This document shows, one piece after another, positions 1 through 64,000 of a stretch of DNA of 64,000 nt. Source of the DNA: a virus; IMG/VR virus record IMGVR_UViG_3300046791_000587, positions 1-64,000 of that record; one strand, written 5' to 3'. The notes beneath the pieces are model-generated. The model ran no database searches, was not told the origin of the DNA, and was given only the letters and a program-made list of their open reading frames with translations. Position 1 is the first letter of the stretch; every line of letters begins with the position of its first letter. A program made the position numbers and the translations under genes.

Positions 1-476
1 GTGAACACGTGGCTGTGCTGGATCCGACCGTCAAAATAGAGTCGCTTGAAGGCGCACGTCACGAAGTCGGGCTGTCCACCGACGGACAGGATCGCGGAAG
101 CGAGCCAGAGGGCCCCATCGTCGCAGTCGATGGACGGGCGGTGCCCGGCCAGGATCTGGCGGCTGATGAGGTACGGCGCCCGGACGAGCTCGGTCCGCCT
201 GGGGTCGCGCATGTACCGCGTGCGCTGGAGCAGGCAGTAGTAGAGCGCCAGGTACTCCGAGCAGTAGTCCTTGGAGTCGATGCCCTCGCACACCGCCTCG
301 GCGAGTTGGCGAGTCTCGAAGTGGTTGGCGTCGTCGAGTGCCGCCTGCCGCATCACGTCGATGGTCTGGGGCGCCCCCGCGTACCCGATGCGGCTGGTGG
401 GAGGCTCGTCCGGCAACCAGAACAGGCGTGACCCGCCGTATCCCAGGCCGGACATCGGCTGGAGCGGCGGGATCAT
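1..476 (-). CDS. Transglutaminase-like cysteine protease fold protein, partial (runs off left edge)
   Basis: The reading frame opens at the ATG at 476 on the minus strand and stays open to the window edge, giving 158 residues without a stop. The last 60 residues resemble a transglutaminase/papain-like core: a Cys in SIDCDDGALWLA (C118), then a hydrophobic strand and a His in IQHSHVF (H156), which matches the Cys...His order of that fold. The region before it (ELVRAPYLI) is typical of phage and mobile-element members. It heads away from the membrane protein at 543-1022, in the same leftward cluster. Substrate unknown; the third catalytic residue would lie outside the window. Confidence 0.6.
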   Translation of the reverse strand, partial: MIPPLQPMSGLGYGGSRLFWLPDEPPTSRIGYAGAPQTIDVMRQAALDDANHFETRQLAEAVCEGIDSKDYCSEYLALYYCLLQRTRYMRDPRRTELVRAPYLISRQILAGHRPSIDCDDGALWLASAILSVGGQPDFVTCAFKRLYFDGRIQHSHVF

Positions 477-542
477 CAGGCTATGAGGGGCGCGGTGCAA
501 GCATGCCTTCACCCGGAAAAGATGAGAGGCGACTGGATTATC

Positions 543-1022
543 CTACTCCGGTTTGCGTTGCATCGCGCCATGAAACTCCGCCATCTGGCGCAGTTCTTGG
601 GCCCGAGTGGGTGATGTCGCCGTCCCGTAGGCGCGCGCAGAGTCGATCAGCGCGACCAGAGCGTCCGCCGTCCCCGGTCCGGTAGACCATGGTTCCGGAT
701 AGGTTTCGGAGAACGCCAGCGCCCTCATCTGGAGATGGACGCCCGCGTTGAACGATCGGAGAGCCTCGGGGGTGAGATCGCTCGGGACCGCCAGATCCAG
801 ACCGCCAGAGGACGCGCCTGCACCCTGCAGCGGGATGGCCGTAAACTCCGCGAACTTCGCAGGAGCCCCTGAGCGGTCCTTCGCCAGCTTATCCCATGCA
901 CGATTCGCCATCCAGCGCTGCACCGGCCGGTGGACCGTGAAGATGAACACCCACTGAACCGCCGCTACGAGAAGGCTCGCCAGAAAGACCGCCAGAAAGA
1001 TTTCCGCTGTCATGTCGTTCAC
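543..1022 (-). CDS. Small protein with N-terminal membrane anchor
   Basis: 159 residues. Residues about 5-30 form one hydrophobic segment (FLAVFLASLLVAAVQWVFIF), followed by a basic stretch and a soluble, mostly helical remainder. The start overlaps the end of the coiled-coil gene 1019-2722 by four bases, so the two are translationally coupled. No family recognised. The N-in membrane anchor followed by a soluble domain fits a particle or envelope protein, but the role is not known. Confidence 0.6.
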   Translation of the reverse strand: MNDMTAEIFLAVFLASLLVAAVQWVFIFTVHRPVQRWMANRAWDKLAKDRSGAPAKFAEFTAIPLQGAGASSGGLDLAVPSDLTPEALRSFNAGVHLQMRALAFSETYPEPWSTGPGTADALVALIDSARAYGTATSPTRAQELRQMAEFHGAMQRKPE

Positions 1023-2722
1023 TCTCCGATGAGGGCTGCCCCGACCTTGCGGAGCCAGTTGCGGCCTGCTTGTGAAGCCAGGGGCGAAGTACCCGGTAAC
1101 TTTGCCACCTTCTGCATGAACAGGTCAACGCCGCTCACCTGCTCGCTGTGGTGCTGTCGGATCCATGCCAGGATGTCGGGCGGGGTCATGGCTTTGGCGG
1201 ACTGCGCCACGATGTTGGGGTCCTCATCTCTGCCGAAGCCGGCCTCGAGCTGGGAGATGATGAGCTTCAGCGTCGGCTCCTCGATCTTGGGAACCTCGAT
1301 CTCCTGACCCGCGTCCGTGGTCACCATCTTCGGCTTGGGCTTCACCGGGACCAGCTTGCCGCCGACCTGCTGGAACCGCTCCCCCGTGTTCGGGTTGGCG
1401 ACGATCCGCGGGCGCTGCGCTTGCGCCTGTGCCACGGCGCGCGCCTGGGCCTGCTGGGGCTGCTGCGCGGCGGACCGGCTGGCGATGATGCCGCCGATGC
1501 CCTCGATGGCCGACGGGATCATGCCGGCGATCTCCCTGATGGTGGAGCCCTCGCCCTCCTCGCCGTCCGAGAACGCCTCCTTGAGCGTCTTCATGTCCTT
1601 CAACTGCTCGATGAGCGGCTTGTCCTTCTTCTCGCGGAGATCGCGGTTGTCCTTCCTGAGCTCGTCGTTGTCGCGCTCGAGCCTTTTGATCTCGGCGTTG
1701 AGCGTGACGACGGTGACCTCCTTGGTGGCCGTGTTCGCGGTCGCGGTGGCCTGGTGTGAGGCATTGAGCGCAGCTATCTCGCGCTCGTAGCTGGCCTTCA
1801 TGCCCGCAAGCATGAGCTCGTGGGTCTGCTGCATCTGCTTGATGGTGCGGTCGTGCCGGTCCTCGATGAGCCGGACCTCCTGCACGTGCCCATCCTTCGC
1901 GGCGCGCAGTTCCGACTCGTGCTGCGCCCGCAGCGCGGTGACTCGCGCCGAATCGCCGTCGATGAGCTTGTCGAGCATCTTCTCCCGGAACGGATCCTCG
2001 GGGGGCTTCTGGTTGCGCGCCGTCGATAGTTCGGCGCGGAGTTCGGCCATCTCCCTGGCCTGCGTCCGCATCTGCTCGCGCATCTGGTCGACCAGCATGG
2101 CCATCGCCGGGTCGACGCCCTTGGGCTCGGGCGCACCCTGCTTGCTGACCATGCGCTCCATCATGTCGAGCGCGTGCTGAATAACCGGGGCACTCTCGCT
2201 GTGCGAGGGCGCCTGCGAGGGCGCCTGGGCGGCATTCGAGGGAAGTCGGTCGGTCCTGGGCTCGCCGGCGATCTCGATGACGCGGTGCAGCCCCTTCTCG
2301 TACTGATAACTTCCGTCGGCGCCCTGTCTCGTCACCTTCAGCGCGAAGGTGCCGCCGCCGTACTCGCGGGCTATGAACGCCTCGTCGATGGTGTGGTCGA
2401 ACGTCCCCAGGTAGCCCTTCACCTTGACGCTAGCGTTCGTCCGGGGGTCCCAGGACGAAGATGGCTCGGTCCGCCGCAGCTGGACCTTGAAGGCGCCCTG
2501 GGTGCCGATGGTTTCGAGCCACGCCTTGAGCGACTGCTCCTCCTCGTCGCGGATCTTCCGCATCACGGGGGAGAGTTTTTCGCGTTGCGGCTCGGGCTTC
2601 TTGGCGCCGTCCTCGGGGGCGGCGGGCTCCTTGGCGCCGTCGTCCGAGGAAGGCTGCGCGGTCGGCTCGGATTCCGCGTCCGCATCCTCGGCGGCGGCGA
2701 CCACGGTTCTTGCGACCTTCAC
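1019..2722 (-). CDS. Long coiled-coil protein with small N-terminal GGG-motif domain
   Basis: 567 residues. Residues 1-60 are acidic, Pro/Ala-rich and disordered. Residues about 85-160 form a compact domain with a Gly triplet (EYGGGTFALKV). Residues about 200-390 are a long charged coiled coil (MREQMRTQAREMAELRAEL and similar heptads). A Gln/Ala-rich linker follows, then a helical C-terminal domain ending in GRNWLRKVGAALIGE. The stop overlaps the membrane protein downstream and the start overlaps the helical protein upstream, so three genes are coupled. A large plus-strand open frame (2174-3064) lies antisense and is a GC artefact. A scaffolding or structural role is possible, not shown. Confidence 0.65.
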   Translation of the reverse strand: MKVARTVVAAAEDADAESEPTAQPSSDDGAKEPAAPEDGAKKPEPQREKLSPVMRKIRDEEEQSLKAWLETIGTQGAFKVQLRRTEPSSSWDPRTNASVKVKGYLGTFDHTIDEAFIAREYGGGTFALKVTRQGADGSYQYEKGLHRVIEIAGEPRTDRLPSNAAQAPSQAPSHSESAPVIQHALDMMERMVSKQGAPEPKGVDPAMAMLVDQMREQMRTQAREMAELRAELSTARNQKPPEDPFREKMLDKLIDGDSARVTALRAQHESELRAAKDGHVQEVRLIEDRHDRTIKQMQQTHELMLAGMKASYEREIAALNASHQATATANTATKEVTVVTLNAEIKRLERDNDELRKDNRDLREKKDKPLIEQLKDMKTLKEAFSDGEEGEGSTIREIAGMIPSAIEGIGGIIASRSAAQQPQQAQARAVAQAQAQRPRIVANPNTGERFQQVGGKLVPVKPKPKMVTTDAGQEIEVPKIEEPTLKLIISQLEAGFGRDEDPNIVAQSAKAMTPPDILAWIRQHHSEQVSGVDLFMQKVAKLPGTSPLASQAGRNWLRKVGAALIGE

Positions 2723-3153
2723 GCCTTCGCTCCTTCTGCCTCGGTCGTCTCGGGCGGATCGGCCTGGTCCGGATCAGGATCCGGAATCGTGATGTCCTCG
2801 AGCAACTCGGAGCCCTGGCTGGCGAGCTCGCGCCATTCATTGATGAGCGGCTGCAACCGCTTGCTGTCGCCGGTCTTCGCGGCAAGCTCCTCGAGTTCCT
2901 TGGCCAGGATGATGCCGCTCGTGATGATCCCGGCGAACACCTCGGCGTTCTCTTCGTGGAGGACATCCTGGGCCTGCATCACCAGGTCTTCGATGTTGCC
3001 GTCCATCTCCTCCAACTCCCCCACGACAGCCTCGACGAAGGGCAGGAGGTTGTTCTTCATGTAGGCCGCCATCTCGGCGGCCGTGGTCAGGGGGCCGCTC
3101 GGTAGCGCGCCAGCTACGGCCTTCAGGTCTTGCTTCAGTTGGTCGATGCTCAT
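2719..3153 (-). CDS. Helical acidic protein, unknown function
   Basis: 144 residues, almost entirely predicted helix with an acidic, proline-rich tail (ITIPDPDPDQADPPETTEAEG). The start ATG at 3153 has a GGAGAT ribosome site seven bases upstream. It overlaps the coiled-coil gene by four bases. It probably works with that protein, for example as a partner for its coiled coil, but nothing in the sequence names a family. Confidence 0.6.
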   Translation of the reverse strand: MSIDQLKQDLKAVAGALPSGPLTTAAEMAAYMKNNLLPFVEAVVGELEEMDGNIEDLVMQAQDVLHEENAEVFAGIITSGIILAKELEELAAKTGDSKRLQPLINEWRELASQGSELLEDITIPDPDPDQADPPETTEAEGAKA

Positions 3154-3172
3154 GGGATCTCCGTGTGGTGGG

Positions 3173-3841
3173 TTAGTCGCGCTGGAGCGCGCGGGGTTGC
3201 AGGCTGGCCCCGATGCACCCCGGGCAGCGCATCTGGATGTCGAGCTCGGCCTCCTCGAATCTGTTGCCGCACACCTGGCAGGCGATGGTCGGCGTCTCGG
3301 CCATGGACAGGGCGATCATGCGCTCGGCCTTTGCTGCCTCGAGCGTCTCGGCGGCGCGTGCCTTTTCCCAGCAGGTGACTGCGTCGCGATAGGCCAGGCC
3401 CGAGGGGGATTGCTCGAAGTCGGAGCGGCTGACCCCGATCCCGCGGTCAGAACTCGGTGGTGATGGCTCCCACCTGTTGCACTCCACGACCGGAAGCGCC
3501 CCCAGGGGCATCTCGATCCCTGTGTCGGGGTAGCAGTAGTGGTGGGTCTGGACGTGGAACGCAGCTGGCGCGCGGTAGAGGGTCCCGTGCGGCGTCTCCT
3601 GCGCCCCTGGCGTCCCCTCTGGGAGCGCGATGGGGAGCCGGACCGCGCCGGGTTGCTCGGCATCGACCTGGACGACTAGCCTGTGGTAGCGGCGACAGGG
3701 GCCGGCTTGGCACAATGAGGGCCTCGGGGGCGGGTCGGAGCGCTGAGGTTGGATCTGGGGAGCTCCGTCGGGCCCAATGGGCGGCGGCGGGGCCAACTCG
3801 AACCCGTCTTGGAGCTCGGAATGGGGGTCTTGGGTCTTCAT
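3173..3841 (-). CDS. Cys/His-rich protein with C-terminal zinc ribbon
   Basis: 222 residues. After a Pro-rich N-terminus comes a segment with regularly placed residues (CQAGPCRRYH ... HYCYPDTGIEMPLGALPVVECNRWEP, written here in pieces), which could bind metal or an Fe-S cluster. The C-terminal part contains CQVCGNRFEEAELD and later CPGC, a two-CXXC zinc ribbon. It is the first gene of the leftward cluster and starts next to the palindromic control region. Family not named; function unknown. Confidence 0.6.
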   Translation of the reverse strand: MKTQDPHSELQDGFELAPPPPIGPDGAPQIQPQRSDPPPRPSLCQAGPCRRYHRLVVQVDAEQPGAVRLPIALPEGTPGAQETPHGTLYRAPAAFHVQTHHYCYPDTGIEMPLGALPVVECNRWEPSPPSSDRGIGVSRSDFEQSPSGLAYRDAVTCWEKARAAETLEAAKAERMIALSMAETPTIACQVCGNRFEEAELDIQMRCPGCIGASLQPRALQRD

Positions 3842-4233
3842 GGTGGGGCTCCGGACGCATCATGCGCGTTCCCGTGGGGTTCCGGTGGACCCGAGCAGGA
3901 CTTTCCGAGCGCTTTCGAGGCATGTAGATCTGGGGGCTGCAGCCCATGGGCGGGGATCCGGGGTCCAGGGACCCCACGTCAGAGGCCCAATTCGGAGCGT
4001 GGGAGGCCCCGGGGACCGTCGGGAACCCACTCCGGAGTGTCAGAAATCGACCAGATCTGACACCCTGACGTCAGGGTTCCACCGCTTTCAACCACTCCGG
4101 AGTGGGTTCCTCCTCCTAAGCTCGCTGGGCACCTCCGGAGTGGACTGACTTTCCGCTGGCAAGGTCCCTGCAGTATCCTTCTTTGACCGGGCGGCACTGC
4201 CCGGACCCTCTTGGAGGGTAGAAAGGCTGGCCT
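3842..4233. promoter_or_regulatory. Divergent control region between the leftward and rightward clusters
   Basis: No plausible gene lies in these 392 bases. They separate the leftward gene ending upstream at 3841 from the rightward array starting at 4234. They contain nested palindromes (4022-4110), a partial third copy of CTCCGGAGTG at 4133-4142, a possible -10 box TATCCT at 4173-4178, and two short hairpins just before the first gene (CCGGGC/GCCCGG near 4188-4204 and ACCCTC/GAGGGT near 4205-4219) that could act in attenuation. Likely operators for a bidirectional promoter, or a second replication site. Confidence 0.55.
4022..4110. repeat. Nested inverted repeats around CACTCCGGAGTG
   Basis: GGAACCCACTCCGGAGTG (4022-4039) is the exact reverse complement of 4093-4110. 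Each arm contains the 12-base palindrome CACTCCGGAGTG (4028-4039 and 4093-4104). Between them lies a perfect 16-base palindrome ACCCTGACGTCAGGGT at 4062-4077. The symmetry axes nearly coincide. Confidence 0.85.
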
Positions 4234-4932
4234 ATGGGTCGCGGAATCGACTACAGCGGACCGGGTGGCACGTGTAACCGCGATGCCACGACCGGGATTG
4301 GCTATGGAATTATCCCACTGAGCGCACTGAGCGAGTTCGCCCACGAGAGCTTCGAGGCCGAGTATGACGACTTGTGTCCTCACTGCGGGGAGGACTGGCC
4401 GGCTGACCTCGAGACGGGGAGGCTACACGACCGGGGCTCGCACAAGGAGCGCGGAGCTGATTGTCCAGCCTGCGGCAAGTTCGTTCGTGATGGTGATACC
4501 ACCGGCGACGAACCAAGCCGCGAAGTGCTCGACGACGGCTCGTATCAGGGCTTTCTGGATTCCTCGGGTGACGCGTGGTTCACGCTCTCGCCGTACTTCA
4601 CCCGCGCTCAGTTCTGCTCGCCGTGCGCACCCGGCGCCTGCTACCTAACCAACCCGACCGAGGACGGCGAGCGCGCCTACTGCCCCGGACCGGACTGGTT
4701 CGACGATGAGGCGCCGTACCCGATCTACAGCGTCGCCACAGGCCGACGCGTGCCGACCGTGGGCGCTGAACTCATCGCTACGGGCCCCGGTGAGTCCTTC
4801 GAGACGGGCGCGGTCTACACGGTGGTTGCCGTGCACGATGGGAAGATGGATCTGGAGTGCGCCGCTCTGGATACCACCGTCGCGGGGGTCCAGATCGACG
4901 ATCCCAACCTGCAACCCCAGGAGGCGCGCTAG
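4234..4932 (+). CDS. Phage early-type protein with CPHC/CPAC zinc ribbon
   Basis: 232 residues. Zinc ribbon CPHCGEDWP ... CPACGKFV in the N-terminal half, then the segment CSPCAPGACYLTNP with YCPGPDWFDDEAPYPIY. The latter is a signature I associate with an uncharacterised protein common in phages, often encoded early. First gene of the rightward array, directly after the control region and two small hairpins. Function unknown; nucleic-acid binding is a guess from the zinc ribbon. Confidence 0.65.
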   Translation: MGRGIDYSGPGGTCNRDATTGIGYGIIPLSALSEFAHESFEAEYDDLCPHCGEDWPADLETGRLHDRGSHKERGADCPACGKFVRDGDTTGDEPSREVLDDGSYQGFLDSSGDAWFTLSPYFTRAQFCSPCAPGACYLTNPTEDGERAYCPGPDWFDDEAPYPIYSVATGRRVPTVGAELIATGPGESFETGAVYTVVAVHDGKMDLECAALDTTVAGVQIDDPNLQPQEAR

Positions 4933-4934
4933 CC

Positions 4935-5243
4935 ATGGCCACCGAACCCGCAATCATGGTCGCACAGGGTACCGACCCCAAGTACATGTGGCGACAGTAC
5001 TTCGTCATCACAGACGAGCGCTGTGTGTGGGTCGAAATGCTTCCCGCACTCCTCGGAGGGTGGAAATTCCACCGTTTGGGTGTCCAGAGCGGCGATTCCT
5101 GGCAGGGAAGCACGCGCGACCAGATCGTCGCCTGGAAATTGGCCAATTCGCAGCCGATCGCCATGGCGCCCGACCTCGGTAACTTCCGGGCCAAGCTCCT
5201 AGCGGTAGCTGAGAGCGGTAGACTTCCGGAGCGCGCGGCGTGA
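4935..5243 (+). CDS. Hypothetical protein
   Basis: 102 residues starting at the ATG at 4935, two bases after the previous stop. An earlier in-frame start at 4857 lies inside the previous gene and is less likely. Mixed alpha/beta composition, no recognisable motif. Its stop overlaps the GTG start of the next gene, so it belongs to the same operon. Confidence 0.55.
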   Translation: MATEPAIMVAQGTDPKYMWRQYFVITDERCVWVEMLPALLGGWKFHRLGVQSGDSWQGSTRDQIVAWKLANSQPIAMAPDLGNFRAKLLAVAESGRLPERAA

Positions 5244-5602
5244 GCACCGAGGAGTACATCCCGAGCGCTCGCGACGCTACGGTAGGCTACTACGGCCATA
5301 CGGGATACGGTACTCGCGCGCGTTGCGTCCGGTGCCACGATAAGCAACCCCTGATTGACGACGCTCACAGGCAACGTATCTACGGCGATCTGTGGTGCTC
5401 GCAAGCGGAGGAGTGCGACAGGTGGCATGTCGACCGCGTCGAGGCGTGCTGCGCCTGCGAGTTGTGCGGCATGACATTCCTGTCACTGTCGGAGCAGTGC
5501 CAACGGGACCACGACGATCAACAGGCACGCTGGTCACGACTTCCGGTGACGCATGTGGTCGAGATGGGCATGGTTGGCGCCGTGCGGTGTAGGATCTACT
5601 GA
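5240..5602 (+). CDS. Cysteine-rich small protein (zinc-finger-like)
   Basis: 120 residues, GTG start overlapping the previous stop (GTGA). Contains CVRCHDK, then CSQAEECDRWH and CCACELCGMTFLSLSEQCQRDH. The last piece resembles a C2H2-like or treble-clef finger. Overlaps the next gene by one base. Probably a nucleic-acid or protein binding accessory protein; family unknown. Confidence 0.55.
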   Translation: MSTEEYIPSARDATVGYYGHTGYGTRARCVRCHDKQPLIDDAHRQRIYGDLWCSQAEECDRWHVDRVEACCACELCGMTFLSLSEQCQRDHDDQQARWSRLPVTHVVEMGMVGAVRCRIY

Positions 5603-5955
5603 TGTGGGCGATCATCGCATCGGGATCCGGCGGAATGATCGTGGTCGCATGCGGTGTAAGCACGGGGGTACACGTGCGCGTGCTTCCCCGCCGTGTGGTG
5701 AGCTACTCGGGCCATGGCTTCACTGGTCACAGGCTACAGCGCGTGTTCCTGACTCGTCGCCACGCTACCCCGCTCAGGCCTACCTGCATCCTCATGGCGC
5801 GCCGCGCCAGGCGGCAGGGTGTGCCGACCCGAGTTGTCGCCGATGTCGACATGCGGTCCCGACCAGAGCGTGGCTGGGCACTGGCGAGCGTGGCGCTCAT
5901 GGCGCTTGTCGTGGCGCTGGCGTGCTGGGCATGTGGTCTGCAACCATGGAGATGA
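5602..5955 (+). CDS. Small basic protein with C-terminal membrane segment
   Basis: 117 residues, arginine-rich, ending in a single hydrophobic segment (ALASVALMALVVALACWACG) and a short tail. The start ATG follows a TAGGAT box (5590-5595) by six bases, so it may have a leaderless transcript as well as read-through from upstream. Tail-anchored topology. No family. Confidence 0.5.
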   Translation: MWAIIASGSGGMIVVACGVSTGVHVRVLPRRVVSYSGHGFTGHRLQRVFLTRRHATPLRPTCILMARRARRQGVPTRVVADVDMRSRPERGWALASVALMALVVALACWACGLQPWR

Positions 5956-6161
5956 ACCTGATGTCACCAGCACAGCGAGCCTCCACCGCCTACGCCGCGC
6001 GTGTGGCTCACATCCAAGGTACGATGGATCGTGGCACACGCGAATTTTCCGACGCCATGACAGAGGCAAGCCTCACCTACGAGCGAGCGATGACAGCGGA
6101 CATAGGTCTGACAGCGGCTGCGAAGCCGGGCGCAGGACTCCCTCGACTGCAACGCAAGTAG
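5946..6161 (+). CDS. Small hypothetical protein
   Basis: About 71 residues, helical, starting MEMNLMSPAQR. Begins within the last bases of the preceding gene. Other in-frame ATGs at 5952 and 5961 are possible. No motif. Confidence 0.4.
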   Translation: MEMNLMSPAQRASTAYAARVAHIQGTMDRGTREFSDAMTEASLTYERAMTADIGLTAAAKPGAGLPRLQRK

Positions 6162-6261
6162 TTCACGGGGCGTGATGCCCGTCGATCCTGTCAGGCATTC
6201 CACTGGCAGGATGGACAGACACCGCGACTCGCTCAACCTGAAACCTCTTGGAGGTACGACA

Positions 6262-6552
6262 ATGGCGGTCCTGATTCCCACGGTTCATCTCAACGGATCT
6301 CATGCCGAAGGCCTTCGCGACGAGGCGCACCGTGCCATGCGTGCGATCGGCGACGCTATCTCGGCTCTCGGTGATATGGGCCCCAATGCGCGCGATTACT
6401 ATCCGCAGGGCCCTGACGTGGCATCGATGGCCCAGCGGGATCACGAGGATCGCATCAGGCGACTCCGGTCGGTTCTGACGGAGATCGCCGCGATCCATGA
6501 CGGAGTCGATGATCAGATCGTAGAGCGTGATGCTCGGCGGAGGTCTCGCTAA
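6262..6552 (+). CDS. Small hypothetical protein
   Basis: 96 residues, start chosen for the GGAGG ribosome site nine bases before the ATG. Helical, with an amphipathic stretch RDEAHRAMRAIGDAISALG. Nothing recognised. Upstream of it lies a partial copy (TTCCACTGGCAGG at 6199-6211) of the palindrome found at many sites in this window. Confidence 0.5.
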   Translation: MAVLIPTVHLNGSHAEGLRDEAHRAMRAIGDAISALGDMGPNARDYYPQGPDVASMAQRDHEDRIRRLRSVLTEIAAIHDGVDDQIVERDARRRSR

Positions 6553-6556
6553 CCCC

Positions 6557-6892
6557 ATGCGCCAGCACACCTACATCGCCGCTGTCTGGCAACGCGACAT
6601 CTCGGCCGGTAGAGGCGCCTACCGCCGAGTCAGCGCCATCCACAACCTGGGAAGCGACCTCGGCCACGCGCGCGAGCGGGCCCGGAATATGCTTCCCGTC
6701 CCTTTCGTGGAGGGAACCTCTTGGACATGGCAACGCGACCTTGGCCATGCTCCGTATGCCGTGATCGAGCGCCGCGAGGAGCGCCGCTTGCCCAGCGGAC
6801 GAATCGCCCACGTCATCGTTGGACGCCGCGAATATGTGGAGCCGGGGGTGCGCATCGTGCCGTCGGTTGGCGAATTGGGGCGGACGCCATGA
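6557..6892 (+). CDS. Hypothetical protein
   Basis: 111 residues from the ATG at 6557. An upstream ATG at 6527 would overlap the previous gene. Contains a repeated Arg-rich middle (VIERREERRLPSGRIAHVIVGRREY). Ends in an ATGA overlap with the next gene. No family recognised. Confidence 0.5.
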   Translation: MRQHTYIAAVWQRDISAGRGAYRRVSAIHNLGSDLGHARERARNMLPVPFVEGTSWTWQRDLGHAPYAVIERREERRLPSGRIAHVIVGRREYVEPGVRIVPSVGELGRTP

Positions 6893-7467
6893 GCGGGGCC
6901 GAGCTTGCTCGTGTGGGCGTTTGGACGCCATGGGCACAGGTTCTGTGTGTGGAATGCGACCATGCTGCACTCCAAGGTACCGAGCGCGCCAAGTCATACG
7001 TCCGACACATGCAAGCGATCGCTGTCATGTCCCGTACCGCCGAGGTGCCGTGCCCCGACGGCGACATGCTCGCCACATGCGACACATGCCACTGTCAATG
7101 TTGGGTGCGCGACGATGTCGCACTCCTGCAACGTGTAGGATTCGCTTCATCGGATCTGGATTGGGAAGGTCCGTTTGGCTGGGCCTTGCAGCAGACCGGA
7201 GGGATGTGTGCCGCCCTGGTGTTCTCTACCGAGGGCCGCGAGGTTGTGGTGACAGCGATGGATGGGATGTTTTTGGTGGGCGAGTATGAGCGTGCCAAGG
7301 ATTCCGAGGAGTCGTGGGCGACGCCGCTCCACACGTGGGAATCGGCGCACTTCTACCGCGATCATGTAATGTGCGGCCCCGACGAGGTGACCCATCTCGT
7401 GATGGAGTGCACACGAAAGGCGATTGACATGGTGCGCAACCCCGCGCCCGTACCGGGTTGCGCGTAG
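6889..7467 (+). CDS. Hypothetical protein with CXXC pairs
   Basis: 192 residues. CVECDHAAL near the N-terminus and CDTCHCQCW near residue 65 could form a zinc site. The rest is mixed alpha/beta. Coupled to the preceding gene (ATGA) and directly followed by the next. Unknown function. Confidence 0.5.
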   Translation: MSGAELARVGVWTPWAQVLCVECDHAALQGTERAKSYVRHMQAIAVMSRTAEVPCPDGDMLATCDTCHCQCWVRDDVALLQRVGFASSDLDWEGPFGWALQQTGGMCAALVFSTEGREVVVTAMDGMFLVGEYERAKDSEESWATPLHTWESAHFYRDHVMCGPDEVTHLVMECTRKAIDMVRNPAPVPGCA

Positions 7468-7854
7468 ATGACGGCTGAACACGAAGCGGGGGCGGGCGCC
7501 AAGTGTGCAGAGGGCCCCGACGGGTTCTGTCTCACCTGTGGCGTGGAGATGACGGTGTGTAACGTTTGCCACGGGATCGGCTACCACCTCGATAGCTGTA
7601 CCGCGTTCGAGGCCGAGATTGCGGCCGTGGCGACCATGATGGACGGCGACACGATCGCGCGGGCGGTACGCCGAGGGAAGGATGGGATCACCGCTGACAT
7701 CGCAGCTGGGGTAGTTCCTGCGGTGAGGTCATTCGCAGAACTTCACAACTACGTTGACGCTAACGAGTACCTGGATTCCACCGGGCTGGAGAATAGCGCC
7801 GAGATCCAGCGCCAACTCGATGCATGGATGCGATCCGGTCGGAGGGAGCCGTGA
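7468..7854 (+). CDS. Zinc-finger-like small protein
   Basis: 128 residues. CLTCGVEMTVCNVCHGIGYHLDSC gives several CXXC units near the N-terminus and resembles DnaJ-type or rubredoxin-type zinc knuckles. The C-terminal half is helical. In operon with neighbours, overlapping the next start. Confidence 0.5.
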   Translation: MTAEHEAGAGAKCAEGPDGFCLTCGVEMTVCNVCHGIGYHLDSCTAFEAEIAAVATMMDGDTIARAVRRGKDGITADIAAGVVPAVRSFAELHNYVDANEYLDSTGLENSAEIQRQLDAWMRSGRREP

Positions 7855-8051
7855 TGGGAGGGGCGATCCGATCCTGCCGGATCGCATGGGCCTTCGCCCA
7901 GCGCCGCGCCGGGGTATACGTCAGGGACGCTAGCGCCTACATGGAGTGCTCTCACGTCCACGAGCGGAGGTCGCACGCGGTCGCTCTCAAGTCCCACGCT
8001 GGCAGACAGCGTGCATTGGCATCGCTCACCGAGTACGTTCGCAAGCTGTAG
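7854..8051 (+). CDS. Small basic protein
   Basis: 65 residues, rich in Arg, His and Ala, starting at the ATG overlapping the previous stop. No motif. A GTG three bases upstream is an alternative start. Confidence 0.4.
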   Translation: MGGAIRSCRIAWAFAQRRAGVYVRDASAYMECSHVHERRSHAVALKSHAGRQRALASLTEYVRKL

Positions 8052-8141
8052 CTTGCCGCTGTCCAGCTCGCGCCGATCCTGCATCGGTGCGGCGATACAG
8101 ACGCCAACCACGAGCCCCTTGGGGGCCAAAGGAGTTGACTC

Positions 8142-8444
8142 ATGGGTTCCGAGACGACAACCGACAAGACAGGCCCAGCCTTCAAGCCGTGCGATCTGAA
8201 GCGTTACGATGAGATGCTCGAGGTGCTTCCGCCGCTGGAGTGGGTGCGCAAAGGGTTTCTGGTGGGCGAGCCGTGGTCGCATCGCGCCTGCGTGATCACC
8301 GGGAAGGTTCTCCCCACGTACCAGGCCATGGTGTGTCAGAGCGCGCTCAATGGCCGGTACTTCGAGAGCACCAGCGGGCTCACCGTCCCTGAGTGGAACG
8401 CGCTGGATCCGATCTCGCTCACGTTCGCGCGTCAGGGGGCCTAA
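8142..8444 (+). CDS. DUF1419-like protein
   Basis: 100 residues. The sequence RYDEMLEVLPPLEW ... FLVGEPWSHRAC and the later ALNGRYFESTSGLTVPEWNAL follow the pattern of DUF1419 proteins found on plasmids and phages: a MLPP segment, FLVGEP and a C-terminal T(V)xE(F/W) motif. A GGAG site sits upstream (near 8130). Function of the family is unknown. Confidence 0.6.
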   Translation: MGSETTTDKTGPAFKPCDLKRYDEMLEVLPPLEWVRKGFLVGEPWSHRACVITGKVLPTYQAMVCQSALNGRYFESTSGLTVPEWNALDPISLTFARQGA

Positions 8445-8448
8445 TCCT

Positions 8449-9399
8449 ATGCTCACTCTCGCCAACCTCGAATCCGACATCCCGCTCGATCTGGCGCAGC
8501 GCGCGCACGCTGGCACCTCGTTTGTGCCCGAGAACCGCGGTGCCTCGGAGCGCTCAGGTTATGCCGCGACCCTGATCGGCGACTACTCCAGTCTGGAGAA
8601 GTACGCAACCACGGACGAGAAACGCGCAACCCTCGACGAGGAGTTCACGCGTTACCGCGAGGGCTACCGCTCGCGTTACTTGGCCCACCTCACCGCACGC
8701 TCACGCTGCATGTCCACGATGATCACGGGCGGCAGTAATTTTCCGACTCGTCGCAACGCCAAGCGTAACGATGTCGCGGACAAGCGGACTACCGAACTCG
8801 TCGAGTATCGCGAGCGAGCGCTCACCGCGATCCGCAAGGCACTGCAGCCGGAGCTGCGGCCGGTGATGGCGGGTGACAGCGACGCAACCACGCGTCTCTT
8901 GGAGAAGATCACGAAAGCCGAGGATATTCAGGCGCGTATGAGGGCATGCAACGCCGCGATCCGCAAGCACGCCAAGGCCAGCCCTGACGCTCAGATCGCC
9001 GTACTGGTCGGACTCGGTCTTACCGAGACTCGCGCCCGGGATCTGCTGCAACCGGACTTCGCCGGGCGGATCGGCTTTGCCGACTACGAGTTGACCAATA
9101 ACAACGCCAACATCCGCCGTATGAAGGTCCGCCTCACGCAGATCGCACGAGATCAGGCAACTGAGACAACCGAGATCACGGGCGAGAGTGCCCGGCTCGA
9201 GGATAGTCCGGCGGACAACCGCGTCAGGCTTTACTTCCCTGGCAAGCCGGACGTGGAAGTCCGAGATCGACTCAAGAGCGCAGGGTTCCGCTGGACGCCA
9301 TCCTTGGGTTGCTGGCAAGCCTACCGCAACCACAACTCGCTCGCGGTCGCGCGCCGCGAGGCTGGCGATCCGGAACCGGCCCTCGCAGGGGTGGAGTAG
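8449..9399 (+). CDS. Polyvalent-type plasmid/phage accessory protein
   Basis: 316 residues. The C-terminal 40 residues (RLYFPGKPDVEVRDRLKSAG and FRWTPSLGCWQ) match a small domain seen at the ends of large polyvalent proteins of plasmids and phages. The N-terminal part contains HLTARSRCMSTMITGGSNFP with RRNAKRND, also typical of these proteins, followed by a coiled segment. Members are thought to be early, possibly antirestriction-related proteins that enter with the DNA; that role is inferred from family context only. Confidence 0.6.
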   Translation: MLTLANLESDIPLDLAQRAHAGTSFVPENRGASERSGYAATLIGDYSSLEKYATTDEKRATLDEEFTRYREGYRSRYLAHLTARSRCMSTMITGGSNFPTRRNAKRNDVADKRTTELVEYRERALTAIRKALQPELRPVMAGDSDATTRLLEKITKAEDIQARMRACNAAIRKHAKASPDAQIAVLVGLGLTETRARDLLQPDFAGRIGFADYELTNNNANIRRMKVRLTQIARDQATETTEITGESARLEDSPADNRVRLYFPGKPDVEVRDRLKSAGFRWTPSLGCWQAYRNHNSLAVARREAGDPEPALAGVE

Positions 9400-9403
9400 G
9401 TCC

Positions 9404-10174
9404 ATGTCCGCCCACCCCACATGGAAATGCCTCACGTGCCACCGAACGGGCACCGACGATGTTCCGCCCCGCTGCCCCTCGTGCAACTCGGAAAGCGACG
9501 AGCGACACGGCCCGATTGCCCTGACGGTGCACGTCACCGATCAATGCACGCTCAGGCTGGCGGTGAACGTGACAGCGGAAAGCCGCGAGGCAATCCTCCG
9601 CAGGATGGCCCGGATCCGCCCATCCAAGCCGCACCGGGACCGCCCGGTCGACTACGTCAAGGCTCTCGAGCTCGCGGAGGAGCGTGGCGAGGTGGCACTC
9701 GCGGAGCGACAGATCGATCCCAGCGCGACGCCCGATGATAAGGCGAGGTGCATCGTTCGCATCTACTACCGCTCCATCGGAGGCGAGATCCTGGCCTGTG
9801 ATTCGGCGCCGCTCAGCGTGTCCGCCGCGAACGCCCTCGCGCGTGACATGGACGATGCAACGTCATGGGCCCTTGGCACCGAGCGGTATCGCGCCGGCGA
9901 TGTCGGCCGGGCCCCGCTACGGGCGGGCGTGAGGCTCGTCACCCTGCCGTCCCAGGTGCGAGATCCGGTCATGGTGGTTGACCCGGGAGCGCCCGAGGTG
10001 TGCGAGGCCCCACCCCCGATGCCGGAGGCGCCACCCGCACCCATCCTGACACTGTGCGAGGCTCCGCATGCGCCGCCCGCACCGCGCCAGATATTCAACA
10101 CCTACTACCATGAGGCGATGGTCAAGCGCACGGCTCGGTTCCAGGCCATGCACCGCCGTTCCATCGCAGCCTGA
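9404..10174 (+). CDS. Zinc ribbon protein with proline-rich tail
   Basis: 256 residues from the ATG at 9404. A zinc ribbon CLTCHRTGTDDVPPRCPSC opens the protein. The middle is mixed alpha/beta, and residues about 190-225 are Pro/Ala-rich (EAPPPMPEAPPAPI). Last gene before the twin hairpins. Unknown function. Confidence 0.55.
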   Translation: MSAHPTWKCLTCHRTGTDDVPPRCPSCNSESDERHGPIALTVHVTDQCTLRLAVNVTAESREAILRRMARIRPSKPHRDRPVDYVKALELAEERGEVALAERQIDPSATPDDKARCIVRIYYRSIGGEILACDSAPLSVSAANALARDMDDATSWALGTERYRAGDVGRAPLRAGVRLVTLPSQVRDPVMVVDPGAPEVCEAPPPMPEAPPAPILTLCEAPHAPPAPRQIFNTYYHEAMVKRTARFQAMHRRSIAA

Positions 10175-10177
10175 GCG

Positions 10178-10316
10178 TCCTCTGTGGGCACGTGCTCTGC
10201 ACGTGCCCATGTGGGACCGCTTAGCGCGCGCCCTGATCGATCACCCCGATCGCAAGCGCTGAACATCCTCTGGCGGCACGTAGGCCTGCGTACGTGCCGC
10301 TGTGGGACCGCTCAGC
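10178..10316 (+). ncRNA. Two homologous hairpin elements with compensatory stem changes
   Basis: Repeat 1 (10178-10225) and repeat 2 (10266-10316) share flanks CCTCTG and TGTGGGACCGCT(T/C)AGC. In repeat 1 GGGCACGTGC (10186-10195) pairs with GCACGTGCCC (10199-10208), and U10185-A10209 extends the stem. In repeat 2 GCGGCACGTA (10273-10282) pairs with TACGTGCCGC (10291-10300). Three stem positions differ between copies and each change keeps pairing (T-A to G-C, G-C to C-G, G-C to A-T). This pattern suggests selection for RNA structure. Could be a structured leader of the gene at 10346, a processing site or small RNA. Confidence 0.6.
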
Positions 10317-10345
10317 CCTGCCCTGCCACTCTCATGGAGATCTCG

Positions 10346-11050
10346 ATGACCCCCACCAATCGCTACCACGCTGACATCACCTTTCACTTGCGCCTCATGG
10401 TCGAGTCCACCGATTTGGGGGCGGCGCACGAGGCCGCCAAGCGAGCAGCCCTGCGGCGCCCTGGCGTCCGCCCGGAGCATGTGGCCAGCATCAGCGTCAC
10501 CCAGATGTCGCCGGTGGAGCAGCTCGAGGTCGCCAACCGCAACGCCTGGCAAGAGCAGTTGGCGCTCCGGGACCGCGGGTCCTCCGATCAACGCGCCCGA
10601 TGGTGCTCGTATCTCCTGCCGGAGGACGAGATTCTCAACATCGCCCGCGAGGAGTTGTTCCGGCCGTTCGGGCTGCTCACGAAGCGGCGGCAGATGGTGT
10701 TTGCGGACATCGGCCACCCCAAGGACGTCAGAGGGATCTGGACATGCCTGAAGGTGCCCATCGGGGGCCCGCAGGTCACGCGCACCCTGGCGGATCTGGT
10801 CGACTGGAAGACCTCCCCCAACCCGCCGCTCACCGGCGGCGAGCACCGCACGCTCCTTCGCATCCAGGCGGCGACCGCCGAGGTCGGGCGGCACCCCTGG
10901 ATGCGAGGATCGAGCAACGAAGCGGTGTCCGTAGAGGTGCGCGAGCATACGGGGACCTGCAAGAAGTGCCAGAAGAGCACGTTCGAGCGGTCCGCCCTGG
11001 TCACCGTGCAGTGGGCGGGCAGGAACCTGAGCCGGGAGTACGTGCTGTGA
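10346..11050 (+). CDS. Hypothetical protein with CXXC pair
   Basis: 234 residues, start chosen for the GGAG site six bases upstream; an in-frame ATG at 10334 is possible. The N-terminal 50 residues resemble an alpha/beta domain. CKKCQKSTFER near the C-terminus may bind zinc. Lies just after the twin hairpins, which may form its leader. Function unknown. Confidence 0.5.
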   Translation: MTPTNRYHADITFHLRLMVESTDLGAAHEAAKRAALRRPGVRPEHVASISVTQMSPVEQLEVANRNAWQEQLALRDRGSSDQRARWCSYLLPEDEILNIAREELFRPFGLLTKRRQMVFADIGHPKDVRGIWTCLKVPIGGPQVTRTLADLVDWKTSPNPPLTGGEHRTLLRIQAATAEVGRHPWMRGSSNEAVSVEVREHTGTCKKCQKSTFERSALVTVQWAGRNLSREYVL

Positions 11051-11080
11051 GCGACCTGAGCGACATCGTGATGATCAAGC

Positions 11081-11110
11081 GCTAACCCGCGCCGCGCTAA
11101 CCCGCGCCGC
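11081..11110 (+). repeat. Tandem 15-base duplication
   Basis: GCTAACCCGCGCCGC occurs twice head to tail (11081-11095 and 11096-11110) in the short gap after the preceding gene. Probably a replication-slippage product. Confidence 0.85.
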
Positions 11111-11166
11111 ACTTCGCTCCACCTCACCGCCGCTGGTACCGTTCTACATTTCTCCACCGAGGTTGT

Positions 11167-11580
11167 ATGAGAACACGCACCGTCTCCGTTCCCCTCCTCT
11201 ACGATGATGATACGGTCGTCGTAGAAGAAGAGCCCGTCATCGAAGGGCCCACGCTGGTCCAGCCCGGGACCATGGTCGGCGTCCCGGTCCAGATCGACCG
11301 CCAGTTCACCCAGGACTACGATCTGACGCTGCGAACTCCGGCAGAGTCGCGCTTTTTTGTGCGGGCGGGGTTCGAGGCCGGTGCGCCGACCGACGTGATC
11401 GCTGACTCGATCGCGGCCGGCGTGGATTGGGTGGTGGGCGCGGCCTGGCTGGCGCGCGATAGTAACTGGCGCCTCATGGTCAACCTGTCGGACCCCGATG
11501 TGCCCATCGACCGGCGGATCGCGGCCTGGACCTTTGGAAACCTGACCGGTCAGCCCATCAAGGAGGCGAGTCGTGGATGA
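11167..11580 (+). CDS. Hypothetical protein
   Basis: 137 residues with an acidic N-terminal region (YDDDTVVVEEEP) and a helical, Ala-rich C-terminal half. Overlaps the next gene by eight bases. No family. Confidence 0.5.
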   Translation: MRTRTVSVPLLYDDDTVVVEEEPVIEGPTLVQPGTMVGVPVQIDRQFTQDYDLTLRTPAESRFFVRAGFEAGAPTDVIADSIAAGVDWVVGAAWLARDSNWRLMVNLSDPDVPIDRRIAAWTFGNLTGQPIKEASRG

Positions 11581-11794
11581 TGCCCTGACACCGCTTCCGC
11601 TACCTGCCGAGGTCGTGGAGCTCGCCGCGCAGGCCGAGCTGGGTCAGATCTCCTGGGAATCGGTGGCCATGCATGAGAAGGCCCACCTAGGCCTCGTCAC
11701 CTACCCGACCTACGCTCGCATGGCCCCCGTGGAGCGGGCGCGCGTGGGCGCCATCAACCAGTCCACGGCGCGCCGCAAGTTGGGGCTGCCATGA
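11573..11794 (+). CDS. Small helical protein
   Basis: 73 residues, GTG start inside the end of the previous gene, ATGA overlap with the next. Helical; no recognised motif. Confidence 0.45.
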   Translation: MDDALTPLPLPAEVVELAAQAELGQISWESVAMHEKAHLGLVTYPTYARMAPVERARVGAINQSTARRKLGLP

Positions 11795-12213
11795 CCGACG
11801 ATCGTCTCAAGCAAGCCCTGGCGGATCTGGGCATCGATCTCGAGCCACGCCGGGGATGGGAGGGGCGTGTTCTGGTAGCCGTGGGGGTGCCATGGTGGGA
11901 GCGCCTCGTGATACGGATCGTGTCGGCGCTGGAGAGTTCGATCTGGCGTGCACGCGACCTCACCTCACGCCTGAAGGAGTTCATCATGACCAGACATCCC
12001 AAGAAGTTGCCCGCCGTGGACGCCAAACCTCCCTCGAGCATCATCCTGTCCATGACCTGTGACCGCCCCTGCATGACGGAGCGCGGGTTGCTCGTCCAGC
12101 CCGGCACCAAGGTCACCTACATGGGCCACCTCGGCGGCCAGGCCATCAGGGTGCGGATGGAAGACGGCTCGGAAGAGGTCGTCCACCCGCATTGCTTCCC
12201 GGAGTTGCGGTGA
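11791..12213 (+). CDS. Hypothetical two-part protein with strong internal start
   Basis: 140 residues. The N-terminal half (about residues 1-64) is a Trp-containing helical segment. The second half begins at an internal in-frame ATG (11986) with an excellent AAGGAG site, and forms a small beta domain (VQPGTKVTYMGHLGGQAIRVRMEDGSEEVV) that looks like an SH3/KOW-type barrel. Both a full-length and a 75-residue product are plausible. Confidence 0.5.
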   Translation: MTDDRLKQALADLGIDLEPRRGWEGRVLVAVGVPWWERLVIRIVSALESSIWRARDLTSRLKEFIMTRHPKKLPAVDAKPPSSIILSMTCDRPCMTERGLLVQPGTKVTYMGHLGGQAIRVRMEDGSEEVVHPHCFPELR

Positions 12214-12320
12214 CAGCGACTTCAGACAAGCAAGGCCCGCGAGAACTGGGCCGACTGGGCAAACCGGGTCGGTAACCGCGTGGTGCTCGACGTAGTCCCG
12301 CTCACCAAGGAGATCTGAAC

Positions 12321-12962
12321 ATGCGCCAACCCTACCCCCTGCAGTGGCCCGACAACTGGGACCGCACGGACCCCGAGAAGCGCGAGCGCGCGCTCTTCAG
12401 GGTCTCCCTGACCGAGGGAATCCAGGACCTGCTGTACGAGCTCAGGCTCATGCGGGCCGAGAACGTGGTCATCACCAGCGATCTGCCCACGACCAGCAAG
12501 GGCTACCCGTATTCCGGTGGCAAGTCGGAGGATCCGGGGATCGCGGTCTGGTGTGTCATCAACGGTTCGGAACGGGTTTTCGCCTGCGATAGGTGGTCCA
12601 CGCCAGCGGCCAACCTTCGAGCCATCGGCAAGACCGTGGAGGCCCTGCGAGGCCTCGCGAACTGGGGCGCGGCGGATATGGTCACCCGCGCGTTCCAGGG
12701 GTTCGCTGCGCTGCCACCAGGAGGGCAGGAGATGGCTCCAAACCCAGCCTCCAGCCGGAGGCCTTGGCAGGTGGTGCTCAACGTACCCAGGGAGACCTCG
12801 ACTGGTCAGGCGCCGTCCCGCACGCAACTTCTCAACTGGGCTCGTGTGCGTCATCGCGAGGCCATCCGCACCGCTCATCCCGACGCTGGCGGCACCCACG
12901 AGCGCGCGGCCGAGCTCAACGTGGCGCTGCAAGAGGCCGAGGCCGAGTTGGGGGACGCGTAG
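12321..12962 (+). CDS. J-domain-like protein of phage type
   Basis: 213 residues. The N-terminal part (PYPLQWPDNW ... VVITSDLP ... VFACDRWSTPAANLRAIGKT) belongs to a recognisable uncharacterised family of phage and plasmid proteins. The C-terminal 45 residues carry the J-domain HPD motif (residues 186-188, TAHPDAGGTHE) with flanking helices. J domains stimulate DnaK ATPase, so the protein probably recruits host DnaK to a phage target. AAGGAG site upstream of the ATG. Confidence 0.75.
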   Translation: MRQPYPLQWPDNWDRTDPEKRERALFRVSLTEGIQDLLYELRLMRAENVVITSDLPTTSKGYPYSGGKSEDPGIAVWCVINGSERVFACDRWSTPAANLRAIGKTVEALRGLANWGAADMVTRAFQGFAALPPGGQEMAPNPASSRRPWQVVLNVPRETSTGQAPSRTQLLNWARVRHREAIRTAHPDAGGTHERAAELNVALQEAEAELGDA

Positions 12963-13244
12963 ATGCCGGACCCCGCCAAGACGGTCGCTGCGACCGTTCG
13001 CTACGAGATTCGGATCGTGTCGGGGCCGTACGCCTTCGACTTTCGGAGCCAGGCCATCACGCTTGATACCGGCGAGGACCTCGTGGTGCTCGCGCGGATG
13101 ACGATGATGGGAGCCCGCATCATGGAAGAGGCGATCGTCGGCATCGTTGGCTCCAAGTTCCGTGGCGACCCCCGGGAGTTCCTGGCGCTCCGCTCCTTCC
13201 TTGCCTCCGGCGGCGTCATCGGATTGAACAAGGAACTCCTATGA
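12963..13244 (+). CDS. Hypothetical protein
   Basis: 93 residues directly after the J-domain gene. Starts with a beta-rich half (VRYEIRIVSGPYAFDFRSQ) and ends helical. ATGA overlap with the next gene. Unknown. Confidence 0.5.
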   Translation: MPDPAKTVAATVRYEIRIVSGPYAFDFRSQAITLDTGEDLVVLARMTMMGARIMEEAIVGIVGSKFRGDPREFLALRSFLASGGVIGLNKELL

Positions 13245-14053
13245 CACGACGATACGCAGGACGACCACTGACCATGGAGCAGGGCGACCGCCGCCGCGCG
13301 GTTGCAGATCGGATGCTCAAGAGGATCGTGGATCTGGGCGGCGACGTGAGCTGGCCCGTCCCGGGCTACGTCATCGACAGCGACGAGACCGACGACCACG
13401 TGACCCACGACTACGCATTCTGCTTCGAGCATGCCGACATGGTCGCGCACGGCGACTCAATCCTGAACGGATCGGCGATGTTCGTCGTCAACGTCTCCCA
13501 GTCCGAAGCCGACCACGAGGAGTGGTGCGCGTTCCATGGCTGCAGCGTTGCGCTCAACACCGGGAGCCCGACCGACAACTGGATCGACAGCGCCCTGGGG
13601 CTGACCGAAGAGAATCCCTACGCAGTCAGCGTCACGCCGTACGAACTCGCGCGCTCCGCCTGCAGCATGCTGATCGACGACAAGCGATGGATCGTCTGGA
13701 TGCGCCAAGCCAAGCGCGTGGCGATCGAGATGCGACGCAAGCGCCGCGGAGTGGGTAGGGCTGCAGCGATGCTTGCCCTTGCGCTCACCGCCTGCACCGC
13801 CATCGCCACCCCCATGCCCCGCACCGAGGCCTGCCAGGAGCAGGCTGACGCCTGGTGTGGCGTCCTGGACCCAGGTCGGCCGGCTACCGCTTCAGGGTGC
13901 GGGATCGTCTACCGGCACTGGTGCGGTGCGGGCGGTGAGGTGTCGCCGGACGCCCAGGACGTCTGCCTCCAGGCCCTCGGCGACATGAAGCCCGACCCGC
14001 TCACCGGGTACGCCGTGCCGCGCGCCTGTCAGGCCACATGGGCGGTACCCTGA
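13241..14053 (+). CDS. Soluble domain fused in frame to a lipoprotein-like secreted domain
   Basis: 270 residues. Residues 1-163 are soluble. Near residue 164 an internal ATG (13730) begins a classical lipoprotein signal: basic RRKRR, hydrophobic stretch AAAMLALALTA, and a lipobox Cys (LTAC), followed by a 90-residue Cys-rich domain (eight further Cys, likely disulfides). The natural product may therefore be a separate lipoprotein translated from 13730, or the whole may be a type II membrane protein. Cor/Llp-like superinfection lipoproteins come to mind, but no similarity is proven. Confidence 0.5.
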   Translation: MTRRYAGRPLTMEQGDRRRAVADRMLKRIVDLGGDVSWPVPGYVIDSDETDDHVTHDYAFCFEHADMVAHGDSILNGSAMFVVNVSQSEADHEEWCAFHGCSVALNTGSPTDNWIDSALGLTEENPYAVSVTPYELARSACSMLIDDKRWIVWMRQAKRVAIEMRRKRRGVGRAAAMLALALTACTAIATPMPRTEACQEQADAWCGVLDPGRPATASGCGIVYRHWCGAGGEVSPDAQDVCLQALGDMKPDPLTGYAVPRACQATWAVP

Positions 14054-14055
14054 CC

Positions 14056-14247
14056 ATGGCTCGACGGTCAGCGAAATACCGACGCAGAGAGCATTTGCGT
14101 CGGTACCTATCCCCCAAGGAGCGGCGCGAGTTCGTGTGTAACAACAAGGTCACGTTCGTCTCGCGTGATCAAGCGCTGGAGAAGCAACCCTCTCAGTCCG
14201 CATACCTCTGCAAAGTGTGCGGCTGGTGGCACCTCTCCAGTCGATGA
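14056..14247 (+). CDS. Small basic zinc-ribbon protein
   Basis: 63 residues from the ATG at 14056. Very basic N-terminal half (RRSAKYRRREHLRRY), then a C-terminal CKVCGWWHLSS, a signature of small phage proteins placed near methyltransferases. Overlaps the start of the cytosine methyltransferase by four bases. Confidence 0.55.
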   Translation: MARRSAKYRRREHLRRYLSPKERREFVCNNKVTFVSRDQALEKQPSQSAYLCKVCGWWHLSSR

Positions 14248-15341
14248 GCGCCCTCTACAACGAGAACGACCCCTTCGCGGCCAACTGGCTGGAGAGTCTT
14301 ATCACCCATGGCCACATCGCCCCCGGACGAGTCGACCGCCGTTCCATCGCCGACCTCACACCCGCAGACGTCACTGGACCTGGACAGCGGCACTTCTTCG
14401 CGGGCATCGGCGGATGGTCGCATGCCCTGCGACTCGCCGGCATCCCCGACACCGCCGACGTCTGGACCGGCTCGTGTCCCTGCCAGCCGTTCAGCGACGC
14501 GGGCCAGGGGCAAGGAGTTCTCGACCCTCGACATCTTTGGCCAGCATGGTTCGCACTCATCCAGGAGTGTCGCCCTCCAATCATCTTTGGAGAGCAGGTT
14601 GCGAGCAAGGATGGCCTCGGGTGGCTCGACGTTGTTTTCGCTGACCTGGAACGATGCGGTTACACCGTCGGGGCGGCGGATCTGTGCGCTGCGGGCGTCG
14701 GCGCGCCGCACGCCAGACAGCGGCTGTACTTCGTGGCCTACGCCGACCGTGTCCCGCGGGGACTACTCGTACGCCCACGGGAACCACGAGACGCCAACGC
14801 TCAAGCTGGCAGGGGCGGCGAAGACCGCAGCGTGGCCGACGCCGCTGGCCAGCGATGGCACGGCGAGCCGGGAGACCTTCCACCACGGACCGAGCAACCC
14901 AACCCTGCTGGGGGCGGCACGGACAGCGGCATGGCCAACCCCGGCGGCCAGGGACTGGAAGTCCAGCGCGTCGAACATGCACGGCGAGAACGCCCGGCCC
15001 CTGAACGAGGTGGCGCGGCTGAGCCACTGGCCAACACCCGACGCGCACGCCCGCGGAACGGAGACCAAGGCGGCGGGTACGCACATCGGCGAGTCTGTGA
15101 CCTCGCTATCCCTGCAGGCGCAACTGGTGGATTCTGGGCCGGTGCCGACTGGGTGCTCTGCAGAGACCCCACCGGCGGACCGCCCGTCGCCCGGCCAGTT
15201 GAACCCGGAACTTTCGCGCTGGTTGCAGGGCTACCCGGCCGAGTGGGGCTCCTGCGGGGCTACGGAAACGCGATCGTCCCGCAGGTAGCGGCTGCGTTCA
15301 TCCGTTCAGCCCTGGATGCCCTCGCCGACATCCTGCCATGA
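14244..15341 (+). CDS. dcm: DNA C5-cytosine methyltransferase
   Basis: 365 residues. Transfers methyl from SAM to cytosine C5 in DNA. Conserved motifs in order: motif I HFFAGIGGWSHALRLAG (about 50-66), motif IV TGSCPCQPFSDAG with catalytic C80, motif VI-like IFGEQV, motif VIII QRLYFVA, a low-complexity target-recognition region rich in Gly/Arg/Pro, and motif X GYGNAIVPQVAAAF near the end. The low-complexity region coincides with an overlapping gene in another frame (14308-15288). Probably protects the element from host restriction. Confidence 0.9.
   Translation: MSALYNENDPFAANWLESLITHGHIAPGRVDRRSIADLTPADVTGPGQRHFFAGIGGWSHALRLAGIPDTADVWTGSCPCQPFSDAGQGQGVLDPRHLWPAWFALIQECRPPIIFGEQVASKDGLGWLDVVFADLERCGYTVGAADLCAAGVGAPHARQRLYFVAYADRVPRGLLVRPREPRDANAQAGRGGEDRSVADAAGQRWHGEPGDLPPRTEQPNPAGGGTDSGMANPGGQGLEVQRVEHARRERPAPERGGAAEPLANTRRARPRNGDQGGGYAHRRVCDLAIPAGATGGFWAGADWVLCRDPTGGPPVARPVEPGTFALVAGLPGRVGLLRGYGNAIVPQVAAAFIRSALDALADILP
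14308..15288 (+). CDS. Overlapping-frame gene inside the cytosine methyltransferase (repeated WPTP motif protein)
   Basis: 326 codons open in a different frame, entirely within the methyltransferase. The product has coherent family features not expected from a shadow: GQHGSHSSRSVALQSSLESR, LTWNDAVTPSGRRICALRAS, five WPTP segments (for example SWPTPTVSRGDYS, AWPTPAARDWKSS), and a C-terminal GQLNPELSRWLQGYPAEWGSC. I recognise this motif set from phage proteins annotated as hypothetical next to methyltransferases. Start at 14308 is the most upstream ATG; the true start may be internal. Function unknown, possibly a modification partner or anti-restriction protein. Confidence 0.6.
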   Translation: MATSPPDESTAVPSPTSHPQTSLDLDSGTSSRASADGRMPCDSPASPTPPTSGPARVPASRSATRARGKEFSTLDIFGQHGSHSSRSVALQSSLESRLRARMASGGSTLFSLTWNDAVTPSGRRICALRASARRTPDSGCTSWPTPTVSRGDYSYAHGNHETPTLKLAGAAKTAAWPTPLASDGTASRETFHHGPSNPTLLGAARTAAWPTPAARDWKSSASNMHGENARPLNEVARLSHWPTPDAHARGTETKAAGTHIGESVTSLSLQAQLVDSGPVPTGCSAETPPADRPSPGQLNPELSRWLQGYPAEWGSCGATETRSSRR

Positions 15342-15347
15342 GTCCTC

Positions 15348-15376
15348 TTGCCAGTGGAAAGCCCGATGTGCATGAT
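15348..15376 (+). promoter_or_regulatory. Sigma70-like promoter candidate upstream of the ParB-like gene
   Basis: TTGCCA (15348-15353) and CATGAT (15371-15376) with 17 bases between. The -35 element overlaps a copy of the CCAGTGGAAAG motif. The gap 15342-15556 has no gene. Confidence 0.4.
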
Positions 15377-15556
15377 GTTCAGCAACGAGATGAGGGGTGA
15401 CGAGATGATTCTGGGCCCGAGGTGGTAAGTCGCCAAAGGGTTCAGGCAATGGCAGTAGCCCGCGAAGCGGCGAACACCCCGCCGCCGACGCCAAGGATGA
15501 CGACCTCCCCGAAATCGTCGTCCCTGCCCCTTTCCCCACCACCAGGAGATTGACCG

Positions 15557-16906
15557 ATGCGTAGCCACGAGTTTCTGGACCCCGATCCCAACGAGGAGCC
15601 GGACGAGCACGAACCCGAGCCGCACTACGAGGACGAGGAGCCAGTCGACCCGGATCCCGGGATCGAAGCGGACGGGGCCGATGACGACAACCTCGTCCAT
15701 GACGAGGACGCTCCGGAAGATCAGGAGGACGAGTCGGTCGTTCCTACGGCAGGGGCGCATCCCGAGGGCGGACGCGAGATCAGGTGGGTGCCCCTGGGCG
15801 ATCTCCAGCTTGATCGCCGGTTCTGGACGAACCCTCGTCTGTTCACGGGGCTGGATGACGCCGACATCCAGGCGCTGGCCGATGACATCTTGGCCAAGAC
15901 TGTGACCGACGAAAAGGACGTGTTCGCCGGTATCAGCGAGCCGTTGCTGGTGGTCCAGATCAAAGATGGGGATGACATCGAGCAACTCGTGCTCGACGGG
16001 CAGCGTCGCTACCTAGCGACCCAGGTGGCATATCCCGGTAAGGAGGCGGATGGCGTTCTCGTTCCTGTCGTCGACCGAGAGCCCGAGCCAGTCGAGTGGT
16101 CACAGGAGTTGGCCCAGAAGTACCTCCGCGAGGCTTTGACCGCCGTTACCCTGCGCCAAGGACTCTCGGCCTTCGAGCTCAGCGAGAGTGCCTCCCGGCT
16201 CCGCGCAGGTAACGACGAGAAGACCGGCAACGTGATGACGATCGCCAAGATCGCCACGATCATCGGTCGCTCGGAGTCGTGGGTCTCCAAAATCGTGGGC
16301 GCCCGCGCGCTCGCGAGCGCCGGGCTGCTGGAGCGCTGGCGCAAGGGAGCAATCAGCGAAGAGCAGTTCCGGGATCTGGCCACCGGCACCAAGGGCGCCG
16401 AGCAGGACAAGGAGGCCGCGAAGGTCGCCGATGCGAGGGCCTCGGGTGACAAGGGCGGCGCCCGTCAGAGCGCCAAGGAAAAGAAGGAACTGGCGCGCCT
16501 GGCTGCGCAGGCCCAGCGACAGAAGAAGAAGGACGAAGAGGTCGCTGCAAAGCAGCGAGCCCGAGACGAGAAGGCAGCCAAGAAGGCAGCCAAGTCCGCC
16601 GGCAAGAAGGGTCCCGCGGTGAAGGGGCCGCAGGCCGAGCTCCCCATCGCCGCCGCCCCCAAGGCGCCCGAGGAGAGCAAGCCGGCCTCGAAGCCCAAGG
16701 CGATGGATCGGGTCATCGTTGATGACATCCTCGAGATGGTGCAGAAGAAGCCCCCTACGCACGATCTGGTGCGCGGGGTCATCCTGGGCATCCAGGTGGC
16801 CGCGGGTCGGATGGACATGGAGCAACTCCCCAAGCAGTGGCACCAGTACATCCACCACGCGACCGGGACCACGCCTCCGAAGCCCAAGAAGGGCAAGAAG
16901 AAGTAG
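15557..16906 (+). CDS. ParB-like DNA-binding protein with basic C-terminus
   Basis: 449 residues. Acidic disordered N-terminus (1-70), ParB/Srx-type nuclease-like domain with DGQRR (147-151), then a helix-turn-helix (about 229-250, AKIATIIGRSESWVSKIVGA), and a long Lys/Ala/Glu-rich region ending in a small helical domain and a KKGKKK tail. Likely binds sites on the element for partition or transcription control. No ParA-type ATPase is in the window, so a segregation role is unproven. Followed by a hairpin. Confidence 0.75.
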   Translation: MRSHEFLDPDPNEEPDEHEPEPHYEDEEPVDPDPGIEADGADDDNLVHDEDAPEDQEDESVVPTAGAHPEGGREIRWVPLGDLQLDRRFWTNPRLFTGLDDADIQALADDILAKTVTDEKDVFAGISEPLLVVQIKDGDDIEQLVLDGQRRYLATQVAYPGKEADGVLVPVVDREPEPVEWSQELAQKYLREALTAVTLRQGLSAFELSESASRLRAGNDEKTGNVMTIAKIATIIGRSESWVSKIVGARALASAGLLERWRKGAISEEQFRDLATGTKGAEQDKEAAKVADARASGDKGGARQSAKEKKELARLAAQAQRQKKKDEEVAAKQRARDEKAAKKAAKSAGKKGPAVKGPQAELPIAAAPKAPEESKPASKPKAMDRVIVDDILEMVQKKPPTHDLVRGVILGIQVAAGRMDMEQLPKQWHQYIHHATGTTPPKPKKGKKK

Positions 16907-16910
16907 CTTC

Positions 16911-16928
16911 GCGCGGAATCATCCGCGC
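16911..16928 (+). terminator. Short hairpin after the ParB-like gene
   Basis: GCGCGGA (16911-16917) pairs with TCCGCGC (16922-16928) across a four-base loop, five bases after the stop. There is no T run, so it may be an RNA-stabilising hairpin rather than an intrinsic terminator. Confidence 0.4.
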
Positions 16929-17015
16929 AAGCGCGACCGGGCACCCTTGGATGATGTGCGCTCGGTCGCGCGTTCTTTTCCGGGCAACGACGACTTGAAC
17001 AAGAAGGAGAACACC

Positions 17016-17177
17016 ATGAAGAAGCTCAAGAAGACACGTAGGTTCACACTGGAACGAGAGACCATCCGAACAGTCGGTGCCGATCGGCTGACCCATATTG
17101 CCGGCGGTTCGGCCTGCGACACGGGCTCCTATCCAACCGGCGGCGCCACGAAGGACACCAAGACCGACGCGATCTAG
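17016..17177 (+). CDS. RiPP precursor-like peptide (class I lanthipeptide-type leader)
   Basis: 53 residues preceded by AAGGAG at ideal spacing. The leader reads MKKLKKTRRF then TLERETIRTV ... LTHIAGG, matching the charged K-K-x-L-x-L-x-x-E-T-(I/L)-R pattern and double-Gly end of lanthipeptide-type leaders that are frequent in Myxococcota. Predicted core: residues 32-53 with one Cys (C34), two Ser and five Thr. No LanB, LanC, LanM, protease or exporter gene is nearby, so any maturation would use host enzymes. Could also be an unmodified secreted peptide. Confidence 0.6.
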   Translation: MKKLKKTRRFTLERETIRTVGADRLTHIAGGSACDTGSYPTGGATKDTKTDAI

Positions 17178-17207
17178 GCCGCATCGATTCGCGGCGGTCA
17201 TCCTGCC

Positions 17208-17237
17208 TTGAGATCCGGATGGTCCCGTGTGAGGATT
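17208..17237 (+). promoter_or_regulatory. Promoter candidate for holin-like gene
   Basis: TTGAGA (17208-17213), 18-base spacer, AGGATT (17232-17237), then six bases to the ATG at 17244. The AGGATTCGCCT string is repeated before the glycosyltransferase gene at 41548-41558. Confidence 0.4.
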
Positions 17238-17243
17238 CGCCTC

Positions 17244-17567
17244 ATGGGAGCTATCTTGGATCTCTGGAAGAGCGAGCGCGGCCTTGTCGCGGTCGCTCTC
17301 ATCGCCGCTGCAACAACGCTCACAGCTTTGGGCACCATCGGTGTCGAGCAGTGGCTCGACTACACGAAGTGGATCTTCGTGACCTACGCCGCCGCCAAGA
17401 CCGTGACTGGCTCGGTGGCGATGGCGACCTCGCAGCCGAAGAGCGACCCGGGGATCTGGCAGCAAGTCGACGCCCTGATCGCCCGCGCTCTGGCCAACTC
17501 GCGCGCGCCCGCGCCGACACCGCCTGCGTCTCCGGTGTCCGTTGTTCCACCTCCGAAGGCAGGGTGA
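17244..17567 (+). CDS. Holin-like small membrane protein
   Basis: 107 residues. Two hydrophobic segments: about 10-32 (GLVAVALIAAATTLTALGTI) and 38-55 (YTKWIFVTYAAAKTVTGSVAM), followed by a soluble Pro-rich tail. Size and topology fit a holin. Its second segment is similar to that of the next gene (QWLDYTKWIFVTYAAA versus QFVDLAKWVTILYAAS), so the two are probably paralogs. Near the transglycosylase gene, which supports a lysis role. Confidence 0.5.
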   Translation: MGAILDLWKSERGLVAVALIAAATTLTALGTIGVEQWLDYTKWIFVTYAAAKTVTGSVAMATSQPKSDPGIWQQVDALIARALANSRAPAPTPPASPVSVVPPPKAG

Positions 17568-17570
17568 ATC

Positions 17571-18032
17571 GTGGCCCACATGTTCTTTGGCCTAACCACG
17601 GCCGGCGTGCTTGCGCTCTGCGCGCTGGGCAACCTGCCGCCCGACCAGTTCGTGGATCTGGCGAAGTGGGTGACCATTCTCTACGCAGCCTCCACCACCA
17701 TGGTGGCCATCGTGCGCCACATCTGGCCACGACCCGGTAACCCGGCGGAGGTGCTGCCGACCTTCGATTCAAGAGCAGAGGCGCCACCACCGGACGGCGT
17801 AGAACTGGGCCCGTTCGGTTCCCTGGGCGGGGACGTGTTCTCGGAAGCGCTGGGCAACGGACTCCCGCCCAATTACACGAGCATGGTCCGCGACGAGAAT
17901 GCACCCCCAGTGACAACAGACGGTGCCGATGGGTCGCCGCTGACGGTCCCGACGGATGGCGCGCCTTTGCTCGGACCGTCGACTGTCGTCGTACTAGGCG
18001 ATCGGATCACCGACCAGCCGACCGAAAGCTAG
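17571..18032 (+). CDS. Holin-like membrane protein, paralog of the previous gene
   Basis: 153 residues, GTG start three bases after the preceding stop. Hydrophobic segments at about 2-19 and 29-48 (FVDLAKWVTILYAASTTMVAIV), then a long disordered acidic tail. Likely arose by duplication of its neighbour, with the tail added. A two-component holin or holin/antiholin pair is possible. Confidence 0.5.
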   Translation: MAHMFFGLTTAGVLALCALGNLPPDQFVDLAKWVTILYAASTTMVAIVRHIWPRPGNPAEVLPTFDSRAEAPPPDGVELGPFGSLGGDVFSEALGNGLPPNYTSMVRDENAPPVTTDGADGSPLTVPTDGAPLLGPSTVVVLGDRITDQPTES

Positions 18033-18033
18033 A

Positions 18034-18633
18034 TTGCCGCCCCCCAGGCCCGCGCGGTCGCGCTGCACGTACAAGGAGGGCGCCCGTCGTTGCCCTTACG
18101 ATGGCACGGGTGACCCGCCGCTCTGCGATCCGCACCGGATGGCCTTGGCGGAATTGGCGCGACCCAGGCCCCCGGCGCGCGTGCTACTGGACACCCTGGG
18201 GGATTGGCTGCAGGGGAGACCCATCAACGGCGAGGCGACCATCGGGGCCGCCGAGGCGTTCCTGAACCAGTGGGCGGCGGGCATCGGCGGCAACTACCGG
18301 CCCGACATCGGCGGGGTTTCAGAGGACGCCGCGCACCGCCGCGCGCAGTCCGGCGCCAGCCGTCCATGGAACTGGAATATCCCACATGCTGGCGGACGTC
18401 GGGCGCCACATCCGCCCCGACACGATCCTGAGGCCGAGGTCCGCAAGGCGCGCGCGGCGGCGCGGCAGGTCATGGGGTTCGACCAGCAGGAGCCACTGGA
18501 TGCCGACAAGATCAAGGTGCGCCATCGCAAGCTGGTCAAGAAACACCACCCGGATCACGGTGGCTCGACCCAGAAGATGGCGACCATCAACACGGCCCGA
18601 GATGTGCTGATGGAGGAGTTGGGCCTCGGCTAG
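18034..18633 (+). CDS. J-domain protein with N-terminal C-C-C-H knuckle
   Basis: 199 residues, TTG start. Cysteines C11, C20, C31 and H34 form a zinc-knuckle-like N-terminus. The same C-x(8)-C-x(10)-C-x2-H arrangement opens the phosphatase at 21230-21817. The C-terminal 60 residues are a J domain with HPD at 172-174 (KKHHPDHGGSTQ) and following helix. Probably recruits host DnaK, as for the 12321-12962 protein. Placed among virion and lysis genes, so it might help assembly. Confidence 0.7.
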   Translation: MPPPRPARSRCTYKEGARRCPYDGTGDPPLCDPHRMALAELARPRPPARVLLDTLGDWLQGRPINGEATIGAAEAFLNQWAAGIGGNYRPDIGGVSEDAAHRRAQSGASRPWNWNIPHAGGRRAPHPPRHDPEAEVRKARAAARQVMGFDQQEPLDADKIKVRHRKLVKKHHPDHGGSTQKMATINTARDVLMEELGLG

Positions 18634-18704
18634 GTGAGCTTGCAGCAGGCGAACTTCGAGGTCTGACAGGACTCCGCCGTGCTCCCGTTGGTCTGCGGTG
18701 GAGC

Positions 18705-19604
18705 ATGCGGGTTCTCGGATCCGCCGATGATTCGGAGGTGCTCGAGCTTGAGGATGAGCGGTTCGCGGATGGTCCTGACGGGTCGGTGATGTTTCATGCG
18801 GCGCCTGCGTATCTCAGCCAGCGACTTCCGTCAACCTTGCGAGGCCCATGGTTGCCGCGTACGCTTCGGCGCGTGGCGACCGATCCGAACTTCGATGCCG
18901 ACGTAATCCGGGCCAGGGCGATCTATGATCAGCTTGCGGTCTGGATCGACCGCTACCGCGGCGGTCTGCCCGGGGGCTGGATGGCCTCGATCATCTTGCA
19001 TGAGAGCGGCGGGAACTTCGGGGCCCCCGGAGACCCCTCGCTCGGCGAAGTCGGCTACATGCAGGTCGCGGCGTACGTGCCGCCGCTATTCGGCTATGAC
19101 GCGGGCGCTCGCTCGGACCCCGAAAGCAACATCGCCATCGGGGTGCTTGAGTACGAATACGAGGCCGTGCTCTGGATGCTCGCATTCCCCGAAGCCATCC
19201 TGGGCACGGACGATTCATGGAAGCTCGCGCGGCTCGCCTTCGCCGTGGGGCGTGCGGGGTCGCATCAGCTCGCTCAGCTTGCCCAGGTGGCGCTCGGAGG
19301 GCTCACGACCGGAGACGTCTACCACGACATCGCCAAGTGGACCGCGTCCACCGGAGCAGTACCGCTGGGCAGCCAGACCGCAGCGAAGGTCGCCGCCCGC
19401 GTGCTGGACATCGACCGGCAGTGGGCCATCGGCCAGGCGGTCTCCTCGGGGCTCAGCGGTCTCCCGACCCTCATCCCCGATCCCCCGGCGGGCCCCTACA
19501 CCATCCCAGCGGATGCGGAGCCCTACTTCACGGAGCCGGTTTCTGGTAGTCTGATGATCACTCTCGGTGCTCTCGTTCTGGGGTACCTGATCTTCACGAG
19601 GTGA
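18705..19604 (+). CDS. Lytic transglycosylase-like protein with C-terminal membrane anchor
   Basis: 299 residues. SLT-type core: catalytic Glu in ILHESGGNF (E100), then GEVGYMQV (114-121), the usual second motif of soluble lytic transglycosylases. Residues about 281-298 form a single C-terminal hydrophobic segment (LMITLGALVLGYLIF) ending two residues later. Cleaves peptidoglycan glycan strands. A tail anchor is unusual for tailed-phage enzymes and resembles virion-membrane hydrolases of internal-membrane phages. Overlaps the following gene (GTGA). Confidence 0.75.
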   Translation: MRVLGSADDSEVLELEDERFADGPDGSVMFHAAPAYLSQRLPSTLRGPWLPRTLRRVATDPNFDADVIRARAIYDQLAVWIDRYRGGLPGGWMASIILHESGGNFGAPGDPSLGEVGYMQVAAYVPPLFGYDAGARSDPESNIAIGVLEYEYEAVLWMLAFPEAILGTDDSWKLARLAFAVGRAGSHQLAQLAQVALGGLTTGDVYHDIAKWTASTGAVPLGSQTAAKVAARVLDIDRQWAIGQAVSSGLSGLPTLIPDPPAGPYTIPADAEPYFTEPVSGSLMITLGALVLGYLIFTR

Positions 19605-20089
19605 ACGTGGCAGCACCACCCAGAGCTCCAGTCATCGGCGGCGGCAAACTCTCGCCGGTCTCCCTGAATCCTTCGGTGGCGCAGGTCCATGCGCCGGCGG
19701 CGGTCACCGGGGGCGCCGAGAACCGGATCGAGACATCCACCTACCTGACGAAGATCGGGGAGACGCAGGTCCTGTACAACGGCGACCGGATGTGGGCCAA
19801 GGTGACGCTGACGCTGAAGACGGCGGGTCCGGTGGCCGTCGGGCAGCACGCCAACCTGACACCCGTCCTCTCGGGTCGAGGCCAGCTCCTGCAAACGGGG
19901 GTTCCTCTCGTCTTCAATGTGGCCAAGGGCAACCGGCTCTACATCGCGGCGACCGCCGTGAACCCGGTCAGCGTCGTCGTGGAGGCCTACCCGTGGCTCG
20001 AGACGATCACGGGTCTGGCTGGCGCAGCCTCGGGTGTCGTCCCGACCGCGGCCGTCGCCATGCTTTCCACTGGAAAGGCTGGTCGATAG
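19601..20089 (+). CDS. Beta-rich candidate virion protein
   Basis: 162 residues. A beta domain spans about 50-125 (RMWAKVTLTLKTAGPVAVG, PVLSGRGQLLQTGVPLVFNV, NRLYIAATAVNPVSVVVEAYP), followed by a Gly/Ala-rich hydrophobic tail. The pattern is typical of small receptor-binding or decoration proteins. GTG start; a second GTG at 19607 is possible. Contains copy CTTTCCACTGGAAAG at 20063-20077 near its end. Confidence 0.5.
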   Translation: MNVAAPPRAPVIGGGKLSPVSLNPSVAQVHAPAAVTGGAENRIETSTYLTKIGETQVLYNGDRMWAKVTLTLKTAGPVAVGQHANLTPVLSGRGQLLQTGVPLVFNVAKGNRLYIAATAVNPVSVVVEAYPWLETITGLAGAASGVVPTAAVAMLSTGKAGR

Positions 20090-20878
20090 ATGTCCTTCCC
20101 CCAACCGAAGGCCACGCCGTACGCGGTCAACAACTACGGCTTTTTCCGGCTGAACACCCCTCTCTCCTCGCCGGGCGACATCTACGAGTCGGACCAGAGC
20201 GGCCACGCTTTCTGTGTGGGCCCCAACTCGGACATCGCGAACGTCAACATGGCGTACTTCGATGACCAGGTCCCGACGTTCATGCAGTTCATGACGATCT
20301 CGCCGACCCGGTCGTTCGCCGGCCTCATCAACGCGCGCAACGAGGCCCAGTTCTCGCCCGCCCAACGCCCCGGGCGCATCCTGTTCTGGTCGGATGACAT
20401 CTATGACCCGAACTTCCGGCCGAGAGCCTTCAACGCGACGACCGATGCGATCCAGTTCGTCCCGCCGCTCCTGGATGTGATCCAGTATTTCACTCCGCTG
20501 GCCTCGGTCGTCCCGGCCAGAATCAACAAGGAGTTCGTCTTCCAGAACTACGTTGTGCCGAGCGGGGGCACGCTCTACATCGTCGTGCCCTATTACGGCC
20601 GACGCTACGCCTTCGTGAACTTCACGAATCGCAACAATGTTCAGAACAACACGATCGGCATCATCGGCGTGAACTACGCCATCACGGACGACACCAGCCC
20701 GAATCCCTTCCATCAGGAAACGACGATTCTGGTGCCAACGCTGCTAGCGCCGAACGCCTCGATCAGGAGGATCATCCGGGCCACGGCTGACGGTATGTTC
20801 GACGCGCTGGTGTTCTCGCTGACGAACGGCGGGCCCGCGCCGCTCCGCATCGACGTCGCAGACCAGGACGAGTCATGA
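20090..20878 (+). CDS. Candidate major virion protein (beta-rich, unassigned)
   Basis: 262 residues, start right after the previous stop. Strongly beta-rich and aromatic: VVPSGGTLYIVVPYYGRRYA, NNTIGIIGVNYAI, FDALVFSLTNGG. The C-terminal 110 residues look like a jelly-roll-type sandwich. No transmembrane segment or enzyme motif. Its size, composition and place between the transglycosylase and a small helical protein make it a candidate capsid or spike protein. Structure prediction would settle this. Confidence 0.45.
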   Translation: MSFPQPKATPYAVNNYGFFRLNTPLSSPGDIYESDQSGHAFCVGPNSDIANVNMAYFDDQVPTFMQFMTISPTRSFAGLINARNEAQFSPAQRPGRILFWSDDIYDPNFRPRAFNATTDAIQFVPPLLDVIQYFTPLASVVPARINKEFVFQNYVVPSGGTLYIVVPYYGRRYAFVNFTNRNNVQNNTIGIIGVNYAITDDTSPNPFHQETTILVPTLLAPNASIRRIIRATADGMFDALVFSLTNGGPAPLRIDVADQDES

Positions 20879-21228
20879 CCGCCGCTCTGACACTGGCGGC
20901 GGCCGCCGGACAGGCGTACGACAACCTGGCCTTGCGCTCCATCGCGAATCAGGCCAAGACGCGCCTCGCCATCTTCTGTTCCCAGAACCTGCCGCTCTTC
21001 CCAGAATCCCAGATCGCGGCGCACCCGGTGAGCAACTGGCTGACCGTACTCTCGGCGATCACCGATCTGTTGCCGACCGCCAACATCACACTCACTCAAC
21101 TCACGAGCGCGAGCCAGGCGCTCTATCGCCTCTGCTGGATGGCGGACTTTCTGCAGAACAGCGGCGGCATCACGGTCTCGCAGGGGAACACCCTCCTGGC
21201 CAGCTACAACACCATCATCGGTTTCTAG
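20875..21228 (+). CDS. Helical protein following the candidate virion protein
   Basis: 117 residues, ATGA overlap with the preceding gene. Amphipathic helices throughout, no motif. Convergent with the phosphatase gene two bases downstream. Possible virion or assembly partner. Confidence 0.5.
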   Translation: MTAALTLAAAAGQAYDNLALRSIANQAKTRLAIFCSQNLPLFPESQIAAHPVSNWLTVLSAITDLLPTANITLTQLTSASQALYRLCWMADFLQNSGGITVSQGNTLLASYNTIIGF

Positions 21229-21229
21229 A

Positions 21230-21817
21230 TTACCGCCTGACAAGTCGTCGGATGATGTCCTGGAAATTCGCGTTGTAGAGCGCGTTCGGGCTCCGGCGCT
21301 GTCGCACGCGGTGGATGATCTCGTCGGCCGTCATCTTGGTAGCGCGCGCGAGCGCCAGACTTGCGATCAGCGCCGATCTGTTGAGACCGGCCGCGCAGGT
21401 GACCAGCACGCGCCGTCCCGCCACAAGCGCGTTGCCGACCTCCATGGCGGCCAGGACTGCGCGCGTCAACTCCTGATGGTCGAGCGCTCCGTCCGGGATG
21501 GGGCAGCGCAGCACTCGACCATGGAAGGCGAGCTCGCTCGGCTGGAGTTCCTGGGCGCTCAGGACCAGGAGATCGAAGTCAGGCAGATCGCGGTCGAACG
21601 GCGGCTTGCCGCCTACCCACAGCCTCGTGGCCACGTTGGACGCATCGAGTCGCTGTTCCGAGTGCGCCGCCATCCTCTGCCTCCGACGCTCGGCTGATAG
21701 CCAGCCCCCCCGTTGCGCGGCCGGCGCCATCTCGTGGGCCCGGCAGAACACGCTACCGGGTTGCCTTGCTGCCCCACAGGGGGACCGATCGGCCCCTGGG
21801 GCGACACACCCGTTCAT
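21230..21817 (-). CDS. Dual-specificity/tyrosine phosphatase-like protein
   Basis: 195 residues. C-terminal phosphatase domain with P-loop VLVTCAAGLNRSAL (nucleophile C141, R147) and likely general acid D109 (CPIPDG). The usual His before the Cys is Thr here. The N-terminus carries C4, C14, C25 and H28, a knuckle like that of the J-domain protein at 18034. Would remove phosphate from phosphotyrosine or similar groups. Six bases separate it from 21824-22189, so the two form a leftward pair. Confidence 0.75.
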   Translation of the reverse strand: MNGCVAPGADRSPCGAARQPGSVFCRAHEMAPAAQRGGWLSAERRRQRMAAHSEQRLDASNVATRLWVGGKPPFDRDLPDFDLLVLSAQELQPSELAFHGRVLRCPIPDGALDHQELTRAVLAAMEVGNALVAGRRVLVTCAAGLNRSALIASLALARATKMTADEIIHRVRQRRSPNALYNANFQDIIRRLVRR

Positions 21818-21823
21818 CGAGAA

Positions 21824-22189
21824 TCAGCGATGACGACGCCTGGAATCGAGCCCTCCGACCGGGTAGGGCAGACGACCGGCCGTGCGCTCCACCTTCAGCT
21901 TTTCGAGATGGATCAGGGCGAGCTCCACCATGGCCGCGAACGAAGCGTTCAGTCCCTCGGGGATGAACGCGGTCTTGTTGACGTCCACCATGCCCGTTTC
22001 TCGATTGGTGCGGTCGAACTCTCGGTGAATCGCGAACGTGATCTTGCCGTCCCACCGGCACTGTGAGAACACCGCGACCAGGCGGTCGGAGTTCCGAAGG
22101 GGTGGATCCAGGTCGGTCCACTTGTCCTTCGGTGTGGTGTCAGGCGGCATCTCCTCGGCGATCGCGGTTGTAGATCTCGATGGTGGCAT
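21824..22189 (-). CDS. Hypothetical protein
   Basis: 121 residues, mixed alpha/beta, with KITFAIHREFDRTNRETG and a helical C-terminal region. Transcribed with the phosphatase. Earliest start used; no ribosome site decides it. Family unknown. Confidence 0.5.
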   Translation of the reverse strand: MPPSRSTTAIAEEMPPDTTPKDKWTDLDPPLRNSDRLVAVFSQCRWDGKITFAIHREFDRTNRETGMVDVNKTAFIPEGLNASFAAMVELALIHLEKLKVERTAGRLPYPVGGLDSRRRHR

Positions 22190-22469
22190 CTGCGTCAGGG
22201 TACCTAATCCGGACGAGTGGGTCCACCCTAGGAGTGGCGGTGATGCGATATGCTACACACTAGGGGTAGCGCGGCGGGAACATGGCCCGTTGGGGCGTCA
22301 TCTCGTGCTAGCCTGCGTCGGTCGGCTAGCCACAAGGCGATGCACAACAAATCGTCGATCGATGCTCACCCCGGTATCGTACCCGGGCCCCATGCGAACG
22401 GTCGATTGACGGCCTGCACCCTTGACCGGGATCGTGACCAGCCGGCGTTACCCCACAAGGAGCTTTGAG
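22190..22469. promoter_or_regulatory. Divergent intergenic region
   Basis: 280 bases between a leftward and a rightward gene pair with no convincing gene. Holds TGCTACACACTAG (22251-22263), similar to motifs at 27485 and 55654, a hairpin GCTAGCC/GGCTAGC near 22313-22336, and an AAGGAG site at 22457-22462 before the ATG at 22470. Confidence 0.4.
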
Positions 22470-22736
22470 ATGCCGCGACTTCATGCTGTCTGGAATCGGG
22501 ATGACCAGACCCAGGAATTGACCAAGCTGACCGTATTCGAGTCGAACGTCTTCACCCGAGCGCCCCGAGAGCTCAGGCTTGAGCGAAAGGGTGACCTCAT
22601 GGCGGTCACCATCCACGACCAGGACTCGATGATCTTGATCGTTCTGCTGGACAAGGAAGGCTTCGAGGCGCTCTGCGAACGCGCCGAGGAATTCCGGCGT
22701 CAGTGGTCGACCGATGGCCAGGAAGTCCCGACATGA
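22470..22736 (+). CDS. Small hypothetical protein
   Basis: 88 residues, start supported by AAGGAG. Beta strands followed by a C-terminal helix. Overlaps the ribbon-helix-helix gene by four bases, so they may form a functional pair. Confidence 0.55.
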   Translation: MPRLHAVWNRDDQTQELTKLTVFESNVFTRAPRELRLERKGDLMAVTIHDQDSMILIVLLDKEGFEALCERAEEFRRQWSTDGQEVPT

Positions 22737-22933
22737 GGAAGCACGTCTCGATCACGGCTGCGACCTACGAACGGCTCAAGGACTACTGCGACAGGACCGG
22801 GCGCTCGATGTCCAGCGTTGTCGACGAGGCCACCGCTAGTTGCGGAGCGGTTGTCGAGACTCACTCGAGCAGTCCAGAGACCAGTCCGGCTCCGATCTCG
22901 TCGAGTTCATCCTGTGACACGGCATCGACGTAA
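22733..22933 (+). CDS. Ribbon-helix-helix DNA-binding protein
   Basis: 66 residues. Residues 3-38 (KHVSITAATYERLKDYCDRT, then GRSMSSVVDEA) fit an Arc/MetJ-type ribbon-helix-helix. The final 25 residues are Ser-rich and encoded antisense to the end of the recombinase gene, suggesting the frame was extended or cut by that gene. Probably a transcription regulator or excisionase-like factor for its neighbour. Confidence 0.65.
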   Translation: MRKHVSITAATYERLKDYCDRTGRSMSSVVDEATASCGAVVETHSSSPETSPAPISSSSSCDTAST

Positions 22934-23709
22934 CGAGCGGCAGTGTTCATGGACTCCCACCCCATGAACTTCTGCAACTTGATGATGGCGTTGGGGTCCC
23001 CGCGGAGTTGCTCGAGGTAGCGCGTCGCGAAGGTGTGCCGGAACCTGTGGGGGTTCATGTCGGGGATGCCCACCTCCTCGGCCGCCGTCCGCGCCGCCCG
23101 CCAGACCTTGACGCTCGCGACCTTGGGGTTGTCGGACTTGGCGATAAGGTCCCGCACCCGATCCCATCCCTTGATCTGGGCGAGCGTCTGGAGTTGAGGA
23201 CGAAACGGTCCCGCGGAGAACTCTATCCGCTTCCGCCCCTTCCCCTCGTAGACCAACTTGCCAGTGTCAAGCGCGCGCGTCACCTCGGTGCGGCGCAAGC
23301 GGAGGACGTCGCCCGACCGGAATCCGCGGATCGCCATGATGAGCAACACCTGCCGCATGGCCTCTGATGGCATCTTGCAGGTCTTCAGGTGCCGGATGAG
23401 TTGCCGGAGGACGTCGACCGCCAGCGGTTGCTTGGTGTGGATGCGGCGCGCCGGCGGCAAGCGGATGTCCCCCAGACGCTTGCTGAGCTTGGGGTCCTCG
23501 ATGAACAACGCCCAGGACCTGAGCGCGGCGAGGTTGGTGCGGAGCGTGTTCGGGGCAAGGTCACCGGCGACCAGGCGGTGGGTGAGCCCCTTGGCGTCAG
23601 CCGCGCAGCTGCGGAGGTTCGTGATGTAAGCCTCCGCCGTGCCCTCTGCGCGTCCTCTCTCCAGTAGCCACGCCTTGAACTTGCCCAGGTTTCGATCGTT
23701 GATCTCCAT
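22861..23709 (-). CDS. Tyrosine recombinase / integrase
   Basis: 282 residues from the ATG at 23709; upstream in-frame starts exist but overlap the divergent gene's promoter. N-terminal SAM-like helical domain (1-85), catalytic domain with R131 (RSGD), H221 and R224 (HRFRHTFATRYL), W251 (MGWES) and nucleophile Y260. Cuts and joins DNA for integration or dimer resolution. No attachment site could be identified by eye. Confidence 0.85.
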   Translation of the reverse strand: MEINDRNLGKFKAWLLERGRAEGTAEAYITNLRSCAADAKGLTHRLVAGDLAPNTLRTNLAALRSWALFIEDPKLSKRLGDIRLPPARRIHTKQPLAVDVLRQLIRHLKTCKMPSEAMRQVLLIMAIRGFRSGDVLRLRRTEVTRALDTGKLVYEGKGRKRIEFSAGPFRPQLQTLAQIKGWDRVRDLIAKSDNPKVASVKVWRAARTAAEEVGIPDMNPHRFRHTFATRYLEQLRGDPNAIIKLQKFMGWESMNTAARYVDAVSQDELDEIGAGLVSGLLE

Positions 23710-23731
23710 CGCGTGGCTGTAGGATACCACC

Positions 23732-24484
23732 ATGCGCCGCGCCACCCGCATGGTCCCGAATCCACCCTGGGCCACCAGCATCATCGCTAACACGTACGAA
23801 GGCCTCCAGGGAATGGGGGTGCCGGCGCGCTGGCTTCCGAAGCTAAACGACCTCGCTCCCGTCGGAGAACATGGCGTCGAGGCCAGCATCAAGGAGTACG
23901 GATGCGGAGCATACGGATGCGTCTACCCCACCCTCGATGACAAGGTGGTACTGAAGCTGACGGCCGACGACACCGAGGCCGAGTTCGCGGCCGAGTTGGC
24001 GCCGTCGCTCGAGCGTCCTATCTGCGTGCGCTACTACACCGTCATTCGACCCGATGGAGCCCTCGACGAGAAGGGCGCCCAGATCTACCTGCTCTGGCGC
24101 GAGAGCGCGGATCATGTGGGCAATATCGGCGAGGTGCTCGACGCCCAGACCGGCGACGCCACAGCCGGCGACCGCGCGCTTGAACTCATCGGTGCTCAGC
24201 ATGAGGCGGCCCAGGCTGCCTATGCGGCACTCCATGGGGGTCGCTCGCCCGATACCACTCATCAACTGATAGTGACGTGGCTCGAGGCATGCGAGGCGAT
24301 GGCTCGTCAAACGGCGGTCCCCGAGCTACGTGAGTTAGGCGATGGACTTGTCGAGGTCTACAGCGCCCAGCGCGTCCTCTTCGGTGACATCCATGTCGGC
24401 AACCTTGGTCTTGTCCATCGGTCCGACGGGGATCACTGGGTGATCACGGACCCCGGCCATGTAGCGGTGGTCGTCAACCTGTAG
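23732..24484 (+). CDS. Protein-kinase-like fold protein
   Basis: 250 residues. Glycine-rich loop GCGAYGCV (57-64), VAIK-type lysine K75 (VVLKLT), catalytic loop GDIHVGNLG with D219 and N224, and DFG equivalent ITDPGH (D240). It is short for a eukaryotic-like kinase and lacks much of the C-lobe, as in phage kinase-like proteins. Could phosphorylate a host protein or small molecule. ATG is six bases after a TAGGAT box, indicating a leaderless transcript. Divergent from the recombinase. Confidence 0.7.
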   Translation: MRRATRMVPNPPWATSIIANTYEGLQGMGVPARWLPKLNDLAPVGEHGVEASIKEYGCGAYGCVYPTLDDKVVLKLTADDTEAEFAAELAPSLERPICVRYYTVIRPDGALDEKGAQIYLLWRESADHVGNIGEVLDAQTGDATAGDRALELIGAQHEAAQAAYAALHGGRSPDTTHQLIVTWLEACEAMARQTAVPELRELGDGLVEVYSAQRVLFGDIHVGNLGLVHRSDGDHWVITDPGHVAVVVNL

Positions 24485-24604
24485 CGTGGCACCTGTCGAG
24501 GCACGCTAGATGTGGCGCTGTCCGCCTGTCCAGCGTGCAGCATAACGCACCCACGACGAGGACGGTGCACGATCTTGCCAGGGAGTGGCGTAGGGTAGAT
24601 GCCC

Positions 24605-24760
24605 ATGTGGCGAATGCATGTGCTCGCTGAGTTCCTCTACTGGTGGGGGCTGTTGGAGGTCGGGTTGGCCATGATCGATGGTTCGTACTACAGGGAGGGG
24701 TCGATCTACGATGATCGGAACTTCCCAGAGCCGCACGATGGGAGCAACGGTGTCGACTGA
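24605..24760 (+). CDS. Small protein with amphipathic N-terminus
   Basis: 51 residues (MWRMHVLAEFLYWWGLLEVG and an acidic tail). An ATG at 24599 would add two residues, but TAGGGT at 24591-24596 places the expected transcript start at 24605. Overlaps the start of the next gene. Hydrophobic N-terminal helix could insert in the membrane. Confidence 0.45.
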   Translation: MWRMHVLAEFLYWWGLLEVGLAMIDGSYYREGSIYDDRNFPEPHDGSNGVD

Positions 24761-25139
24761 CGTCATTGATCTGCTGCCCCTCATCCGGCGCAAGCGGCAG
24801 TTGGTTTGCCCGCATCAACACACGGAGGTCGGCGACGAAGGCGACGCTTCCCTCACCTGTTCTGACTGTGACGCCAAGCTCGACCCCTGGTGGTACATCA
24901 GGCGGCTTGCTGACTGGGAGTCCAAACTCAAGGAGCGACATCAAGAATACACCGCAGCCTGCGATACCAAAATGAAGGAGACCAACGAGATCATCGAGCG
25001 ACAGAACGAGACGATCACGCGGCTCAACGCCGAAATCTCCCGCCTTACCGACGTAAAAAACCAACTCAGCAATGAGCGTGTCGGCGATCGACTCTTGGGG
25101 CACGCTGCTGCTCGGCCCCGGCGACCGAGGAAGCGATGA
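24750..25139 (+). CDS. Zinc-ribbon/coiled-coil protein upstream of the initiator
   Basis: 129 residues; GTG start chosen for GGAG five bases upstream. CPHQHTEVGDEGDASLTCSDC is a zinc ribbon; residues about 60-115 are a coiled coil (ERQNETITRLNAEISRL). ATGA overlap with the replication initiator suggests a role in replication, for example a loader or partner. Not assigned. Confidence 0.55.
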   Translation: MSTDVIDLLPLIRRKRQLVCPHQHTEVGDEGDASLTCSDCDAKLDPWWYIRRLADWESKLKERHQEYTAACDTKMKETNEIIERQNETITRLNAEISRLTDVKNQLSNERVGDRLLGHAAARPRRPRKR

Positions 25140-26236
25140 CCGCCTTCACCCGGCTCGGCTCCTCGCTCTGGGACTGGGAACCATGGACCGATCTCGCGGC
25201 GCCGGCGCGCATCCTCTGGCTCGCCCTCTACACCTCGGCGGAGGCCAAGCGCCACGTACCAGGTCTCTGGCACGGTGGCATCCCGACCATGGCGGATGCC
25301 GCTCGCATGGCGCCTGACGATGTCATCGCTGCGCTGGACAGGCTCCTCGAGCGCGATCTCGTGGAGTACGATCCGAAGTTCCGGGTTCTGCGCCTGTGCG
25401 AACTCCCCGACCCTGGCGAACGGCCCTCCAACGGCAAGGTGATCTTGGGCTGGTGGACGAGATTCGGGACCGTGCCAGCCTGCCCTGTGCGGGACAGCCA
25501 CGTGAAGACCTTGGCGTGGATCTGCCATGAGGGCTCCAAGCTGAGCGGCAAGGAGTTCACGCCCGACCACGTCACAGCATGGGAGCGGACCTTCGGCACG
25601 ATCGTGGTGCCGCAACCGCGCCGCCGCGGCATCCGGCGCCTGGCCGACTCGGACACCGGGACTCAGGTTCAGCCTTCCCTCTTCCCTCCTTCCCCGGTTG
25701 CTCTTGGGTCTGGAAACGGTATCGCGCCGCAGGGTGAGTGTGGTTATCCACAGCATCCACACCCCGCTGTGGATAACTCTGCCGCTCTGCATCAACCGAA
25801 AGAAATCAGGGGTCCGGAAACCGTATCCGATACGGTATGGGATACCAACAGGATCCCGGATCCCGGATCCCGGATCCCGGAGGATCTTTCTTCTTCTTCC
25901 GGAGAGGGGGATAAGGGGAGGGCACGGCCCGTGCTTGCGCTGGTCCCCGCGTTCACCGCCGCCGAGGTCATCCGGGAACTGTCCCAGGGCAAGTGGGACC
26001 CAGCGTTCGACAGGACGCACCAGAACGCGCTCAGCGCGCTGATCCCGGTGTGGACTGCGGCATCCGTGACGCTGGCCGACATCGCTCTCCTGCGCGAGTA
26101 CAGCGCGATTTCAGGGCAGCGGATGAGCGCCCGCTGGCTGGCGGGGTGCGACATGGTCGCAGAGGTCAGCAAGGCGCGAAGGACGCTGGACCTGCGTGAC
26201 GTCCGGGCCAAGGCCATGGCAGACTCGATGCCCTAA
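25136..26236 (+). CDS. Replication initiator (phage replisome organizer type)
   Basis: 366 residues. N-terminal winged-helix region (ILWLALYTSAEAKRHVPGLWHGGIPTMADAA and LLERDLVEYDPK, quoted in parts) matches phage replication organizer proteins. A disordered middle (about 175-265) is encoded by the origin-like repeats. The C-terminal domain is helical and DnaD/lambda-P-like in size. It would bind the embedded origin and recruit host replication proteins. The arrangement, initiator gene containing its own origin, is that of lambda O. Confidence 0.7.
   Translation: MTAFTRLGSSLWDWEPWTDLAAPARILWLALYTSAEAKRHVPGLWHGGIPTMADAARMAPDDVIAALDRLLERDLVEYDPKFRVLRLCELPDPGERPSNGKVILGWWTRFGTVPACPVRDSHVKTLAWICHEGSKLSGKEFTPDHVTAWERTFGTIVVPQPRRRGIRRLADSDTGTQVQPSLFPPSPVALGSGNGIAPQGECGYPQHPHPAVDNSAALHQPKEIRGPETVSDTVWDTNRIPDPGSRIPEDLSSSSGEGDKGRARPVLALVPAFTAAEVIRELSQGKWDPAFDRTHQNALSALIPVWTAASVTLADIALLREYSAISGQRMSARWLAGCDMVAEVSKARRTLDLRDVRAKAMADSMP
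25744..25878 (+). other. Origin-of-replication-like array inside the initiator gene
   Basis: Two perfect consensus DnaA boxes in opposite orientation, TTATCCACA (25744-25752) and TGTGGATAA (25768-25776). Then palindrome CCGTATCCGATACGG (25821-25835) with further GATACC/GGTATC copies around it, and four tandem GGATCCC heptamers (25851-25878). A pyrimidine-rich tract follows (25885-25900), a possible unwinding site. Confidence 0.7.
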
Positions 26237-26254
26237 CCCAGAAGGAGTTCAAGC

Positions 26255-26440
26255 ATGAAGATTCTGATCGTGGGCCTCGAGATCGAAGGACAACCCAAGA
26301 GGTTTGCGTTTGGCGATCCAGCGCGGGTGGTCATGCACAAAGCGGGGACCGAAGAAGTCTCGTACCTCACCCCAGCCGAGGCGCGCGGCCTCGCTCTTGT
26401 TCTCACCGACGCAGCCCTGATGGCAGAGCGGGACGCCTGA
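26255..26440 (+). CDS. Small hypothetical protein
   Basis: 61 residues with AAGGAG before the ATG. Beta N-terminus (MKILIVGLEIEG) and a C-terminal helix. Shares one base with the next gene. Unknown. Confidence 0.5.
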   Translation: MKILIVGLEIEGQPKRFAFGDPARVVMHKAGTEEVSYLTPAEARGLALVLTDAALMAERDA

Positions 26441-27015
26441 TGCCCAAGTTCAAGAGCATCCCCCACGAGGTCACCGCTGTGCAGTGGCAAGGCTCGGTCA
26501 CGCTGGAACTGCGGGAGTTGTTCGGACCGCGCCCCTTGGCCGTTCGTTCAGACCCTTTGCGCCTTTTCAGGCCTACCCTGGTAGTGCCACTGGTCGGATA
26601 TCAGCCGAAGGTGATGGATTGTATCGCAGATGTCGGTGATTGGGTGGTTCGCACGGACTACGACGAGGAATTAGGCTTCGAGCTCGACGTGATGGAACCG
26701 GAGGACTTCGGCGCCTCGTACCGGCCGGTCAAGGACTCGTCGCCGGTGGGTCTCGAGTTCAACATCGCCATCCCGGCGATCCTGACGAGCGCGAGCGGCG
26801 AGGCGCCTACCGACATCCGCGTGCGGCTCGCAGCAGGACGTCCCTCGCCCGACATTCTCGCTTCGGTCGTGGCTCAACTCCTTCCACACATCAAAGATCC
26901 CGTGATGATCATCGGGTGCGCCCGGACGCTGTGCGCCGAACTTGATCTGGACGCGCTCATCAGGGTTCGTGATGCGGTGGAGGGGATCATGGCAGCGCGG
27001 TCGCATCTCGACTGA
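26440..27015 (+). CDS. Phage-type protein with GDWVV/PEDF pattern
   Basis: 191 residues. The opening IPHEVTAVQWQG and later VGDWVVRTDYDEELGFELDV with EPEDFGASYRPV follow a short protein family common in phages (VTAVQW ... GDWVV ... P..F...Y.P). The C-terminal 80 residues are an added alpha/beta extension. Function of the family unknown. Confidence 0.6.
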   Translation: MPKFKSIPHEVTAVQWQGSVTLELRELFGPRPLAVRSDPLRLFRPTLVVPLVGYQPKVMDCIADVGDWVVRTDYDEELGFELDVMEPEDFGASYRPVKDSSPVGLEFNIAIPAILTSASGEAPTDIRVRLAAGRPSPDILASVVAQLLPHIKDPVMIIGCARTLCAELDLDALIRVRDAVEGIMAARSHLD

Positions 27016-27025
27016 AGAGGTTCGC

Positions 27026-27481
27026 GTGCCCGCCACCTGCGCCATCTGCCTGCAGCCCATCGTCGCTCGCAACGACGTGCGGGTGTTCGGCACCGAGGTG
27101 ATGCACCGGGGGTGCGCAGCGTCTGGCCGGGTGACGGTGGGGGCTCAGCAGCAAACCGTAATCGCTGAACTCCGAGCGGCGCTGGCATCTGCGCAGGAAG
27201 GCGAGCGACGTCTGCTGATCCTTCGGCAACAAGATCAAGCGCGCGTCGATCGTGCAATACACCTCGCCGATCAGCGCGTCGACAACGCCGGGGCCGAGCG
27301 CGATCTCGCCGTCGCTAGGGAAGTCCGTGCGACGATAGAGCGTGACGCCGCCGTACGTGAGCGCGATACCCTCCGCGTCGAGCTCACGAAGCGCACCCCG
27401 CCGCCGACCGCCGTACATCAAGAACCCGAGGACACGAGGGACGCCACCACGATCCGCTTCTCGTTGCTAGACATGGATTAG
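27026..27481 (+). CDS. Zinc-finger plus coiled-coil protein
   Basis: 151 residues, GTG start with AGAGG upstream. CAICLQPIVARNDVRVFG then HRGC forms a small zinc-binding module; the rest is a coiled coil (VIAELRAALASAQEGERRL). Similar architecture to 24750-25139. Unknown role. Confidence 0.5.
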   Translation: MPATCAICLQPIVARNDVRVFGTEVMHRGCAASGRVTVGAQQQTVIAELRAALASAQEGERRLLILRQQDQARVDRAIHLADQRVDNAGAERDLAVAREVRATIERDAAVRERDTLRVELTKRTPPPTAVHQEPEDTRDATTIRFSLLDMD

Positions 27482-27500
27482 CTGTGCTACAAACGTAGAC

Positions 27501-27569
27501 GCGTCGCCGCAGTGACAGGCAAGCCGGGAATTCCCCCGGCCCCATGATTCATTGGCACTGCGGCGACGC
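27501..27569. repeat. Perfect 14-base inverted repeat with inner hairpin
   Basis: GCGTCGCCGCAGTG (27501-27514) is the reverse complement of 27556-27569. Inside, GCCGGG (27523-27528) pairs with CCCGGC (27535-27540). Occupies the gap before the next gene. Terminator, protein-binding site or structured leader. Confidence 0.8.
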
Positions 27570-27583
27570 TTACCGAGTTCAGC

Positions 27584-27856
27584 ATGACCAAGCTACGCCG
27601 CCAGCTGGCAGAAGCACTCCAGGCCAACCGGGACCTTCAGAACCAGATCCACGAGGTGGAGTTCCCGCTTCGGAAACGTATCCGAGAGATTGAGGTCGAG
27701 CGCGACCAGAACGCGGCGCTTCTGGTGGAGGCCCGCAGACTTGCAGATGTCGATCGGAAGAAGATCGATCAGCTCGAACAGGGCATCGAGGCGGCCATGG
27801 CGTTCATCCGCTGGCAACTTTCCAGTGGAAAGACGGAGCGCGGTGGCAGACTCTGA
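27584..27856 (+). CDS. Coiled-coil small protein
   Basis: 90 residues, one continuous coiled coil (RRQLAEALQANRDLQNQIHE). Overlaps the methyltransferase start by 14 bases. Carries the palindrome CTTTCCAGTGGAAAG (27818-27832) near its end, 11 bases before the next start. Confidence 0.5.
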   Translation: MTKLRRQLAEALQANRDLQNQIHEVEFPLRKRIREIEVERDQNAALLVEARRLADVDRKKIDQLEQGIEAAMAFIRWQLSSGKTERGGRL

Positions 27857-28364
27857 CTGGTGGTGCTCTCCACCGGAGATCGCTAACCCGCTGGAGGAAT
27901 TCTTCCGGGGACCTGTGGATATAGACCCGTGCTCCAACGAGCGCTCCATCGTCAGGGCACGCAGGGCGTACACCTCGGGCGGTCTCATCCTGCCCTGGTG
28001 TTTGCCTGCCAGAATGCGGCCCAGACACACCGGCTACCAGAACGACCCGTATTCGCAGTCCGGTGCGTGGACCGACAAGATGCTGCGTGAACTCCGATGC
28101 GGGAATCTTCGAGAGCACGTCCGACTGTCCATGTTCACCCCATCCACCAAGTGGTGGGTAAATATGTGCGCCAAGCCCAGACGTAACCCGCGAATCCTGG
28201 CGCTCAAGCGGATCTCATTCCTGGACCCGTTCGCCGATGAGGCAGGTCAGAAGCGTGATAGTTGCAGGTTCGAGTTGGCGCTGACCTACTTCGGCCCCAG
28301 GCCGGAGAGGTTCACCAAGGTGTTTGCGCACCTGACGAGATGGACGACATGGGGAAGAACATGA
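27843..28364 (+). CDS. dam: Phage N6-adenine DNA methyltransferase
   Basis: 173 residues, GTG start. Fits the phage Dam family: DWWCSPPEIANPLEEFF, VDIDPCSN, GGLILPW, and the catalytic (D/N)PPY motif, which here reads NDPYSQS. The change of the first Pro to Asp in that motif is unusual and may affect activity. Methylates adenine using SAM, for restriction escape or gene control. Its product would act on the GATC sites inside the GGATCCC origin repeats, if it has Dam specificity. Confidence 0.75.
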   Translation: MADSDWWCSPPEIANPLEEFFRGPVDIDPCSNERSIVRARRAYTSGGLILPWCLPARMRPRHTGYQNDPYSQSGAWTDKMLRELRCGNLREHVRLSMFTPSTKWWVNMCAKPRRNPRILALKRISFLDPFADEAGQKRDSCRFELALTYFGPRPERFTKVFAHLTRWTTWGRT

Positions 28365-28416
28365 ACAGCATCAGGAGACCGCAGCGAGTGCGCAATTGGC
28401 GATCGTGGAGGATTCG

Positions 28417-28782
28417 ATGAGCGACGACCGGCCGAGCATCACCAAGATCCGGGCCCTGATCGCCGAGCGCGGGGAATGCGCAGGACCGATGACCACGTTC
28501 CCCGGGGATGGCATCGCGCATGTGACGACTGTGTGCCGTGACAGCTGGGTCGAGTATATCGAGTGGCTTGCCGCGATGGTTGAGCACGCACCAGTTCTGC
28601 TCGACATCGTCGAGGCGACGCTCGCATACCGCAAGGCCAAGAAGACAGCGGCAAAGACCCGCAACATCCTCTACCAGTCGGCCTTCCCTGATTCCATGTC
28701 GGCCGAGAGCGAGGCGCAGGACAAGGAGGAGATCCGCTGTCGCGATGCGTATGACGCAGCGCTAGCCAAGGTGCAAGAGTGA
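28417..28782 (+). CDS. Helical hypothetical protein
   Basis: 121 residues; GGAGGA four bases before the ATG. Predominantly helical, with Lys-rich centre. ATGA overlap with the next gene. Unknown. Confidence 0.5.
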   Translation: MSDDRPSITKIRALIAERGECAGPMTTFPGDGIAHVTTVCRDSWVEYIEWLAAMVEHAPVLLDIVEATLAYRKAKKTAAKTRNILYQSAFPDSMSAESEAQDKEEIRCRDAYDAALAKVQE

Positions 28783-29096
28783 AGGCCAAGATCACGATCC
28801 TCGTCGGGTCGCGCGACCAGCCGCAGCGGGCCCGAGTGACGGCTACGGTGCTCGGGACATGGGCCTACCATCGGTACAAGTACGATGGCTTCACGATCAC
28901 CCATGTCCCCTCTGGTCTTAGCTTGAACGATCTGTGCGCGGACCTCGCGTTACCGGACGCACGGCGCATCGCGCGGCGCCTGCAACGCGAATTCGGCACG
29001 CGGCACTGGCGCCGCAGGGACCTCAAGAAGGTGCCCGACGATGCCCGCTGGGCGTTCTACGCTGTGGTGGCCGAGGAACTGGGCAGAGATCCATGA
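28779..29096 (+). CDS. Hypothetical protein
   Basis: 105 residues. Beta strands first, then a basic helical part (RRIARRLQREFGTRHWRRRD) that could bind nucleic acid. Overlaps both neighbours by four bases. Confidence 0.5.
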   Translation: MKAKITILVGSRDQPQRARVTATVLGTWAYHRYKYDGFTITHVPSGLSLNDLCADLALPDARRIARRLQREFGTRHWRRRDLKKVPDDARWAFYAVVAEELGRDP

Positions 29097-29944
29097 AGGA
29101 GCGCCCCATCATGTTCTCCGGCCCCTCCATCCCCATGGTGATGGCCGGCACCAAGACCCAGACCCGGAGGATCGCTGACCTGGAGCGGTTGAGCGTCGAC
29201 CTGCCCTCCGAGGTTCGGTCGGATCTGTGGGATGTCATGCCTGCAACCGAGCGGCGCATCGCCAAGAAGGGGCGTCATCGGGCGATGATTGGCGACGCTG
29301 GAGCCGTGTTCGCTGTCTTTCCGGATGGGGACCGCTTCGGCCTGAAACCCGGCGAGTTCAATCTCCGACCGCCGCTGGTGGACGGCACCTCGCACCTCGC
29401 CGATCATGGCAACGGCAAGAAGGTCTGGACCGTCACCCCGGTAGGCGAGCAGCGGCTGTGGGTGCGTGAGACGTGGCGCCTGTACGAGTCGGCGAAGCAC
29501 AATCCGTGGCCAGATCTCCCGAGTCGTCGCGGTCCTGATGGCCTAGCGTTCTACCGGGATGGCTTCGATCGCTCCCCGCCGACGCGCTGGCGCCCCTCGA
29601 TCTTCATGCCCCGCTGGGCCTCGCGCACCAATTTAACCCCCATTCAGGCTCGCCTCATGCGCCTGCAGGACATCACCGATGAGGACGCCCTCGCGGAGGG
29701 CGTGACGTTCACCGACTACGGCAGGACGGGAGCCCGAGGAGTGTTGGATGCCCCGCGCACGCTTCCGGGATGGTGCTACGGACCGTCGATGAGTTACGGC
29801 GAGTGCTTCTATTCAGCGCGACATGCCTTCGCTCACTGCTGGAACCGGCTCCATGGCGGACCCCGGTGGAACCTCGAGCCCGGTCCATCGCCCTGGGACC
29901 TCAACCCATGGGTATGGGCGTACACCTTCAGGAAGGAGGCGTGA
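29093..29944 (+). CDS. ASCH-like phage protein (RPIMFSGP...KTQTRR)
   Basis: 283 residues. The opening ERPIMFSGPSIPMVMAGTKTQTRR is the signature of a family common in phage genomes that belongs to or resembles the ASCH/PUA-like fold. RLWVRETWRLYE and the downstream DEDALAEGV segment are also conserved. Probably binds RNA or modified nucleotides. One base is shared with the next gene. Confidence 0.7.
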   Translation: MKERPIMFSGPSIPMVMAGTKTQTRRIADLERLSVDLPSEVRSDLWDVMPATERRIAKKGRHRAMIGDAGAVFAVFPDGDRFGLKPGEFNLRPPLVDGTSHLADHGNGKKVWTVTPVGEQRLWVRETWRLYESAKHNPWPDLPSRRGPDGLAFYRDGFDRSPPTRWRPSIFMPRWASRTNLTPIQARLMRLQDITDEDALAEGVTFTDYGRTGARGVLDAPRTLPGWCYGPSMSYGECFYSARHAFAHCWNRLHGGPRWNLEPGPSPWDLNPWVWAYTFRKEA

Positions 29945-30912
29945 TGTCGGACATCGAATGGACCGACGAGACGTGGAACCCCACCGATGGCTGCAAGGTG
30001 TGTTCATCCGGGTGTGCAAATTGTTACGCCATGCGGTTCGCTGGCAGGTTTGCCAAGCCCGGTGAGCGCTACCACGGCCTCGTGACCATCGGGAAGAACA
30101 AGCGAGCCATCTGGACGGGGAAGGGCAGACTTGACGCTGGAAAGTTGGCCAAGCCGCTGCACTGGAAGAAGCCACGTCGGATCTTCGTGAACTCGATGTC
30201 TGACCTCTTCTACGAGGAGTTCACGAACGAGGAGATCGCGGCCGTGTTCGGGGTGATGGCGGCGTGCCCGCAGCACACCTTCCAGATCCTGACGAAGCGG
30301 GCCAAGCGGATGCGCGAGTGGTTCGATTGGGTGGCAACGGAGCCGACGGGACTGCGGACGCTCCCGTACGCGCCGCGCTTGGTCTGCCGAGTCGAGGCCG
30401 ACAAGCTCATCAATCCGAACATGCATGGTCGGCCGCTCGGCACGGAGCCCCGGCCGAGGCAATGGCCACTGCCGAACGTCCATCTTGGTGTCAGCGCAGA
30501 GAACCAGCCAGCCTTCGACGAGCGCTGGCCTGACCTATTCGGGTGTCCGGCCGCCGTGTGGTGGTTCAGTGCCGAGCCGCTGATCGGCGGCATCGACATG
30601 ACCCACATGCTGGCCGACTTCGCATGTAAGCGCGGCAGGCTCTGGCTTGTGGCTGGCTGCGAGAGCGGGCCCGGCGCTCGTCCGGCTGAGCCAGACTGGT
30701 ACAGGTCCCTCCGTGACCAGTGCAAGGAGGCAGGGGTGCCATTCTTCCTGAAGCAAGCGCGAGCCGACTACCTGCAGCGCCCCTCGGACCTCCAGCCTGC
30801 CATCGTCGCCAGGGAAGGTTCGACGCACAAGGCCGGTGGCATTATCGGCCTCCCCTACCTCGATGGCGTCCAGCACGCCGCGTTCCCCATCACCAAGGAG
30901 ATGACACCGTGA
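29944..30912 (+). CDS. DUF5131 (phage Gp37/Gp68) family protein
   Basis: 322 residues. N-terminal WTDETWNPTDGC with Cys cluster C17, C20, C24, C27 (CKVCSSGCANCYA), followed by IFVNSMSDLFYEEF, FQILTKRAKRM, HLGVSAENQ and WWFSAEPL. These are all hallmarks of the family. The cysteines resemble a radical-SAM-like iron-sulfur site. Biochemical activity of the family is not established. GTGA overlap with the next gene. Confidence 0.85.
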   Translation: MSDIEWTDETWNPTDGCKVCSSGCANCYAMRFAGRFAKPGERYHGLVTIGKNKRAIWTGKGRLDAGKLAKPLHWKKPRRIFVNSMSDLFYEEFTNEEIAAVFGVMAACPQHTFQILTKRAKRMREWFDWVATEPTGLRTLPYAPRLVCRVEADKLINPNMHGRPLGTEPRPRQWPLPNVHLGVSAENQPAFDERWPDLFGCPAAVWWFSAEPLIGGIDMTHMLADFACKRGRLWLVAGCESGPGARPAEPDWYRSLRDQCKEAGVPFFLKQARADYLQRPSDLQPAIVAREGSTHKAGGIIGLPYLDGVQHAAFPITKEMTP

Positions 30913-31667
30913 TCTCGACGTTCACCGTGCAGGCCGCGAAGTGCCCAAAGTGCGGACATCACCACGCTGGACGCGAGGTCGCGTTCGTCTGCGTTGGTTG
31001 CCCGTGTCCAGAGCGCTCAGAACCACAAGGAGATGACACCGTGCAAGAGAATCCACCGCCAACGTCCGTGACCAAACATGCCGTGATTTCCGTGCCCACC
31101 AACGTGCTCGAGGCTGTCGCCAAGTGGACCGGCACAGACGAAGGCAGACCCCACCTGCACCAGGTGCTGTTCACCAAGGGCACCATGGTGGCGGTGGACG
31201 GCCATCGAATGGTGATCGCGCCGTGCGAGACATTCGGTCTGACCATCGGAGTGGACCGGGACCACCTCCTTGCGGCGGTGGCTGCGCAGAGAGCCATGAA
31301 GGCGGACCGCCCTCACCTGATCACCATCGAGAGGAGGCCGACCGACCCCTCAGGGATTGTTCGGCTGGGGATCGGCCCCCGAGGGGTTCACCTCGTAGTC
31401 ACGGCGGCCGACGCTGACAAATTCCCGCCCTACGAGCAGGTGGTGCGCGACTCCGAGAGAGCGGAGAGCTCTGAGAGCCCCGCAGGGCATGGCTTCAACC
31501 CGAGCTACCTCACGGCCATCGCCGAGGTAGACGCGGCCACGTGCGATGCCAGCGACACCCTCAATCGTGGCGTGAAGGTCACCGCATGGAGCAAGGATCG
31601 TCTCGGCGCCATGGTTTTCGAGAACATGGCGGGAGTGAAGTTTCTGATCATGCCGATGCGGATATGA
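30909..31667 (+). CDS. Sliding-clamp (beta)-like protein with N-terminal zinc ribbon
   Basis: 252 residues from GTG 30909. Residues 13-38 form a zinc ribbon (CPKCGHHHAGREVAFVCVGC). The rest resembles a DnaN-type domain: LFTKGTMVAVDGHRMVIAP and the C-terminal MVFENMAGVKFLIMPMRI, like the clamp's ATDGHR and MPMR ends. Shorter than cellular beta clamp. A second start, GTG 31041, has an identical ribosome site (AAGGAGATGACACC), so a clamp-only product is likely. Confidence 0.6.
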   Translation: MISTFTVQAAKCPKCGHHHAGREVAFVCVGCPCPERSEPQGDDTVQENPPPTSVTKHAVISVPTNVLEAVAKWTGTDEGRPHLHQVLFTKGTMVAVDGHRMVIAPCETFGLTIGVDRDHLLAAVAAQRAMKADRPHLITIERRPTDPSGIVRLGIGPRGVHLVVTAADADKFPPYEQVVRDSERAESSESPAGHGFNPSYLTAIAEVDAATCDASDTLNRGVKVTAWSKDRLGAMVFENMAGVKFLIMPMRI

Positions 31668-32053
31668 AACGCTCTCCGCTCAAGCGATCGACACCGCTAC
31701 GGCGAAGGGCCCGGCTGAAGCAACGCGGGGACTCGAAGTACCGGAACCGCCCGCGCGACATGGACTACATGGCCTGGGTGCGGTGGCAGGCCTGCTGTGC
31801 CAGAAGTTTTGCCACGACCCCCTGCTATGGCAACGTGGAGGCCGACCATGCGGGCCGTCGCGGCTACGGGCAGAAGGCCGACGACCGTACCTGCATCCCG
31901 CTCTGTCGGAACCACCACCGGGAGCGCACCGACTTCTCAGGGGCCTTCAAGGGTTGGGACCAGAACGGGATGCGGGTCTGGCTGAATGTCGTGATCGAGC
32001 GCCACCAGCGGTGGTACGCCGAACAGGTTTCCAGCGGAAACCAGAAGGAATGA
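31664..32053 (+). CDS. HNH-type nuclease-like protein
   Basis: 129 residues, overlapping the clamp-like gene. Basic N-terminus (KRSPLKRSTPLRRRARLK), then CCARSFATTPC, VEADHAGRRG and CIPLCRNHHRERTDFSG, a zinc-supported HNH/Ref-like arrangement common in phages. Probably cuts or processes DNA. Near its end GGTTTCCAGCGGAAACC (32026-32042) forms a hairpin. Confidence 0.75.
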   Translation: MKRSPLKRSTPLRRRARLKQRGDSKYRNRPRDMDYMAWVRWQACCARSFATTPCYGNVEADHAGRRGYGQKADDRTCIPLCRNHHRERTDFSGAFKGWDQNGMRVWLNVVIERHQRWYAEQVSSGNQKE

Positions 32054-32105
32054 CCCCAAGAAATCCCTCACGGTTCTGGGATGCCGCTGGTAGGCTTGTG
32101 TCACC

Positions 32106-33398
32106 ATGGCGACGGACAAGCTCTACAGCATCCTGCTTTTCACCGCGGTTCCTGTAGGGAACACCCAGACCCTTCCGCATGGGCTGGTCCTGCGGAACGT
32201 CCCGGTCACCCCGGACTTCGTCGAGTTGCAGTACCAGGACACCTTCGAGTTCGTGTCCGCGGATGCGGTGAACCTCACCATCCGCAACACGGCGAACCCC
32301 GGCGGTAACTGCGAGGCCTGGGTGACCGCGATCCACCCGTCCTTCCGGCTCCTGGGTCTACAGCCCGATGATGGCCTGATGAGTCAGGGCCTCGTCCCGC
32401 GCCCGTTCTGTCCTGGAAGCCCAAACGTCCCAGCTGCCGGAGCCGGGGGCACGTACGTGGTGGTGTTTCGTCCGGGCGGTGTTGCCGGCGAAAACGTAGT
32501 GGTGACATGGGCGGATGCCCTCGCCCGCCTGGCGCTCCTGCAGGGTCAGCGCATCCTGCAGTTCGATGACAGTGTCGTGACACCGATCGTGATTCCAGTA
32601 GGCGGCCCCTACGACATGACCGGGGTCACGTGGTCCACGGTGCCGGATCGCATCGTCGAGGTGAGGATTCCCGAGGGGGCGTCCTTCACACACCTCCGAT
32701 CGTTCCTTGACCGCATCCACGTCCGCTTCACGGGGACGACTCCCCCCATCGCTGACTTCGGTCAGGCGCCTCCACAGATCGACACCGTCACGATCGACGG
32801 TTTCGCTGAGCTTTCGTCGAGCGGCGCTGGCCCCTTGATGGACGTCGGCGCCAACGCACAGTTTCTGCTAGGCGACCAAGCAGGGCTGTTCTTTGTCGGT
32901 CATGCGGTGGTGAACATCAGCGCCGCCGTCACGGTGGCCTTCATCCTCGAAGGCGAGGAAGCGACGGTCGCCGCGGATACGATCTCGGGGATTGTCGGCT
33001 CGACAGTCGATCTGATTTGGGCGAACAGTGCCCTCCTCGTGTCCACGTCCCAGACGACGTTCCTGGGGACGCTGACGCCTATCAACACGAGCCGGACGTT
33101 CAACTTCCCGTCGGACATTCTGGTCATCAACACGGCCCTGGGTACGGACGCGCCGACTCAACTGGTTCTGGTTGATCCCACCGGCGGAGCGTTCACGGTG
33201 ACTCTGCCGTCCGCCGGTCCCAGCTTGCGGGGGCAGACCATCCGCCTGAAGAACGTCGCCGTGAGCGTGAACAACGTCACCCTGGCCGCCGACCTTGGTG
33301 ACAACATCGACGGCAACCCGAGCGTGGTGCTCTCAGGGGACCACTTCCACTTCGCGGTGACCAGCGACGGCGTGAACACCTGGTACGTGACCGGCTGA
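32106..33398 (+). CDS. Tail-spike/fibre-like beta-rich structural protein
   Basis: 430 residues, beta-rich, with no enzyme motif. The C-terminal end (LGDNIDGNPSVVLSGDHFHF and AVTSDGVNTWYVTG) is a repeat-like closure frequently found at the end of phage fibre or appendage proteins. The N-terminal 120 residues form a separate domain. Own promoter likely: TAGGCT at 32091-32096, nine bases before the ATG. Followed by an intrinsic terminator, so it is monocistronic. Confidence 0.6.
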   Translation: MATDKLYSILLFTAVPVGNTQTLPHGLVLRNVPVTPDFVELQYQDTFEFVSADAVNLTIRNTANPGGNCEAWVTAIHPSFRLLGLQPDDGLMSQGLVPRPFCPGSPNVPAAGAGGTYVVVFRPGGVAGENVVVTWADALARLALLQGQRILQFDDSVVTPIVIPVGGPYDMTGVTWSTVPDRIVEVRIPEGASFTHLRSFLDRIHVRFTGTTPPIADFGQAPPQIDTVTIDGFAELSSSGAGPLMDVGANAQFLLGDQAGLFFVGHAVVNISAAVTVAFILEGEEATVAADTISGIVGSTVDLIWANSALLVSTSQTTFLGTLTPINTSRTFNFPSDILVINTALGTDAPTQLVLVDPTGGAFTVTLPSAGPSLRGQTIRLKNVAVSVNNVTLAADLGDNIDGNPSVVLSGDHFHFAVTSDGVNTWYVTG

Positions 33399-33426
33399 GC
33401 CCGAGCCACCATCGGCTACAAAGTAG

Positions 33427-33455
33427 GACGGCGCCGGTTGCCCAGCGCCGTCTTT
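33427..33455 (+). terminator. Intrinsic terminator
   Basis: GACGGCGC (33427-33434) pairs perfectly with GCGCCGTC (33445-33452) across a ten-base loop, followed by TTT. It lies 29 bases after the stop of the structural gene. Confidence 0.75.
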
Positions 33456-33531
33456 CCCTTGAGCGGAGGCCGCCCCCGATTGCCTGAACATGTTGTACAG
33501 TAGGCTGCAGACGAGTTCAAGGAGATCGAAG

Positions 33532-33690
33532 ATGGGAGACGCTTTGGTGTTGCTGCTGATGGCCTCGGGCCTTCTCGTGCTGTTCTCTGGAGACGCCGAG
33601 TCGGTCAAGGTGATAGTCGTGCGCTGCTTGATGACGCTTGCCCTGTTCGGAGGCGCCGTCGTCGTGTGGGCGCTCATGAGGGCGCAGTGA
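33532..33690 (+). CDS. Small membrane protein
   Basis: 52 residues with AAGGAG upstream. Two hydrophobic segments (ALVLLLMASGLLVLF and MTLALFGGAVVVWALM). Shares bases with the next gene. Unknown. Confidence 0.5.
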   Translation: MGDALVLLLMASGLLVLFSGDAESVKVIVVRCLMTLALFGGAVVVWALMRAQ

Positions 33691-34055
33691 CCCTCGCTGA
33701 TGCCATCGACACCCTGAGGGACTTCGCCAAGCGTCATCGCCCGACGTACGGCACCACCTGCCATGCGATCAGCGTGGTGCTGGCGGCCATCGAGAACACC
33801 GAGGTCAACGCTGCCATCGCGACAATGGCCGCCGAGCGGCGGCCGTGCGTCCGCTGCGGCCAGTGTCACCCGCTCGACGAGTTCATATTGGGATCCAAGG
33901 TGACGGTAACCAAAGATGGTCGCTACCCCGGGGTCCGTATCGGCGATGCTGGAACCGTGATCGGGTGGTCGAACATCGGCGTTCCGGTGTACAGCGTGGA
34001 ACTCCCGAACGGCTGGCAGCTGAACTTTGCCCCTTGCGAACTACTGAGGGCGTAG
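33687..34055 (+). CDS. Hypothetical protein with SH3/KOW-like C-terminus
   Basis: 122 residues, GTG start overlapping the previous stop. Helical N-terminal half, CVRCGQCH, then GSKVTVTKDGRYPGVRIGDAG and VPVYSVELPNGW, a small beta barrel pattern. Might bind nucleic acid. Confidence 0.5.
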   Translation: MTLADAIDTLRDFAKRHRPTYGTTCHAISVVLAAIENTEVNAAIATMAAERRPCVRCGQCHPLDEFILGSKVTVTKDGRYPGVRIGDAGTVIGWSNIGVPVYSVELPNGWQLNFAPCELLRA

Positions 34056-34058
34056 ACC

Positions 34059-34271
34059 ATGGACTCCACCAGCGCACCGGAGGCCCTGGCAGCCCACGGT
34101 TTCACCGGCTCCCAGATCCGCGAGATCACCCGTGAGGGGATGCGGCACCGCAGGCGGAGGCGGTTCTCGCTGTACACCGTCATGTGGTTGGAGATGGTGG
34201 GTAACAACCTGGAGGTCGTCAGGGATGTGCGGGACGACCTGGAGTACTTCGAGATGGGAGGGGAGTCATGA
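34059..34271 (+). CDS. Small hypothetical protein
   Basis: 70 residues, Arg-rich centre (RHRRRRRFSLY) and acidic C-terminus. Overlaps next gene by four bases. No family. Confidence 0.4.
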   Translation: MDSTSAPEALAAHGFTGSQIREITREGMRHRRRRRFSLYTVMWLEMVGNNLEVVRDVRDDLEYFEMGGES

Positions 34272-34411
34272 AACCGCCGCCACACGATCATTCGATCCCG
34301 TCCGAGTTCTCCCGGGAGGAGTGCTTTCGTTGCCGCTGGAACGATCGTGTCTGGAATTGGGCAACGCTGGCGTTGCTGGTGCTCTTGCTTGCGCTCTGGG
34401 TGTTCTCGTGA
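34268..34411 (+). CDS. Short C-tail-anchored membrane protein
   Basis: 47 residues: polar N-terminus with CFRC, then a terminal hydrophobic helix (WATLALLVLLLALWVF). ATGA overlap upstream and GTGA overlap downstream support translation. Too short for family assignment. Confidence 0.5.
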   Translation: MKPPPHDHSIPSEFSREECFRCRWNDRVWNWATLALLVLLLALWVFS

Positions 34412-35346
34412 ACACCGCTCCACGCCGCATCTACCTGCCGGTCGTGGACGCGCCAGCGCCCCAGGCAGTCACCGAGCTCTACGATGATTTCGACGAGCCT
34501 CGGTGCATCTGGTGCGACCGACCGCGGTCCAAGCATGCCATGGCGGTCGACCTGGGCGACGGCACCACGATGACCCCCGCCTGCGAGCGCATCAATGGTG
34601 GAGGCAAGTATCCACGCGAGGCACCGGAGCGGTTACCGCGGCCTCTACGCGTGCGCCTCGAGATCGCCAAGCGGATGACGCTGCAGCAAGCCCACGCCAT
34701 CGCTGGGACCCTGGGGCAGCCCAGCAAGATGCCCGGGGCCGCGTACGGGATCGACGCGTTCCAGTGCAGGAAGGGCGGCGAGCTCGTGGATGACCCGAAG
34801 TCCACCTGCCACGGGTGCTACGCCCGCAGGAACTTCTACCGCTACTGGCGAGCCGCCGTGACGGCCAGGGCCAGGCGGCAGGCAGCGATCCGCCACCGCT
34901 ACTGGGCCGAGGCCATGATCGCGCTGATCTGGGACTACATCGAGCATGGCGGCGAGCCGGCTTTCCGCTGGCATGACAGCGGGGATCTACACGGACCCTG
35001 GCACCTGGCTAACATCTGCGCCGTGGCCGAGGCCACGCCGGATGTCCGCCACTGGATCCCGACCCGCGAGTACGACGATGTCGCCGCGTACCTGAGAGCA
35101 GGAGGGAAGATCCCGGGCAACCTCGCGGTGCGGATGTCGGCCCACTACGTGGGGCAGGCGGCCGAGGTCCCTACGGAGATCGCCCACCTTCCGACGTCGA
35201 CCACGCATCGCAAGGGAGAGGCGCCGCCGGTCAAGAAGAAGGGCGCCATCGTGTGTCACGCCATCGATGCGGACGTGAACATGTGCCGGGGATGTAGGGC
35301 CTGCTGGGATGGCAGGGTGACCAACGTGTCGTATAGGATGCACTGA
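34408..35346 (+). CDS. GP88-like phage protein
   Basis: 312 residues, GTG start. The second half fits the gene product 88 family: KMPGAAYGIDAFQCRKG, CHGCYARRNFYRY, FRWHDSGDLHG, HWIPTREYDD, and late Cys pairs (CRGCRACW). The family is widespread in phages and plasmids and has an unusual Cys-rich core. Activity unknown. The N-terminal 80 residues contain CIWCDRPRSKH, a zinc pair. Confidence 0.8.
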   Translation: MNTAPRRIYLPVVDAPAPQAVTELYDDFDEPRCIWCDRPRSKHAMAVDLGDGTTMTPACERINGGGKYPREAPERLPRPLRVRLEIAKRMTLQQAHAIAGTLGQPSKMPGAAYGIDAFQCRKGGELVDDPKSTCHGCYARRNFYRYWRAAVTARARRQAAIRHRYWAEAMIALIWDYIEHGGEPAFRWHDSGDLHGPWHLANICAVAEATPDVRHWIPTREYDDVAAYLRAGGKIPGNLAVRMSAHYVGQAAEVPTEIAHLPTSTTHRKGEAPPVKKKGAIVCHAIDADVNMCRGCRACWDGRVTNVSYRMH

Positions 35347-35359
35347 AAGGAGATCGACG

Positions 35360-35776
35360 ATGACGAAGGTGATCAAGGCGACCGGGAACGAGGATCTGAT
35401 CGAGGGGGCGGCGGATCTGGTCAAGAAGGGGACAGGCGGCGACGCCACATTCACATGGTTCCCTGTGAACTTGACGTGGCTGGACTGGATGTCCAAGGTC
35501 GGTGGCGGCGACCGGAACTGGGAGAACTGCCCGACGCACTCGGGAACGCTGCTTCGCACCGAGCGGGGCGTGTTTGGATGCGGCTTGATCGGGTCGTTCT
35601 TCGCTGGCAGCAAGAGGCCGGATGGGTCGATCGATCGTTCCGGTGCCACCCTGAACGGCCCGATGAAGGATGGCGAGATCATCCTGGAATACGCCGACCC
35701 CGATTACGGCAAGCACGGCTGTCATCGGGATGCGACCACTGGCGCCATCGTGTGCAGGTGCCCGGATGAGTGGTGA
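35360..35776 (+). CDS. Hypothetical protein
   Basis: 138 residues with AAAGGAG upstream. Trp-rich core (TWFPVNLTWLDWMSKVGGGD) and Cys residues near the C-terminus (CHRDATTGAIVCRC). Not recognised. Confidence 0.5.
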   Translation: MTKVIKATGNEDLIEGAADLVKKGTGGDATFTWFPVNLTWLDWMSKVGGGDRNWENCPTHSGTLLRTERGVFGCGLIGSFFAGSKRPDGSIDRSGATLNGPMKDGEIILEYADPDYGKHGCHRDATTGAIVCRCPDEW

Positions 35777-36137
35777 GGAGATGGCGAACCTCGATGTGAA
35801 CGAAGCGAGGCCGTTGACCGATCGGGAGATCGTCAAGATCATCAGCGGCGTTGTCTTCGGCGTGATCCAGGCTGGAGTTGACCCTGCGGCCGTTCTGAAG
35901 CTGCTCCGGGGGCTTCGCCTACTCCTTCAGGGATGGACCCCCGTCGACAACGACCGCACAGCCGATGCCTCATGGACGGGCGCCATCGGCGGCGTCATTG
36001 GTGCGCTTTCGGGGTGGTGTCGGACCCAGGACATCAACGCCGCCCTGGGGTGGATCTGCGACCACTGGGACGAACTGACACTAGTAGCGAAAGGTGTATT
36101 CGAGGGACTGGCCAGAGGCCCACGAGGCGCGGCATGA
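35766..36137 (+). CDS. Small protein with membrane-active helix
   Basis: 123 residues from ATG 35766; ATG 35781 is an alternative. A hydrophobic helix lies at about 25-43 (IISGVVFGVIQAGVDPAAVL) and another Gly/Ala-rich one near 68-80. ATGA overlap with the next gene. Confidence 0.45.
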   Translation: MSGEEMANLDVNEARPLTDREIVKIISGVVFGVIQAGVDPAAVLKLLRGLRLLLQGWTPVDNDRTADASWTGAIGGVIGALSGWCRTQDINAALGWICDHWDELTLVAKGVFEGLARGPRGAA

Positions 36138-36301
36138 AGCGCCAGCGCAGCCACAGGCGGCATCGTCGCCGCGATGCCCATCGGCGGACCAGAGCCCTCA
36201 CGAAGGCGGTCATGCGATGGCGCCGCGCCCTTGACCGGATGAAAGTTCCGCTCAACGTCCTCTTTGGACCGATGGTCCTCTGGTGCGGGCCGCCCCGATG
36301 A
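36134..36301 (+). CDS. Very basic small protein with C-terminal hydrophobic patch
   Basis: 55 residues; Arg/His-rich first half (RQRSHRRHRRRDAHRRTR), hydrophobic end (LNVLFGPMVLW). Overlaps both neighbours. Could bind nucleic acid or membrane. Confidence 0.4.
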   Translation: MKRQRSHRRHRRRDAHRRTRALTKAVMRWRRALDRMKVPLNVLFGPMVLWCGPPR

Positions 36302-36639
36302 GCAACTGCGGCAACTGTCAGGGTACCGTCCTGGGCACCGTACGCGTGGTGATGGACATGCCGGGTGGCGAGTATGACCTCTGCGCGCGCTGCCTGGGAC
36401 CCGATGCCACCAAGGCCCCACGGTCGCCGGACCTGGTCGCCGAGGTACTGCGGCACATCGAACAGATCCATGCCACGGGCAGCATTCAGCGTCCGGGCAC
36501 TGGGACGCGCAACCGAGCGAGAGGAGACCGCGATGATGACAGACCGGCAGCGAAGGGCACGGCTCCGGGTGATCCGAAATCTCGCCGAGGGGCCGGCGGA
36601 GGTCGCCCCGGTGGTGCTGGACACCTACCAGGCGAATGA
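36298..36639 (+). CDS. CXXC protein with disordered tail
   Basis: 113 residues from ATG 36298. CGNCQGTVLG and CARCLGPD form a zinc ribbon in the first 40 residues. The Gly/Arg-rich tail is encoded over the start of the next gene in another frame, for 107 bases. Confidence 0.45.
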   Translation: MSNCGNCQGTVLGTVRVVMDMPGGEYDLCARCLGPDATKAPRSPDLVAEVLRHIEQIHATGSIQRPGTGTRNRARGDRDDDRPAAKGTAPGDPKSRRGAGGGRPGGAGHLPGE

Positions 36640-36742
36640 CGAGGACATCTTGGCCATCACGGCGAACGCCAGCGTGCAAGCGGGCGCGAACTGGGTGGCT
36701 GTGAAGCGGGGCCAGATCGATCGCTGTCCACGGCTGAAGTAG
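36533..36742 (+). CDS. Small helical protein
   Basis: 69 residues, GAGGAG six bases before the ATG. Helical start (RQRRARLRVIRNLAEGP) and a short beta end. It overlaps the tail of the previous gene. Confidence 0.5.
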   Translation: MMTDRQRRARLRVIRNLAEGPAEVAPVVLDTYQANDEDILAITANASVQAGANWVAVKRGQIDRCPRLK

Positions 36743-36750
36743 CCCTGGGC

Positions 36751-36779
36751 TTGTAGTTCCACGGGCACGCGGGTACGCT
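36751..36779 (+). promoter_or_regulatory. Sigma70-like promoter
   Basis: TTGTAG (36751-36756), 17 bases, TACGCT (36774-36779). Upstream of the membrane protein gene at 36825 with a 45-base leader. Confidence 0.5.
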
Positions 36780-36824
36780 CCTACCAGAAGGCGCGTACTT
36801 CTCGAGCCCGCGCCACGGAGCAAC

Positions 36825-37481
36825 ATGGCGAGATCCCGACTGCACCGCCGGTACGTCAAGAAGACCTTCAAGGCGAACCCGCCGCTGTTCACGGACCTCG
36901 TGGAGTTCGTAGTGCCGGGGTTCGGGGGGTTCGCGGCCACCCGATTCGTGACGCGCGTCGCCATGACCCAGGTCGCCCAGCGGGCGCCATCCTGGGGCAA
37001 GCATGCCGGCGCCGTCGCCTCGGTCGGTTCTTTCCTGGCCGCGTGGTTCCTCGCCCACAAGTGGAAGTGGCTCGAGAAGTGGCACACCTCCATCGTGGTC
37101 GGATCCGCGATCGCGGCCGGGCAGTCACTCCTCCAGATCTATGCCCCGAACCTGCTGGGCTGGATCGTGTCGGACGCCACCCCGGATGTCTCGGCGACCA
37201 GCGCGTCCCAGGCGGCCATCTCGGCGCCCGACCAGCAGCTGGCCCAACTCCAGCTTCAGCCGACGAACGAGGACCCGAACGAGTTCATGTACAACGACAG
37301 CTATGATGCTGGGCGGTACAGCGGCTCGCACGGGCCGAGCTCGATGAAGGTCGGCCCGGTCCCGCCCGGCAAGACCGGGCCGCCCCAGGAGTCGCCGCCG
37401 GCCGCGGGCGATCTTGCGGACCTGGCGATCGACGACGCGATCGGCTCGGCCAACCTGGGCGTGTTCGCCAACGCCAACTAG
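36825..37481 (+). CDS. Candidate virion membrane protein
   Basis: 218 residues. Basic N-terminus (RSRLHRRYVKKTFK), then three hydrophobic segments at about 25-50, 62-82 and 90-112 (SIVVGSAIAAGQSLLQIYAP), and an Ala/Gln and Gly/Pro-rich soluble C-terminal half. I have seen similar proteins in environmental phage sequences but cannot name a family. With its own promoter and neighbours, it may be a particle or cell-membrane component. Confidence 0.5.
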   Translation: MARSRLHRRYVKKTFKANPPLFTDLVEFVVPGFGGFAATRFVTRVAMTQVAQRAPSWGKHAGAVASVGSFLAAWFLAHKWKWLEKWHTSIVVGSAIAAGQSLLQIYAPNLLGWIVSDATPDVSATSASQAAISAPDQQLAQLQLQPTNEDPNEFMYNDSYDAGRYSGSHGPSSMKVGPVPPGKTGPPQESPPAAGDLADLAIDDAIGSANLGVFANAN

Positions 37482-37490
37482 GAGGACGTG

Positions 37491-37844
37491 ATGTCGTACT
37501 TCCGCAAGGCCAGCATTCGCCCTCGCGCACTGTCCGGGGTGTCGACGACATTCCCGGTCCACTGGAAGCCGCGCGTCCCGTTCGGTGCGATGGGATCGCT
37601 GGGCGACGACACGTCAGGCGCGGCCACGATCACCAGCCCCACGCTGACCGTGACCGCGCCACCCGAGACATTACAGTGGCAAGCCAACGTGCTTTCTCAA
37701 CTCCAGGCTGGGGTGGCCACCCTGCAGAAGGCAGAGCTCCAGAAGTGGCTCCAGATCGCCGCGACGCTGTCGATCCCGGTGGCCGGCGCGATCTGGAAGA
37801 TGATCTTCAAGAGAGGCGCCGCCAGCATCGGAACCGGGATCTAG
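37491..37844 (+). CDS. Small candidate structural protein with C-terminal membrane segment
   Basis: 117 residues, AGGAGG five bases before the ATG. Polar beta-rich N-terminal half, a helical stretch (LQAGVATLQKAELQKWL), then a hydrophobic segment (IAATLSIPVAGAIWKMIF) and basic end. Same operon as the preceding membrane protein. Confidence 0.5.
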   Translation: MSYFRKASIRPRALSGVSTTFPVHWKPRVPFGAMGSLGDDTSGAATITSPTLTVTAPPETLQWQANVLSQLQAGVATLQKAELQKWLQIAATLSIPVAGAIWKMIFKRGAASIGTGI

Positions 37845-37849
37845 GCAGC

Positions 37850-38326
37850 GTGGAGTTTTATCACGGCTCCACTGGACGGATGGAGGTGGGAGCGACGCTG
37901 AAAGCCAGGGAGACCCAGGGCTGGTTTCCTGAAGCCATCGAGGGTGCGATGGAGGCCGGGCGACCGAGCGACGTGCCCTCTCGGCTTTCCTCCTTCTTCC
38001 TGGTCGATGACCCTCGCCTCATCAGGGATGCCGGCGGGCCGACCGACTACGTGTACCGCGTGAAGCCAGTCGGCCTCTACAGCAAGCACCACCACGGCTG
38101 GATGGGGGCGGTCTACGAAGTGATGATCCCCTTCATCCGTCACCGTGCGCCTCAAGAGGAGAAGGACGCTGCCGCACCTCGGATGATCCACATCGGCGAA
38201 TGGGTCCACAACTACTGGGAGGGGGTGCCCTACCGGCACAGACCGGGACAGGCGAGAACGACATGGGAGTTCCTGGCCCCTGAGATCACAATCGAGGAGG
38301 AGATCTCCGCGCCGTTTGGGCCCTGA
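37850..38326 (+). CDS. ADP-ribosyltransferase-like (Arr-type) protein
   Basis: 158 residues from GTG 37850, five bases after the preceding stop. VEFYHGSTGRMEVGATL resembles the YHGT...L..GD.L opening of rifampin ADP-ribosyltransferase and related phage ARTs. SSFFLVDDPRLIRDAGG matches the (S/N)..F...DP..A...G strand-helix, and VYRVKPVG the following strand. NYWEGVP and WEFLAPEITIEEE close the fold. It could modify a host protein or RNA using NAD. Catalytic residues are not certain. Confidence 0.5.
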   Translation: MEFYHGSTGRMEVGATLKARETQGWFPEAIEGAMEAGRPSDVPSRLSSFFLVDDPRLIRDAGGPTDYVYRVKPVGLYSKHHHGWMGAVYEVMIPFIRHRAPQEEKDAAAPRMIHIGEWVHNYWEGVPYRHRPGQARTTWEFLAPEITIEEEISAPFGP

Positions 38327-38403
38327 TTGCCAGATGCCACGCCACGCCTAGCCGGGTGCCGCGAGCGTATCGATTCCGCTCTCTGCTCACGCGCGAAGTA
38401 GCG

Positions 38404-38432
38404 TGATTCCCGGCGCGGCTCCGTGATAACGT
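38404..38432 (+). promoter_or_regulatory. Promoter candidate for the ice-binding-domain gene
   Basis: TGATTC (38404-38409), 17 bases, TAACGT (38427-38432), then an AGGAGG ribosome site before the ATG at 38455. Confidence 0.4.
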
Positions 38433-38454
38433 CCTCCCCATCTAGGAGGGCGCC

Positions 38455-39480
38455 ATGCCGTTCACGGGAACACCCATCGTCACACAGGTATCCGACAATC
38501 TGTGCAGGATCACAGGAGTCTCTGTTCTTGGGGCCCAGACTGGCTCGATCGGTCTTCACGAGTTTCCGGTTACGAACTTCGGGACGCGCCCGGACATCCG
38601 GTTGCCGGCGTCATTTCGCCCTCGCACATACGAGTACGGCAACGCGGCTGCGCATCCGGTGTCGCTGCAGGATTCGATTCAGGTGTGGTCGAACTACATC
38701 GAACCCGGCGCCATCATCGCGCCCGTTCTGATCCAGAAGGCCGGGACCACGCCCGAAGACTTCGTGGCCATCTTCGCCTACCCGGTGTCGGGGCCATCGA
38801 CCATTCTTCGGAACGCTCAGGCCTTCGCCGTGCTCGGCGGGACGGCGGTGAACAACGCGGGCGCGACAGCGGTCACCGGGGACCTCGGGGTGGCGCCAGG
38901 AGCCATCGTGACAGGGTTCCCGCCGGGAACCGTCGACGACGGAACGATCGAGATCAACACGCCGCTGGCGCAGCAGGCGCATACCGACGCCACCGATGCC
39001 TTCGTCGACCTGGCCGCGCGCACCCCGACGCAGGATCTGAGCGGTACCAACCTGGGCGGCCTGACGCTTACTCCGGGCGTCTACAAGTTCACCAACGCCG
39101 CGCAGCTCACGGGCGCGCTCACCCTCGACGCGGAAAACAACGTGTCGGCGTCGTTCGTGTTCCAGGTCGGCACCACGATGACCTTCGACCCCGCCTCCAC
39201 GGTCACGATCATCAACGTGAGCACCCTGAACGTGGCGGCCGGCAACCTGCTGCTGTGGCAGGTGGGTACCACGGTGTCCATCGGCGCTGGAGCGGCGCTC
39301 ACAGGGTCCGTCGTGGCCGCTGGCGACATCACGGCGGGCGCGGCGGCCACCATGACCGATGGTCGGCTGCTCTCGCTGGGCGGGACCGTGGCGCTCGATA
39401 CCGACACCTTGGCGCTCCCGCCGGCGCTCGCCGAGGGGCTGACGACTGGCGAGCTCGAGATCTACGTTAGGTTCCACTGA
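38455..39480 (+). CDS. Beta-sandwich paralog A with inserted ice-binding-type (DUF3494) domain
   Basis: 341 residues. Residues 1-115 and the last 12 residues (TTGELEIYVRFH) match the other three MAFTG-family proteins (39534, 40025, 42300). Between them sits a 200-residue DUF3494-type domain: FAVLGGTAVNNAGAT, GDLGVAPGAIVTGFPPG, LTPGVYKF, SASFVFQVGTTM and SVVAAGDITAGAAATM. DUF3494 is a right-handed beta-helix known from ice-binding proteins and adhesins. The insertion lies in a loop before the last strand, as expected for a surface-displayed domain. Probable adsorption or decoration protein. Confidence 0.75.
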   Translation: MPFTGTPIVTQVSDNLCRITGVSVLGAQTGSIGLHEFPVTNFGTRPDIRLPASFRPRTYEYGNAAAHPVSLQDSIQVWSNYIEPGAIIAPVLIQKAGTTPEDFVAIFAYPVSGPSTILRNAQAFAVLGGTAVNNAGATAVTGDLGVAPGAIVTGFPPGTVDDGTIEINTPLAQQAHTDATDAFVDLAARTPTQDLSGTNLGGLTLTPGVYKFTNAAQLTGALTLDAENNVSASFVFQVGTTMTFDPASTVTIINVSTLNVAAGNLLLWQVGTTVSIGAGAALTGSVVAAGDITAGAAATMTDGRLLSLGGTVALDTDTLALPPALAEGLTTGELEIYVRFH

Positions 39481-39497
39481 AAACAGCCGGGGCTGCG

Positions 39498-39526
39498 TGG
39501 ACTGCGGCGAGCGCGCTCGCTATGGT
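39498..39526 (+). promoter_or_regulatory. Sigma70-like leaderless promoter
   Basis: TGGACT (39498-39503), 17 bases, TATGGT (39521-39526), seven bases to the ATG at 39534. No ribosome site lies between. Confidence 0.5.
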
Positions 39527-39533
39527 CGGCTAC

Positions 39534-39980
39534 ATGGCATTCATCGGAACCCCCGTCCTGGAACTTGTCACCCCGAACTTGGTCCGCATCACTGGCGTGT
39601 CCCTCGCTGCCAACGCGTCCGGCACCATCGGATTCGCTGACGCAAGCGGGTCGCCGCTTCCGGAGGTCGTTCTGCCGCGCGGTTTCCGGGTGCCCTCAGG
39701 TCAGGGCCATCTGGTCGCGTTGACCGACGGCATCCGCGTGACCGTCACGCCGGTGAGCGCTGGCCCGTTCACCAACCTTCCGCCCTCCATCGTGAAGGCC
39801 GGGACCACGCCCGAGGACTTCACGATCGGCATCACGAACACCAAGGTCGACGAGACGACGCAGACGCTCGAGATCTACATCGAGTCGGTGTCCTCTGCGA
39901 AGTCCCCGACGGTCAACATCATCGGTCCCACCGGCGACATCCAGGGCCCGCTGATCGTCGGCGACGAGCGCATCGGCTAG
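39534..39980 (+). CDS. Beta-sandwich paralog B
   Basis: 148 residues; start at 39534 chosen because all paralogs begin M-(A/P)-F. Shares MAFIGTP, RITGVSLAANASGTIGF, VKAGTTPEDF and LEIYIE with its relatives. A 30-residue C-terminal extension (SPTVNIIGPTGDIQGPLIVG) is unique. Monocistronic with its own promoter. Possibly a capsid, spike or decoration subunit. Confidence 0.65.
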   Translation: MAFIGTPVLELVTPNLVRITGVSLAANASGTIGFADASGSPLPEVVLPRGFRVPSGQGHLVALTDGIRVTVTPVSAGPFTNLPPSIVKAGTTPEDFTIGITNTKVDETTQTLEIYIESVSSAKSPTVNIIGPTGDIQGPLIVGDERIG

Positions 39981-39987
39981 TTCCCGC

Positions 39988-40017
39988 TGGACCCCGCCGC
40001 CGCCAGTCGGATAGGCT
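39988..40017 (+). promoter_or_regulatory. Sigma70-like leaderless promoter
   Basis: TGGACC (39988-39993), 18 bases, TAGGCT (40012-40017), seven bases to the ATG at 40025. Confidence 0.45.
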
Positions 40018-40024
40018 GGCCATC

Positions 40025-40417
40025 ATGGCATTCACCGGGGTGATCACAGCGACGCAGGTCAACGACCGCACGGTGCGCATCACCGGCGCAACCCTCGCAC
40101 CGTCCGACAGCGGGACGATCGGGCTGGCGGGTTCCACTGGAGCGCCAGACATCACCCTGCCGGCGGCCTTCGAGGCGGCTGCGTACAGCTACCAGGGCAA
40201 CCCCGTCGGGCTGCAGGACAGCCTGGACGTTGATATCAATATGGTCAGCACAGGGCCGCTGACCAACCTCATGCCGTCGGTGCAGAAGACCGGAACAACC
40301 AACGCCGACTTCCTGATCACGGTCGTGAACACCAACGTCGCTTCGGCGACCCAGACGATGGAGATCGTGATCACGTTCCTGGTGGGTCGCGTGGGTGAGC
40401 CGTCCCGGCTGTCGTAG
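40025..40417 (+). CDS. Beta-sandwich paralog C
   Basis: 130 residues. MAFTGVITATQVNDRTVRITG, SGTIGLAG, SLQDSLDV-type strand and KTGTTNADF align with paralogs A, B and D. Ends in a short basic tail. It has its own leaderless promoter, like B. Confidence 0.65.
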   Translation: MAFTGVITATQVNDRTVRITGATLAPSDSGTIGLAGSTGAPDITLPAAFEAAAYSYQGNPVGLQDSLDVDINMVSTGPLTNLMPSVQKTGTTNADFLITVVNTNVASATQTMEIVITFLVGRVGEPSRLS

Positions 40418-40448
40418 CGCGGTGTGATACATTCCGCGGCGGACCACC

Positions 40449-41258
40449 ATGAGCCGCAATCGAAACCTCCCATCCGCCATCCCGCCCAACCGGCCACCCC
40501 CAGAGGACGGCACCAAGTATCGCCTGCGCGACCGAGAGGGCTCGCCCCCTACGGTATGGGGCGAGAACCTCACCCACACCGAGGCGCGTGTCCTGCGCGA
40601 CAGGGTGACGGCCGCCAAGAAGAGCCGGAACATGGAGATCGAGCCGATGCCTGGACCGGAGGTCGACTCGCTCGACGATCTCTCGGTTCCCACGCCTGCG
40701 CCGGCGCATGTCGCTCCGCCGTCGAACCTGGGCACCAACTACGAGGTGGCGTCGGAGATGGTCGCGACGACTCTGGCAGCCGACGGTGTGATCAGCAAGA
40801 TCCCCCCCGACCACGAGCTGCTCGTCAATGGCCAGGCGCGCGCTGTGCCGACGCGCGTCCGGAAGAACGATGTGGTGGAGTGCTTCTCACTGGCGCCGCT
40901 GGCAGCGCAGGTGCGCGGTGCTGCGGCCGACGCGGTCGCGCAGGTCATCCGGCAGAAGCGCCGCGTTCCGGTCGATGTGACAGTGAAGCATCCCGCTCCG
41001 CGCACCACCGCCGCGCCGCCCGACCGCTCCATGTCGAATCGCCCGGTTGTGGTTCGGCTCGGCTCCCCGCCCGCCACGCCGCCCAAGCCGCTGCCGTCGC
41101 CACTCAGGGTCGCCACGCTCCAGGACGGTGAGGTGATGTCAGACGACGCCATCACCGATGCCGAGCTCCCAGACCTCGCCGGTGACCTGGGCGGCGGACC
41201 CAGCGATGCCGATGTCGAACATGCGCGTCGGCAGGCAGAGGCGGATCGGACGGGCTGA
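40449..41258 (+). CDS. Proline-rich hypothetical protein
   Basis: 269 residues. Disordered Pro-rich N-terminus (IPPNRPPPEDGTKYRLRD), a central folded region (about 90-165, including VASEMVATTLAADGVISKIP) and a Pro/Ala-rich C-terminus. No family. Followed by two tiny coupled genes. A plus-strand frame at 40424-41131 is a shadow. Confidence 0.5.
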   Translation: MSRNRNLPSAIPPNRPPPEDGTKYRLRDREGSPPTVWGENLTHTEARVLRDRVTAAKKSRNMEIEPMPGPEVDSLDDLSVPTPAPAHVAPPSNLGTNYEVASEMVATTLAADGVISKIPPDHELLVNGQARAVPTRVRKNDVVECFSLAPLAAQVRGAAADAVAQVIRQKRRVPVDVTVKHPAPRTTAAPPDRSMSNRPVVVRLGSPPATPPKPLPSPLRVATLQDGEVMSDDAITDAELPDLAGDLGGGPSDADVEHARRQAEADRTG

Positions 41259-41383
41259 TGTTCGGTTGCTGTGCGGTCGCCTTCATGGCCGTTCTCTGCT
41301 CGATGGATCAGAGCGAAGAGGAGGCCATGGTAGAGGCGCCGGTTCCCAGGGCCAGGGCCTCCTACCGAGACGCGAGGACATGA
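41258..41383 (+). CDS. Tiny protein with hydrophobic N-terminus
   Basis: 41 residues (MFGCCAVAFMAVLCSMDQSE...), overlapping both neighbours by one and four bases. The Cys-containing hydrophobic start could be a lipoprotein-like or membrane segment. Support is from coupling only. Confidence 0.35.
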   Translation: MFGCCAVAFMAVLCSMDQSEEEAMVEAPVPRARASYRDART

Positions 41384-41532
41384 TGGAGACGGGCTGGTAT
41401 CACGTTCTGGTCGAGGTCGATGGCCAACGGTATCTCATCGCGATCGAGGCGGTCTCCAAGGAAGACGCGCGGAGCGCCGTCGCCGCCGAGTGGGGTGACG
41501 AGAACATTCTCGACGTGACAGTGCCAGGGTAG
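41380..41532 (+). CDS. Small protein
   Basis: 50 residues: two beta strands (WYHVLVEVDGQRYLIAIEA) followed by a helix and strand (KEDARSAVAAEWGDENILDV). ATGA overlap with the preceding tiny gene. Compact alpha/beta fold likely; no family. Confidence 0.45.
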   Translation: MMETGWYHVLVEVDGQRYLIAIEAVSKEDARSAVAAEWGDENILDVTVPG

Positions 41533-41559
41533 GCGACGAATCATGGCAGGATTCGCCTG

Positions 41560-42252
41560 ATGGAAAGGCCTGACCCCAAGAAGTGCTGCATCCTGGTTCC
41601 GTCGCGAGATGGGATCGATCCGGAATGCGAACGCGCGCTGTCCGAGCTGGCTCGCCGCAGCTACCACCTGCGCTTCATGCGTGGGGTGACCTCGATAGAC
41701 CAGGTGCGATGCCAGATGGCGACCGACGCGCTCGAGAGCGGGTTCGAGGAGCTCTTCTGGATCGATGATGACGTCGTGTTCAACCCCGATGACGTCGATC
41801 GCCTGCGCTCGTCGGGGTTGCCGATCATCGGCGGCGTGTACCCCAAGAAGGGGGAGCCGCAACTGGCGGTCCGCTGGAAGGAGGGCACGACCAGCGTGAC
41901 CCTCGGCGAAGGCGGCTCGGTCGTGGAGGTCAAGTACGCGTCCACAGGATTCCTGCTCACCCACGCGAGCGTGTACGACGCCCTCATCGAGCGCGGGATG
42001 ATGGCGCCGTCGTCGATCGGGCAGTTCGGGAGGCGAATGACCCCGTACTTCCAGCCGATGGTTGTCCAGGAAAACGGCGTCGAGCGGTACCTCGCCGAGG
42101 ATTGGTCATTTTGCCACCGCGCGACCGAGATCGGCCTCAAGATCTGGGTCGACACCCGGCCGCGCCTGATGCACGTCGGCCGGTACGCCTACTGCTGGGA
42201 CGACCTGATCCCGCGCGACCGGGTACCCTCGCTCACCGTTCACCTCGACTGA
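41560..42252 (+). CDS. GT-A type glycosyltransferase-like protein
   Basis: 230 residues. N-terminal CCILVPSRDGIDPECERAL and the metal-binding acidic motif FWIDDDVVFNPDD (about 65-77), then IIGGVYPKK, a central FLLTHASVYD and an acceptor-like AEDWSFCHRATEIG with the C-terminal W/Y-rich region. Such proteins in phages glycosylate DNA bases, virion proteins or host surface glycans. Its place between beta-sandwich paralogs C and D hints at a virion target. AGGATT six bases before the ATG. Confidence 0.75.
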   Translation: MERPDPKKCCILVPSRDGIDPECERALSELARRSYHLRFMRGVTSIDQVRCQMATDALESGFEELFWIDDDVVFNPDDVDRLRSSGLPIIGGVYPKKGEPQLAVRWKEGTTSVTLGEGGSVVEVKYASTGFLLTHASVYDALIERGMMAPSSIGQFGRRMTPYFQPMVVQENGVERYLAEDWSFCHRATEIGLKIWVDTRPRLMHVGRYAYCWDDLIPRDRVPSLTVHLD

Positions 42253-42264
42253 TCCGGTTGAAGG

Positions 42265-42293
42265 TTGAAAGCCAATCCGGACGGGGGTACCGT
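42265..42293 (+). promoter_or_regulatory. Sigma70-like leaderless promoter
   Basis: TTGAAA (42265-42270), 17 bases, TACCGT (42288-42293), six bases to the ATG at 42300. Confidence 0.6.
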
Positions 42294-42299
42294 ACGGCC

Positions 42300-42662
42300 A
42301 TGGCATTCACCGGAACCCCTGTCGTGAAGCAAATCTCCGACCGCATCGTGCGGATCACGGGGCTGTCCCTGGCCGGCAGTGCCAGCGGCACCATCGGCCT
42401 GAACGGGGCAACGGGCACCCCACCCGATGTCAGGCTCCCGGTTGGGTTCCTGCCCGCGCCGTACGCCTACGATGGCGGCGGGCTGGTGACGCTCGCCGAT
42501 TCGGTCAAGCTCGAGTACACCCCGACGAACCTCGTCGCCAGCTTCGTGGCGGTCGACACGACCAAGTCGGGGACCACGACGGCCGATTTCCGCATCACCA
42601 TGCACAACTCGAGCGGGTCAGCGAGCCCCGACGTCGAGATGTACGTCTCGTTCCACGAGTAG
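42300..42662 (+). CDS. Beta-sandwich paralog D
   Basis: 120 residues. MAFTGTPVVKQISDRIVRIT, LSLAGSASGTIGLNG, SGTTTADFRITMHN and the closing EMYVSFHE define it as the shortest, cleanest family member. Convergent with the leftward array starting three bases downstream. Confidence 0.65.
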   Translation: MAFTGTPVVKQISDRIVRITGLSLAGSASGTIGLNGATGTPPDVRLPVGFLPAPYAYDGGGLVTLADSVKLEYTPTNLVASFVAVDTTKSGTTTADFRITMHNSSGSASPDVEMYVSFHE

Positions 42663-42665
42663 CGG

Positions 42666-42872
42666 CTACGTCTCGAAGAAGCCGACTGCCTTGCCGTAGC
42701 GCTGCTCGCAGGCGTCGGAGCACAGGGTCACCATGGCGCCGGAGACGCCGCCCAGGATCTTGGCGTTCTTGGCCCGCCACGGTTCCGTGAGAGTGAGCCG
42801 GAACCCCTCGGGACTGCCGCGTAGCGTGGCCGCGTTCTCTTCAGCGCCGCAGGCGCCGCACGTGACGCGCAT
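42666..42872 (-). CDS. Small zinc-binding protein
   Basis: 68 residues from the ATG at 42872. CGACGAEE near the start and CSDACEQRYGK near the end form a treble-clef-type zinc site. Coupled to the preceding gene. Last gene of the long leftward array. Confidence 0.5.
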   Translation of the reverse strand: MRVTCGACGAEENAATLRGSPEGFRLTLTEPWRAKNAKILGGVSGAMVTLCSDACEQRYGKAVGFFET

Positions 42873-43147
42873 CAGGGCGCCACTTTCCCCGGGCTGACCA
42901 TCCGGCTCTTGATCGCGTCGATGGCTCGCTGATCGAAGCCGTCCGTTCGCGGCGCGCGCTGCACATCGGTGGCCCATTGCCTGACCATGTCGGCTTTCGC
43001 CATGCAGAGCCCATGGGTGCACGTGAGGAGCGCCATGGTGAATCCGGGCCACGTGATGCCGTGCAACCACGTCCTTCCCGGTGGTGGAACATGTCGGCCA
43101 CAGAAAGGACACACCGGGCTCACGGCCACCGGCGGATGGCCGTCCAT
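42872..43147 (-). CDS. Cys-rich small protein
   Basis: 91 residues from the ATG at 43147. CPFCGRHVPPPG plus CTHGLC; C-terminal helix. Start and stop overlap both neighbours. Unknown. Confidence 0.5.
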   Translation of the reverse strand: MDGHPPVAVSPVCPFCGRHVPPPGRTWLHGITWPGFTMALLTCTHGLCMAKADMVRQWATDVQRAPRTDGFDQRAIDAIKSRMVSPGKVAP

Positions 43148-43509
43148 CAGGCGGCCGCCGCGACGTCGCGCCACACCGCGGGGTCGGTCTCGCAGGCCCA
43201 GAACGCCAGGGCAGCGCACACGTTGTCGTACCCGGAGACTGCCGCCACTCCCTCCGCGGCGGCCACCAGGACGGCTACGGCGCTATCCAGCCGGGCGTCC
43301 CCGGTCAGGTCGGTCCAGCCAACGCGAGAACGCGCCATCTTCGCGCAGGCGCGCTGCATGACCTCCTGGCCAGCGTGGATGACCACGAGACGGACGACGC
43401 CGGAGAGGGCACTGGCGGCGCCCCTGGCGCCCAGCCGTTGGGCCGGGCCCGGCTGGTTCACCGGGGTGGCGCGATGTCGCAGTTCCTTGAGGTCATGGGT
43501 GCTCAGCAT
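43147..43509 (-). CDS. Helical hypothetical protein
   Basis: 120 residues; start at 43509 has GGAGAT upstream, preferred over 43557. Ala-rich helices (SAVAVLVAAAEGVAAVSG). No family. Confidence 0.5.
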   Translation of the reverse strand: MLSTHDLKELRHRATPVNQPGPAQRLGARGAASALSGVVRLVVIHAGQEVMQRACAKMARSRVGWTDLTGDARLDSAVAVLVAAAEGVAAVSGYDNVCAALAFWACETDPAVWRDVAAAA

Positions 43510-43578
43510 CGAGATCTCCTTGATGCTCAAGTTGCATGCAGGAGATCGATCCGTCAAGAGGGACTTGACAGTGGAACG

Positions 43579-43791
43579 CTAGGAGGATCCGGCTGCGACC
43601 CGGCCGGGACACTTGGGACTGCGGCTGTTGTGTCCCGGCCCGCCGCAGGTCGTACAGTGGCAGCGCTTTCGCGGTTCCTTGGGTTTCCGCGCATTTGGAT
43701 CCTGGTGTCCGATCACCACGCGACCCGGACCGCCGCCCTGATCAAAGACGATCGTGGCGGACATCCGCGGGGTCGGAAGGAGGTACGTCAT
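43579..43791 (-). CDS. Zinc-knuckle small protein
   Basis: 70 residues. A CHCTTCGGPGH then SRSPKCPG arrangement resembles a CCHC knuckle (C-x2-C-x4-H-x6-C). Basic linker KPKEPRKR before it. Overlaps the coiled-coil gene by four bases. Likely nucleic-acid binding. Confidence 0.55.
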   Translation of the reverse strand: MTYLLPTPRMSATIVFDQGGGPGRVVIGHQDPNARKPKEPRKRCHCTTCGGPGHNSRSPKCPGRVAAGSS

Positions 43792-45008
43792 CGCGGCCGC
43801 GGCTCCTTGCTGAAGAAGTCGATGCCCAGACCGTCGCTCGCGGACCGGCTTGCATCCTCGGGCACCTTCTGGGCGGCGCGCTGCCGCGCCAGGATGGGGA
43901 GGATGACCAGGTTCATGGTGCGGGCGAACTCTTCGGCGGACATGTGGGAGCTGCCGATGCCATCAAACACCTTGGTCATCTCGATGAGGCGGTCGCGAAG
44001 GTCCGGGCCCGGCGGATCCGGATCCCTGGAAAGACTCTCGTCGATGGCGCGCCCGATCGCCCCGCCATCGCTGGGTCGGAACTCGAACGGGTAGGGCGGC
44101 ACTGGCGGACCGGCGTCCACCTTCACCGCGCCGGCCGCCCTCTCGTTGGTCTTGAGCCAGTCGGCCATCTCCTTGGTGGACAGGAGGCGCCCGAGATGCG
44201 CCCGCAACTCATTGGCGATCATGCCGTTGATGGCGCGCTCCTCGACGGACCCCGGGAAGGACGCCAATACCCGGACCCGCTGCTTCAGTTCATGCTTCCA
44301 GCCCTCCCACCGCTGGGCCCGCTCCAGGAGCTCGGTACCGTCCTTGTCCCACTTGTCGATCTGCATGACAGCGGCAAGTCGGGCCACGATGGTGCGCGCC
44401 TGGGTAGCGCCATCCCGAAGATCGGCCGCCTGGGCGTGGTCATGGGCGATCGCCTGGCCCAGGGACTTGCCGGCGGAGAGGAACTTGTTGCCGGACTCGG
44501 CCTCGACGTCGGCCCCCATGCTCTTGATGCGAACGATCTCCTCATGGATCGTGGCGAGAGCCTCATCGTGCCTCGACTCGGCGACGTTGAGGCCGAGCTC
44601 GCTCGCGATTGCCAGGATCGTCGGCGCCAGATCGGCCAGGAGGGGCGCGAAGTCACGGTCCCCGTCCGTGTCTCGGCGAACCAGCGCGCCGCCGGGCTCT
44701 CTGGGCTGGGTGAGCCCCTGCTTCTCCAGACGGTCGATCTGCTCGTCGACCTCGTCGTCGTGGGTGTCCCAGGATCCCGGTGCGGTCGATCTGGTGCGGC
44801 GCCGGGCGGTCGGCGCCGCCAGCGGCAGATCGGTTCCGCCCTGCCGTGCCCGGAGGGCGTCCAGGAACCTCTTCCCTGCGATCGCGACGTCGGTTGCGTC
44901 GGCCACCTCGAGCTCGACGCCCAGGGTGTCCCCGATGTGGCGGAGCAGCTGCTTGTTGGCCTGGAGCTCACCCTCGAGCGCCTTGATTCGGTCGGTCTTC
45001 TGTCCCAT
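43788..45008 (-). CDS. Coiled-coil protein
   Basis: 406 residues with AAAGGAG before the ATG. N-terminal coiled coil (DRIKALEGELQANKQLLRHI), a disordered linker (about 60-115), then a long helical region and a short C-terminal helical domain. The opposite strand has a 475-codon open frame that is a GC artefact. Possibly a scaffold, assembly or replication partner; unassigned. Confidence 0.6.
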   Translation of the reverse strand: MGQKTDRIKALEGELQANKQLLRHIGDTLGVELEVADATDVAIAGKRFLDALRARQGGTDLPLAAPTARRRTRSTAPGSWDTHDDEVDEQIDRLEKQGLTQPREPGGALVRRDTDGDRDFAPLLADLAPTILAIASELGLNVAESRHDEALATIHEEIVRIKSMGADVEAESGNKFLSAGKSLGQAIAHDHAQAADLRDGATQARTIVARLAAVMQIDKWDKDGTELLERAQRWEGWKHELKQRVRVLASFPGSVEERAINGMIANELRAHLGRLLSTKEMADWLKTNERAAGAVKVDAGPPVPPYPFEFRPSDGGAIGRAIDESLSRDPDPPGPDLRDRLIEMTKVFDGIGSSHMSAEEFARTMNLVILPILARQRAAQKVPEDASRSASDGLGIDFFSKEPRPR

Positions 45009-45055
45009 CTTGATCTCCTTTCGGTCACGGAGTGTACGTCATCGGAAGCACAGGC

Positions 45056-45289
45056 TCATCGCACGCGCCCACAGATCTCACACTCGTCATGGTCATCGAC
45101 CCCGACGAACGCGCACGTGTGATGCGCCTTGGCTCGGCACGCGTCGCAATCGCAGTCGTCTTCGTCAACGTGACCCGATGCGAATAACGCGGCGCGTGCG
45201 GCCGCTGCTGCAACCGCCTCTTTCTTGCTCGGCTGGTCGGGACTGCGCCTGAACAGGTGGTCGTTGCTGGTCCCATATCGGCGGTTCAT
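45056..45289 (-). CDS. Cys/His-rich small protein
   Basis: 77 residues. Ala-rich helix, then DCDCDACRAKAHHTCAFVG and DDHDECEICGRVR, a dense set of Cys, His and Asp that would bind metal. No family. Confidence 0.5.
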   Translation of the reverse strand: MNRRYGTSNDHLFRRSPDQPSKKEAVAAAAARAALFASGHVDEDDCDCDACRAKAHHTCAFVGVDDHDECEICGRVR

Positions 45290-45313
45290 TGGACGTCTCG
45301 CATGCGCAGGCCA

Positions 45314-45577
45314 TCACCATGACGCGAACGTTCGCCGCTCCCCGAAGCGCGGCAAGGGCTCGTCCGAGATCCACTCGACGAATTCTCTGGCGCAGCGGTA
45401 GTCCCGCTCGAGGCGATGCTGAATGGCGATGATGAGAGCATCGGGAATGTCGTCGGCTGGCTGGCGTAGCGTCAGATCCTCCCAGAGGGCAGCGGCCCCG
45501 ACCTGCCAGCGGACAGCGTCACGGATGAGCCCTTCCCGGAGACCGTGCACGGTCTCGACCTGGAAGCGGACCTTCAT
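45314..45577 (-). CDS. Small hypothetical protein
   Basis: 87 residues from ATG 45577 (GGAGGA upstream; ATG 45580 is immediately adjacent). Alpha/beta with WEDLTLRQPADDIPDALIIA. Unknown. Confidence 0.45.
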   Translation of the reverse strand: MKVRFQVETVHGLREGLIRDAVRWQVGAAALWEDLTLRQPADDIPDALIIAIQHRLERDYRCAREFVEWISDEPLPRFGERRTFASW

Positions 45578-45777
45578 CATTCCTCCGGCACCAGGCGATT
45601 GCGACACGGCCCGGTGGCGTGCGTCGGCTTGTCGACGGTGAATCTCTGCTTGTGGTGGCACCACGGGCACTCGTGCTCGTAGACGCCGTTCTCGTACGTC
45701 ATCAAGGCGGGCGGGTTGTGCTCGGGATGACGGCAGGGCGAGGCGAGTGGCAGATCAGCGATCTTGCGTATCGGCAT
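45577..45777 (-). CDS. Small zinc-ribbon protein
   Basis: 66 residues from ATG 45777, AAGGAG upstream. CRHPEHNPPALMTYENG and CPWCHHKQRF form a zinc ribbon. It overlaps the following gene by one base and the preceding one by 23. Confidence 0.5.
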   Translation of the reverse strand: MPIRKIADLPLASPCRHPEHNPPALMTYENGVYEHECPWCHHKQRFTVDKPTHATGPCRNRLVPEE

Positions 45778-46288
45778 GGGACTCCTTTTTCTGCGTAGCC
45801 TCCTCGACGTCACGAATGGCGGCCTGGATAGTGGCAACCCACCGCTTCGCCACCGCCACGCTCATGGCGAAGCCGTCGATCTCCGGGATGTAGCCCTCCA
45901 TCAGCGGGCTCTTGTCCGGCGCACCGATCACGATGCGGACGCTGGCGGGGAAGTCGGGGCTGGGGTCGGTGTTGGCGGTCACGGCCAGTACCCCCTCGCT
46001 CTCGCCTTCGTTGCAGATGATGCCGCCCAGATGATAGGTGCGGTGGTAATACGTCCCCACGATCGGGGGATCGATCACTGGGCGGGGATCCGTTCGGATC
46101 TTCATCTCGCCGCGGAGCACGCCAAGTCGGGCGACTAGTTCAAGGGGCCGCCCGAGCGTTCCCAACTCGTGATCGAGAGCGTTGATCCAATACGCCAGGT
46201 CATCGAGCGTGAGCGCAGCGGGGTCATCAACCAGCCCTGCGCGCTGCTCCTCGGGTGTAAGCGGGTTCGTGATGCTATGCGGTCTCAT
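45755..46288 (-). CDS. Hypothetical protein
   Basis: 177 residues. Helical N-terminus (PEEQRAGLVDDPAALTLDDL), central beta part with GGIICNEGE and VRIVIGAPD, C-terminal helix. In operon with flanking genes by overlaps. Unknown. Confidence 0.5.
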   Translation of the reverse strand: MRPHSITNPLTPEEQRAGLVDDPAALTLDDLAYWINALDHELGTLGRPLELVARLGVLRGEMKIRTDPRPVIDPPIVGTYYHRTYHLGGIICNEGESEGVLAVTANTDPSPDFPASVRIVIGAPDKSPLMEGYIPEIDGFAMSVAVAKRWVATIQAAIRDVEEATQKKESHADTQDR

Positions 46289-46470
46289 TCTCGTTCTCCG
46301 TCAGGGTTCCGCACGTAGATACACGTGCCATCCGGCACGTAGTAGTGGATGGTGGTCGGCCAGGGGCCCGAGGGCGCCGGCGGGATGGCCCGGCGCTGGT
46401 TCAGGCGGCGCAACTCGAGGCCGCACCAGAGGAGCACGGCCAGGATGGCGCTGAGCAGGAAGCGGCTCAT
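46285..46470 (-). CDS. Small membrane protein
   Basis: 61 residues: N-terminal hydrophobic helix with Cys (FLLSAILAVLLWCGLEL), then a periplasmic-looking tail. Could be a lipoprotein or spanin-type protein, but the Cys is not in a clear lipobox. Confidence 0.5.
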   Translation of the reverse strand: MSRFLLSAILAVLLWCGLELRRLNQRRAIPPAPSGPWPTTIHYYVPDGTCIYVRNPDGERE

Positions 46471-46646
46471 TCGGCACGCTCCATCCGCCGGATCATCACG
46501 CGACCGGCGACGTAGCCTGAACCCAGGGTCATCAGGGCTACCAGTGGACCTGGTACCGACAGCAGGAGGGCGCCGACGCCGACCGCCGTCGACACCAGGA
46601 TCGACGGGACATGCACCATCAACCTGCTCCGCCAGGGTCTCCTCAT
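46467..46646 (-). CDS. Small membrane protein
   Basis: 59 residues from ATG 46646. Two hydrophobic stretches (ILVSTAVGVGALLLSVPGP and LVALMTLGSGYVAG) with Arg-rich ends. Overlaps both neighbours. Confidence 0.45.
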   Translation of the reverse strand: MRRPWRSRLMVHVPSILVSTAVGVGALLLSVPGPLVALMTLGSGYVAGRVMIRRMERAE

Positions 46647-47134
46647 GGCTTGTCCTCGTCGAGCCCGAGCTCGCCGCGCAGCATTTCCGGCGCGAATTTC
46701 CATGACCAAGAATTGCCGCCTATGTAGCAGCGGCATCCTGAAACGTCGCTGGGCATCTCGACCTCGGCCTCCTTCGGCCCCTGGCGGACCGTGTATCCGA
46801 ACAGCAGCACGGGACCGTAGAAGAAGTCGGCGCGGCTGTTTCGCACACAGGACGCGCCTGTCAGCTTGGCGGCGCTCAGCATCCTGTCCATATTCCGGCG
46901 CGCGGCGATCTCTTGTTCGGGCACCAGCGCAACGTGCTCGGCGACCCGTACGAGTATCTCCACACGGTCCATCAAGCGCGCGTCTCGCTCGAGGATCGCC
47001 ATGATGACGGCCCGCCGCTGGACGGCTACCGGGTCGAGTTGTGGGAGGGCATCGCGCAACACCCCCATCAGGTGCTCCGCGCGCTTGTCGACATCCTCGG
47101 CGTACCTGTGAAGTTCTCGTTCCTGCGGGGTCAT
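46643..47134 (-). CDS. Hypothetical protein
   Basis: 163 residues from ATG 47134, where the upstream DUF1643 gene ends; the longer open frame upstream is a shadow of that gene. Coiled N-terminal 90 residues, then a small Cys-containing beta domain (PSDVSGCRCYIGGNSWSWKF). Unknown. Confidence 0.5.
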   Translation of the reverse strand: MTPQERELHRYAEDVDKRAEHLMGVLRDALPQLDPVAVQRRAVIMAILERDARLMDRVEILVRVAEHVALVPEQEIAARRNMDRMLSAAKLTGASCVRNSRADFFYGPVLLFGYTVRQGPKEAEVEMPSDVSGCRCYIGGNSWSWKFAPEMLRGELGLDEDKP

Positions 47135-47736
47135 GTCGTGCTCCAAGGGATGGGCTGGTGGTCGCCAGGGATGCGGTGCTTGCCGCGCGCGAGTGGATGC
47201 TTCGGGTACCCGTCCTGCGTCGTGCCGAGGTGGTGCAGCATGATGCCGGCGTCGCGCAGCATGTTCAGCACGCTCAGGTCTCGGTAGTCGAGCGCGCCGT
47301 GGTTGCCCCAGGCCGCGATCACGAACTCCGCCCCGGTACAGGCTGCGAGGATCGCGGCGTTGTTCTCGTCGTCGTCGCCGCGGAACCCGGCGGCGCACTT
47401 CTTGAGGTCGGCGGGGTACGGCGAGCGCAGCGCGAACAGGTTCACGACCTCGAGCACGTCGGCGCCGAGCGCTCGTGCGCGCTTGATGCACTCGCCTACG
47501 GTTGGATCGTGCCTGAATGCGTCCGCGGTCGAGGGGTTGAGCATCACGAAGACGCAGCGGTCCGCCTCGGACTCGATGGGATCCGTCGCTCGAATGGGCG
47601 CGACCTCCGTCAGGTTCATGAAGCGCAATGCGGCGCCGGGGCGATCGGTCAGCCTGCGCGCAAGGCGGTACCGCATCGTCATGTCGTCCGAGAACCGAGC
47701 CCACCCGGTGCGGTCGTCGTTGTACTGGTCGATCAT
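47131..47736 (-). CDS. DUF1643 family protein
   Basis: 201 residues from ATG 47736. The core CVFVMLNPSTADAFRHDPTV, ECIKRARALGADVLEVVNLF and FVIAAWGNHGAL are DUF1643 hallmarks. The family is found in phages and genomic islands, with no established activity. ATGA overlap with the ASCH gene suggests joint function. Confidence 0.85.
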   Translation of the reverse strand: MIDQYNDDRTGWARFSDDMTMRYRLARRLTDRPGAALRFMNLTEVAPIRATDPIESEADRCVFVMLNPSTADAFRHDPTVGECIKRARALGADVLEVVNLFALRSPYPADLKKCAAGFRGDDDENNAAILAACTGAEFVIAAWGNHGALDYRDLSVLNMLRDAGIMLHHLGTTQDGYPKHPLARGKHRIPGDHQPIPWSTT

Positions 47737-48293
47737 CGGCCGGCCGCCAGCGAGATCTGCGCACTCACCTCGCGCTCCACCTCCGACCACACGCCGCGCT
47801 CGCGCTCACCCCTGGACGTCAGGTTCCAGAAGCCCTGCCAGCCGCGGCATGGCACCGGCGTGGCAAGCGCCTGGACGTTGCGCAACACGTAGCCGATCGG
47901 ACCGAACAGCCACCGTCGTTGGTCACCGAGGTCGACCACGATGTCCTCGTAGCTGGCGAGGTCGAGCACTCGGTCGTCGGCGGTGAGAACCACGGCGCGA
48001 TCGATCGTCGCGACCGCAATCACGGCGCTGGTGATGCGCGACAGCCGATACCAGTCTGGCGCTTTGACTGAGGCCAGTGACGTGCACGTCATGATGGATG
48101 GCAGTAGCTGTAGCTCCGGCGCGATCTTCTCGATGCGGTCGTATACCGACTCGTCGATCTGGCGGCTCGCGTGCAGCGCGAACGGCTTGCCGAAGTCCTC
48201 GCGCTTGATGATCGAGCGGTCGCGGTTCTCAACCAGCTTGATGCCCGAGGCAACTAGGCCGCACCATGGCTGCGTTAGCGTCAGGGCCCTCAC
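47733..48293 (-). CDS. ASCH-domain protein
   Basis: 186 residues. MRALTLTQPWCGLVASGIKL then VENRDRSIIKREDFGKPFAL is the canonical ASCH start (QPWA..I..G.K..ENR). SAVIAVATIDRAVV is the second barrel strand. ASCH domains bind RNA or modified nucleosides; some have ribonuclease or amidohydrolase activity. Confidence 0.85.
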   Translation of the reverse strand: MRALTLTQPWCGLVASGIKLVENRDRSIIKREDFGKPFALHASRQIDESVYDRIEKIAPELQLLPSIMTCTSLASVKAPDWYRLSRITSAVIAVATIDRAVVLTADDRVLDLASYEDIVVDLGDQRRWLFGPIGYVLRNVQALATPVPCRGWQGFWNLTSRGERERGVWSEVEREVSAQISLAAGR

Positions 48294-48565
48294 TTGTCCT
48301 TCCTGCCCATGTTGGCGCGCCGTGATCGGATCAGTTCGCGCTCCTCGTCCGTGAGAGAGGCGACGAGTTCCTCGTCGGACCTCCGCTTGTCAGCGAATTT
48401 CTTCAGGGCGTCTCGGACCTTGCGGAGCAACCTCGAGGGCTCGTCCGGCATGAGACTCGTGGCGCGATCGGGGAAGAACTTCTCGCGGATCATTTCGTCG
48501 AGAATGACAGCCTCGCGCTCCTCGAGTTCCACTGGAAAGGTAACGCCGTTCGTGACGTGGCCCAT
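48290..48565 (-). CDS. Helical hypothetical protein
   Basis: 91 residues from ATG 48565, GGAGG upstream. Charged helices (FADKRRSDEELVASLTDEER). The first codons contain a palindrome copy (48527-48540). ATGA overlap with the ASCH gene. Confidence 0.5.
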   Translation of the reverse strand: MGHVTNGVTFPVELEEREAVILDEMIREKFFPDRATSLMPDEPSRLLRKVRDALKKFADKRRSDEELVASLTDEERELIRSRRANMGRKDK

Positions 48566-48567
48566 GC

Positions 48568-49338
48568 CTACCTCCTCTCCGCTGACTGCTCGGGCGTGCA
48601 GCCGTGGCTGGCGAACCACCAGGTCCGCGCCACGGCGTCCGGGTTTTCACCGGGACTGACGATCACCTTGATGTCGCGGAAGTCGAAGGCGACGGGGCGG
48701 CCGGCGCGGTCGGCGATCTCGCGCGCCTCACGCGTGGTCTCGAAGATGTCCGCGGATCCGACCACGATCGCCATGATGGCGGTCACTGGCGCGCCGGCCA
48801 CGGCGGTGTCAAGGGGCGCCAAGCGGTACGGGTCAGGCACCGCCCCCGTGTGACACGCCGAACACGACCGCGTCCGATTCGGTCGACTCTCGAACAGCGC
48901 GCGATCGCCGACGAACACCATTCTGCGCAGGGCCTCGCAGTCCGACCGCGCCACATCTCGCTCCCGGACGAGGTCGCGTCGGATCTCCTTGTGCTGGCTG
49001 AGCGCTGCCTTGATCGCCGGTACGAGCCCGAACCGCTCCACCGAGGTTCCGGGAAGCTGCACGCCGTTCATCTCGCTCGTGAGCGTCTTGACGAGCTCGT
49101 CGTGGGCCAGCCAGCCGCCACGCTGGAAGGCTTCGAGTCGACCGACCGCATCCGTCAAAGCCTTGAGGTGGTCGGTCTCCTTCGTGGGCACGATGTGCCC
49201 GGCCGTGTCGGCAAGAGCGGCGCGCCAGGACTTGATCTTCGAGTTAGCGGTAACGTGATGGTACTCCTCGTTGTGCAGCACGCACTCCGCCACCGCCTCG
49301 GCGAGCGCGTTGCGTAGCCGATTCGATTCGGGATCCAT
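48568..49338 (-). CDS. Hypothetical two-domain protein
   Basis: 256 residues. Helical N-terminal 140 residues, then a C-terminal domain with CSACHTG, AIMAIVVGSADIFETTREAR and DFRDIKVIVSPGENPDAVA. Not recognised. Confidence 0.5.
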   Translation of the reverse strand: MDPESNRLRNALAEAVAECVLHNEEYHHVTANSKIKSWRAALADTAGHIVPTKETDHLKALTDAVGRLEAFQRGGWLAHDELVKTLTSEMNGVQLPGTSVERFGLVPAIKAALSQHKEIRRDLVRERDVARSDCEALRRMVFVGDRALFESRPNRTRSCSACHTGAVPDPYRLAPLDTAVAGAPVTAIMAIVVGSADIFETTREAREIADRAGRPVAFDFRDIKVIVSPGENPDAVARTWWFASHGCTPEQSAERR

Positions 49339-49341
49339 GGC

Positions 49342-49641
49342 CTACGCCTCCCTCTTGATGGTGCCGAGGTCGATGAGCGTGAGCCCGTTGGGAAGAGAGA
49401 TCCAGTCCCGTTCGGGTGCCTTGATGAAGGCCTCGAAGGCTAGAGCAGTCATCAACTGCCGTTCGGCCTGCCTCTCTGGCGCCCATGCTGCTTCCCCGAG
49501 CCGCCCCTCCACAGCCCTGAACACCTGCACCTCCTCCCCGGAAATAATGACGCGGATGTGCTCGACGCGAGGATGCGCATCACTCGTGCCGCGATGTGGA
49601 TCTACATCGACGGAGAACTCGATCGCGTACCCCTTGGACAT
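49342..49641 (-). CDS. Hypothetical protein
   Basis: 99 residues with AAGGAG before the ATG. Beta N-terminal half, helical end. First gene after the AT-rich dyad at 49680, so it may start a separately controlled transcript. Confidence 0.5.
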   Translation of the reverse strand: MSKGYAIEFSVDVDPHRGTSDAHPRVEHIRVIISGEEVQVFRAVEGRLGEAAWAPERQAERQLMTALAFEAFIKAPERDWISLPNGLTLIDLGTIKREA

Positions 49642-49679
49642 GCTCTAACTCCTTGAAATCACGTGGTTATGCTGGAACC

Positions 49680-49707
49680 GTGATACTAAATCAGTATTTA
49701 GTATCAC
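49680..49707. promoter_or_regulatory. AT-rich operator-like dyad
   Basis: GTGATACTAAAT (49680-49691) and ATTTAGTATCAC (49696-49707) are perfect inverted repeats around CAGT. It is the most AT-rich dyad in the window, located 38 bases upstream of the ATG at 49641. TACTAAAT could serve as a -10, so a repressor bound here would block transcription. Confidence 0.65.
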
Positions 49708-49729
49708 CCGGAAGTCCCTGGGAACACGG

Positions 49730-50050
49730 CTAGAACTTGATCCTCTCGGCGACATGCCACGCCGATCCATCGAAGAGCATTCGCTCACCATGCAGAAGCT
49801 CCGCGTACAAGAGCCGATCCGCGAAGACGTAGCACCTCGCCTGCTGCCTCACGTTGATCGGATAGGATCGCTCGTCGCACCACTTCTGCAATGCGGCCAT
49901 CGCAACGGCGAAGTCTGGGGCTTGGCGTCGCGCTCGGATTTCAGCAACGGCGCGCACGATGGCATCGCGCACCATCGGCGCTGTCGATGTACCACTCGAA
50001 CACCCGTGGTACTCGAATGCGTCCAATTCAGTGTCAGTCAGGTCTTTCAT
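49730..50050 (-). CDS. Hypothetical protein
   Basis: 106 residues from ATG 50050. Helical; ends LHGERMLFDGSAWHVAERIK plus F. This end is duplicated in the tiny gene at 59321-59410, at both DNA and protein level. ATGA overlap with the previous gene. Confidence 0.5.
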   Translation of the reverse strand: MKDLTDTELDAFEYHGCSSGTSTAPMVRDAIVRAVAEIRARRQAPDFAVAMAALQKWCDERSYPINVRQQARCYVFADRLLYAELLHGERMLFDGSAWHVAERIKF

Positions 50051-50289
50051 CGCTGCCTTGGTGGGTTGTGGCGGTCGCCGCCCGCTACCCAGCGCTTCAG
50101 GGACTCGGGGCAATGCAGACCGATCGCGTACATCCGCTCGACGTCGCCGACCGCGAACAATTCGGCCGCGAGCCGGCCGAACCCTGCGAGGTGCTCGCGG
50201 ATCGCCGCGCGCTCGTGCCACGCCTGGATCAGGTCCTCGGCCTTGATCCCGTGACGCGCCGCCAGTTCGTGCAGGAACCTCTGCATCAT
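50047..50289 (-). CDS. Small helical protein
   Basis: 80 residues, coupled to the PAPS-reductase-like gene by a four-base overlap. Helical throughout; no motif. Might be the small fourth member of the DGQHR/ATPase/PAPS operon, similar in size to DndE-type subunits but without similarity I can see. Confidence 0.5.
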   Translation of the reverse strand: MMQRFLHELAARHGIKAEDLIQAWHERAAIREHLAGFGRLAAELFAVGDVERMYAIGLHCPESLKRWVAGGDRHNPPRQR

Positions 50290-51710
50290 GGCTCCTGGAA
50301 CGACATCCCCTGGGCCTCCAGCGCCGCCCGTACGCGCGCGTTGTTGAACAGGGTGCCTTGCTTCAGGTCATCGCCCCAATCGAGCACTGCGGTCACGACG
50401 AGGCCTTTCTCGCGCCGGTCGTCGGCGTAGGCGGTGGCGTGCCCCAGGCTCTCCCATCGGGATGCGCTGATGCTAGCGTGGAGAGTCCACCCGCTCCCCG
50501 AGGAGCCGGCGACGACCATGACCACCGCCCACCGCCCGGTGTTGTTCCAGTCGAGGCCATCGGGCCAGAGCAGGGGGCGGTTCACGATGTGCAGCGCCAC
50601 GACCTCGCGCGGGTCCGCCACAGCTTCATGGAGCACGGCGTTGCAGTCGACGCACTCGAGCCTGAGCAGTAGCCGAGCGGGGTCGGCGAACGAGATTTCG
50701 ATCATGTGACCGTTCTCGCGGATCACGCGCGATGATCCCGGGATCGTCGAGTCTGGCAACGGGATGTCGATCGCCTCGGCATCACGGTGCTGCTGGCTGA
50801 ACCCTCGCTCGTCTGGCATGTCGCAGATGCCCCAGCGCATGCAGCCACCCTGCGGCGCCGGCGCGAACAGCGGGAACTGCTTGCCGCCATGGTCGGTCCT
50901 GGCCCACTTCACCACCGCTTCGATGCCTGAGACGCCTCGAGCCCTGGTCTGGAAGAACGAGGCGTCATCTACGTGCTTGTACCGGCCGGGCTGCTCCTCA
51001 TTGCGCGCGATCCGTAGCGCCAGCATGTCAGTCTCGAGCTGGCGGATCTCGTCGATGCGCTCCGGTGAGTGCTGGGCGATCAGCGCGATCTCTTCCTTGC
51101 CGGCGTAGATGCAGGGGTAGCACCCCACACGGCTGTGGCCGCGCTGGTACAGGGGGTTGACCTTCACGCCGTGCCGGTTGTGGATGGTGAGCACATCCTC
51201 GATGGTCCACTGCAGGAGCGGGCGCCAGACGTAGCCGCCCCACGAGCGCTGACCCTCGGGTTCGTCCTCCCACTCCGCCATCTTCGCGCGGGCCGCGCTC
51301 TCGGCGGCTCGCACCCCCATCGCGCTCACGGTCTCAGCGCCGGTCTCCTCGGTCAGCCGATCGTGGTACGCCCGCAGAGGATCGATCTTGAGCTCCATTG
51401 TGCACCACCGCTGCATCCGACCGGGGAAGCCAGCGCGATGGGCGATGCGGGCGCGCATGCCACCCTCGACACCCACCACCACGATCTCGATGTCGAGCTT
51501 CTCGCGTAGGTAGTCCAGGTAGACGTAGGTCTCAGGCGCCTCCCACCCGGTGTCAGCGAACGCAAAGCGGAGCAGGTGGCGCGGGATCTCTCCGCGTTCC
51601 ACGGCCTCGAGCAGGGCCAGGATCAGGGCTGTCGAGTCCTTCCCGCCCGACACCGAGGCCACGACCAGTAACCCAGCGGCGTCCTGGGGGATCCTGATGC
51701 GCATGATCAT
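50286..51710 (-). CDS. PAPS-reductase / DndC-like ATP-pyrophosphatase
   Basis: 474 residues. PP-loop SGGKDS at 21-26, then FADTGWEAPETYVYLDYL typical of PAPS-reductase-fold enzymes. Cysteines C103 (RWCTMELK), C197 and C200 (GCYPC) and C290/C296 could hold an iron-sulfur cluster, as in DndC. A 170-residue C-terminal extension has a beta-rich domain with CVDC. Would adenylate a substrate, using sulfur or a related donor. Four-base overlaps on both sides bind it to the ATPase and to the small gene below. Confidence 0.8.
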   Translation of the reverse strand: MIMRIRIPQDAAGLLVVASVSGGKDSTALILALLEAVERGEIPRHLLRFAFADTGWEAPETYVYLDYLREKLDIEIVVVGVEGGMRARIAHRAGFPGRMQRWCTMELKIDPLRAYHDRLTEETGAETVSAMGVRAAESAARAKMAEWEDEPEGQRSWGGYVWRPLLQWTIEDVLTIHNRHGVKVNPLYQRGHSRVGCYPCIYAGKEEIALIAQHSPERIDEIRQLETDMLALRIARNEEQPGRYKHVDDASFFQTRARGVSGIEAVVKWARTDHGGKQFPLFAPAPQGGCMRWGICDMPDERGFSQQHRDAEAIDIPLPDSTIPGSSRVIRENGHMIEISFADPARLLLRLECVDCNAVLHEAVADPREVVALHIVNRPLLWPDGLDWNNTGRWAVVMVVAGSSGSGWTLHASISASRWESLGHATAYADDRREKGLVVTAVLDWGDDLKQGTLFNNARVRAALEAQGMSFQEP

Positions 51711-52561
51711 GTCCTGCTCCGCTTCCCTGTCCGCCGTCCCCGCTGCTGCCCCATCGCCATCACCAGCGCCTGCTCGATGCCTAGCGTTTCATCCATCACA
51801 GTCGACTTTACAGCGTCAAGCGCCAGCCGCTCGACGTCCGCGAACGACATCCCCGCAAGCCGTGCGGGCCAGGCCTTCCACCCGGGCGGCGACAGCTTGG
51901 TGACCGTCCGGGTGTCGTAGCGCTCCACCAGGCGCTTCAGGAGCGCTGCTGCCTGGATGGTGGTGGGCTTGGGGAAGGTCACGATCTTGTCGAACCGGCG
52001 CTCCATGGCCACGTCCAGCATGTCCTGGTGGTTGGTCGCCGCGACTAGCACGGAGGCCTGGCCGGCGAACTCCTCAAGCATCACCAGGAGCGAGTTCGTG
52101 ATGCGGTTCATCTCCGCAACGTCGCTGAGCTGGCTGTTTCTCGCGCGCCCGATCGCGTCCACCTCATCCAGGAACAGCACCACACGCTGAGACCGCGCGA
52201 AGTCGATCACCTTGCGGAGGTTCTTGGAGGTGTCCCCCATGTACCGGTCGATGAGGCCATCGAGGCGGACGACGACCAGCGGGATGCCCATCGCCAGCGC
52301 CAAGCCACCGGCCGCTACGGTCTTCCCGCATCCGGGCGGCCCCTGGAACAGGAGTCGGTTGGCTGCGCGCAGACCACGCGTCCGCAGGTCCGCGGTGCGG
52401 AGGTTCTCGGCCAGGACACGGCCCAGCGCCTCGCGGGGCTCGTCTGGCAGCACCAGATCTGTGAGCGGCCGCAACTCCTTGACGTGGTCGAGGAGGGCCG
52501 CATCCTCGCCCAGCGGCAACTGCATGAGCGTAGGTGTCGCCATGTTCCGGGCGGTAGTCAT
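51707..52561 (-). CDS. AAA+ ATPase
   Basis: 284 residues from ATG 52561, overlapping the stop of the DGQHR gene; a longer frame to 52843 is its shadow. Walker A GPPGCGKT (74-81), Walker B VVLFLDEVD (127-135), sensor N177 (AATNH) and Arg finger region MERRFD (187-191), with a C-terminal lid. A classical FtsH/katanin-like core with no protease or membrane part. Likely drives a conformational or loading step for its operon partners. Confidence 0.85.
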   Translation of the reverse strand: MTTARNMATPTLMQLPLGEDAALLDHVKELRPLTDLVLPDEPREALGRVLAENLRTADLRTRGLRAANRLLFQGPPGCGKTVAAGGLALAMGIPLVVVRLDGLIDRYMGDTSKNLRKVIDFARSQRVVLFLDEVDAIGRARNSQLSDVAEMNRITNSLLVMLEEFAGQASVLVAATNHQDMLDVAMERRFDKIVTFPKPTTIQAAALLKRLVERYDTRTVTKLSPPGWKAWPARLAGMSFADVERLALDAVKSTVMDETLGIEQALVMAMGQQRGRRTGKRSRT

Positions 52562-53514
52562 GCGTGAGTCGACCACGTGGGCGCCGGAAGGTACGCCTTC
52601 TTGCCGGTCTCCTTTTCGATCCGACTCGAGAAGAGACCTTTCAGCTTCGCGTAGGCTGGCGCCAGATCGCGCGGAGAGAGTTGGCGCCCCATGAGCCACG
52701 CGACGTAGATCTCCGCCGCCGACACGCTCAGGAGGCACTTGGTGAACAGGTCGCGGTCGACTCGCTGGGTCTTCGCCGAGTAGGCGGTCAGGTGGATCCG
52801 CCGGTAGATCCACGCACAGAGCGTCAGGTTGAGGCTCGACCACAGGCGGTAGTTCTGGGGATCCCTGCCCCAGGCGGTGTACGCGCAGTCCATGAACGAC
52901 GCCAGTTGCTCGCAGTCGTCCGTGGTGAACTGCTCGGCCAGTTGCGCGGCCGACACGCCGCCAGTCCTGGGCGTGTCGTTGGCCGACCCATTCCAGCAGC
53001 GGAGCAGCTGCGACATGGCGATGACCGGCGAGCGCTCGTTCCGCCGGACGTTGTCATAGCCCACGTAGGTGCACTTCCTCCGCAGCTTGGCGATCGGCTC
53101 GCACGAGGCCTCCATGCCGCGCACGATGTCGTCGGGCTTGAGGTTCACGAGATGCTGGTTGACCTCGACGAACTCATCGGCCATGTCCGCCAGTGATTTG
53201 AAGTGGATGATGCGGACATCGACGTAGCCGACTGGGCAACCGCTCAGGTAGAACGCCTCCCGCCTGTGCTGCCCGTCCACCAGCCATCGATCGCCCTCGA
53301 ACACGCCGATCGTGAACGTCCCGGAGATCACCCCGCCGTTCTTCTTCATGGATTCGGCGGCGGCCGCCACCTTGTTGTTCACGCGCAGAGGGCGCTGGAA
53401 CGGCGGCGAGCGCCAGGTCTTGGCGGTAGCGGCCGTGAACTCCCACGTGTCCGTGGTGGTCTGGGTTTTTTTTTCGGCGTCGGTAGACGGCTTGGCGATC
53501 TTGAGGTCGGCCAT
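52558..53514 (-). CDS. DGQHR-domain (DndB/ParB-like) protein
   Basis: 318 residues. The DGQHRREAF motif (80-88) is the signature of the DGQHR family, which includes DndB, the regulator of DNA phosphorothioation. The preceding FQRPLRVNNKVAAAAESMKK and following QHLVNLKPDDIV fit as well. A nine-base A run (minus strand; 53466-53474) encodes E-K-K at 14-16 and could slip. The gene heads a tightly coupled trio with the AAA+ ATPase and PAPS-reductase-like protein. Confidence 0.8.
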   Translation of the reverse strand: MADLKIAKPSTDAEKKTQTTTDTWEFTAATAKTWRSPPFQRPLRVNNKVAAAAESMKKNGGVISGTFTIGVFEGDRWLVDGQHRREAFYLSGCPVGYVDVRIIHFKSLADMADEFVEVNQHLVNLKPDDIVRGMEASCEPIAKLRRKCTYVGYDNVRRNERSPVIAMSQLLRCWNGSANDTPRTGGVSAAQLAEQFTTDDCEQLASFMDCAYTAWGRDPQNYRLWSSLNLTLCAWIYRRIHLTAYSAKTQRVDRDLFTKCLLSVSAAEIYVAWLMGRQLSPRDLAPAYAKLKGLFSSRIEKETGKKAYLPAPTWSTHA

Positions 53515-53535
53515 GATGAGCTCCTTGTCGTTTGG

Positions 53536-53857
53536 CTAGTTCCTGCGCGGAAGCTGCTCGTACGCATCGTGCCACACGTCGGTCATGTCGAACGGGATGC
53601 AGCCATCTTCGGCCGCGTGCCCCTCGGGGATTGCGGTGCCCTTGGCTACGATGCCGCCCAGGATGAATGCGACGACCAGTTCAGCACCTAACTCCTCCGG
53701 GGTGTCCTCGAGCCCGATCTGTCCCTCCGTATCGTAGTCGCGGAGGCCCCAGTAGGGTGGAGAGGTCACGCAGGTCTGCACACAGCCGTCGGGCAACTGC
53801 TTGAGCAGCGCGCGGCAAGTCGCCTGTGTAGTGAGCGGAGACGGCGGGGTCGATCAT
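53536..53857 (-). pseudogene. Decayed DNA methyltransferase (N4/N6 type, TSPPYW)
   Basis: Starting at ATG 53857 the frame reads a typical methyltransferase beginning (MIDPAVSAHYTGD). One extra base in AA at 53817-53818 breaks the frame; removing it continues as CRALLKQLPDGCVQTC then VTSPPYWGLRDY and GQIGLEDTPEE. TSPPYW is the catalytic motif of phage N4-cytosine/N6-adenine methyltransferases. After that the sequence departs and ends 54 residues later, with the SAM-binding half missing. A shorter product from TTG 53796 could still be made. Confidence 0.7.
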
Positions 53858-54294
53858 GGTGCTTCTTCCACCACGATATTCTGCTCGCCCTCGGACAGTC
53901 TCTCCCAGAGCTTCCTCAAGTCCTCAAGGATCGGCTCCTGGGGCGCGCCCTTCTGTCGCGCGACCGCCAGTTTGCCCTGCACCGCGCGGTAACGCGCCAG
54001 GACCTCCGACTCGACGATCGGCACCACCTCCACGCCGCCCCGTGGGCCGACCGTGAAGATGGACAGGGCGCCGACCTTGCGGGCCCCGTGGTGGATCCGC
54101 TCGTTCTGAACGACGACCGCGAGCCCGTCCGCGCCGGCGAATACGGCACGAATCACCCCGGTGACCAGAAGCGTCATTTCCCCGTCGGATGTCTCCCGGG
54201 CGCCCGGATGGCGAATCCATATGCTGACGCTGGCGCGCTGGCCCAGAAGGTCGGTGACCACGCTCACCTGGACCTCAGCGGGCGCGATCGCCAC
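53854..54294 (-). CDS. Hypothetical protein
   Basis: 146 residues from GTG 54294; longer open frame upstream is the shadow of the membrane protein. Beta-rich first 110 residues (VSVWIRHPG-like strands, MTLLVTGVIRAVFAGADGLA), coiled C-terminus. Overlaps the membrane protein by 31 bases. Confidence 0.5.
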   Translation of the reverse strand: MAIAPAEVQVSVVTDLLGQRASVSIWIRHPGARETSDGEMTLLVTGVIRAVFAGADGLAVVVQNERIHHGARKVGALSIFTVGPRGGVEVVPIVESEVLARYRAVQGKLAVARQKGAPQEPILEDLRKLWERLSEGEQNIVVEEAP

Positions 54295-54491
54295 ATCAGG
54301 TAGCGATCGCGTGAGTCGATGACCATGATTGCGGCCACCGTGGCGATAACGCAGTCGGCCGCCCCCCACACGGGGCTCAGCAAGATCGATCCCGTGATGC
54401 TCCCGAACAACGCGAGCAGTGCCACGCCGTAGACCCAGCCTCGGCGGAGATATGGCCAGAGCGCGGCATCGACGTGCCGTCGAATCTTCAT
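54264..54491 (-). CDS. Small membrane protein
   Basis: 75 residues with AAAGGAG upstream, part of a hairpin (54501-54515). Two hydrophobic segments (YGVALLALFGSITGSILL and AADCVIATVAAIMVI) and basic ends. Unknown. Confidence 0.55.
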   Translation of the reverse strand: MKIRRHVDAALWPYLRRGWVYGVALLALFGSITGSILLSPVWGAADCVIATVAAIMVIDSRDRYLMWRSRPLRSR

Positions 54492-54500
54492 GTCGAACTC

Positions 54501-54515
54501 CTTTCCACTGAAAAG
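54501..54515 (-). promoter_or_regulatory. Hairpin fused to ribosome binding site
   Basis: On the minus strand CTTTTCAGTGGAAAG precedes GAGTTCGACATG. The right arm GGAAAG and the AAAGGAG ribosome site overlap, so folding would hide the site. One mismatch relative to the perfect palindrome. Confidence 0.5.
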
Positions 54516-54617
54516 TTACTGTTGATCGGACTTCGGGACGTCCGGTTCCGGTGGCGGCCTCCACCCCCAGACCATGATGGCGCAGCCGATGAGCGCGAAC
54601 CAGGACTGCCAGCTCAC
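54516..54617 (-). CDS. Tiny membrane protein
   Basis: 33 residues from GTG 54617 (MSWQSWFALIGCAIMVWGWR then a Pro-rich tail). It fits exactly between neighbours with five bases to the upstream stop. One hydrophobic helix; the Cys is mid-helix. Evidence is position and composition only. Confidence 0.35.
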   Translation of the reverse strand: MSWQSWFALIGCAIMVWGWRPPPEPDVPKSDQQ

Positions 54618-54622
54618 AACGC

Positions 54623-54889
54623 TCAGCGTTCCACGAACGGCTGCGGGACCATGCCAGCGATATTGGAGACGGGAACGGTCAGCGAGGTCTTGACCGATAC
54701 TCCATCCCTCAGGGCGCCCGTTCCTCCGCTGGGCCAGATCCGATCGGTCCTGAAGACCACGGTGTCCCCCGGCAGCGGCTCGGCGATGGCGTCGAACGAT
54801 CGGATACCTACGATCCTGTCGCCCAGCTTCAGGAAGATGGGAGAGCGGAGCGACACGTGATACTCGATGTCGGTCTCAGGTTTGGGCAT
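54623..54889 (-). CDS. Small beta-rich protein
   Basis: 88 residues. Beta strands with LKLGDRIVGI and LPGDTVVFRTDRI, a pattern like ASCH/PUA or OB-type small barrels. Similar GD(R/T) spacing is seen in the 57759-58178 protein. Unknown. Confidence 0.5.
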   Translation of the reverse strand: MPKPETDIEYHVSLRSPIFLKLGDRIVGIRSFDAIAEPLPGDTVVFRTDRIWPSGGTGALRDGVSVKTSLTVPVSNIAGMVPQPFVER

Positions 54890-54898
54890 TGGGGTCCT

Positions 54899-55120
54899 TC
54901 AGTGAAGGGAGACGGCGGGGCTCCCGTGCGCCTGGTCCAGGTAGGGGTCCAGCCTCACCCTGATCCGCTCGTTCTCGTCGGCCTGCCACTGGATGTGGCG
55001 CAGGAGCGCGAGGGCGGCCCCGCTGTCGATGCCGTTGCCCTCCGCCGCACGGTTGGCGACCGCGCGGATCTCGGGCGCGGACAATTCTTCCGGTGTCAGT
55101 TCGATGTCCATCTCGTTCAT
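54899..55120 (-). CDS. Small helical protein
   Basis: 73 residues from ATG 55120 (ATG 55111 also possible). LTPEELSAPEIRAVANRAAE and a second helix. Coupled to the preceding gene by overlap. Unknown. Confidence 0.45.
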   Translation of the reverse strand: MNEMDIELTPEELSAPEIRAVANRAAEGNGIDSGAALALLRHIQWQADENERIRVRLDPYLDQAHGSPAVSLH

Positions 55121-55446
55121 CCCTTCAGGTAGCGTTGCAGTTGCGCCGGGCTCATCGTCCGGGCGTCTTGCGCTGGAGCCTGCCCGGCGGGGGCATAGCC
55201 GCGGATCGGCTTCACCGCCAGTACCTTGATCGTCCGGACCGACACCACCTCCATCAGCATGCCGCAGCCCTCGCCGTGGTTCTCGCCGCGGCAGATGACT
55301 CGGTGGCCGGTGTCCAGGAGTTGCTGCCCGTCGAGCTCGCGGAAGTCGTTGGGGCGACCGCAGTGCGGGCATGGCACGCGGTCCACCGTCCCCTGCGTCG
55401 ATGGGGCCTGGCGTGGTTGTTGGCGCCCCGGCGGGAGTCGATTCAC
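55117..55446 (-). CDS. Zinc-binding protein
   Basis: 109 residues from GTG 55446. CPHCGRPNDFRELDG and CRGENHGEGCGMLMEV form a zinc ribbon; the C-terminal tail is Pro/Gln-rich and ends MSPAQLQRYLKG. Overlaps the ribbon-helix-helix gene. Possibly a transcription accessory protein. Confidence 0.5.
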   Translation of the reverse strand: MNRLPPGRQQPRQAPSTQGTVDRVPCPHCGRPNDFRELDGQQLLDTGHRVICRGENHGEGCGMLMEVVSVRTIKVLAVKPIRGYAPAGQAPAQDARTMSPAQLQRYLKG

Positions 55447-55652
55447 TTTCGCCCCCGGCGCTTCATGATGCCCAGGGCCTCGTAGATCCGGAGGCGGACC
55501 CACGTGGCCGCCTTGACGCCGTCCATCCGAGCGCGATCCCTGATCATCTCTTCGGCCCCCGGCGAGATCCGGGTGTGGAGGCCGACGCTCAGATCGGTCA
55601 GATCGTCGGAACCCTCGCTCGGGGCGGCGTCCGTGTCGGGTGTCCGCAACAT
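55443..55652 (-). CDS. Ribbon-helix-helix-like regulator
   Basis: 69 residues. Residues about 24-60 (GLHTRISPGAEEMIRDRARM then DGVKAATWVRLRIYEAL) fit a ribbon-helix-helix DNA-binding fold. First gene of the 13-kb leftward array, directly behind a divergent promoter, so it probably regulates itself and perhaps the 55703 gene. Confidence 0.6.
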   Translation of the reverse strand: MLRTPDTDAAPSEGSDDLTDLSVGLHTRISPGAEEMIRDRARMDGVKAATWVRLRIYEALGIMKRRGRK

Positions 55653-55660
55653 GTGCTACA

Positions 55661-55696
55661 AAACTAGACGCGGACCGGCTCAGAGTCAAGTATGAT
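55661..55696. promoter_or_regulatory. Back-to-back leaderless promoters
   Basis: Minus strand: TTGACT (55684-55689), 17 bases, TAGTTT (55661-55666), eight bases to the ATG at 55652. Plus strand: TATGAT (55691-55696), six bases to the ATG at 55703, with no clear -35. Confidence 0.6.
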
Positions 55697-55702
55697 CCGC
55701 CC

Positions 55703-56110
55703 ATGGCGACCATCAAAGGCGACTACTGGCAATTCTACCTGGATGGCAGGGGCGAGAAGCGGCGCCTGAAGAACGACATCGACGAGGATGCGCTCGTGGA
55801 GGAGATGATGAGCAAGGGTACGCCCCTGCGAGACGCGGTGCTCTCGGCGTGCGTTCGCGCGGCGGCGCCGCTCGAGGCGGGGAAGGCCAAGCGCATGTGG
55901 GTCTATGAACACAGCGAGGCGATCAAGGCGGCCGGCGACGACGCCGACGCGGCCTACGCAGCCTACCTGCAGGGCCGCACGGATGACCTCGCTTACGGGA
56001 TCGAGGAGGCCGTGCTCGAGGCGCTGGATGAGAAGTTCGGAGAGGAGGGTGACGATGAAGGCGAGAGCGATGAGGAAGACGAAGAAGACGAAGCGGAGGA
56101 CGACAAATGA
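55703..56110 (+). CDS. Hypothetical protein with strongly acidic tail
   Basis: 135 residues. Helical body (residues 1-105, YWQFYLDGRGEKRRLKNDID) and a 30-residue Asp/Glu tail (GEEGDDEGESDEEDEEDEAE), as in DNA-mimic or histone-like-binding proteins. ATGA overlap with the next gene. Role unknown; the tail could mimic DNA. Confidence 0.55.
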   Translation: MATIKGDYWQFYLDGRGEKRRLKNDIDEDALVEEMMSKGTPLRDAVLSACVRAAAPLEAGKAKRMWVYEHSEAIKAAGDDADAAYAAYLQGRTDDLAYGIEEAVLEALDEKFGEEGDDEGESDEEDEEDEAEDDK

Positions 56111-56376
56111 TCAAGGGCCCATTCCCAATGTCGGCCTGCCAGACGAAGTACGAGATCCCGCTGGAGGCGCCCTACCTGACGCCGACGCTCAACGGGGAGC
56201 GGGTAGCGCTCCGGGTGAGCGTCGAGGACAGTGCAAAACTCGAGCGTCGCGGCCCTGGCGACTACGGCAGCATCGTCGACCTCGATACGGGTAAGCGGTA
56301 CTCGGTTCGCGGCGCGGCCTGCGAGGTCCCGACCTGCTACTGCGACGCGGCGATCGTCGAGGTCGCGACCGGATGA
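56107..56376 (+). CDS. Small beta-rich protein
   Basis: 89 residues, beta strands with ERVALRVSVEDSAKL and DLDTGKRYSVRGAACEVPTC. OB/PUA-like size. Unknown. Confidence 0.5.
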   Translation: MIKGPFPMSACQTKYEIPLEAPYLTPTLNGERVALRVSVEDSAKLERRGPGDYGSIVDLDTGKRYSVRGAACEVPTCYCDAAIVEVATG

Positions 56377-56406
56377 CCCTGCGGCAACACCAACGAAAGG
56401 ACGACG

Positions 56407-57012
56407 ATGACCGACGACAAGAAGACGACCTATGACCCTGCCGAGGTCGAGCGGTTGATCGCGGAGGCGAGGGAGGAGGACGCGCAGATGACGCCCGTGC
56501 CGTGGCGAGCGGACTCCGCCGCCGGGATCGTGTTCGGCGACGGCGGCCACGTGGACGGCGCGATCGAAGTGTTTCGCATGGAGGCCGAGTCGCTCATCGC
56601 CGACCCCGACGCCATCGCCCGCACCCGCAACAACCTCCACGCGCTGGCCGACCAGCTCGAGGCCGCGCGAGCGGAGATCGAGCGGCTGCCCGCGCTGCCC
56701 GATGTCGGCGTGGCGCCGGGCCACGTGCCTGACGACCTGACCGACGACGACCTGAGCGCGCTTGAGCGCGACGCGGAGCACCTGCCATCGAGCCCAATCA
56801 CCCTGGGCGAGATCGAACCGCTGCTCGTCGAGATCCGCCGCCACCGCGCCGCCCAGACCGCCAGCGTGGAGCAAGTGCGGGAGGTGGTGCGGGAGGCGTT
56901 CGCGCGGGTCTCCGATCTGAGCGGCGCCGAGTTCGCGCAACGCCATATCGAGGACATCGCGACCCGCGTCGCCGCTCAGATGACCGCGCCAGCGTCCGAG
57001 CCGCGCGCGTAG
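56407..57012 (+). CDS. Ead/Ea22-like phage protein
   Basis: 201 residues with AAAGGA before the ATG. The central block FRMEAESLIADPDAIARTRN and NNLHALADQLEAARAEIERL follows the Ead/Ea22 pattern (A..DP.AI...R..L..L...LE.AR.E..RL). Helical C-terminus. A phage accessory family of unknown function. Confidence 0.6.
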   Translation: MTDDKKTTYDPAEVERLIAEAREEDAQMTPVPWRADSAAGIVFGDGGHVDGAIEVFRMEAESLIADPDAIARTRNNLHALADQLEAARAEIERLPALPDVGVAPGHVPDDLTDDDLSALERDAEHLPSSPITLGEIEPLLVEIRRHRAAQTASVEQVREVVREAFARVSDLSGAEFAQRHIEDIATRVAAQMTAPASEPRA

Positions 57013-57019
57013 CGCCGAG

Positions 57020-57730
57020 TCACGACTGGATGATGCGCGGCGCCTCCATGGTCACCCGACGGCGCACCGCAACGACCATGACGTCCTCGTAGTCGAAGAA
57101 CTGCTCTACCATTTTCATGGGGGTGCCCGGTCGAATGGGGCGCTCCTGGCTCGGATCCGGCGACAGGAGTCGGAGCCCGCCCTCCGGCGTCTCCGACAGC
57201 GAGCCCATCAGCGTGACAGGCACCCCGCGGAGCATCACCCCGCACTCGATGGCTGGCGTCTGATCGGGGAGCGGGGAGGGGTGCTCCTTGAAGAGCCGTT
57301 GGATGGTGGCCCAGGAGGGCGGGGGAGTCGGGGGTAGCGCGACTGCCGGGATCGCCGTCAAGTGGTCCATGGCCGACTCCATCTTGGCGACGACCCCGGC
57401 GAACAATGGGTCGCCTTCCGTCTGGGCGATCAATCGCCGGGCGATGTCCATGTGATCGGGATTTGGTCCCAGTATCACGCCAAGAAGATCCAGCAAGCTC
57501 GACATAGTGTCGATCATGGACTCGTCGCGCAGGAATTCCGCCTCACGGGGGAAGACCCCCCGGATCTCCTCTACCAAGTTGCGGACGATCACCCTGCTGC
57601 CCAATCCATCCCGGCGCAGGTCTTCAATGGCGCGGGCGACAGTGACAACGGCATTCGCCATGCGAGCGGTCACGGCCGAGAGACGCCGCTTCTTGGTGAG
57701 ATCATCTTCGGTCTGTTCGGTAGTGGTCAT
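57020..57730 (-). CDS. Hypothetical two-domain protein
   Basis: 236 residues. Helical N-terminal 120 residues, then after a Pro-rich linker a beta-rich domain with GVPVTLMGSLSETPEGGLRL and PGTPMKMVEQFFDYEDVMVV. Convergent with 56407-57012. Unknown. Confidence 0.5.
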   Translation of the reverse strand: MTTTEQTEDDLTKKRRLSAVTARMANAVVTVARAIEDLRRDGLGSRVIVRNLVEEIRGVFPREAEFLRDESMIDTMSSLLDLLGVILGPNPDHMDIARRLIAQTEGDPLFAGVVAKMESAMDHLTAIPAVALPPTPPPSWATIQRLFKEHPSPLPDQTPAIECGVMLRGVPVTLMGSLSETPEGGLRLLSPDPSQERPIRPGTPMKMVEQFFDYEDVMVVAVRRRVTMEAPRIIQS

Positions 57731-57758
57731 GATGTCCTAGGGTGAGTTGGGCGGGTGG

Positions 57759-58178
57759 TCAGCTCGCCAGCACGAACTCGGGCGGCGTGCTGTCGTCGAG
57801 GTAGCGGAACACGATGCGCCACACGGTCGGGTTCGATGCCCACAGGGCGTCAGGGTTCGTGGCATCCCAGCGCTGGCGGTATGCGACGACGGCCGACGCC
57901 CATTCGCCTGGCATCAGATTGAGCCGCACCATGTCATCGAAGCCCATGGCTGCGATCCTCCCGAGGAGCGGCGATGGGCTTTCCACGAGTTTTACCATGG
58001 AGACTCCAATGACCTCGCCCGCAACGCCGGCCGTGTCGCGCTCGTTCATGACGATCAGCAGCCTGTCGCCGGGCCAGATATTGGGGACATCTGGAGACGC
58101 TGGGATGTGGACGAGGGTGCGTTTCTTGCTCAGCACATCCTCTCCGAACCTTGGGAACACGATCCTGTACGCGGTCAT
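57759..58178 (-). CDS. ASCH/PUA-like protein
   Basis: 139 residues from ATG 58178. WPGDRLLIVMNERDTAGVAG and a terminal PTVWRIVFRYLDDSTPP suggest a PUA-like barrel. Its ribosome site AAAGGAGCT is fused to the palindrome at 58190-58204. Function inferred only from fold. Confidence 0.45.
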   Translation of the reverse strand: MTAYRIVFPRFGEDVLSKKRTLVHIPASPDVPNIWPGDRLLIVMNERDTAGVAGEVIGVSMVKLVESPSPLLGRIAAMGFDDMVRLNLMPGEWASAVVAYRQRWDATNPDALWASNPTVWRIVFRYLDDSTPPEFVLAS

Positions 58179-58189
58179 CTCGTGAGCTC

Positions 58190-58204
58190 CTTTCCAGTGG
58201 AAAC
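58190..58204 (-). promoter_or_regulatory. Hairpin fused to ribosome binding site
   Basis: Minus strand GTTTCCACTGGAAAG followed by GAGCTCACGAGATG. The arm GGAAAG merges with AAAGGAG of the downstream gene. Confidence 0.55.
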
Positions 58205-58747
58205 CTACGGCGGCATGACCACGGAGCGCAACGCCTCGTGGTCGGTGATGGGAAGCGAGATGATGTGCGGTGATAACATGCACCGAGGGTCGCGCTCGCC
58301 GTTCCAGGACTCGAAGTCCCGCCGGCTCCCTGTCACGATCTCCTCGTAGCGGAGCGCCGCTGTCAGTTGGGCGCCTGAGACCGGATGCGACCCGACGATG
58401 AGCACGTTGCGCTTGCCCTCCGTGTAGAGCTCCTGGCGGGCGCTGGCCACCCGGAATGCGGGGTCGACCGTGCCGTCCGGACGTCGCGTGGGCATGACGA
58501 CCCGCTGCTCCCACGTCCATCGCTCAGGGTCGCAGCACACCACGTTCACGAAGTCCCCATCCATCGGCGTGGCCAGCAGCTGCGCGTAGTGCTCCCACCG
58601 GCCGGTCATGCCCCCGGTCATGGAGCCGACGCGCACCGGGGCGATACGGAGGAGGCCGCTCAGGTACCCCAGGGCCAGCATGCCGATGGGGGAGGAATCG
58701 GTGGCGGCCAGGTAGCGGATGAAGCGGCGGGTCACCAGTGCCTCCAT
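58205..58747 (-). CDS. Hypothetical protein
   Basis: 180 residues. Overlaps the methyltransferase end by 16 bases. Mixed alpha/beta with VNVVCCDPERWTWEQRVVMP. Probably an enzyme-like domain but not recognised. Confidence 0.45.
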   Translation of the reverse strand: MEALVTRRFIRYLAATDSSPIGMLALGYLSGLLRIAPVRVGSMTGGMTGRWEHYAQLLATPMDGDFVNVVCCDPERWTWEQRVVMPTRRPDGTVDPAFRVASARQELYTEGKRNVLIVGSHPVSGAQLTAALRYEEIVTGSRRDFESWNGERDPRCMLSPHIISLPITDHEALRSVVMPP

Positions 58748-59319
58748 CCCCGTACCACGGCCTTGCCCCCGTTCCAGTCCTGCCAGGGCATCGCGACATC
58801 CGAGGCGAAGCGAGCGGCCAGCGCACGCAAGTTGACCTCATCCGATCCGGTGACCACGACCGCGATGTCGCCGCGGATCAGATCGACCACACTCTCGGCG
58901 CTGTCGAGGATCCACGTCAGGTTGGTGGGCTTGTTGCGGTACATGTGGCGCGCGAATACCACGCCCCACTTAGGGTCCGACTCGATCGCGAAGACGCGCT
59001 TGGCGACCTTGGACATCTCGATCGCGAGCACCCCGATGCCCGCGCCGATCTCCACGACGGTCTTGCCGATGATGCGCTGGCCCAGGCGCTCGACGATCCA
59101 GACCGCGTCCTCGGGACGGAGGATGGTCAGCCAGTGCTTGGACTGCACGCCGTGCGCGGCATCGTAGCGTTCCTCGGCGGCTGACTCACCGAACGTGCTC
59201 TGCATGCTGACAGCGCCGGCTCGCGCCTCGTCGTACGCGTCGCGTGGACGTGGCGCCTTCCGTGCATCATTGAGGGGAAGGCTGTCGATGTATTCGGGGA
59301 TGCCGTCGGTGGTGCTCAT
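58732..59319 (-). CDS. SAM-dependent methyltransferase-like protein
   Basis: 195 residues from ATG 59319. Motif I VVEIGAGIGVLAIE (88-101) and the acidic end of strand 2 AIESDPKW (111-118), then ILDSAESVVDLIRGDIAVVV. Residue patterns fit an RNA, protein or small-molecule methyltransferase; no DNA-methylase catalytic motif visible. Confidence 0.75.
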   Translation of the reverse strand: MSTTDGIPEYIDSLPLNDARKAPRPRDAYDEARAGAVSMQSTFGESAAEERYDAAHGVQSKHWLTILRPEDAVWIVERLGQRIIGKTVVEIGAGIGVLAIEMSKVAKRVFAIESDPKWGVVFARHMYRNKPTNLTWILDSAESVVDLIRGDIAVVVTGSDEVNLRALAARFASDVAMPWQDWNGGKAVVRGWRHW

Positions 59320-59320
59320 C

Positions 59321-59410
59321 TCAGAACTTGATCCTCTCGGAGGTATGCCACGCCGACCCATCGAAGAGCCCTTCGCTCAGGACGCGACCTCGAAGTCCGG
59401 TTCCAGTCAC
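59321..59410 (-). CDS. Tiny gene duplicating the C-terminus of 49730-50050
   Basis: 29 residues from GTG 59410 with GGAGGA upstream. Its end GLFDGSAWHTSERIKF mirrors MLFDGSAWHVAERIKF of the 106-residue protein, and DNA identity extends over about 55 bases. Either a functional minimal peptide or a duplicated fragment. Confidence 0.45.
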   Translation of the reverse strand: MTGTGLRGRVLSEGLFDGSAWHTSERIKF

Positions 59411-59565
59411 TTCCTCCAGAACAGAATCCACGCCGCCACAGCCGCGATCGCGACCTTGACCGGCATGGACAGGCCACCCGTGGCGCTCTCCACGGCCGCA
59501 TCGTCACCGACGTACATGAGCTGGTTGACGCCGCTGGCGGCGGGCTTGTGGTAGGTGATCTTCAC
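59407..59565 (-). CDS. Small C-tail-anchored membrane protein
   Basis: 52 residues from GTG 59565 (GTGA overlap with previous gene). Polar first half, then a terminal hydrophobic helix (MPVKVAIAAVAAWILFW) and RK. Same anchor style as the transglycosylase and M23 peptidase. Confidence 0.5.
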   Translation of the reverse strand: MKITYHKPAASGVNQLMYVGDDAAVESATGGLSMPVKVAIAAVAAWILFWRK

Positions 59566-59834
59566 GCCGCTCCCGATGGCTTCTCGCAGGGTGCGCCGAC
59601 TGCGGTTGCTCTCGCGGTGCACTTGACGAGATCGACCGCTAGCGATTGACAGGCGCGGTCGATGGCTCCTGGCTGGCCGATCTCAACAGGGACGAAAGGC
59701 ATGCAGGCGCCCGTCGTCTCGAACCCATCCGGTTCCATCCAAGTGAGCACCACGTGCCATTGTTGGTAGAGGGTCGCCACCCCTCCACCATGCCACAACC
59801 TGTCAGCAAGGCGGAAGCGAGAGGGCCGGCTCAT
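59562..59834 (-). CDS. Hypothetical protein
   Basis: 90 residues (start 59834; GTG 59781 would avoid a 32-base overlap). WHVVLTWMEPDGFETTGAC then a C-terminal helix with CTARATAVG. Unknown. Confidence 0.4.
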   Translation of the reverse strand: MSRPSRFRLADRLWHGGGVATLYQQWHVVLTWMEPDGFETTGACMPFVPVEIGQPGAIDRACQSLAVDLVKCTARATAVGAPCEKPSGAA

Positions 59835-60030
59835 ACCAATCGGAGCAGAACTCGCTGGGCGGGCAGGGGATCAGCGGAGTGCCGTAGTACGCACGGTAGT
59901 TGGGTTCCCCACAGCTTCCGAACCTCCCACCTTGCACCGAGTAGTACCTACAGTTGGCGCAGTTGGCACCACCCTGGGGTACACGCATCGCCGGGCGGTG
60001 ACCAAGGGGGACCGTGACTCGCTTCGCCAT
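59803..60030 (-). CDS. HiPIP-like Cys-rich small protein
   Basis: 75 residues. CANCRYYSVQGGRFGSCGEP, then CPPSEFCSDWYEP. The Cys spacing (CxxC, C, C) with an aromatic-rich core is like high-potential iron-sulfur proteins and a common phage/plasmid small protein. Redox or structural cluster is an inference. Confidence 0.6.
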   Translation of the reverse strand: MAKRVTVPLGHRPAMRVPQGGANCANCRYYSVQGGRFGSCGEPNYRAYYGTPLIPCPPSEFCSDWYEPALSLPPC

Positions 60031-60073
60031 GGGAGGAGAGTAGCCTAGGCGAAGGTGGGGTGGATCGGGTAAC

Positions 60074-60087
60074 GTTCCAGTGGAAAG
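60074..60087 (+). promoter_or_regulatory. Hairpin with ribosome-site-like AAAGGAG
   Basis: GTTCCAGTGGAAAG followed by GAGTTCGATAGG, preceded by a TAACGT box (60070-60075). The same GATCGGGTA lead-in occurs at 62932-62940. No good start codon follows within 20 bases; the next gene begins at 60224. Confidence 0.4.
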
Positions 60088-60223
60088 GAGTTCGATAGGA
60101 CATCGACTGACCTGTGGCGGTCCACGTCTACCGCGCCGCGCCCCAGCGTGCGGTTCGACCCGCTACCCCATCGCTACCCCACCCGTACCCGATGGTCGGG
60201 CGGAGAGTGAGGAGATTGAGGGC

Positions 60224-60586
60224 ATGAAGTGCGGAATCTGTCATGCCCCACTGCGCGTCCGCGGACACCATATGGTCGAGGCCAGCAATGCGACCGGAGG
60301 CAAGCGGAGGGCGCCGCTGTATCACCCGTGTCCGCGACTCGACGACCCGGCCGCACACCCGGCGCGGTTCAAGGGCAAACCGCACCCGGCCGGATGTCTC
60401 TGCGACGACTGCACCGTGGCGACCGGCAGGGTGCACTCCGAGGCCGATGCCGCGTGCGGTCGTGAATGGACCTGCCAGTGTGGTGCTTGCAAGCGTGCCC
60501 GCGAGATCAACATCCGTCGCGCGTTTGCGAAGCTCGAAGACGCCGAGCGCAAACTCGCCACGATCCGCAAGGTCAAGGCGCTGTGA
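60224..60586 (+). CDS. Cys-rich protein with paired CXXC
   Basis: 120 residues from ATG 60224; GAGG upstream. CGICHAPLRVRGHHM near the N-terminus, then CLCDDC and CQCGACKRA, a likely multi-zinc fold with a helical C-terminal tail. GTGA overlap with the next gene. Unknown. Confidence 0.5.
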   Translation: MKCGICHAPLRVRGHHMVEASNATGGKRRAPLYHPCPRLDDPAAHPARFKGKPHPAGCLCDDCTVATGRVHSEADAACGREWTCQCGACKRAREINIRRAFAKLEDAERKLATIRKVKAL

Positions 60587-60807
60587 CCCCCGCCGATCGC
60601 CTCGCGATCTACCGGGAGATCGCCGCAGCGCTCCGGGCCACAGGCGAGCGAGGCTCCGAGGTCGCTGCCATGCTGGTCGAGCAGTTGGCGGGTGAGTTGG
60701 CGCAGCCAGCCGCGGAATCATCACCCGTCGCTGAACAGCAGCCACAGGAACAGCGCGGCGCCGCCGACCAGCAGGGCGGTCCCGAAGATCCCCATCGAGG
60801 CGCCTGA
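60583..60807 (+). CDS. Small helical protein
   Basis: 74 residues. Helical first 45 residues, Gln/Pro/Ala-rich tail. Its 3' end overlaps the M23 gene antisense by 87 bases. Weak case for the tail region. Confidence 0.4.
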   Translation: MTPADRLAIYREIAAALRATGERGSEVAAMLVEQLAGELAQPAAESSPVAEQQPQEQRGAADQQGGPEDPHRGA

Positions 60808-61335
60808 CAGCCACCCCAGCGGGTCCTCGTTGTTCGTGAAGTTGTCCTCCCCCGCTGCGAAGTCGGGCACCATCTTGTCCCGCACCTCCCAGTGGGTGTG
60901 GTTGGCCGAACTCGTGATGCCGACCTGGTCACCGGCCACCACCTGCGCGCCGATCGGCGCCATGGACGATGTCACCGGGTCCAGGTGCCCCAGGAAGTGG
61001 AACTTCCCGCTGTTCTCGCCCTGGATGATGATGAACCACGGTCCGTAGCCCACGAAGGGCGCCTGGCTGCCGGTCCCGGCCATGACCACCGCGCCGCTCT
61101 CAGGCGCCACCACGGACGTTCCGGCAGCGCCAGCGACGTCGAGGCCTGGATGCCTGCAGGGATAGCCGGAGACGCCGCAGGAGCCATCCGCGGGCGTGGA
61201 GCGCACCTCGAGCCACCCACCGTGCGCGCCAACTTGGAGCGGGTAGATGGGCGGCTGGGGCCTGCCCGGCTCGGGCGCGGGGGTCTCGACGGGGGTTGCA
61301 CCCAGCGCCGGCCCGCGGAGGCGCGCGTACGTCAT
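60721..61335 (-). CDS. M23 family peptidase with C-terminal membrane anchor
   Basis: 204 residues from ATG 61335; longer frame upstream is the shadow of the next gene. Metalloprotease core: H62 and D66 (RHPGLDVAG), GTSVVAPESGAVV, HLDP and H148 (HTHWEVRD), the LytM-type zinc set. Residues 181-201 form one hydrophobic C-terminal helix. Cleaves peptide cros-links in peptidoglycan. Tail anchoring matches the 18705-19604 enzyme, so both may sit in the same membrane, possibly inside a particle. Confidence 0.8.
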   Translation of the reverse strand: MTYARLRGPALGATPVETPAPEPGRPQPPIYPLQVGAHGGWLEVRSTPADGSCGVSGYPCRHPGLDVAGAAGTSVVAPESGAVVMAGTGSQAPFVGYGPWFIIIQGENSGKFHFLGHLDPVTSSMAPIGAQVVAGDQVGITSSANHTHWEVRDKMVPDFAAGEDNFTNNEDPLGWLSGASMGIFGTALLVGGAALFLWLLFSDG

Positions 61336-62141
61336 GGCACCGATTGGTCGACCACGAAGTGGTAGGAGCGACCCCCATCCGGATCCACCCATTCCGACTG
61401 GGCAACCTCCTTGGGATCCATGGCCGAGACCAGATCCGCTCGGGCGAGTACAAGCAACCGCTGTTTCTGCGCTTCGACGAGTCGGTCCTTGAACTGTTCC
61501 AGGGTCATCCCATCGAACGCAGGCGATGTTCGGAACTGGCGCCAGAGCGCTCCGATGAACACCTTGCGGTCGCCGAACCTGCCCTTCGCTCCGTCCCCGA
61601 CCTCGGGCGTGATGTACGGAAGTTCGGCATTGACGTCGGCAGCGAACTGCCGAAGTGACATCTCGGGTCGTCCGGGGTTGCAGGGGTTGCGGCGCACCGG
61701 ACGCTCGTCCCCGGAGATCTCCCACGAAAGATCCATGTGCTGACTGCGGTCCACCTCGATCTTCGTCTTCATCTCGGGGAGGTTGTACCGGGCGAACTCG
61801 GGCACATCCAGGGTTCCCAGGCACGATAGCGCGACATCGCCACCGAAGGCGACGGCACGGTCCGCCTCGGTGGCTCGCATCTCGCTGTGCCGGGGGCGGA
61901 TGTGCCCGCGCATCGTCAGGAACATCGCGGCGACTGAGTCCGTGTTCAGCGCAGCGATGCCGCCGGCCAACTCCTGGGCGGATTGCATGGCGGCCGACGG
62001 CGTCGCGCCAGCCTCTTCCTCCCATGTGCCCTTGTCGACATGGAGGTCGATCTCCGTGGCCCACTGGATGAACGCGTGCACCCAGATCGCGTGCGCCATC
62101 CCCTGGAGGATGTAGCCCTCGAGTTCCTGTTCGTGGGTCAT
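61332..62141 (-). CDS. Protein with C-terminal winged-helix-like domain
   Basis: 269 residues from ATG 62141. The last 85 residues (GRFGDRKVFIGALWRQFRTS, MTLEQFKDRLVEAQKQRLLV, LARADLVSAMDPKEVAQSEW) match a winged-helix-like domain that I recall from phage and plasmid DNA-related proteins. The N-terminal 170 residues are helical and unassigned. Overlaps the M23 gene by four bases. Confidence 0.6.
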   Translation of the reverse strand: MTHEQELEGYILQGMAHAIWVHAFIQWATEIDLHVDKGTWEEEAGATPSAAMQSAQELAGGIAALNTDSVAAMFLTMRGHIRPRHSEMRATEADRAVAFGGDVALSCLGTLDVPEFARYNLPEMKTKIEVDRSQHMDLSWEISGDERPVRRNPCNPGRPEMSLRQFAADVNAELPYITPEVGDGAKGRFGDRKVFIGALWRQFRTSPAFDGMTLEQFKDRLVEAQKQRLLVLARADLVSAMDPKEVAQSEWVDPDGGRSYHFVVDQSVP

Positions 62142-62683
62142 CGGCGCACCCTGGCGCGGTTGTTCTCGATGACGAGCTTCAGCCGGCACAGCGACGCCCC
62201 GGTGTGCACCGCGCCGGCCACGTGAGGGGCGTCGCCGAGCTCCCAAGCGCACTCGAAGGGCTCGATCGAGAGGCGTCCGAATTGCGCGGCCGTGACCAGG
62301 TCGAGCTCGGCCTGCGAGTGACCGGCCATCGCCTTGACCAGGGCGGCCCTGGGGTTCAGGGACGTCGGCTCGTACTCGATCTTCTTCTGGTCCCCCCGGA
62401 TGGTCGAGTGCTTGTGGCACCGGGGGCAGATGATCTGCGCCCTGATGGGCTCGCCGGGCAGGGCGTAGATGTCGATGGTCATCAGCAGGTCCCCGTAGAC
62501 CACCACCACCTCCTGCTTGCCCCCGGTGAGGCGGGTAGTGGACTGGAGGCCGGCCGGGGTCGGGTTGGCTGGGTCCCCGGCGAGTTGCACCACCTCGCGC
62601 TTTCCACTGGCATGAGGCGCTGGTCCGCCCAGCATCTGCCGTACGCGGGGGTCGGATAGATCGATGGAGAGGTCTCTCGACAT
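62138..62683 (-). CDS. Hypothetical protein with CPRC motif
   Basis: 181 residues from ATG 62683. N-terminal disordered segment, central beta region (LTGGKQEVVVVYGDLLMTI) with CPRCHKH, then mixed C-terminal domain. Copy of the CTTTCCACTGG motif at 62600-62610 lies in its coding region. Unknown. Confidence 0.5.
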   Translation of the reverse strand: MSRDLSIDLSDPRVRQMLGGPAPHASGKREVVQLAGDPANPTPAGLQSTTRLTGGKQEVVVVYGDLLMTIDIYALPGEPIRAQIICPRCHKHSTIRGDQKKIEYEPTSLNPRAALVKAMAGHSQAELDLVTAAQFGRLSIEPFECAWELGDAPHVAGAVHTGASLCRLKLVIENNRARVRR

Positions 62684-62904
62684 CACGCCTGTTCCTTCAG
62701 CCATTTGCCGGCCTCGACGCGGTCGGCCATCGCGCCCACCGACATCCGCTTTACCTTGGCCCAGCGCACGTCCTCGCCGAGCGCCTCGCCCTCCGAGATG
62801 CAGTGGTCGAACGCGGCGGCCTCCTTGCGCAGGTAGGTCACTATTCCCCGTACGATCTCCGCCGGGGGCATGTCTTCGGGCACGACGATCTCACCTGACG
62901 CCAT
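62683..62904 (-). CDS. Small helical protein
   Basis: 73 residues. MPPAEIVRGIVTYLRKEAAA and a C-terminal helix. Starts at a divergent promoter region. Overlaps the next gene at the stop. Unknown. Confidence 0.5.
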   Translation of the reverse strand: MASGEIVVPEDMPPAEIVRGIVTYLRKEAAAFDHCISEGEALGEDVRWAKVKRMSVGAMADRVEAGKWLKEQA

Positions 62905-62940
62905 GCCCTATGGTAGCCGGAGGGCACTGGGATCGGGTAG

Positions 62941-62957
62941 CCTTTCCGCTCGAAAGG
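62941..62957 (+). promoter_or_regulatory. Hairpin fused to ribosome binding site
   Basis: CCTTTC (62941-62946) pairs with GAAAGG (62952-62957) across five bases; the right arm merges into GAAAGGAG before the ATG at 62967. TAGCCT (62938-62943) overlaps the left arm. Confidence 0.5.
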
Positions 62958-62966
62958 AGTTCAACG

Positions 62967-63248
62967 ATGGCGCTGTACCACGTGATCGGGGAGTTTCGGC
63001 CGGGCGTCGACATGGCCAAGTTCCAGGCAGCCATGAACCCGGCGGACAGTTGGTATCGCGTGTCCAATAATTCCTGGATTCTTTGCAGCCCAGGCGAGGG
63101 CGCCAAGGCATGGCAAGAGCGTCTCTCGCCGTATACGCAGCCCGACGGATGTCTGTTCGTCTCTCGTTTTGATACCGAGGAATATTACGGTGTAATGCCT
63201 ACCGATTTCTGGGCATGGCTTAACACGCACAAGGAACACCGCCCGTGA
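62967..63248 (+). CDS. Small alpha/beta protein
   Basis: 93 residues. MALYHVIGEFRPGVDMAKFQ, WYRVSNNSWILCSPGEGAK and LFVSRFDTEEYYGVM give a ferredoxin-like beta-alpha-beta pattern resembling SinR/Cas2-like small proteins. Not certain. GTGA overlap not seen; the next gene starts 29 bases later. Confidence 0.45.
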   Translation: MALYHVIGEFRPGVDMAKFQAAMNPADSWYRVSNNSWILCSPGEGAKAWQERLSPYTQPDGCLFVSRFDTEEYYGVMPTDFWAWLNTHKEHRP

Positions 63249-63277
63249 GACCGCCCCTCCGGTCGAAAGGAGCTCAG

Positions 63278-63616
63278 ATGCGCATCGTTTCGGACTCGTA
63301 CAGCGCGGTACGCGCTCGCAATAAGCGCGCCGCCAATAAGGAGGGCGGTCGCTGCATCAACGAGAACAAGAAGCGGACCCACGGCCCTCCGATGCCGGGC
63401 GGGGTGCGATGCGAAGCCTGCGACGCTACATACCGCAAGAGCGCGCATAGGAAGTCCCCCGTCCCTCGCAGCGCACCGCGCCCGGACGCCGCTGCGATAG
63501 CAAGGGCCGCTCGTCATTGGCTCCGGTCCGACCAAAGCCTCACGGCAGTGGCCGAACGCTTCGGCGTGAATCGGAGCGCCGTCTGGCACGCTGCCCAGAA
63601 GGAGGGGATGGGATGA
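63278..63616 (+). CDS. Zinc finger plus helix-turn-helix protein
   Basis: 112 residues from ATG 63278, GAAAGGAG upstream. CEACDATYRKSAH near residue 45, and at the C-terminus QSLTAVAERFGVNRSAVWHA, a helix-turn-helix. Probably a regulator. Overlaps the next gene by four bases. Confidence 0.55.
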   Translation: MRIVSDSYSAVRARNKRAANKEGGRCINENKKRTHGPPMPGGVRCEACDATYRKSAHRKSPVPRSAPRPDAAAIARAARHWLRSDQSLTAVAERFGVNRSAVWHAAQKEGMG

Positions 63617-63864
63617 GCGATTGCGCAGGATGGGAGGTCGTGTGCCCGGACGATCGGGTGCGCCACCTGCCGTATCACAACCTCGGCGATGCTCGCAGCC
63701 ACGCACGCTTTGCGTCGAGGCCCGATTGGTTCGCGAAGCGCGGGTGTCGCCTCGCCCCAAACCCCGGACGGCTAGAACAATCTCAGCCTCCCTGCTCAGG
63801 CGGCGAGCACACCGTTCGCCCCGTCGTCGTTCAGCATGTGGGCGACGAGACAGGAGAGGCATGA
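63613..63864 (+). CDS. Small protein, tandem paralog 1
   Basis: 83 residues. CAGWEVVCPDDRVRHLPYHN then LGDARSHARFASR matches the next gene and a common phage small-protein pattern (CPDGxVR...N..DA...A). The C-terminal 40 residues differ. Confidence 0.5.
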   Translation: MSDCAGWEVVCPDDRVRHLPYHNLGDARSHARFASRPDWFAKRGCRLAPNPGRLEQSQPPCSGGEHTVRPVVVQHVGDETGEA

Positions 63865-64000
63865 CGCTGGCGTGCCACGGCTGGGAAATCGTCTGCCCAG
63901 ACGGACGGGTGCGTCACTACCCATTTCATAACGAGGACGACGCGAAGGCTGATGCCATCCTCGCCAGATCCCAGCGCTGTCGACTGTGGAGCGAGCCGAG
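63861..64000 (+). CDS. Small protein, tandem paralog 2, partial (runs off right edge)
   Basis: 46 residues visible. CHGWEIVCPDGRVRHYPFHN then DDAKADAILARSQRC aligns with the previous gene, so the pair arose by tandem duplication. ATGA overlap. Confidence 0.5.
   Translation, partial: MTLACHGWEIVCPDGRVRHYPFHNEDDAKADAILARSQRCRLWSEP

Follow-up and report, generated by a model that had tools for sequence, protein, structure and literature searches.

We identified two nested genes on the same strand of a viral genome, ORF1 and ORF2, which very likely (probability of about 0.88) encode the alpha and beta subunits of one heterodimeric C5-cytosine DNA methyltransferase; all of the evidence for this reading is comparative or predicted. 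Both frames are under selection as protein-coding sequence, as the comparison of relatives shows, and beta is very likely the motif IX part that is missing from the alpha chain of the same enzyme.

The locus and selection on both reading frames

The window (the whole stretch of DNA analysed, 64,000 bases) is part of a 79,908-base virus record (IMG/VR IMGVR_UViG_3300046791_000587) and has a GC content of ~65%. The features of the locus are collected in Table 1; a longer, GTG-started version of ORF1 begins at 14217. The original prediction, made from the sequence alone, had described two long frames over the same 980 bases, and this held, with both genes placed as in Table 1; the segments LTWNDAVTPSGRRICALRAS and LNPELSRWLQGYPAEWGSC that it had pointed out in the second protein were both found, but its count of five WPTP segments failed, as there are four (TSWPTPT, AAWPTPL, AAWPTPA, and SHWPTPD). 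The small ORF upstream of alpha contains a YLCKVCGWWHL segment and gave no match in the family search; the ATGA overlap may couple its translation to that of alpha, a possibility inferred only from the sequence. Elsewhere in this phage genome, an ORF at 38455-39480 contains an Ice_binding domain (PF11999, E=1.1e-41), and at 50286-52843 (reverse strand) a PAPS-reductase-domain ORF (PF01507) adjoins an AAA ATPase ORF (PF00004).

Table 1. Coordinates of the nested genes, their motifs and neighboring features in the window
Feature	Position	Strand	Description or basis
69-aa ORF upstream of alpha	14038..14247	+	stop overlaps alpha start (ATGA)
alpha gene (ORF1)	14244..15341	+	predicted C5-cytosine methyltransferase catalytic subunit; ATG 14244, 365 aa
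GGAGAG, candidate ribosome-binding site of beta	14291..14296	+	sequence; 11 nt upstream of ATG 14308
beta gene (ORF2)	14308..15288	+	+1 frame of ORF1; ATG 14308, 326 aa; predicted target-recognition/motif IX subunit
alpha motif IV, PCQPF (catalytic cysteine)	14478..14492	+	sequence; C80 and P79 invariant in A2 and A5
beta part under amino-acid-level constraint	14557..~15285	+	per-codon synonymous-constraint profile, 181 genes
alpha motif VI, GEQV (ENV-type)	14589..14600	+	sequence; E117 invariant
beta WPTP modules	14734..15039	+	W at 14734, 14833, 14932, 15028; presumed target-recognition region; reciprocal constraint
beta motif IX, LNPELSRWLQGYPAEW	15199..15246	+	strongest constraint in gene, z 22-38; hhalign match
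alpha motif X, GNAIVPQVA	15264..15290	+	sequence; G341 and N342 >=90% conserved; directly after beta motif IX in DNA

Relatives were drawn from viral contigs, bacterial genomes (prophages and others), and phages, and both frames were given equal weight in the alignment; tblastn searches found 163 phage records with ORF2 and 425 with ORF1. The ORF2 frame is open over ORF1 codons 101-331 in all 180 of the 180 non-redundant relatives. We compared this with a null in which the synonymous codons of each methyltransferase were shuffled, keeping the ORF1 protein and its codon usage fixed: no +1 stop was observed in the core of the 180 relatives where 491 were expected, and 180 genes were open as compared with 12.7 expected by chance. 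The +2 frame is not depleted (1653 stops observed, 1497 expected), and 116 unrelated genes of the same contigs, used as a control, had 1287 +1 stops against 1327 expected, so the shuffle null is sound. Similarly, in a distant family with a median GC content of 49%, there were 28 +1 stops versus 298 expected, and 47 of 59 genes were open versus 1.3 expected; the second frame is also open at 42-50% GC. This distant family (L226:1294-2331 and its relatives L240-L327) comes from low-GC phages (Paenibacillus and others) with the same nested arrangement, and about one fifth of its members have stops in the +1 frame. Although the loci do not represent independent events, the internal controls account for this.

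A rival explanation is that ORF2 is a chance open frame in a GC-rich gene, its order being a shadow of conserved methyltransferase residues. The GC content of the window speaks for it, as does the absence of conservation beyond the ORF1 shadow in the first 80 residues of ORF2. It is all but excluded, being refuted by the synonymous shuffles, by constraint far above the null, by openness at lower GC, by the lack of any effect in the control genes, and by the undepleted +2 frame. The claim that the order of the second protein exceeds what chance would give in a GC-rich shadow therefore held; a relative with a broken ORF2 frame and an intact methyltransferase would have refuted it, and none was found in this family, the ORF2 core being open in every one of the 180.

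Where each frame is constrained was examined in both directions. In the forward test, ORF1 amino acids were kept, synonymous codons were drawn freely, and the conservation of ORF2 residues was scored; in the reciprocal test, ORF2 was kept with its codons free and the conservation of ORF1 was scored. Over ORF1 codons 1-100, ORF2 conservation is not above the null, and from about codon 105 (nt 14557) to about codon 345 (nt 15280) it is strong, with peaks at GSTLFSLTW, TPSGRRICALRASARR, and every WPTP, and the highest at GQLNPELSRWLQGYPAEW. Shared ancestry is disfavoured as the cause of this signal, because the same sequences show little or none of it upstream. A larger set gave a weaker ORF2 signal at codons 82-97, mainly from one over-represented group. 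In the reciprocal test, selection on ORF1 is seen over codons 1-165, within the ADW..CRDG segment, and at motif X; in the recognition region (codons 170-288), the alpha excess is 0.02-0.03, which is baseline, versus 0.20-0.23 at the beta anchors. Since alpha is at baseline where beta is constrained, the alpha recognition region is a passive shadow of beta.

Selection thus acts on both frames over ORF1 codons 105-165 and near motif IX and is one-sided elsewhere: upstream of codon 100 and at motif X only ORF1 is selected, and in the recognition modules only ORF2. Computing synonymous-rate suppression across an alignment had been proposed with the original prediction as a check, and this test located constraint in the second frame. 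The suggestion that each frame constrains the other held only regionally, in the two doubly selected stretches, and the remark that ORF2 is most ordered opposite the low-complexity recognition part of ORF1 held as well, ORF2 being the constrained frame there.

Avoidance of +1 stops begins at ORF1 codons 37-43, with 6 stops versus ~85 expected at codons 43-100; no avoidance is seen at codons 1-36. At alpha codon 37, 68 of 181 genes have an ATG that follows a Shine-Dalgarno core, a six-fold excess over the 10.7 expected; for example, GAAAGGAGTATCGAAGATG lies within the ORF1 codons for E-R-S-I-E-D-V. The stop avoidance together with these internal start signals indicates that beta is translated independently from an internal start and not by frameshifting; in the relatives, beta behaves like a separately translated product whose start lies 5′ of alpha codon 43, which is shown by computation, without expression data. 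In the window, a start scan found ATG 14308 to be the sole ATG or GTG with a Shine-Dalgarno-like core in the beta frame; its use as the beta start is inferred and remains uncertain, since most close relatives lack this ATG. A TTG conserved at alpha codon 115 (175 of 181 genes) was considered as the beta start and rejected, as constraint is already present from codon 105 and no ribosome-binding site precedes it. We also observed that residues 1-80 of beta (14308-14545) avoid stops in relatives while lacking amino-acid conservation of their own, and are free to drift.

Division of the methyltransferase motifs between the frames

Alpha matched PF00145 over residues 67-167 only (E=1.3e-16, 61.4 bits, cut-off 22) and PHROG 363 over its full length (E=5.6e-75), and its profile matched M.HhaI in the PDB over residues 70-169. 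The motif regions I, IV (PCQPF), VI (GEQV), VIII (QRLYF), and X (GNAIVPQVA) are found in its own frame, and the residues C80, E117, R158, and R160 are invariant (catalytic-domain motifs including PCQ and the QRxR-type motif VIII). In the AlphaFold model, the large domain (residues 1-166) and the motif X helix (346-363) are confident, and pLDDT falls below 50 at residues 187-286 and 325-341, which coincide exactly with the regions that encode the modules and motif IX in beta; the best Foldseek matches of this model are M.HaeIII and M.HhaI. Motif IX was not found in the alpha frame, so that the expectation of ten motifs in one polypeptide is not met. The claim that the methyltransferase carries every expected motif was therefore right for motifs I-VIII and X and wrong for IX.

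Beta matched PHROG 1008 (E=2.2e-26), as did 95 of 95 beta relatives, and also PHROG 31772. Members of PHROG 363, 1008, and 31772 are labelled as DNA methyltransferase, a label that gives no hint of two frames in one stretch of DNA. Neither Pfam nor NCBIfam yielded a credible match for beta; a match to Reovirus_L2_8th (E=7e-4, below the cut-off, in one of 95 members) was taken as spurious. In an hhalign comparison, the end of beta aligned with the motif IX found in single-chain methyltransferases (probability 92.9, E=3.8e-7). AlphaFold modelled beta poorly (mean pLDDT 61.5, pTM 0.27), with confidence only in a helix, a hairpin, and a C-terminal helix; the model had no significant Foldseek match among known folds, the sequence had no relative in the PDB, and no known homolog was found for the conserved N-terminal part (helix and hairpin).

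Single-chain enzymes show where this motif would otherwise be. The single-chain relative from Mycobacterium phage Fushigi has EFYEWLMGLPRGW immediately ahead of motif X, in the frame of the methyltransferase, and stops interrupt its +1 frame; an EWLMGLPRGW-type motif IX lies in frame just 5′ of motif X in Fushigi and in the actinophage-type loci L231-L233. Similarly, in the canonical methyltransferase of a Ruminococcus phage, the usual motif IX is in frame and the +1 frame is riddled with stops. In a Paenibacillus phage and another Mycobacterium phage, motif IX is in the +1 frame. That several single-chain methyltransferases manage without a second frame counts against the two-subunit reading. 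The original prediction did not recognise ORF2 as the missing part of the same enzyme; it would have been refuted by an absence of ORF2 homologs outside the overlap, and on this point separate ORF2 genes were not found, but the motif IX of ORF2 does occur in single-chain methyltransferases.

ORF2 might instead be a real protein, overprinted on the gene, that acts outside methylation, for instance in anti-restriction or regulation. Its conserved N-terminal helix and hairpin without a known homolog and the lack of a credible Pfam or NCBIfam family are in favor of this, but the strongest block of beta is motif IX, which is homologous to the single-chain motif IX and absent from alpha, and alpha is predicted to be disordered exactly opposite it; we consider a separate function very unlikely. 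Equally unlikely is one polypeptide made through two programmed frameshifts, from alpha into beta (modules and motif IX) and back into alpha (motif X). The adjacency of beta motif IX and alpha motif X in the DNA, as in single-chain enzymes, supports it, and in M.HaeIII frameshifts between motifs are tolerated and frameshift bypass is known experimentally (PMC3812077). However, it leaves unexplained the avoidance of +1 stops at alpha codons 43-100, the ATG with Shine-Dalgarno core at codon 37, the conservation of beta opposite alpha motifs VI-VIII, and the maintenance of the alpha frame at motif X, with the intervening tether left open.

A putative heterodimer and its recognition modules

In the two-subunit reading, alpha would fold as the catalytic (AdoMet-binding) domain, giving motifs I-VIII and the C-terminal motif X helix, and beta, made from its own internal +1 start, would give the WPTP recognition modules and motif IX. 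The conserved N-terminal helix and hairpin of beta may dock onto alpha, and the alpha stretch opposite the beta modules would be a passive, probably disordered tether. The assembled enzyme would presumably methylate the phage's own DNA against host restriction. That the two subunits assemble, that both are needed for activity, and that the WPTP modules determine DNA specificity is in each case inferred, as there are no expression, interaction, or activity data. As to origin, a compensating pair of indels in a single-chain enzyme may have shifted its recognition/motif IX block to the +1 frame, which is plausible and likewise only inferred; the tolerance of M.HaeIII noted above is the experimental background here.

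Two-subunit methyltransferases of this kind are already known. In M.EcoHK31I (YGGCCR), the large subunit has motifs I-VIII and X and the small subunit has motif IX (PMC3404938), the same split as in the window pair. The gene of its small subunit is nested in the large one, in another frame; for the window pair, the nested +1 frame is found to be under selection. The two differ in that M.EcoHK31I belongs to a restriction-modification system whereas the window gene sits in a phage, and in that the recognition domain of M.EcoHK31I was predicted to be in alpha (PMC3404938) whereas the selected recognition modules of the window family are in beta, alpha being only at baseline there. By analogy of architecture, not sequence homology, the window pair very likely works like M.EcoHK31I. 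M.AquI (CYCGRG) is also a C5 methyltransferase of two polypeptides, split after motif VIII (PMC3404938), but its small subunit holds both IX and X, whereas the window pair keeps X in alpha and has IX in beta, in an overlapping frame. M.HhaI and M.HaeIII resemble alpha in the fold of the catalytic domain and differ in being single chains with all motifs and no second frame. What appears to be new is the breadth of the arrangement, the evidence for recognition in beta rather than alpha, the recurrent WPTP cassettes, and the conserved internal ribosome-binding site.

Relatives of ORF2 contain between zero and five WPTP modules each, with a median length of 36 aa. Some module types, for example WPTPTTRDxKDG...NVPLNALLGR and WPTPMAGTPAQKGYNEAG, turn up again at other positions in relatives that share only ~55-75% identity over the N-terminal half of alpha. 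Multispecific phage methyltransferases are known to carry tandem recognition domains, which the WPTP modules resemble. That the modules set DNA specificity is inferred; specificity is untested, and there is no structural confirmation, given the poor beta model and the lack of a PDB match. A bolder reading, which we lean slightly against, is that these genes form a large and mostly unannotated class of phage methyltransferases, in which the recognition and motif IX block of a single-chain enzyme has moved to the +1 frame, specificity is set by exchangeable tandem WPTP cassettes (~36 aa) existing solely in the hidden frame, and the catalytic gene carries their frameshifted shadow as a tether. 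If so, phages could change methylation specificity by swapping cassettes while leaving the catalytic part untouched.

Distribution, annotation, and variant loci

The layout is kept across hundreds of phages and prophages, and standard annotation usually shows one gene of the two. Both frames were annotated as genes by the depositors of K1ind2, PhiXhv-28, and PhiXhv-5; in phiKX2, and possibly likewise in ZS04, only a piece of the second frame is annotated. A search of the open-access literature (subscription papers being outside its scope) found no account that presents the overlap as something general among phage methyltransferases. In well over 200 non-redundant loci, ~240 codons experience double or alternating selection, which places this overlap among the better-supported long same-strand cases in phages. 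The finding matters for annotation and for methylome studies, beta being absent from Pfam and NCBIfam and usually uncalled; since the second gene is usually uncalled, a clone in which only the annotated frame is preserved by recoding (for example, by codon optimisation) would be expected to be inactive. With one frame a passive shadow in some parts and both frames selected in others, the birth and upkeep of overlapping genes become directly testable.

Several relatives depart from the common layout. The actinophage-type loci (L231:1201-2172, L232:1201-2193, and L233:532-1557) carry LLPTP modules in the +1 frame, but their motif IX (LSPAFVEWMMGLPAGW) is read in the frame of the methyltransferase; they may represent a third arrangement, intermediate between the single-chain and nested forms. 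The closest relative of the window locus (L024:1501-2803, the same as the L065 contig; N-terminal part 83% identical) is frameshifted at about the position that corresponds to nt 14930, which joins the beta frame to the alpha C-terminus, so that both frames are broken; this is possibly an assembly error, a natural origin being the alternative. In another relative (L015:1432-2175), the methyltransferase frame apparently stops early inside the recognition region, and the beta frame is open for 286 codons.
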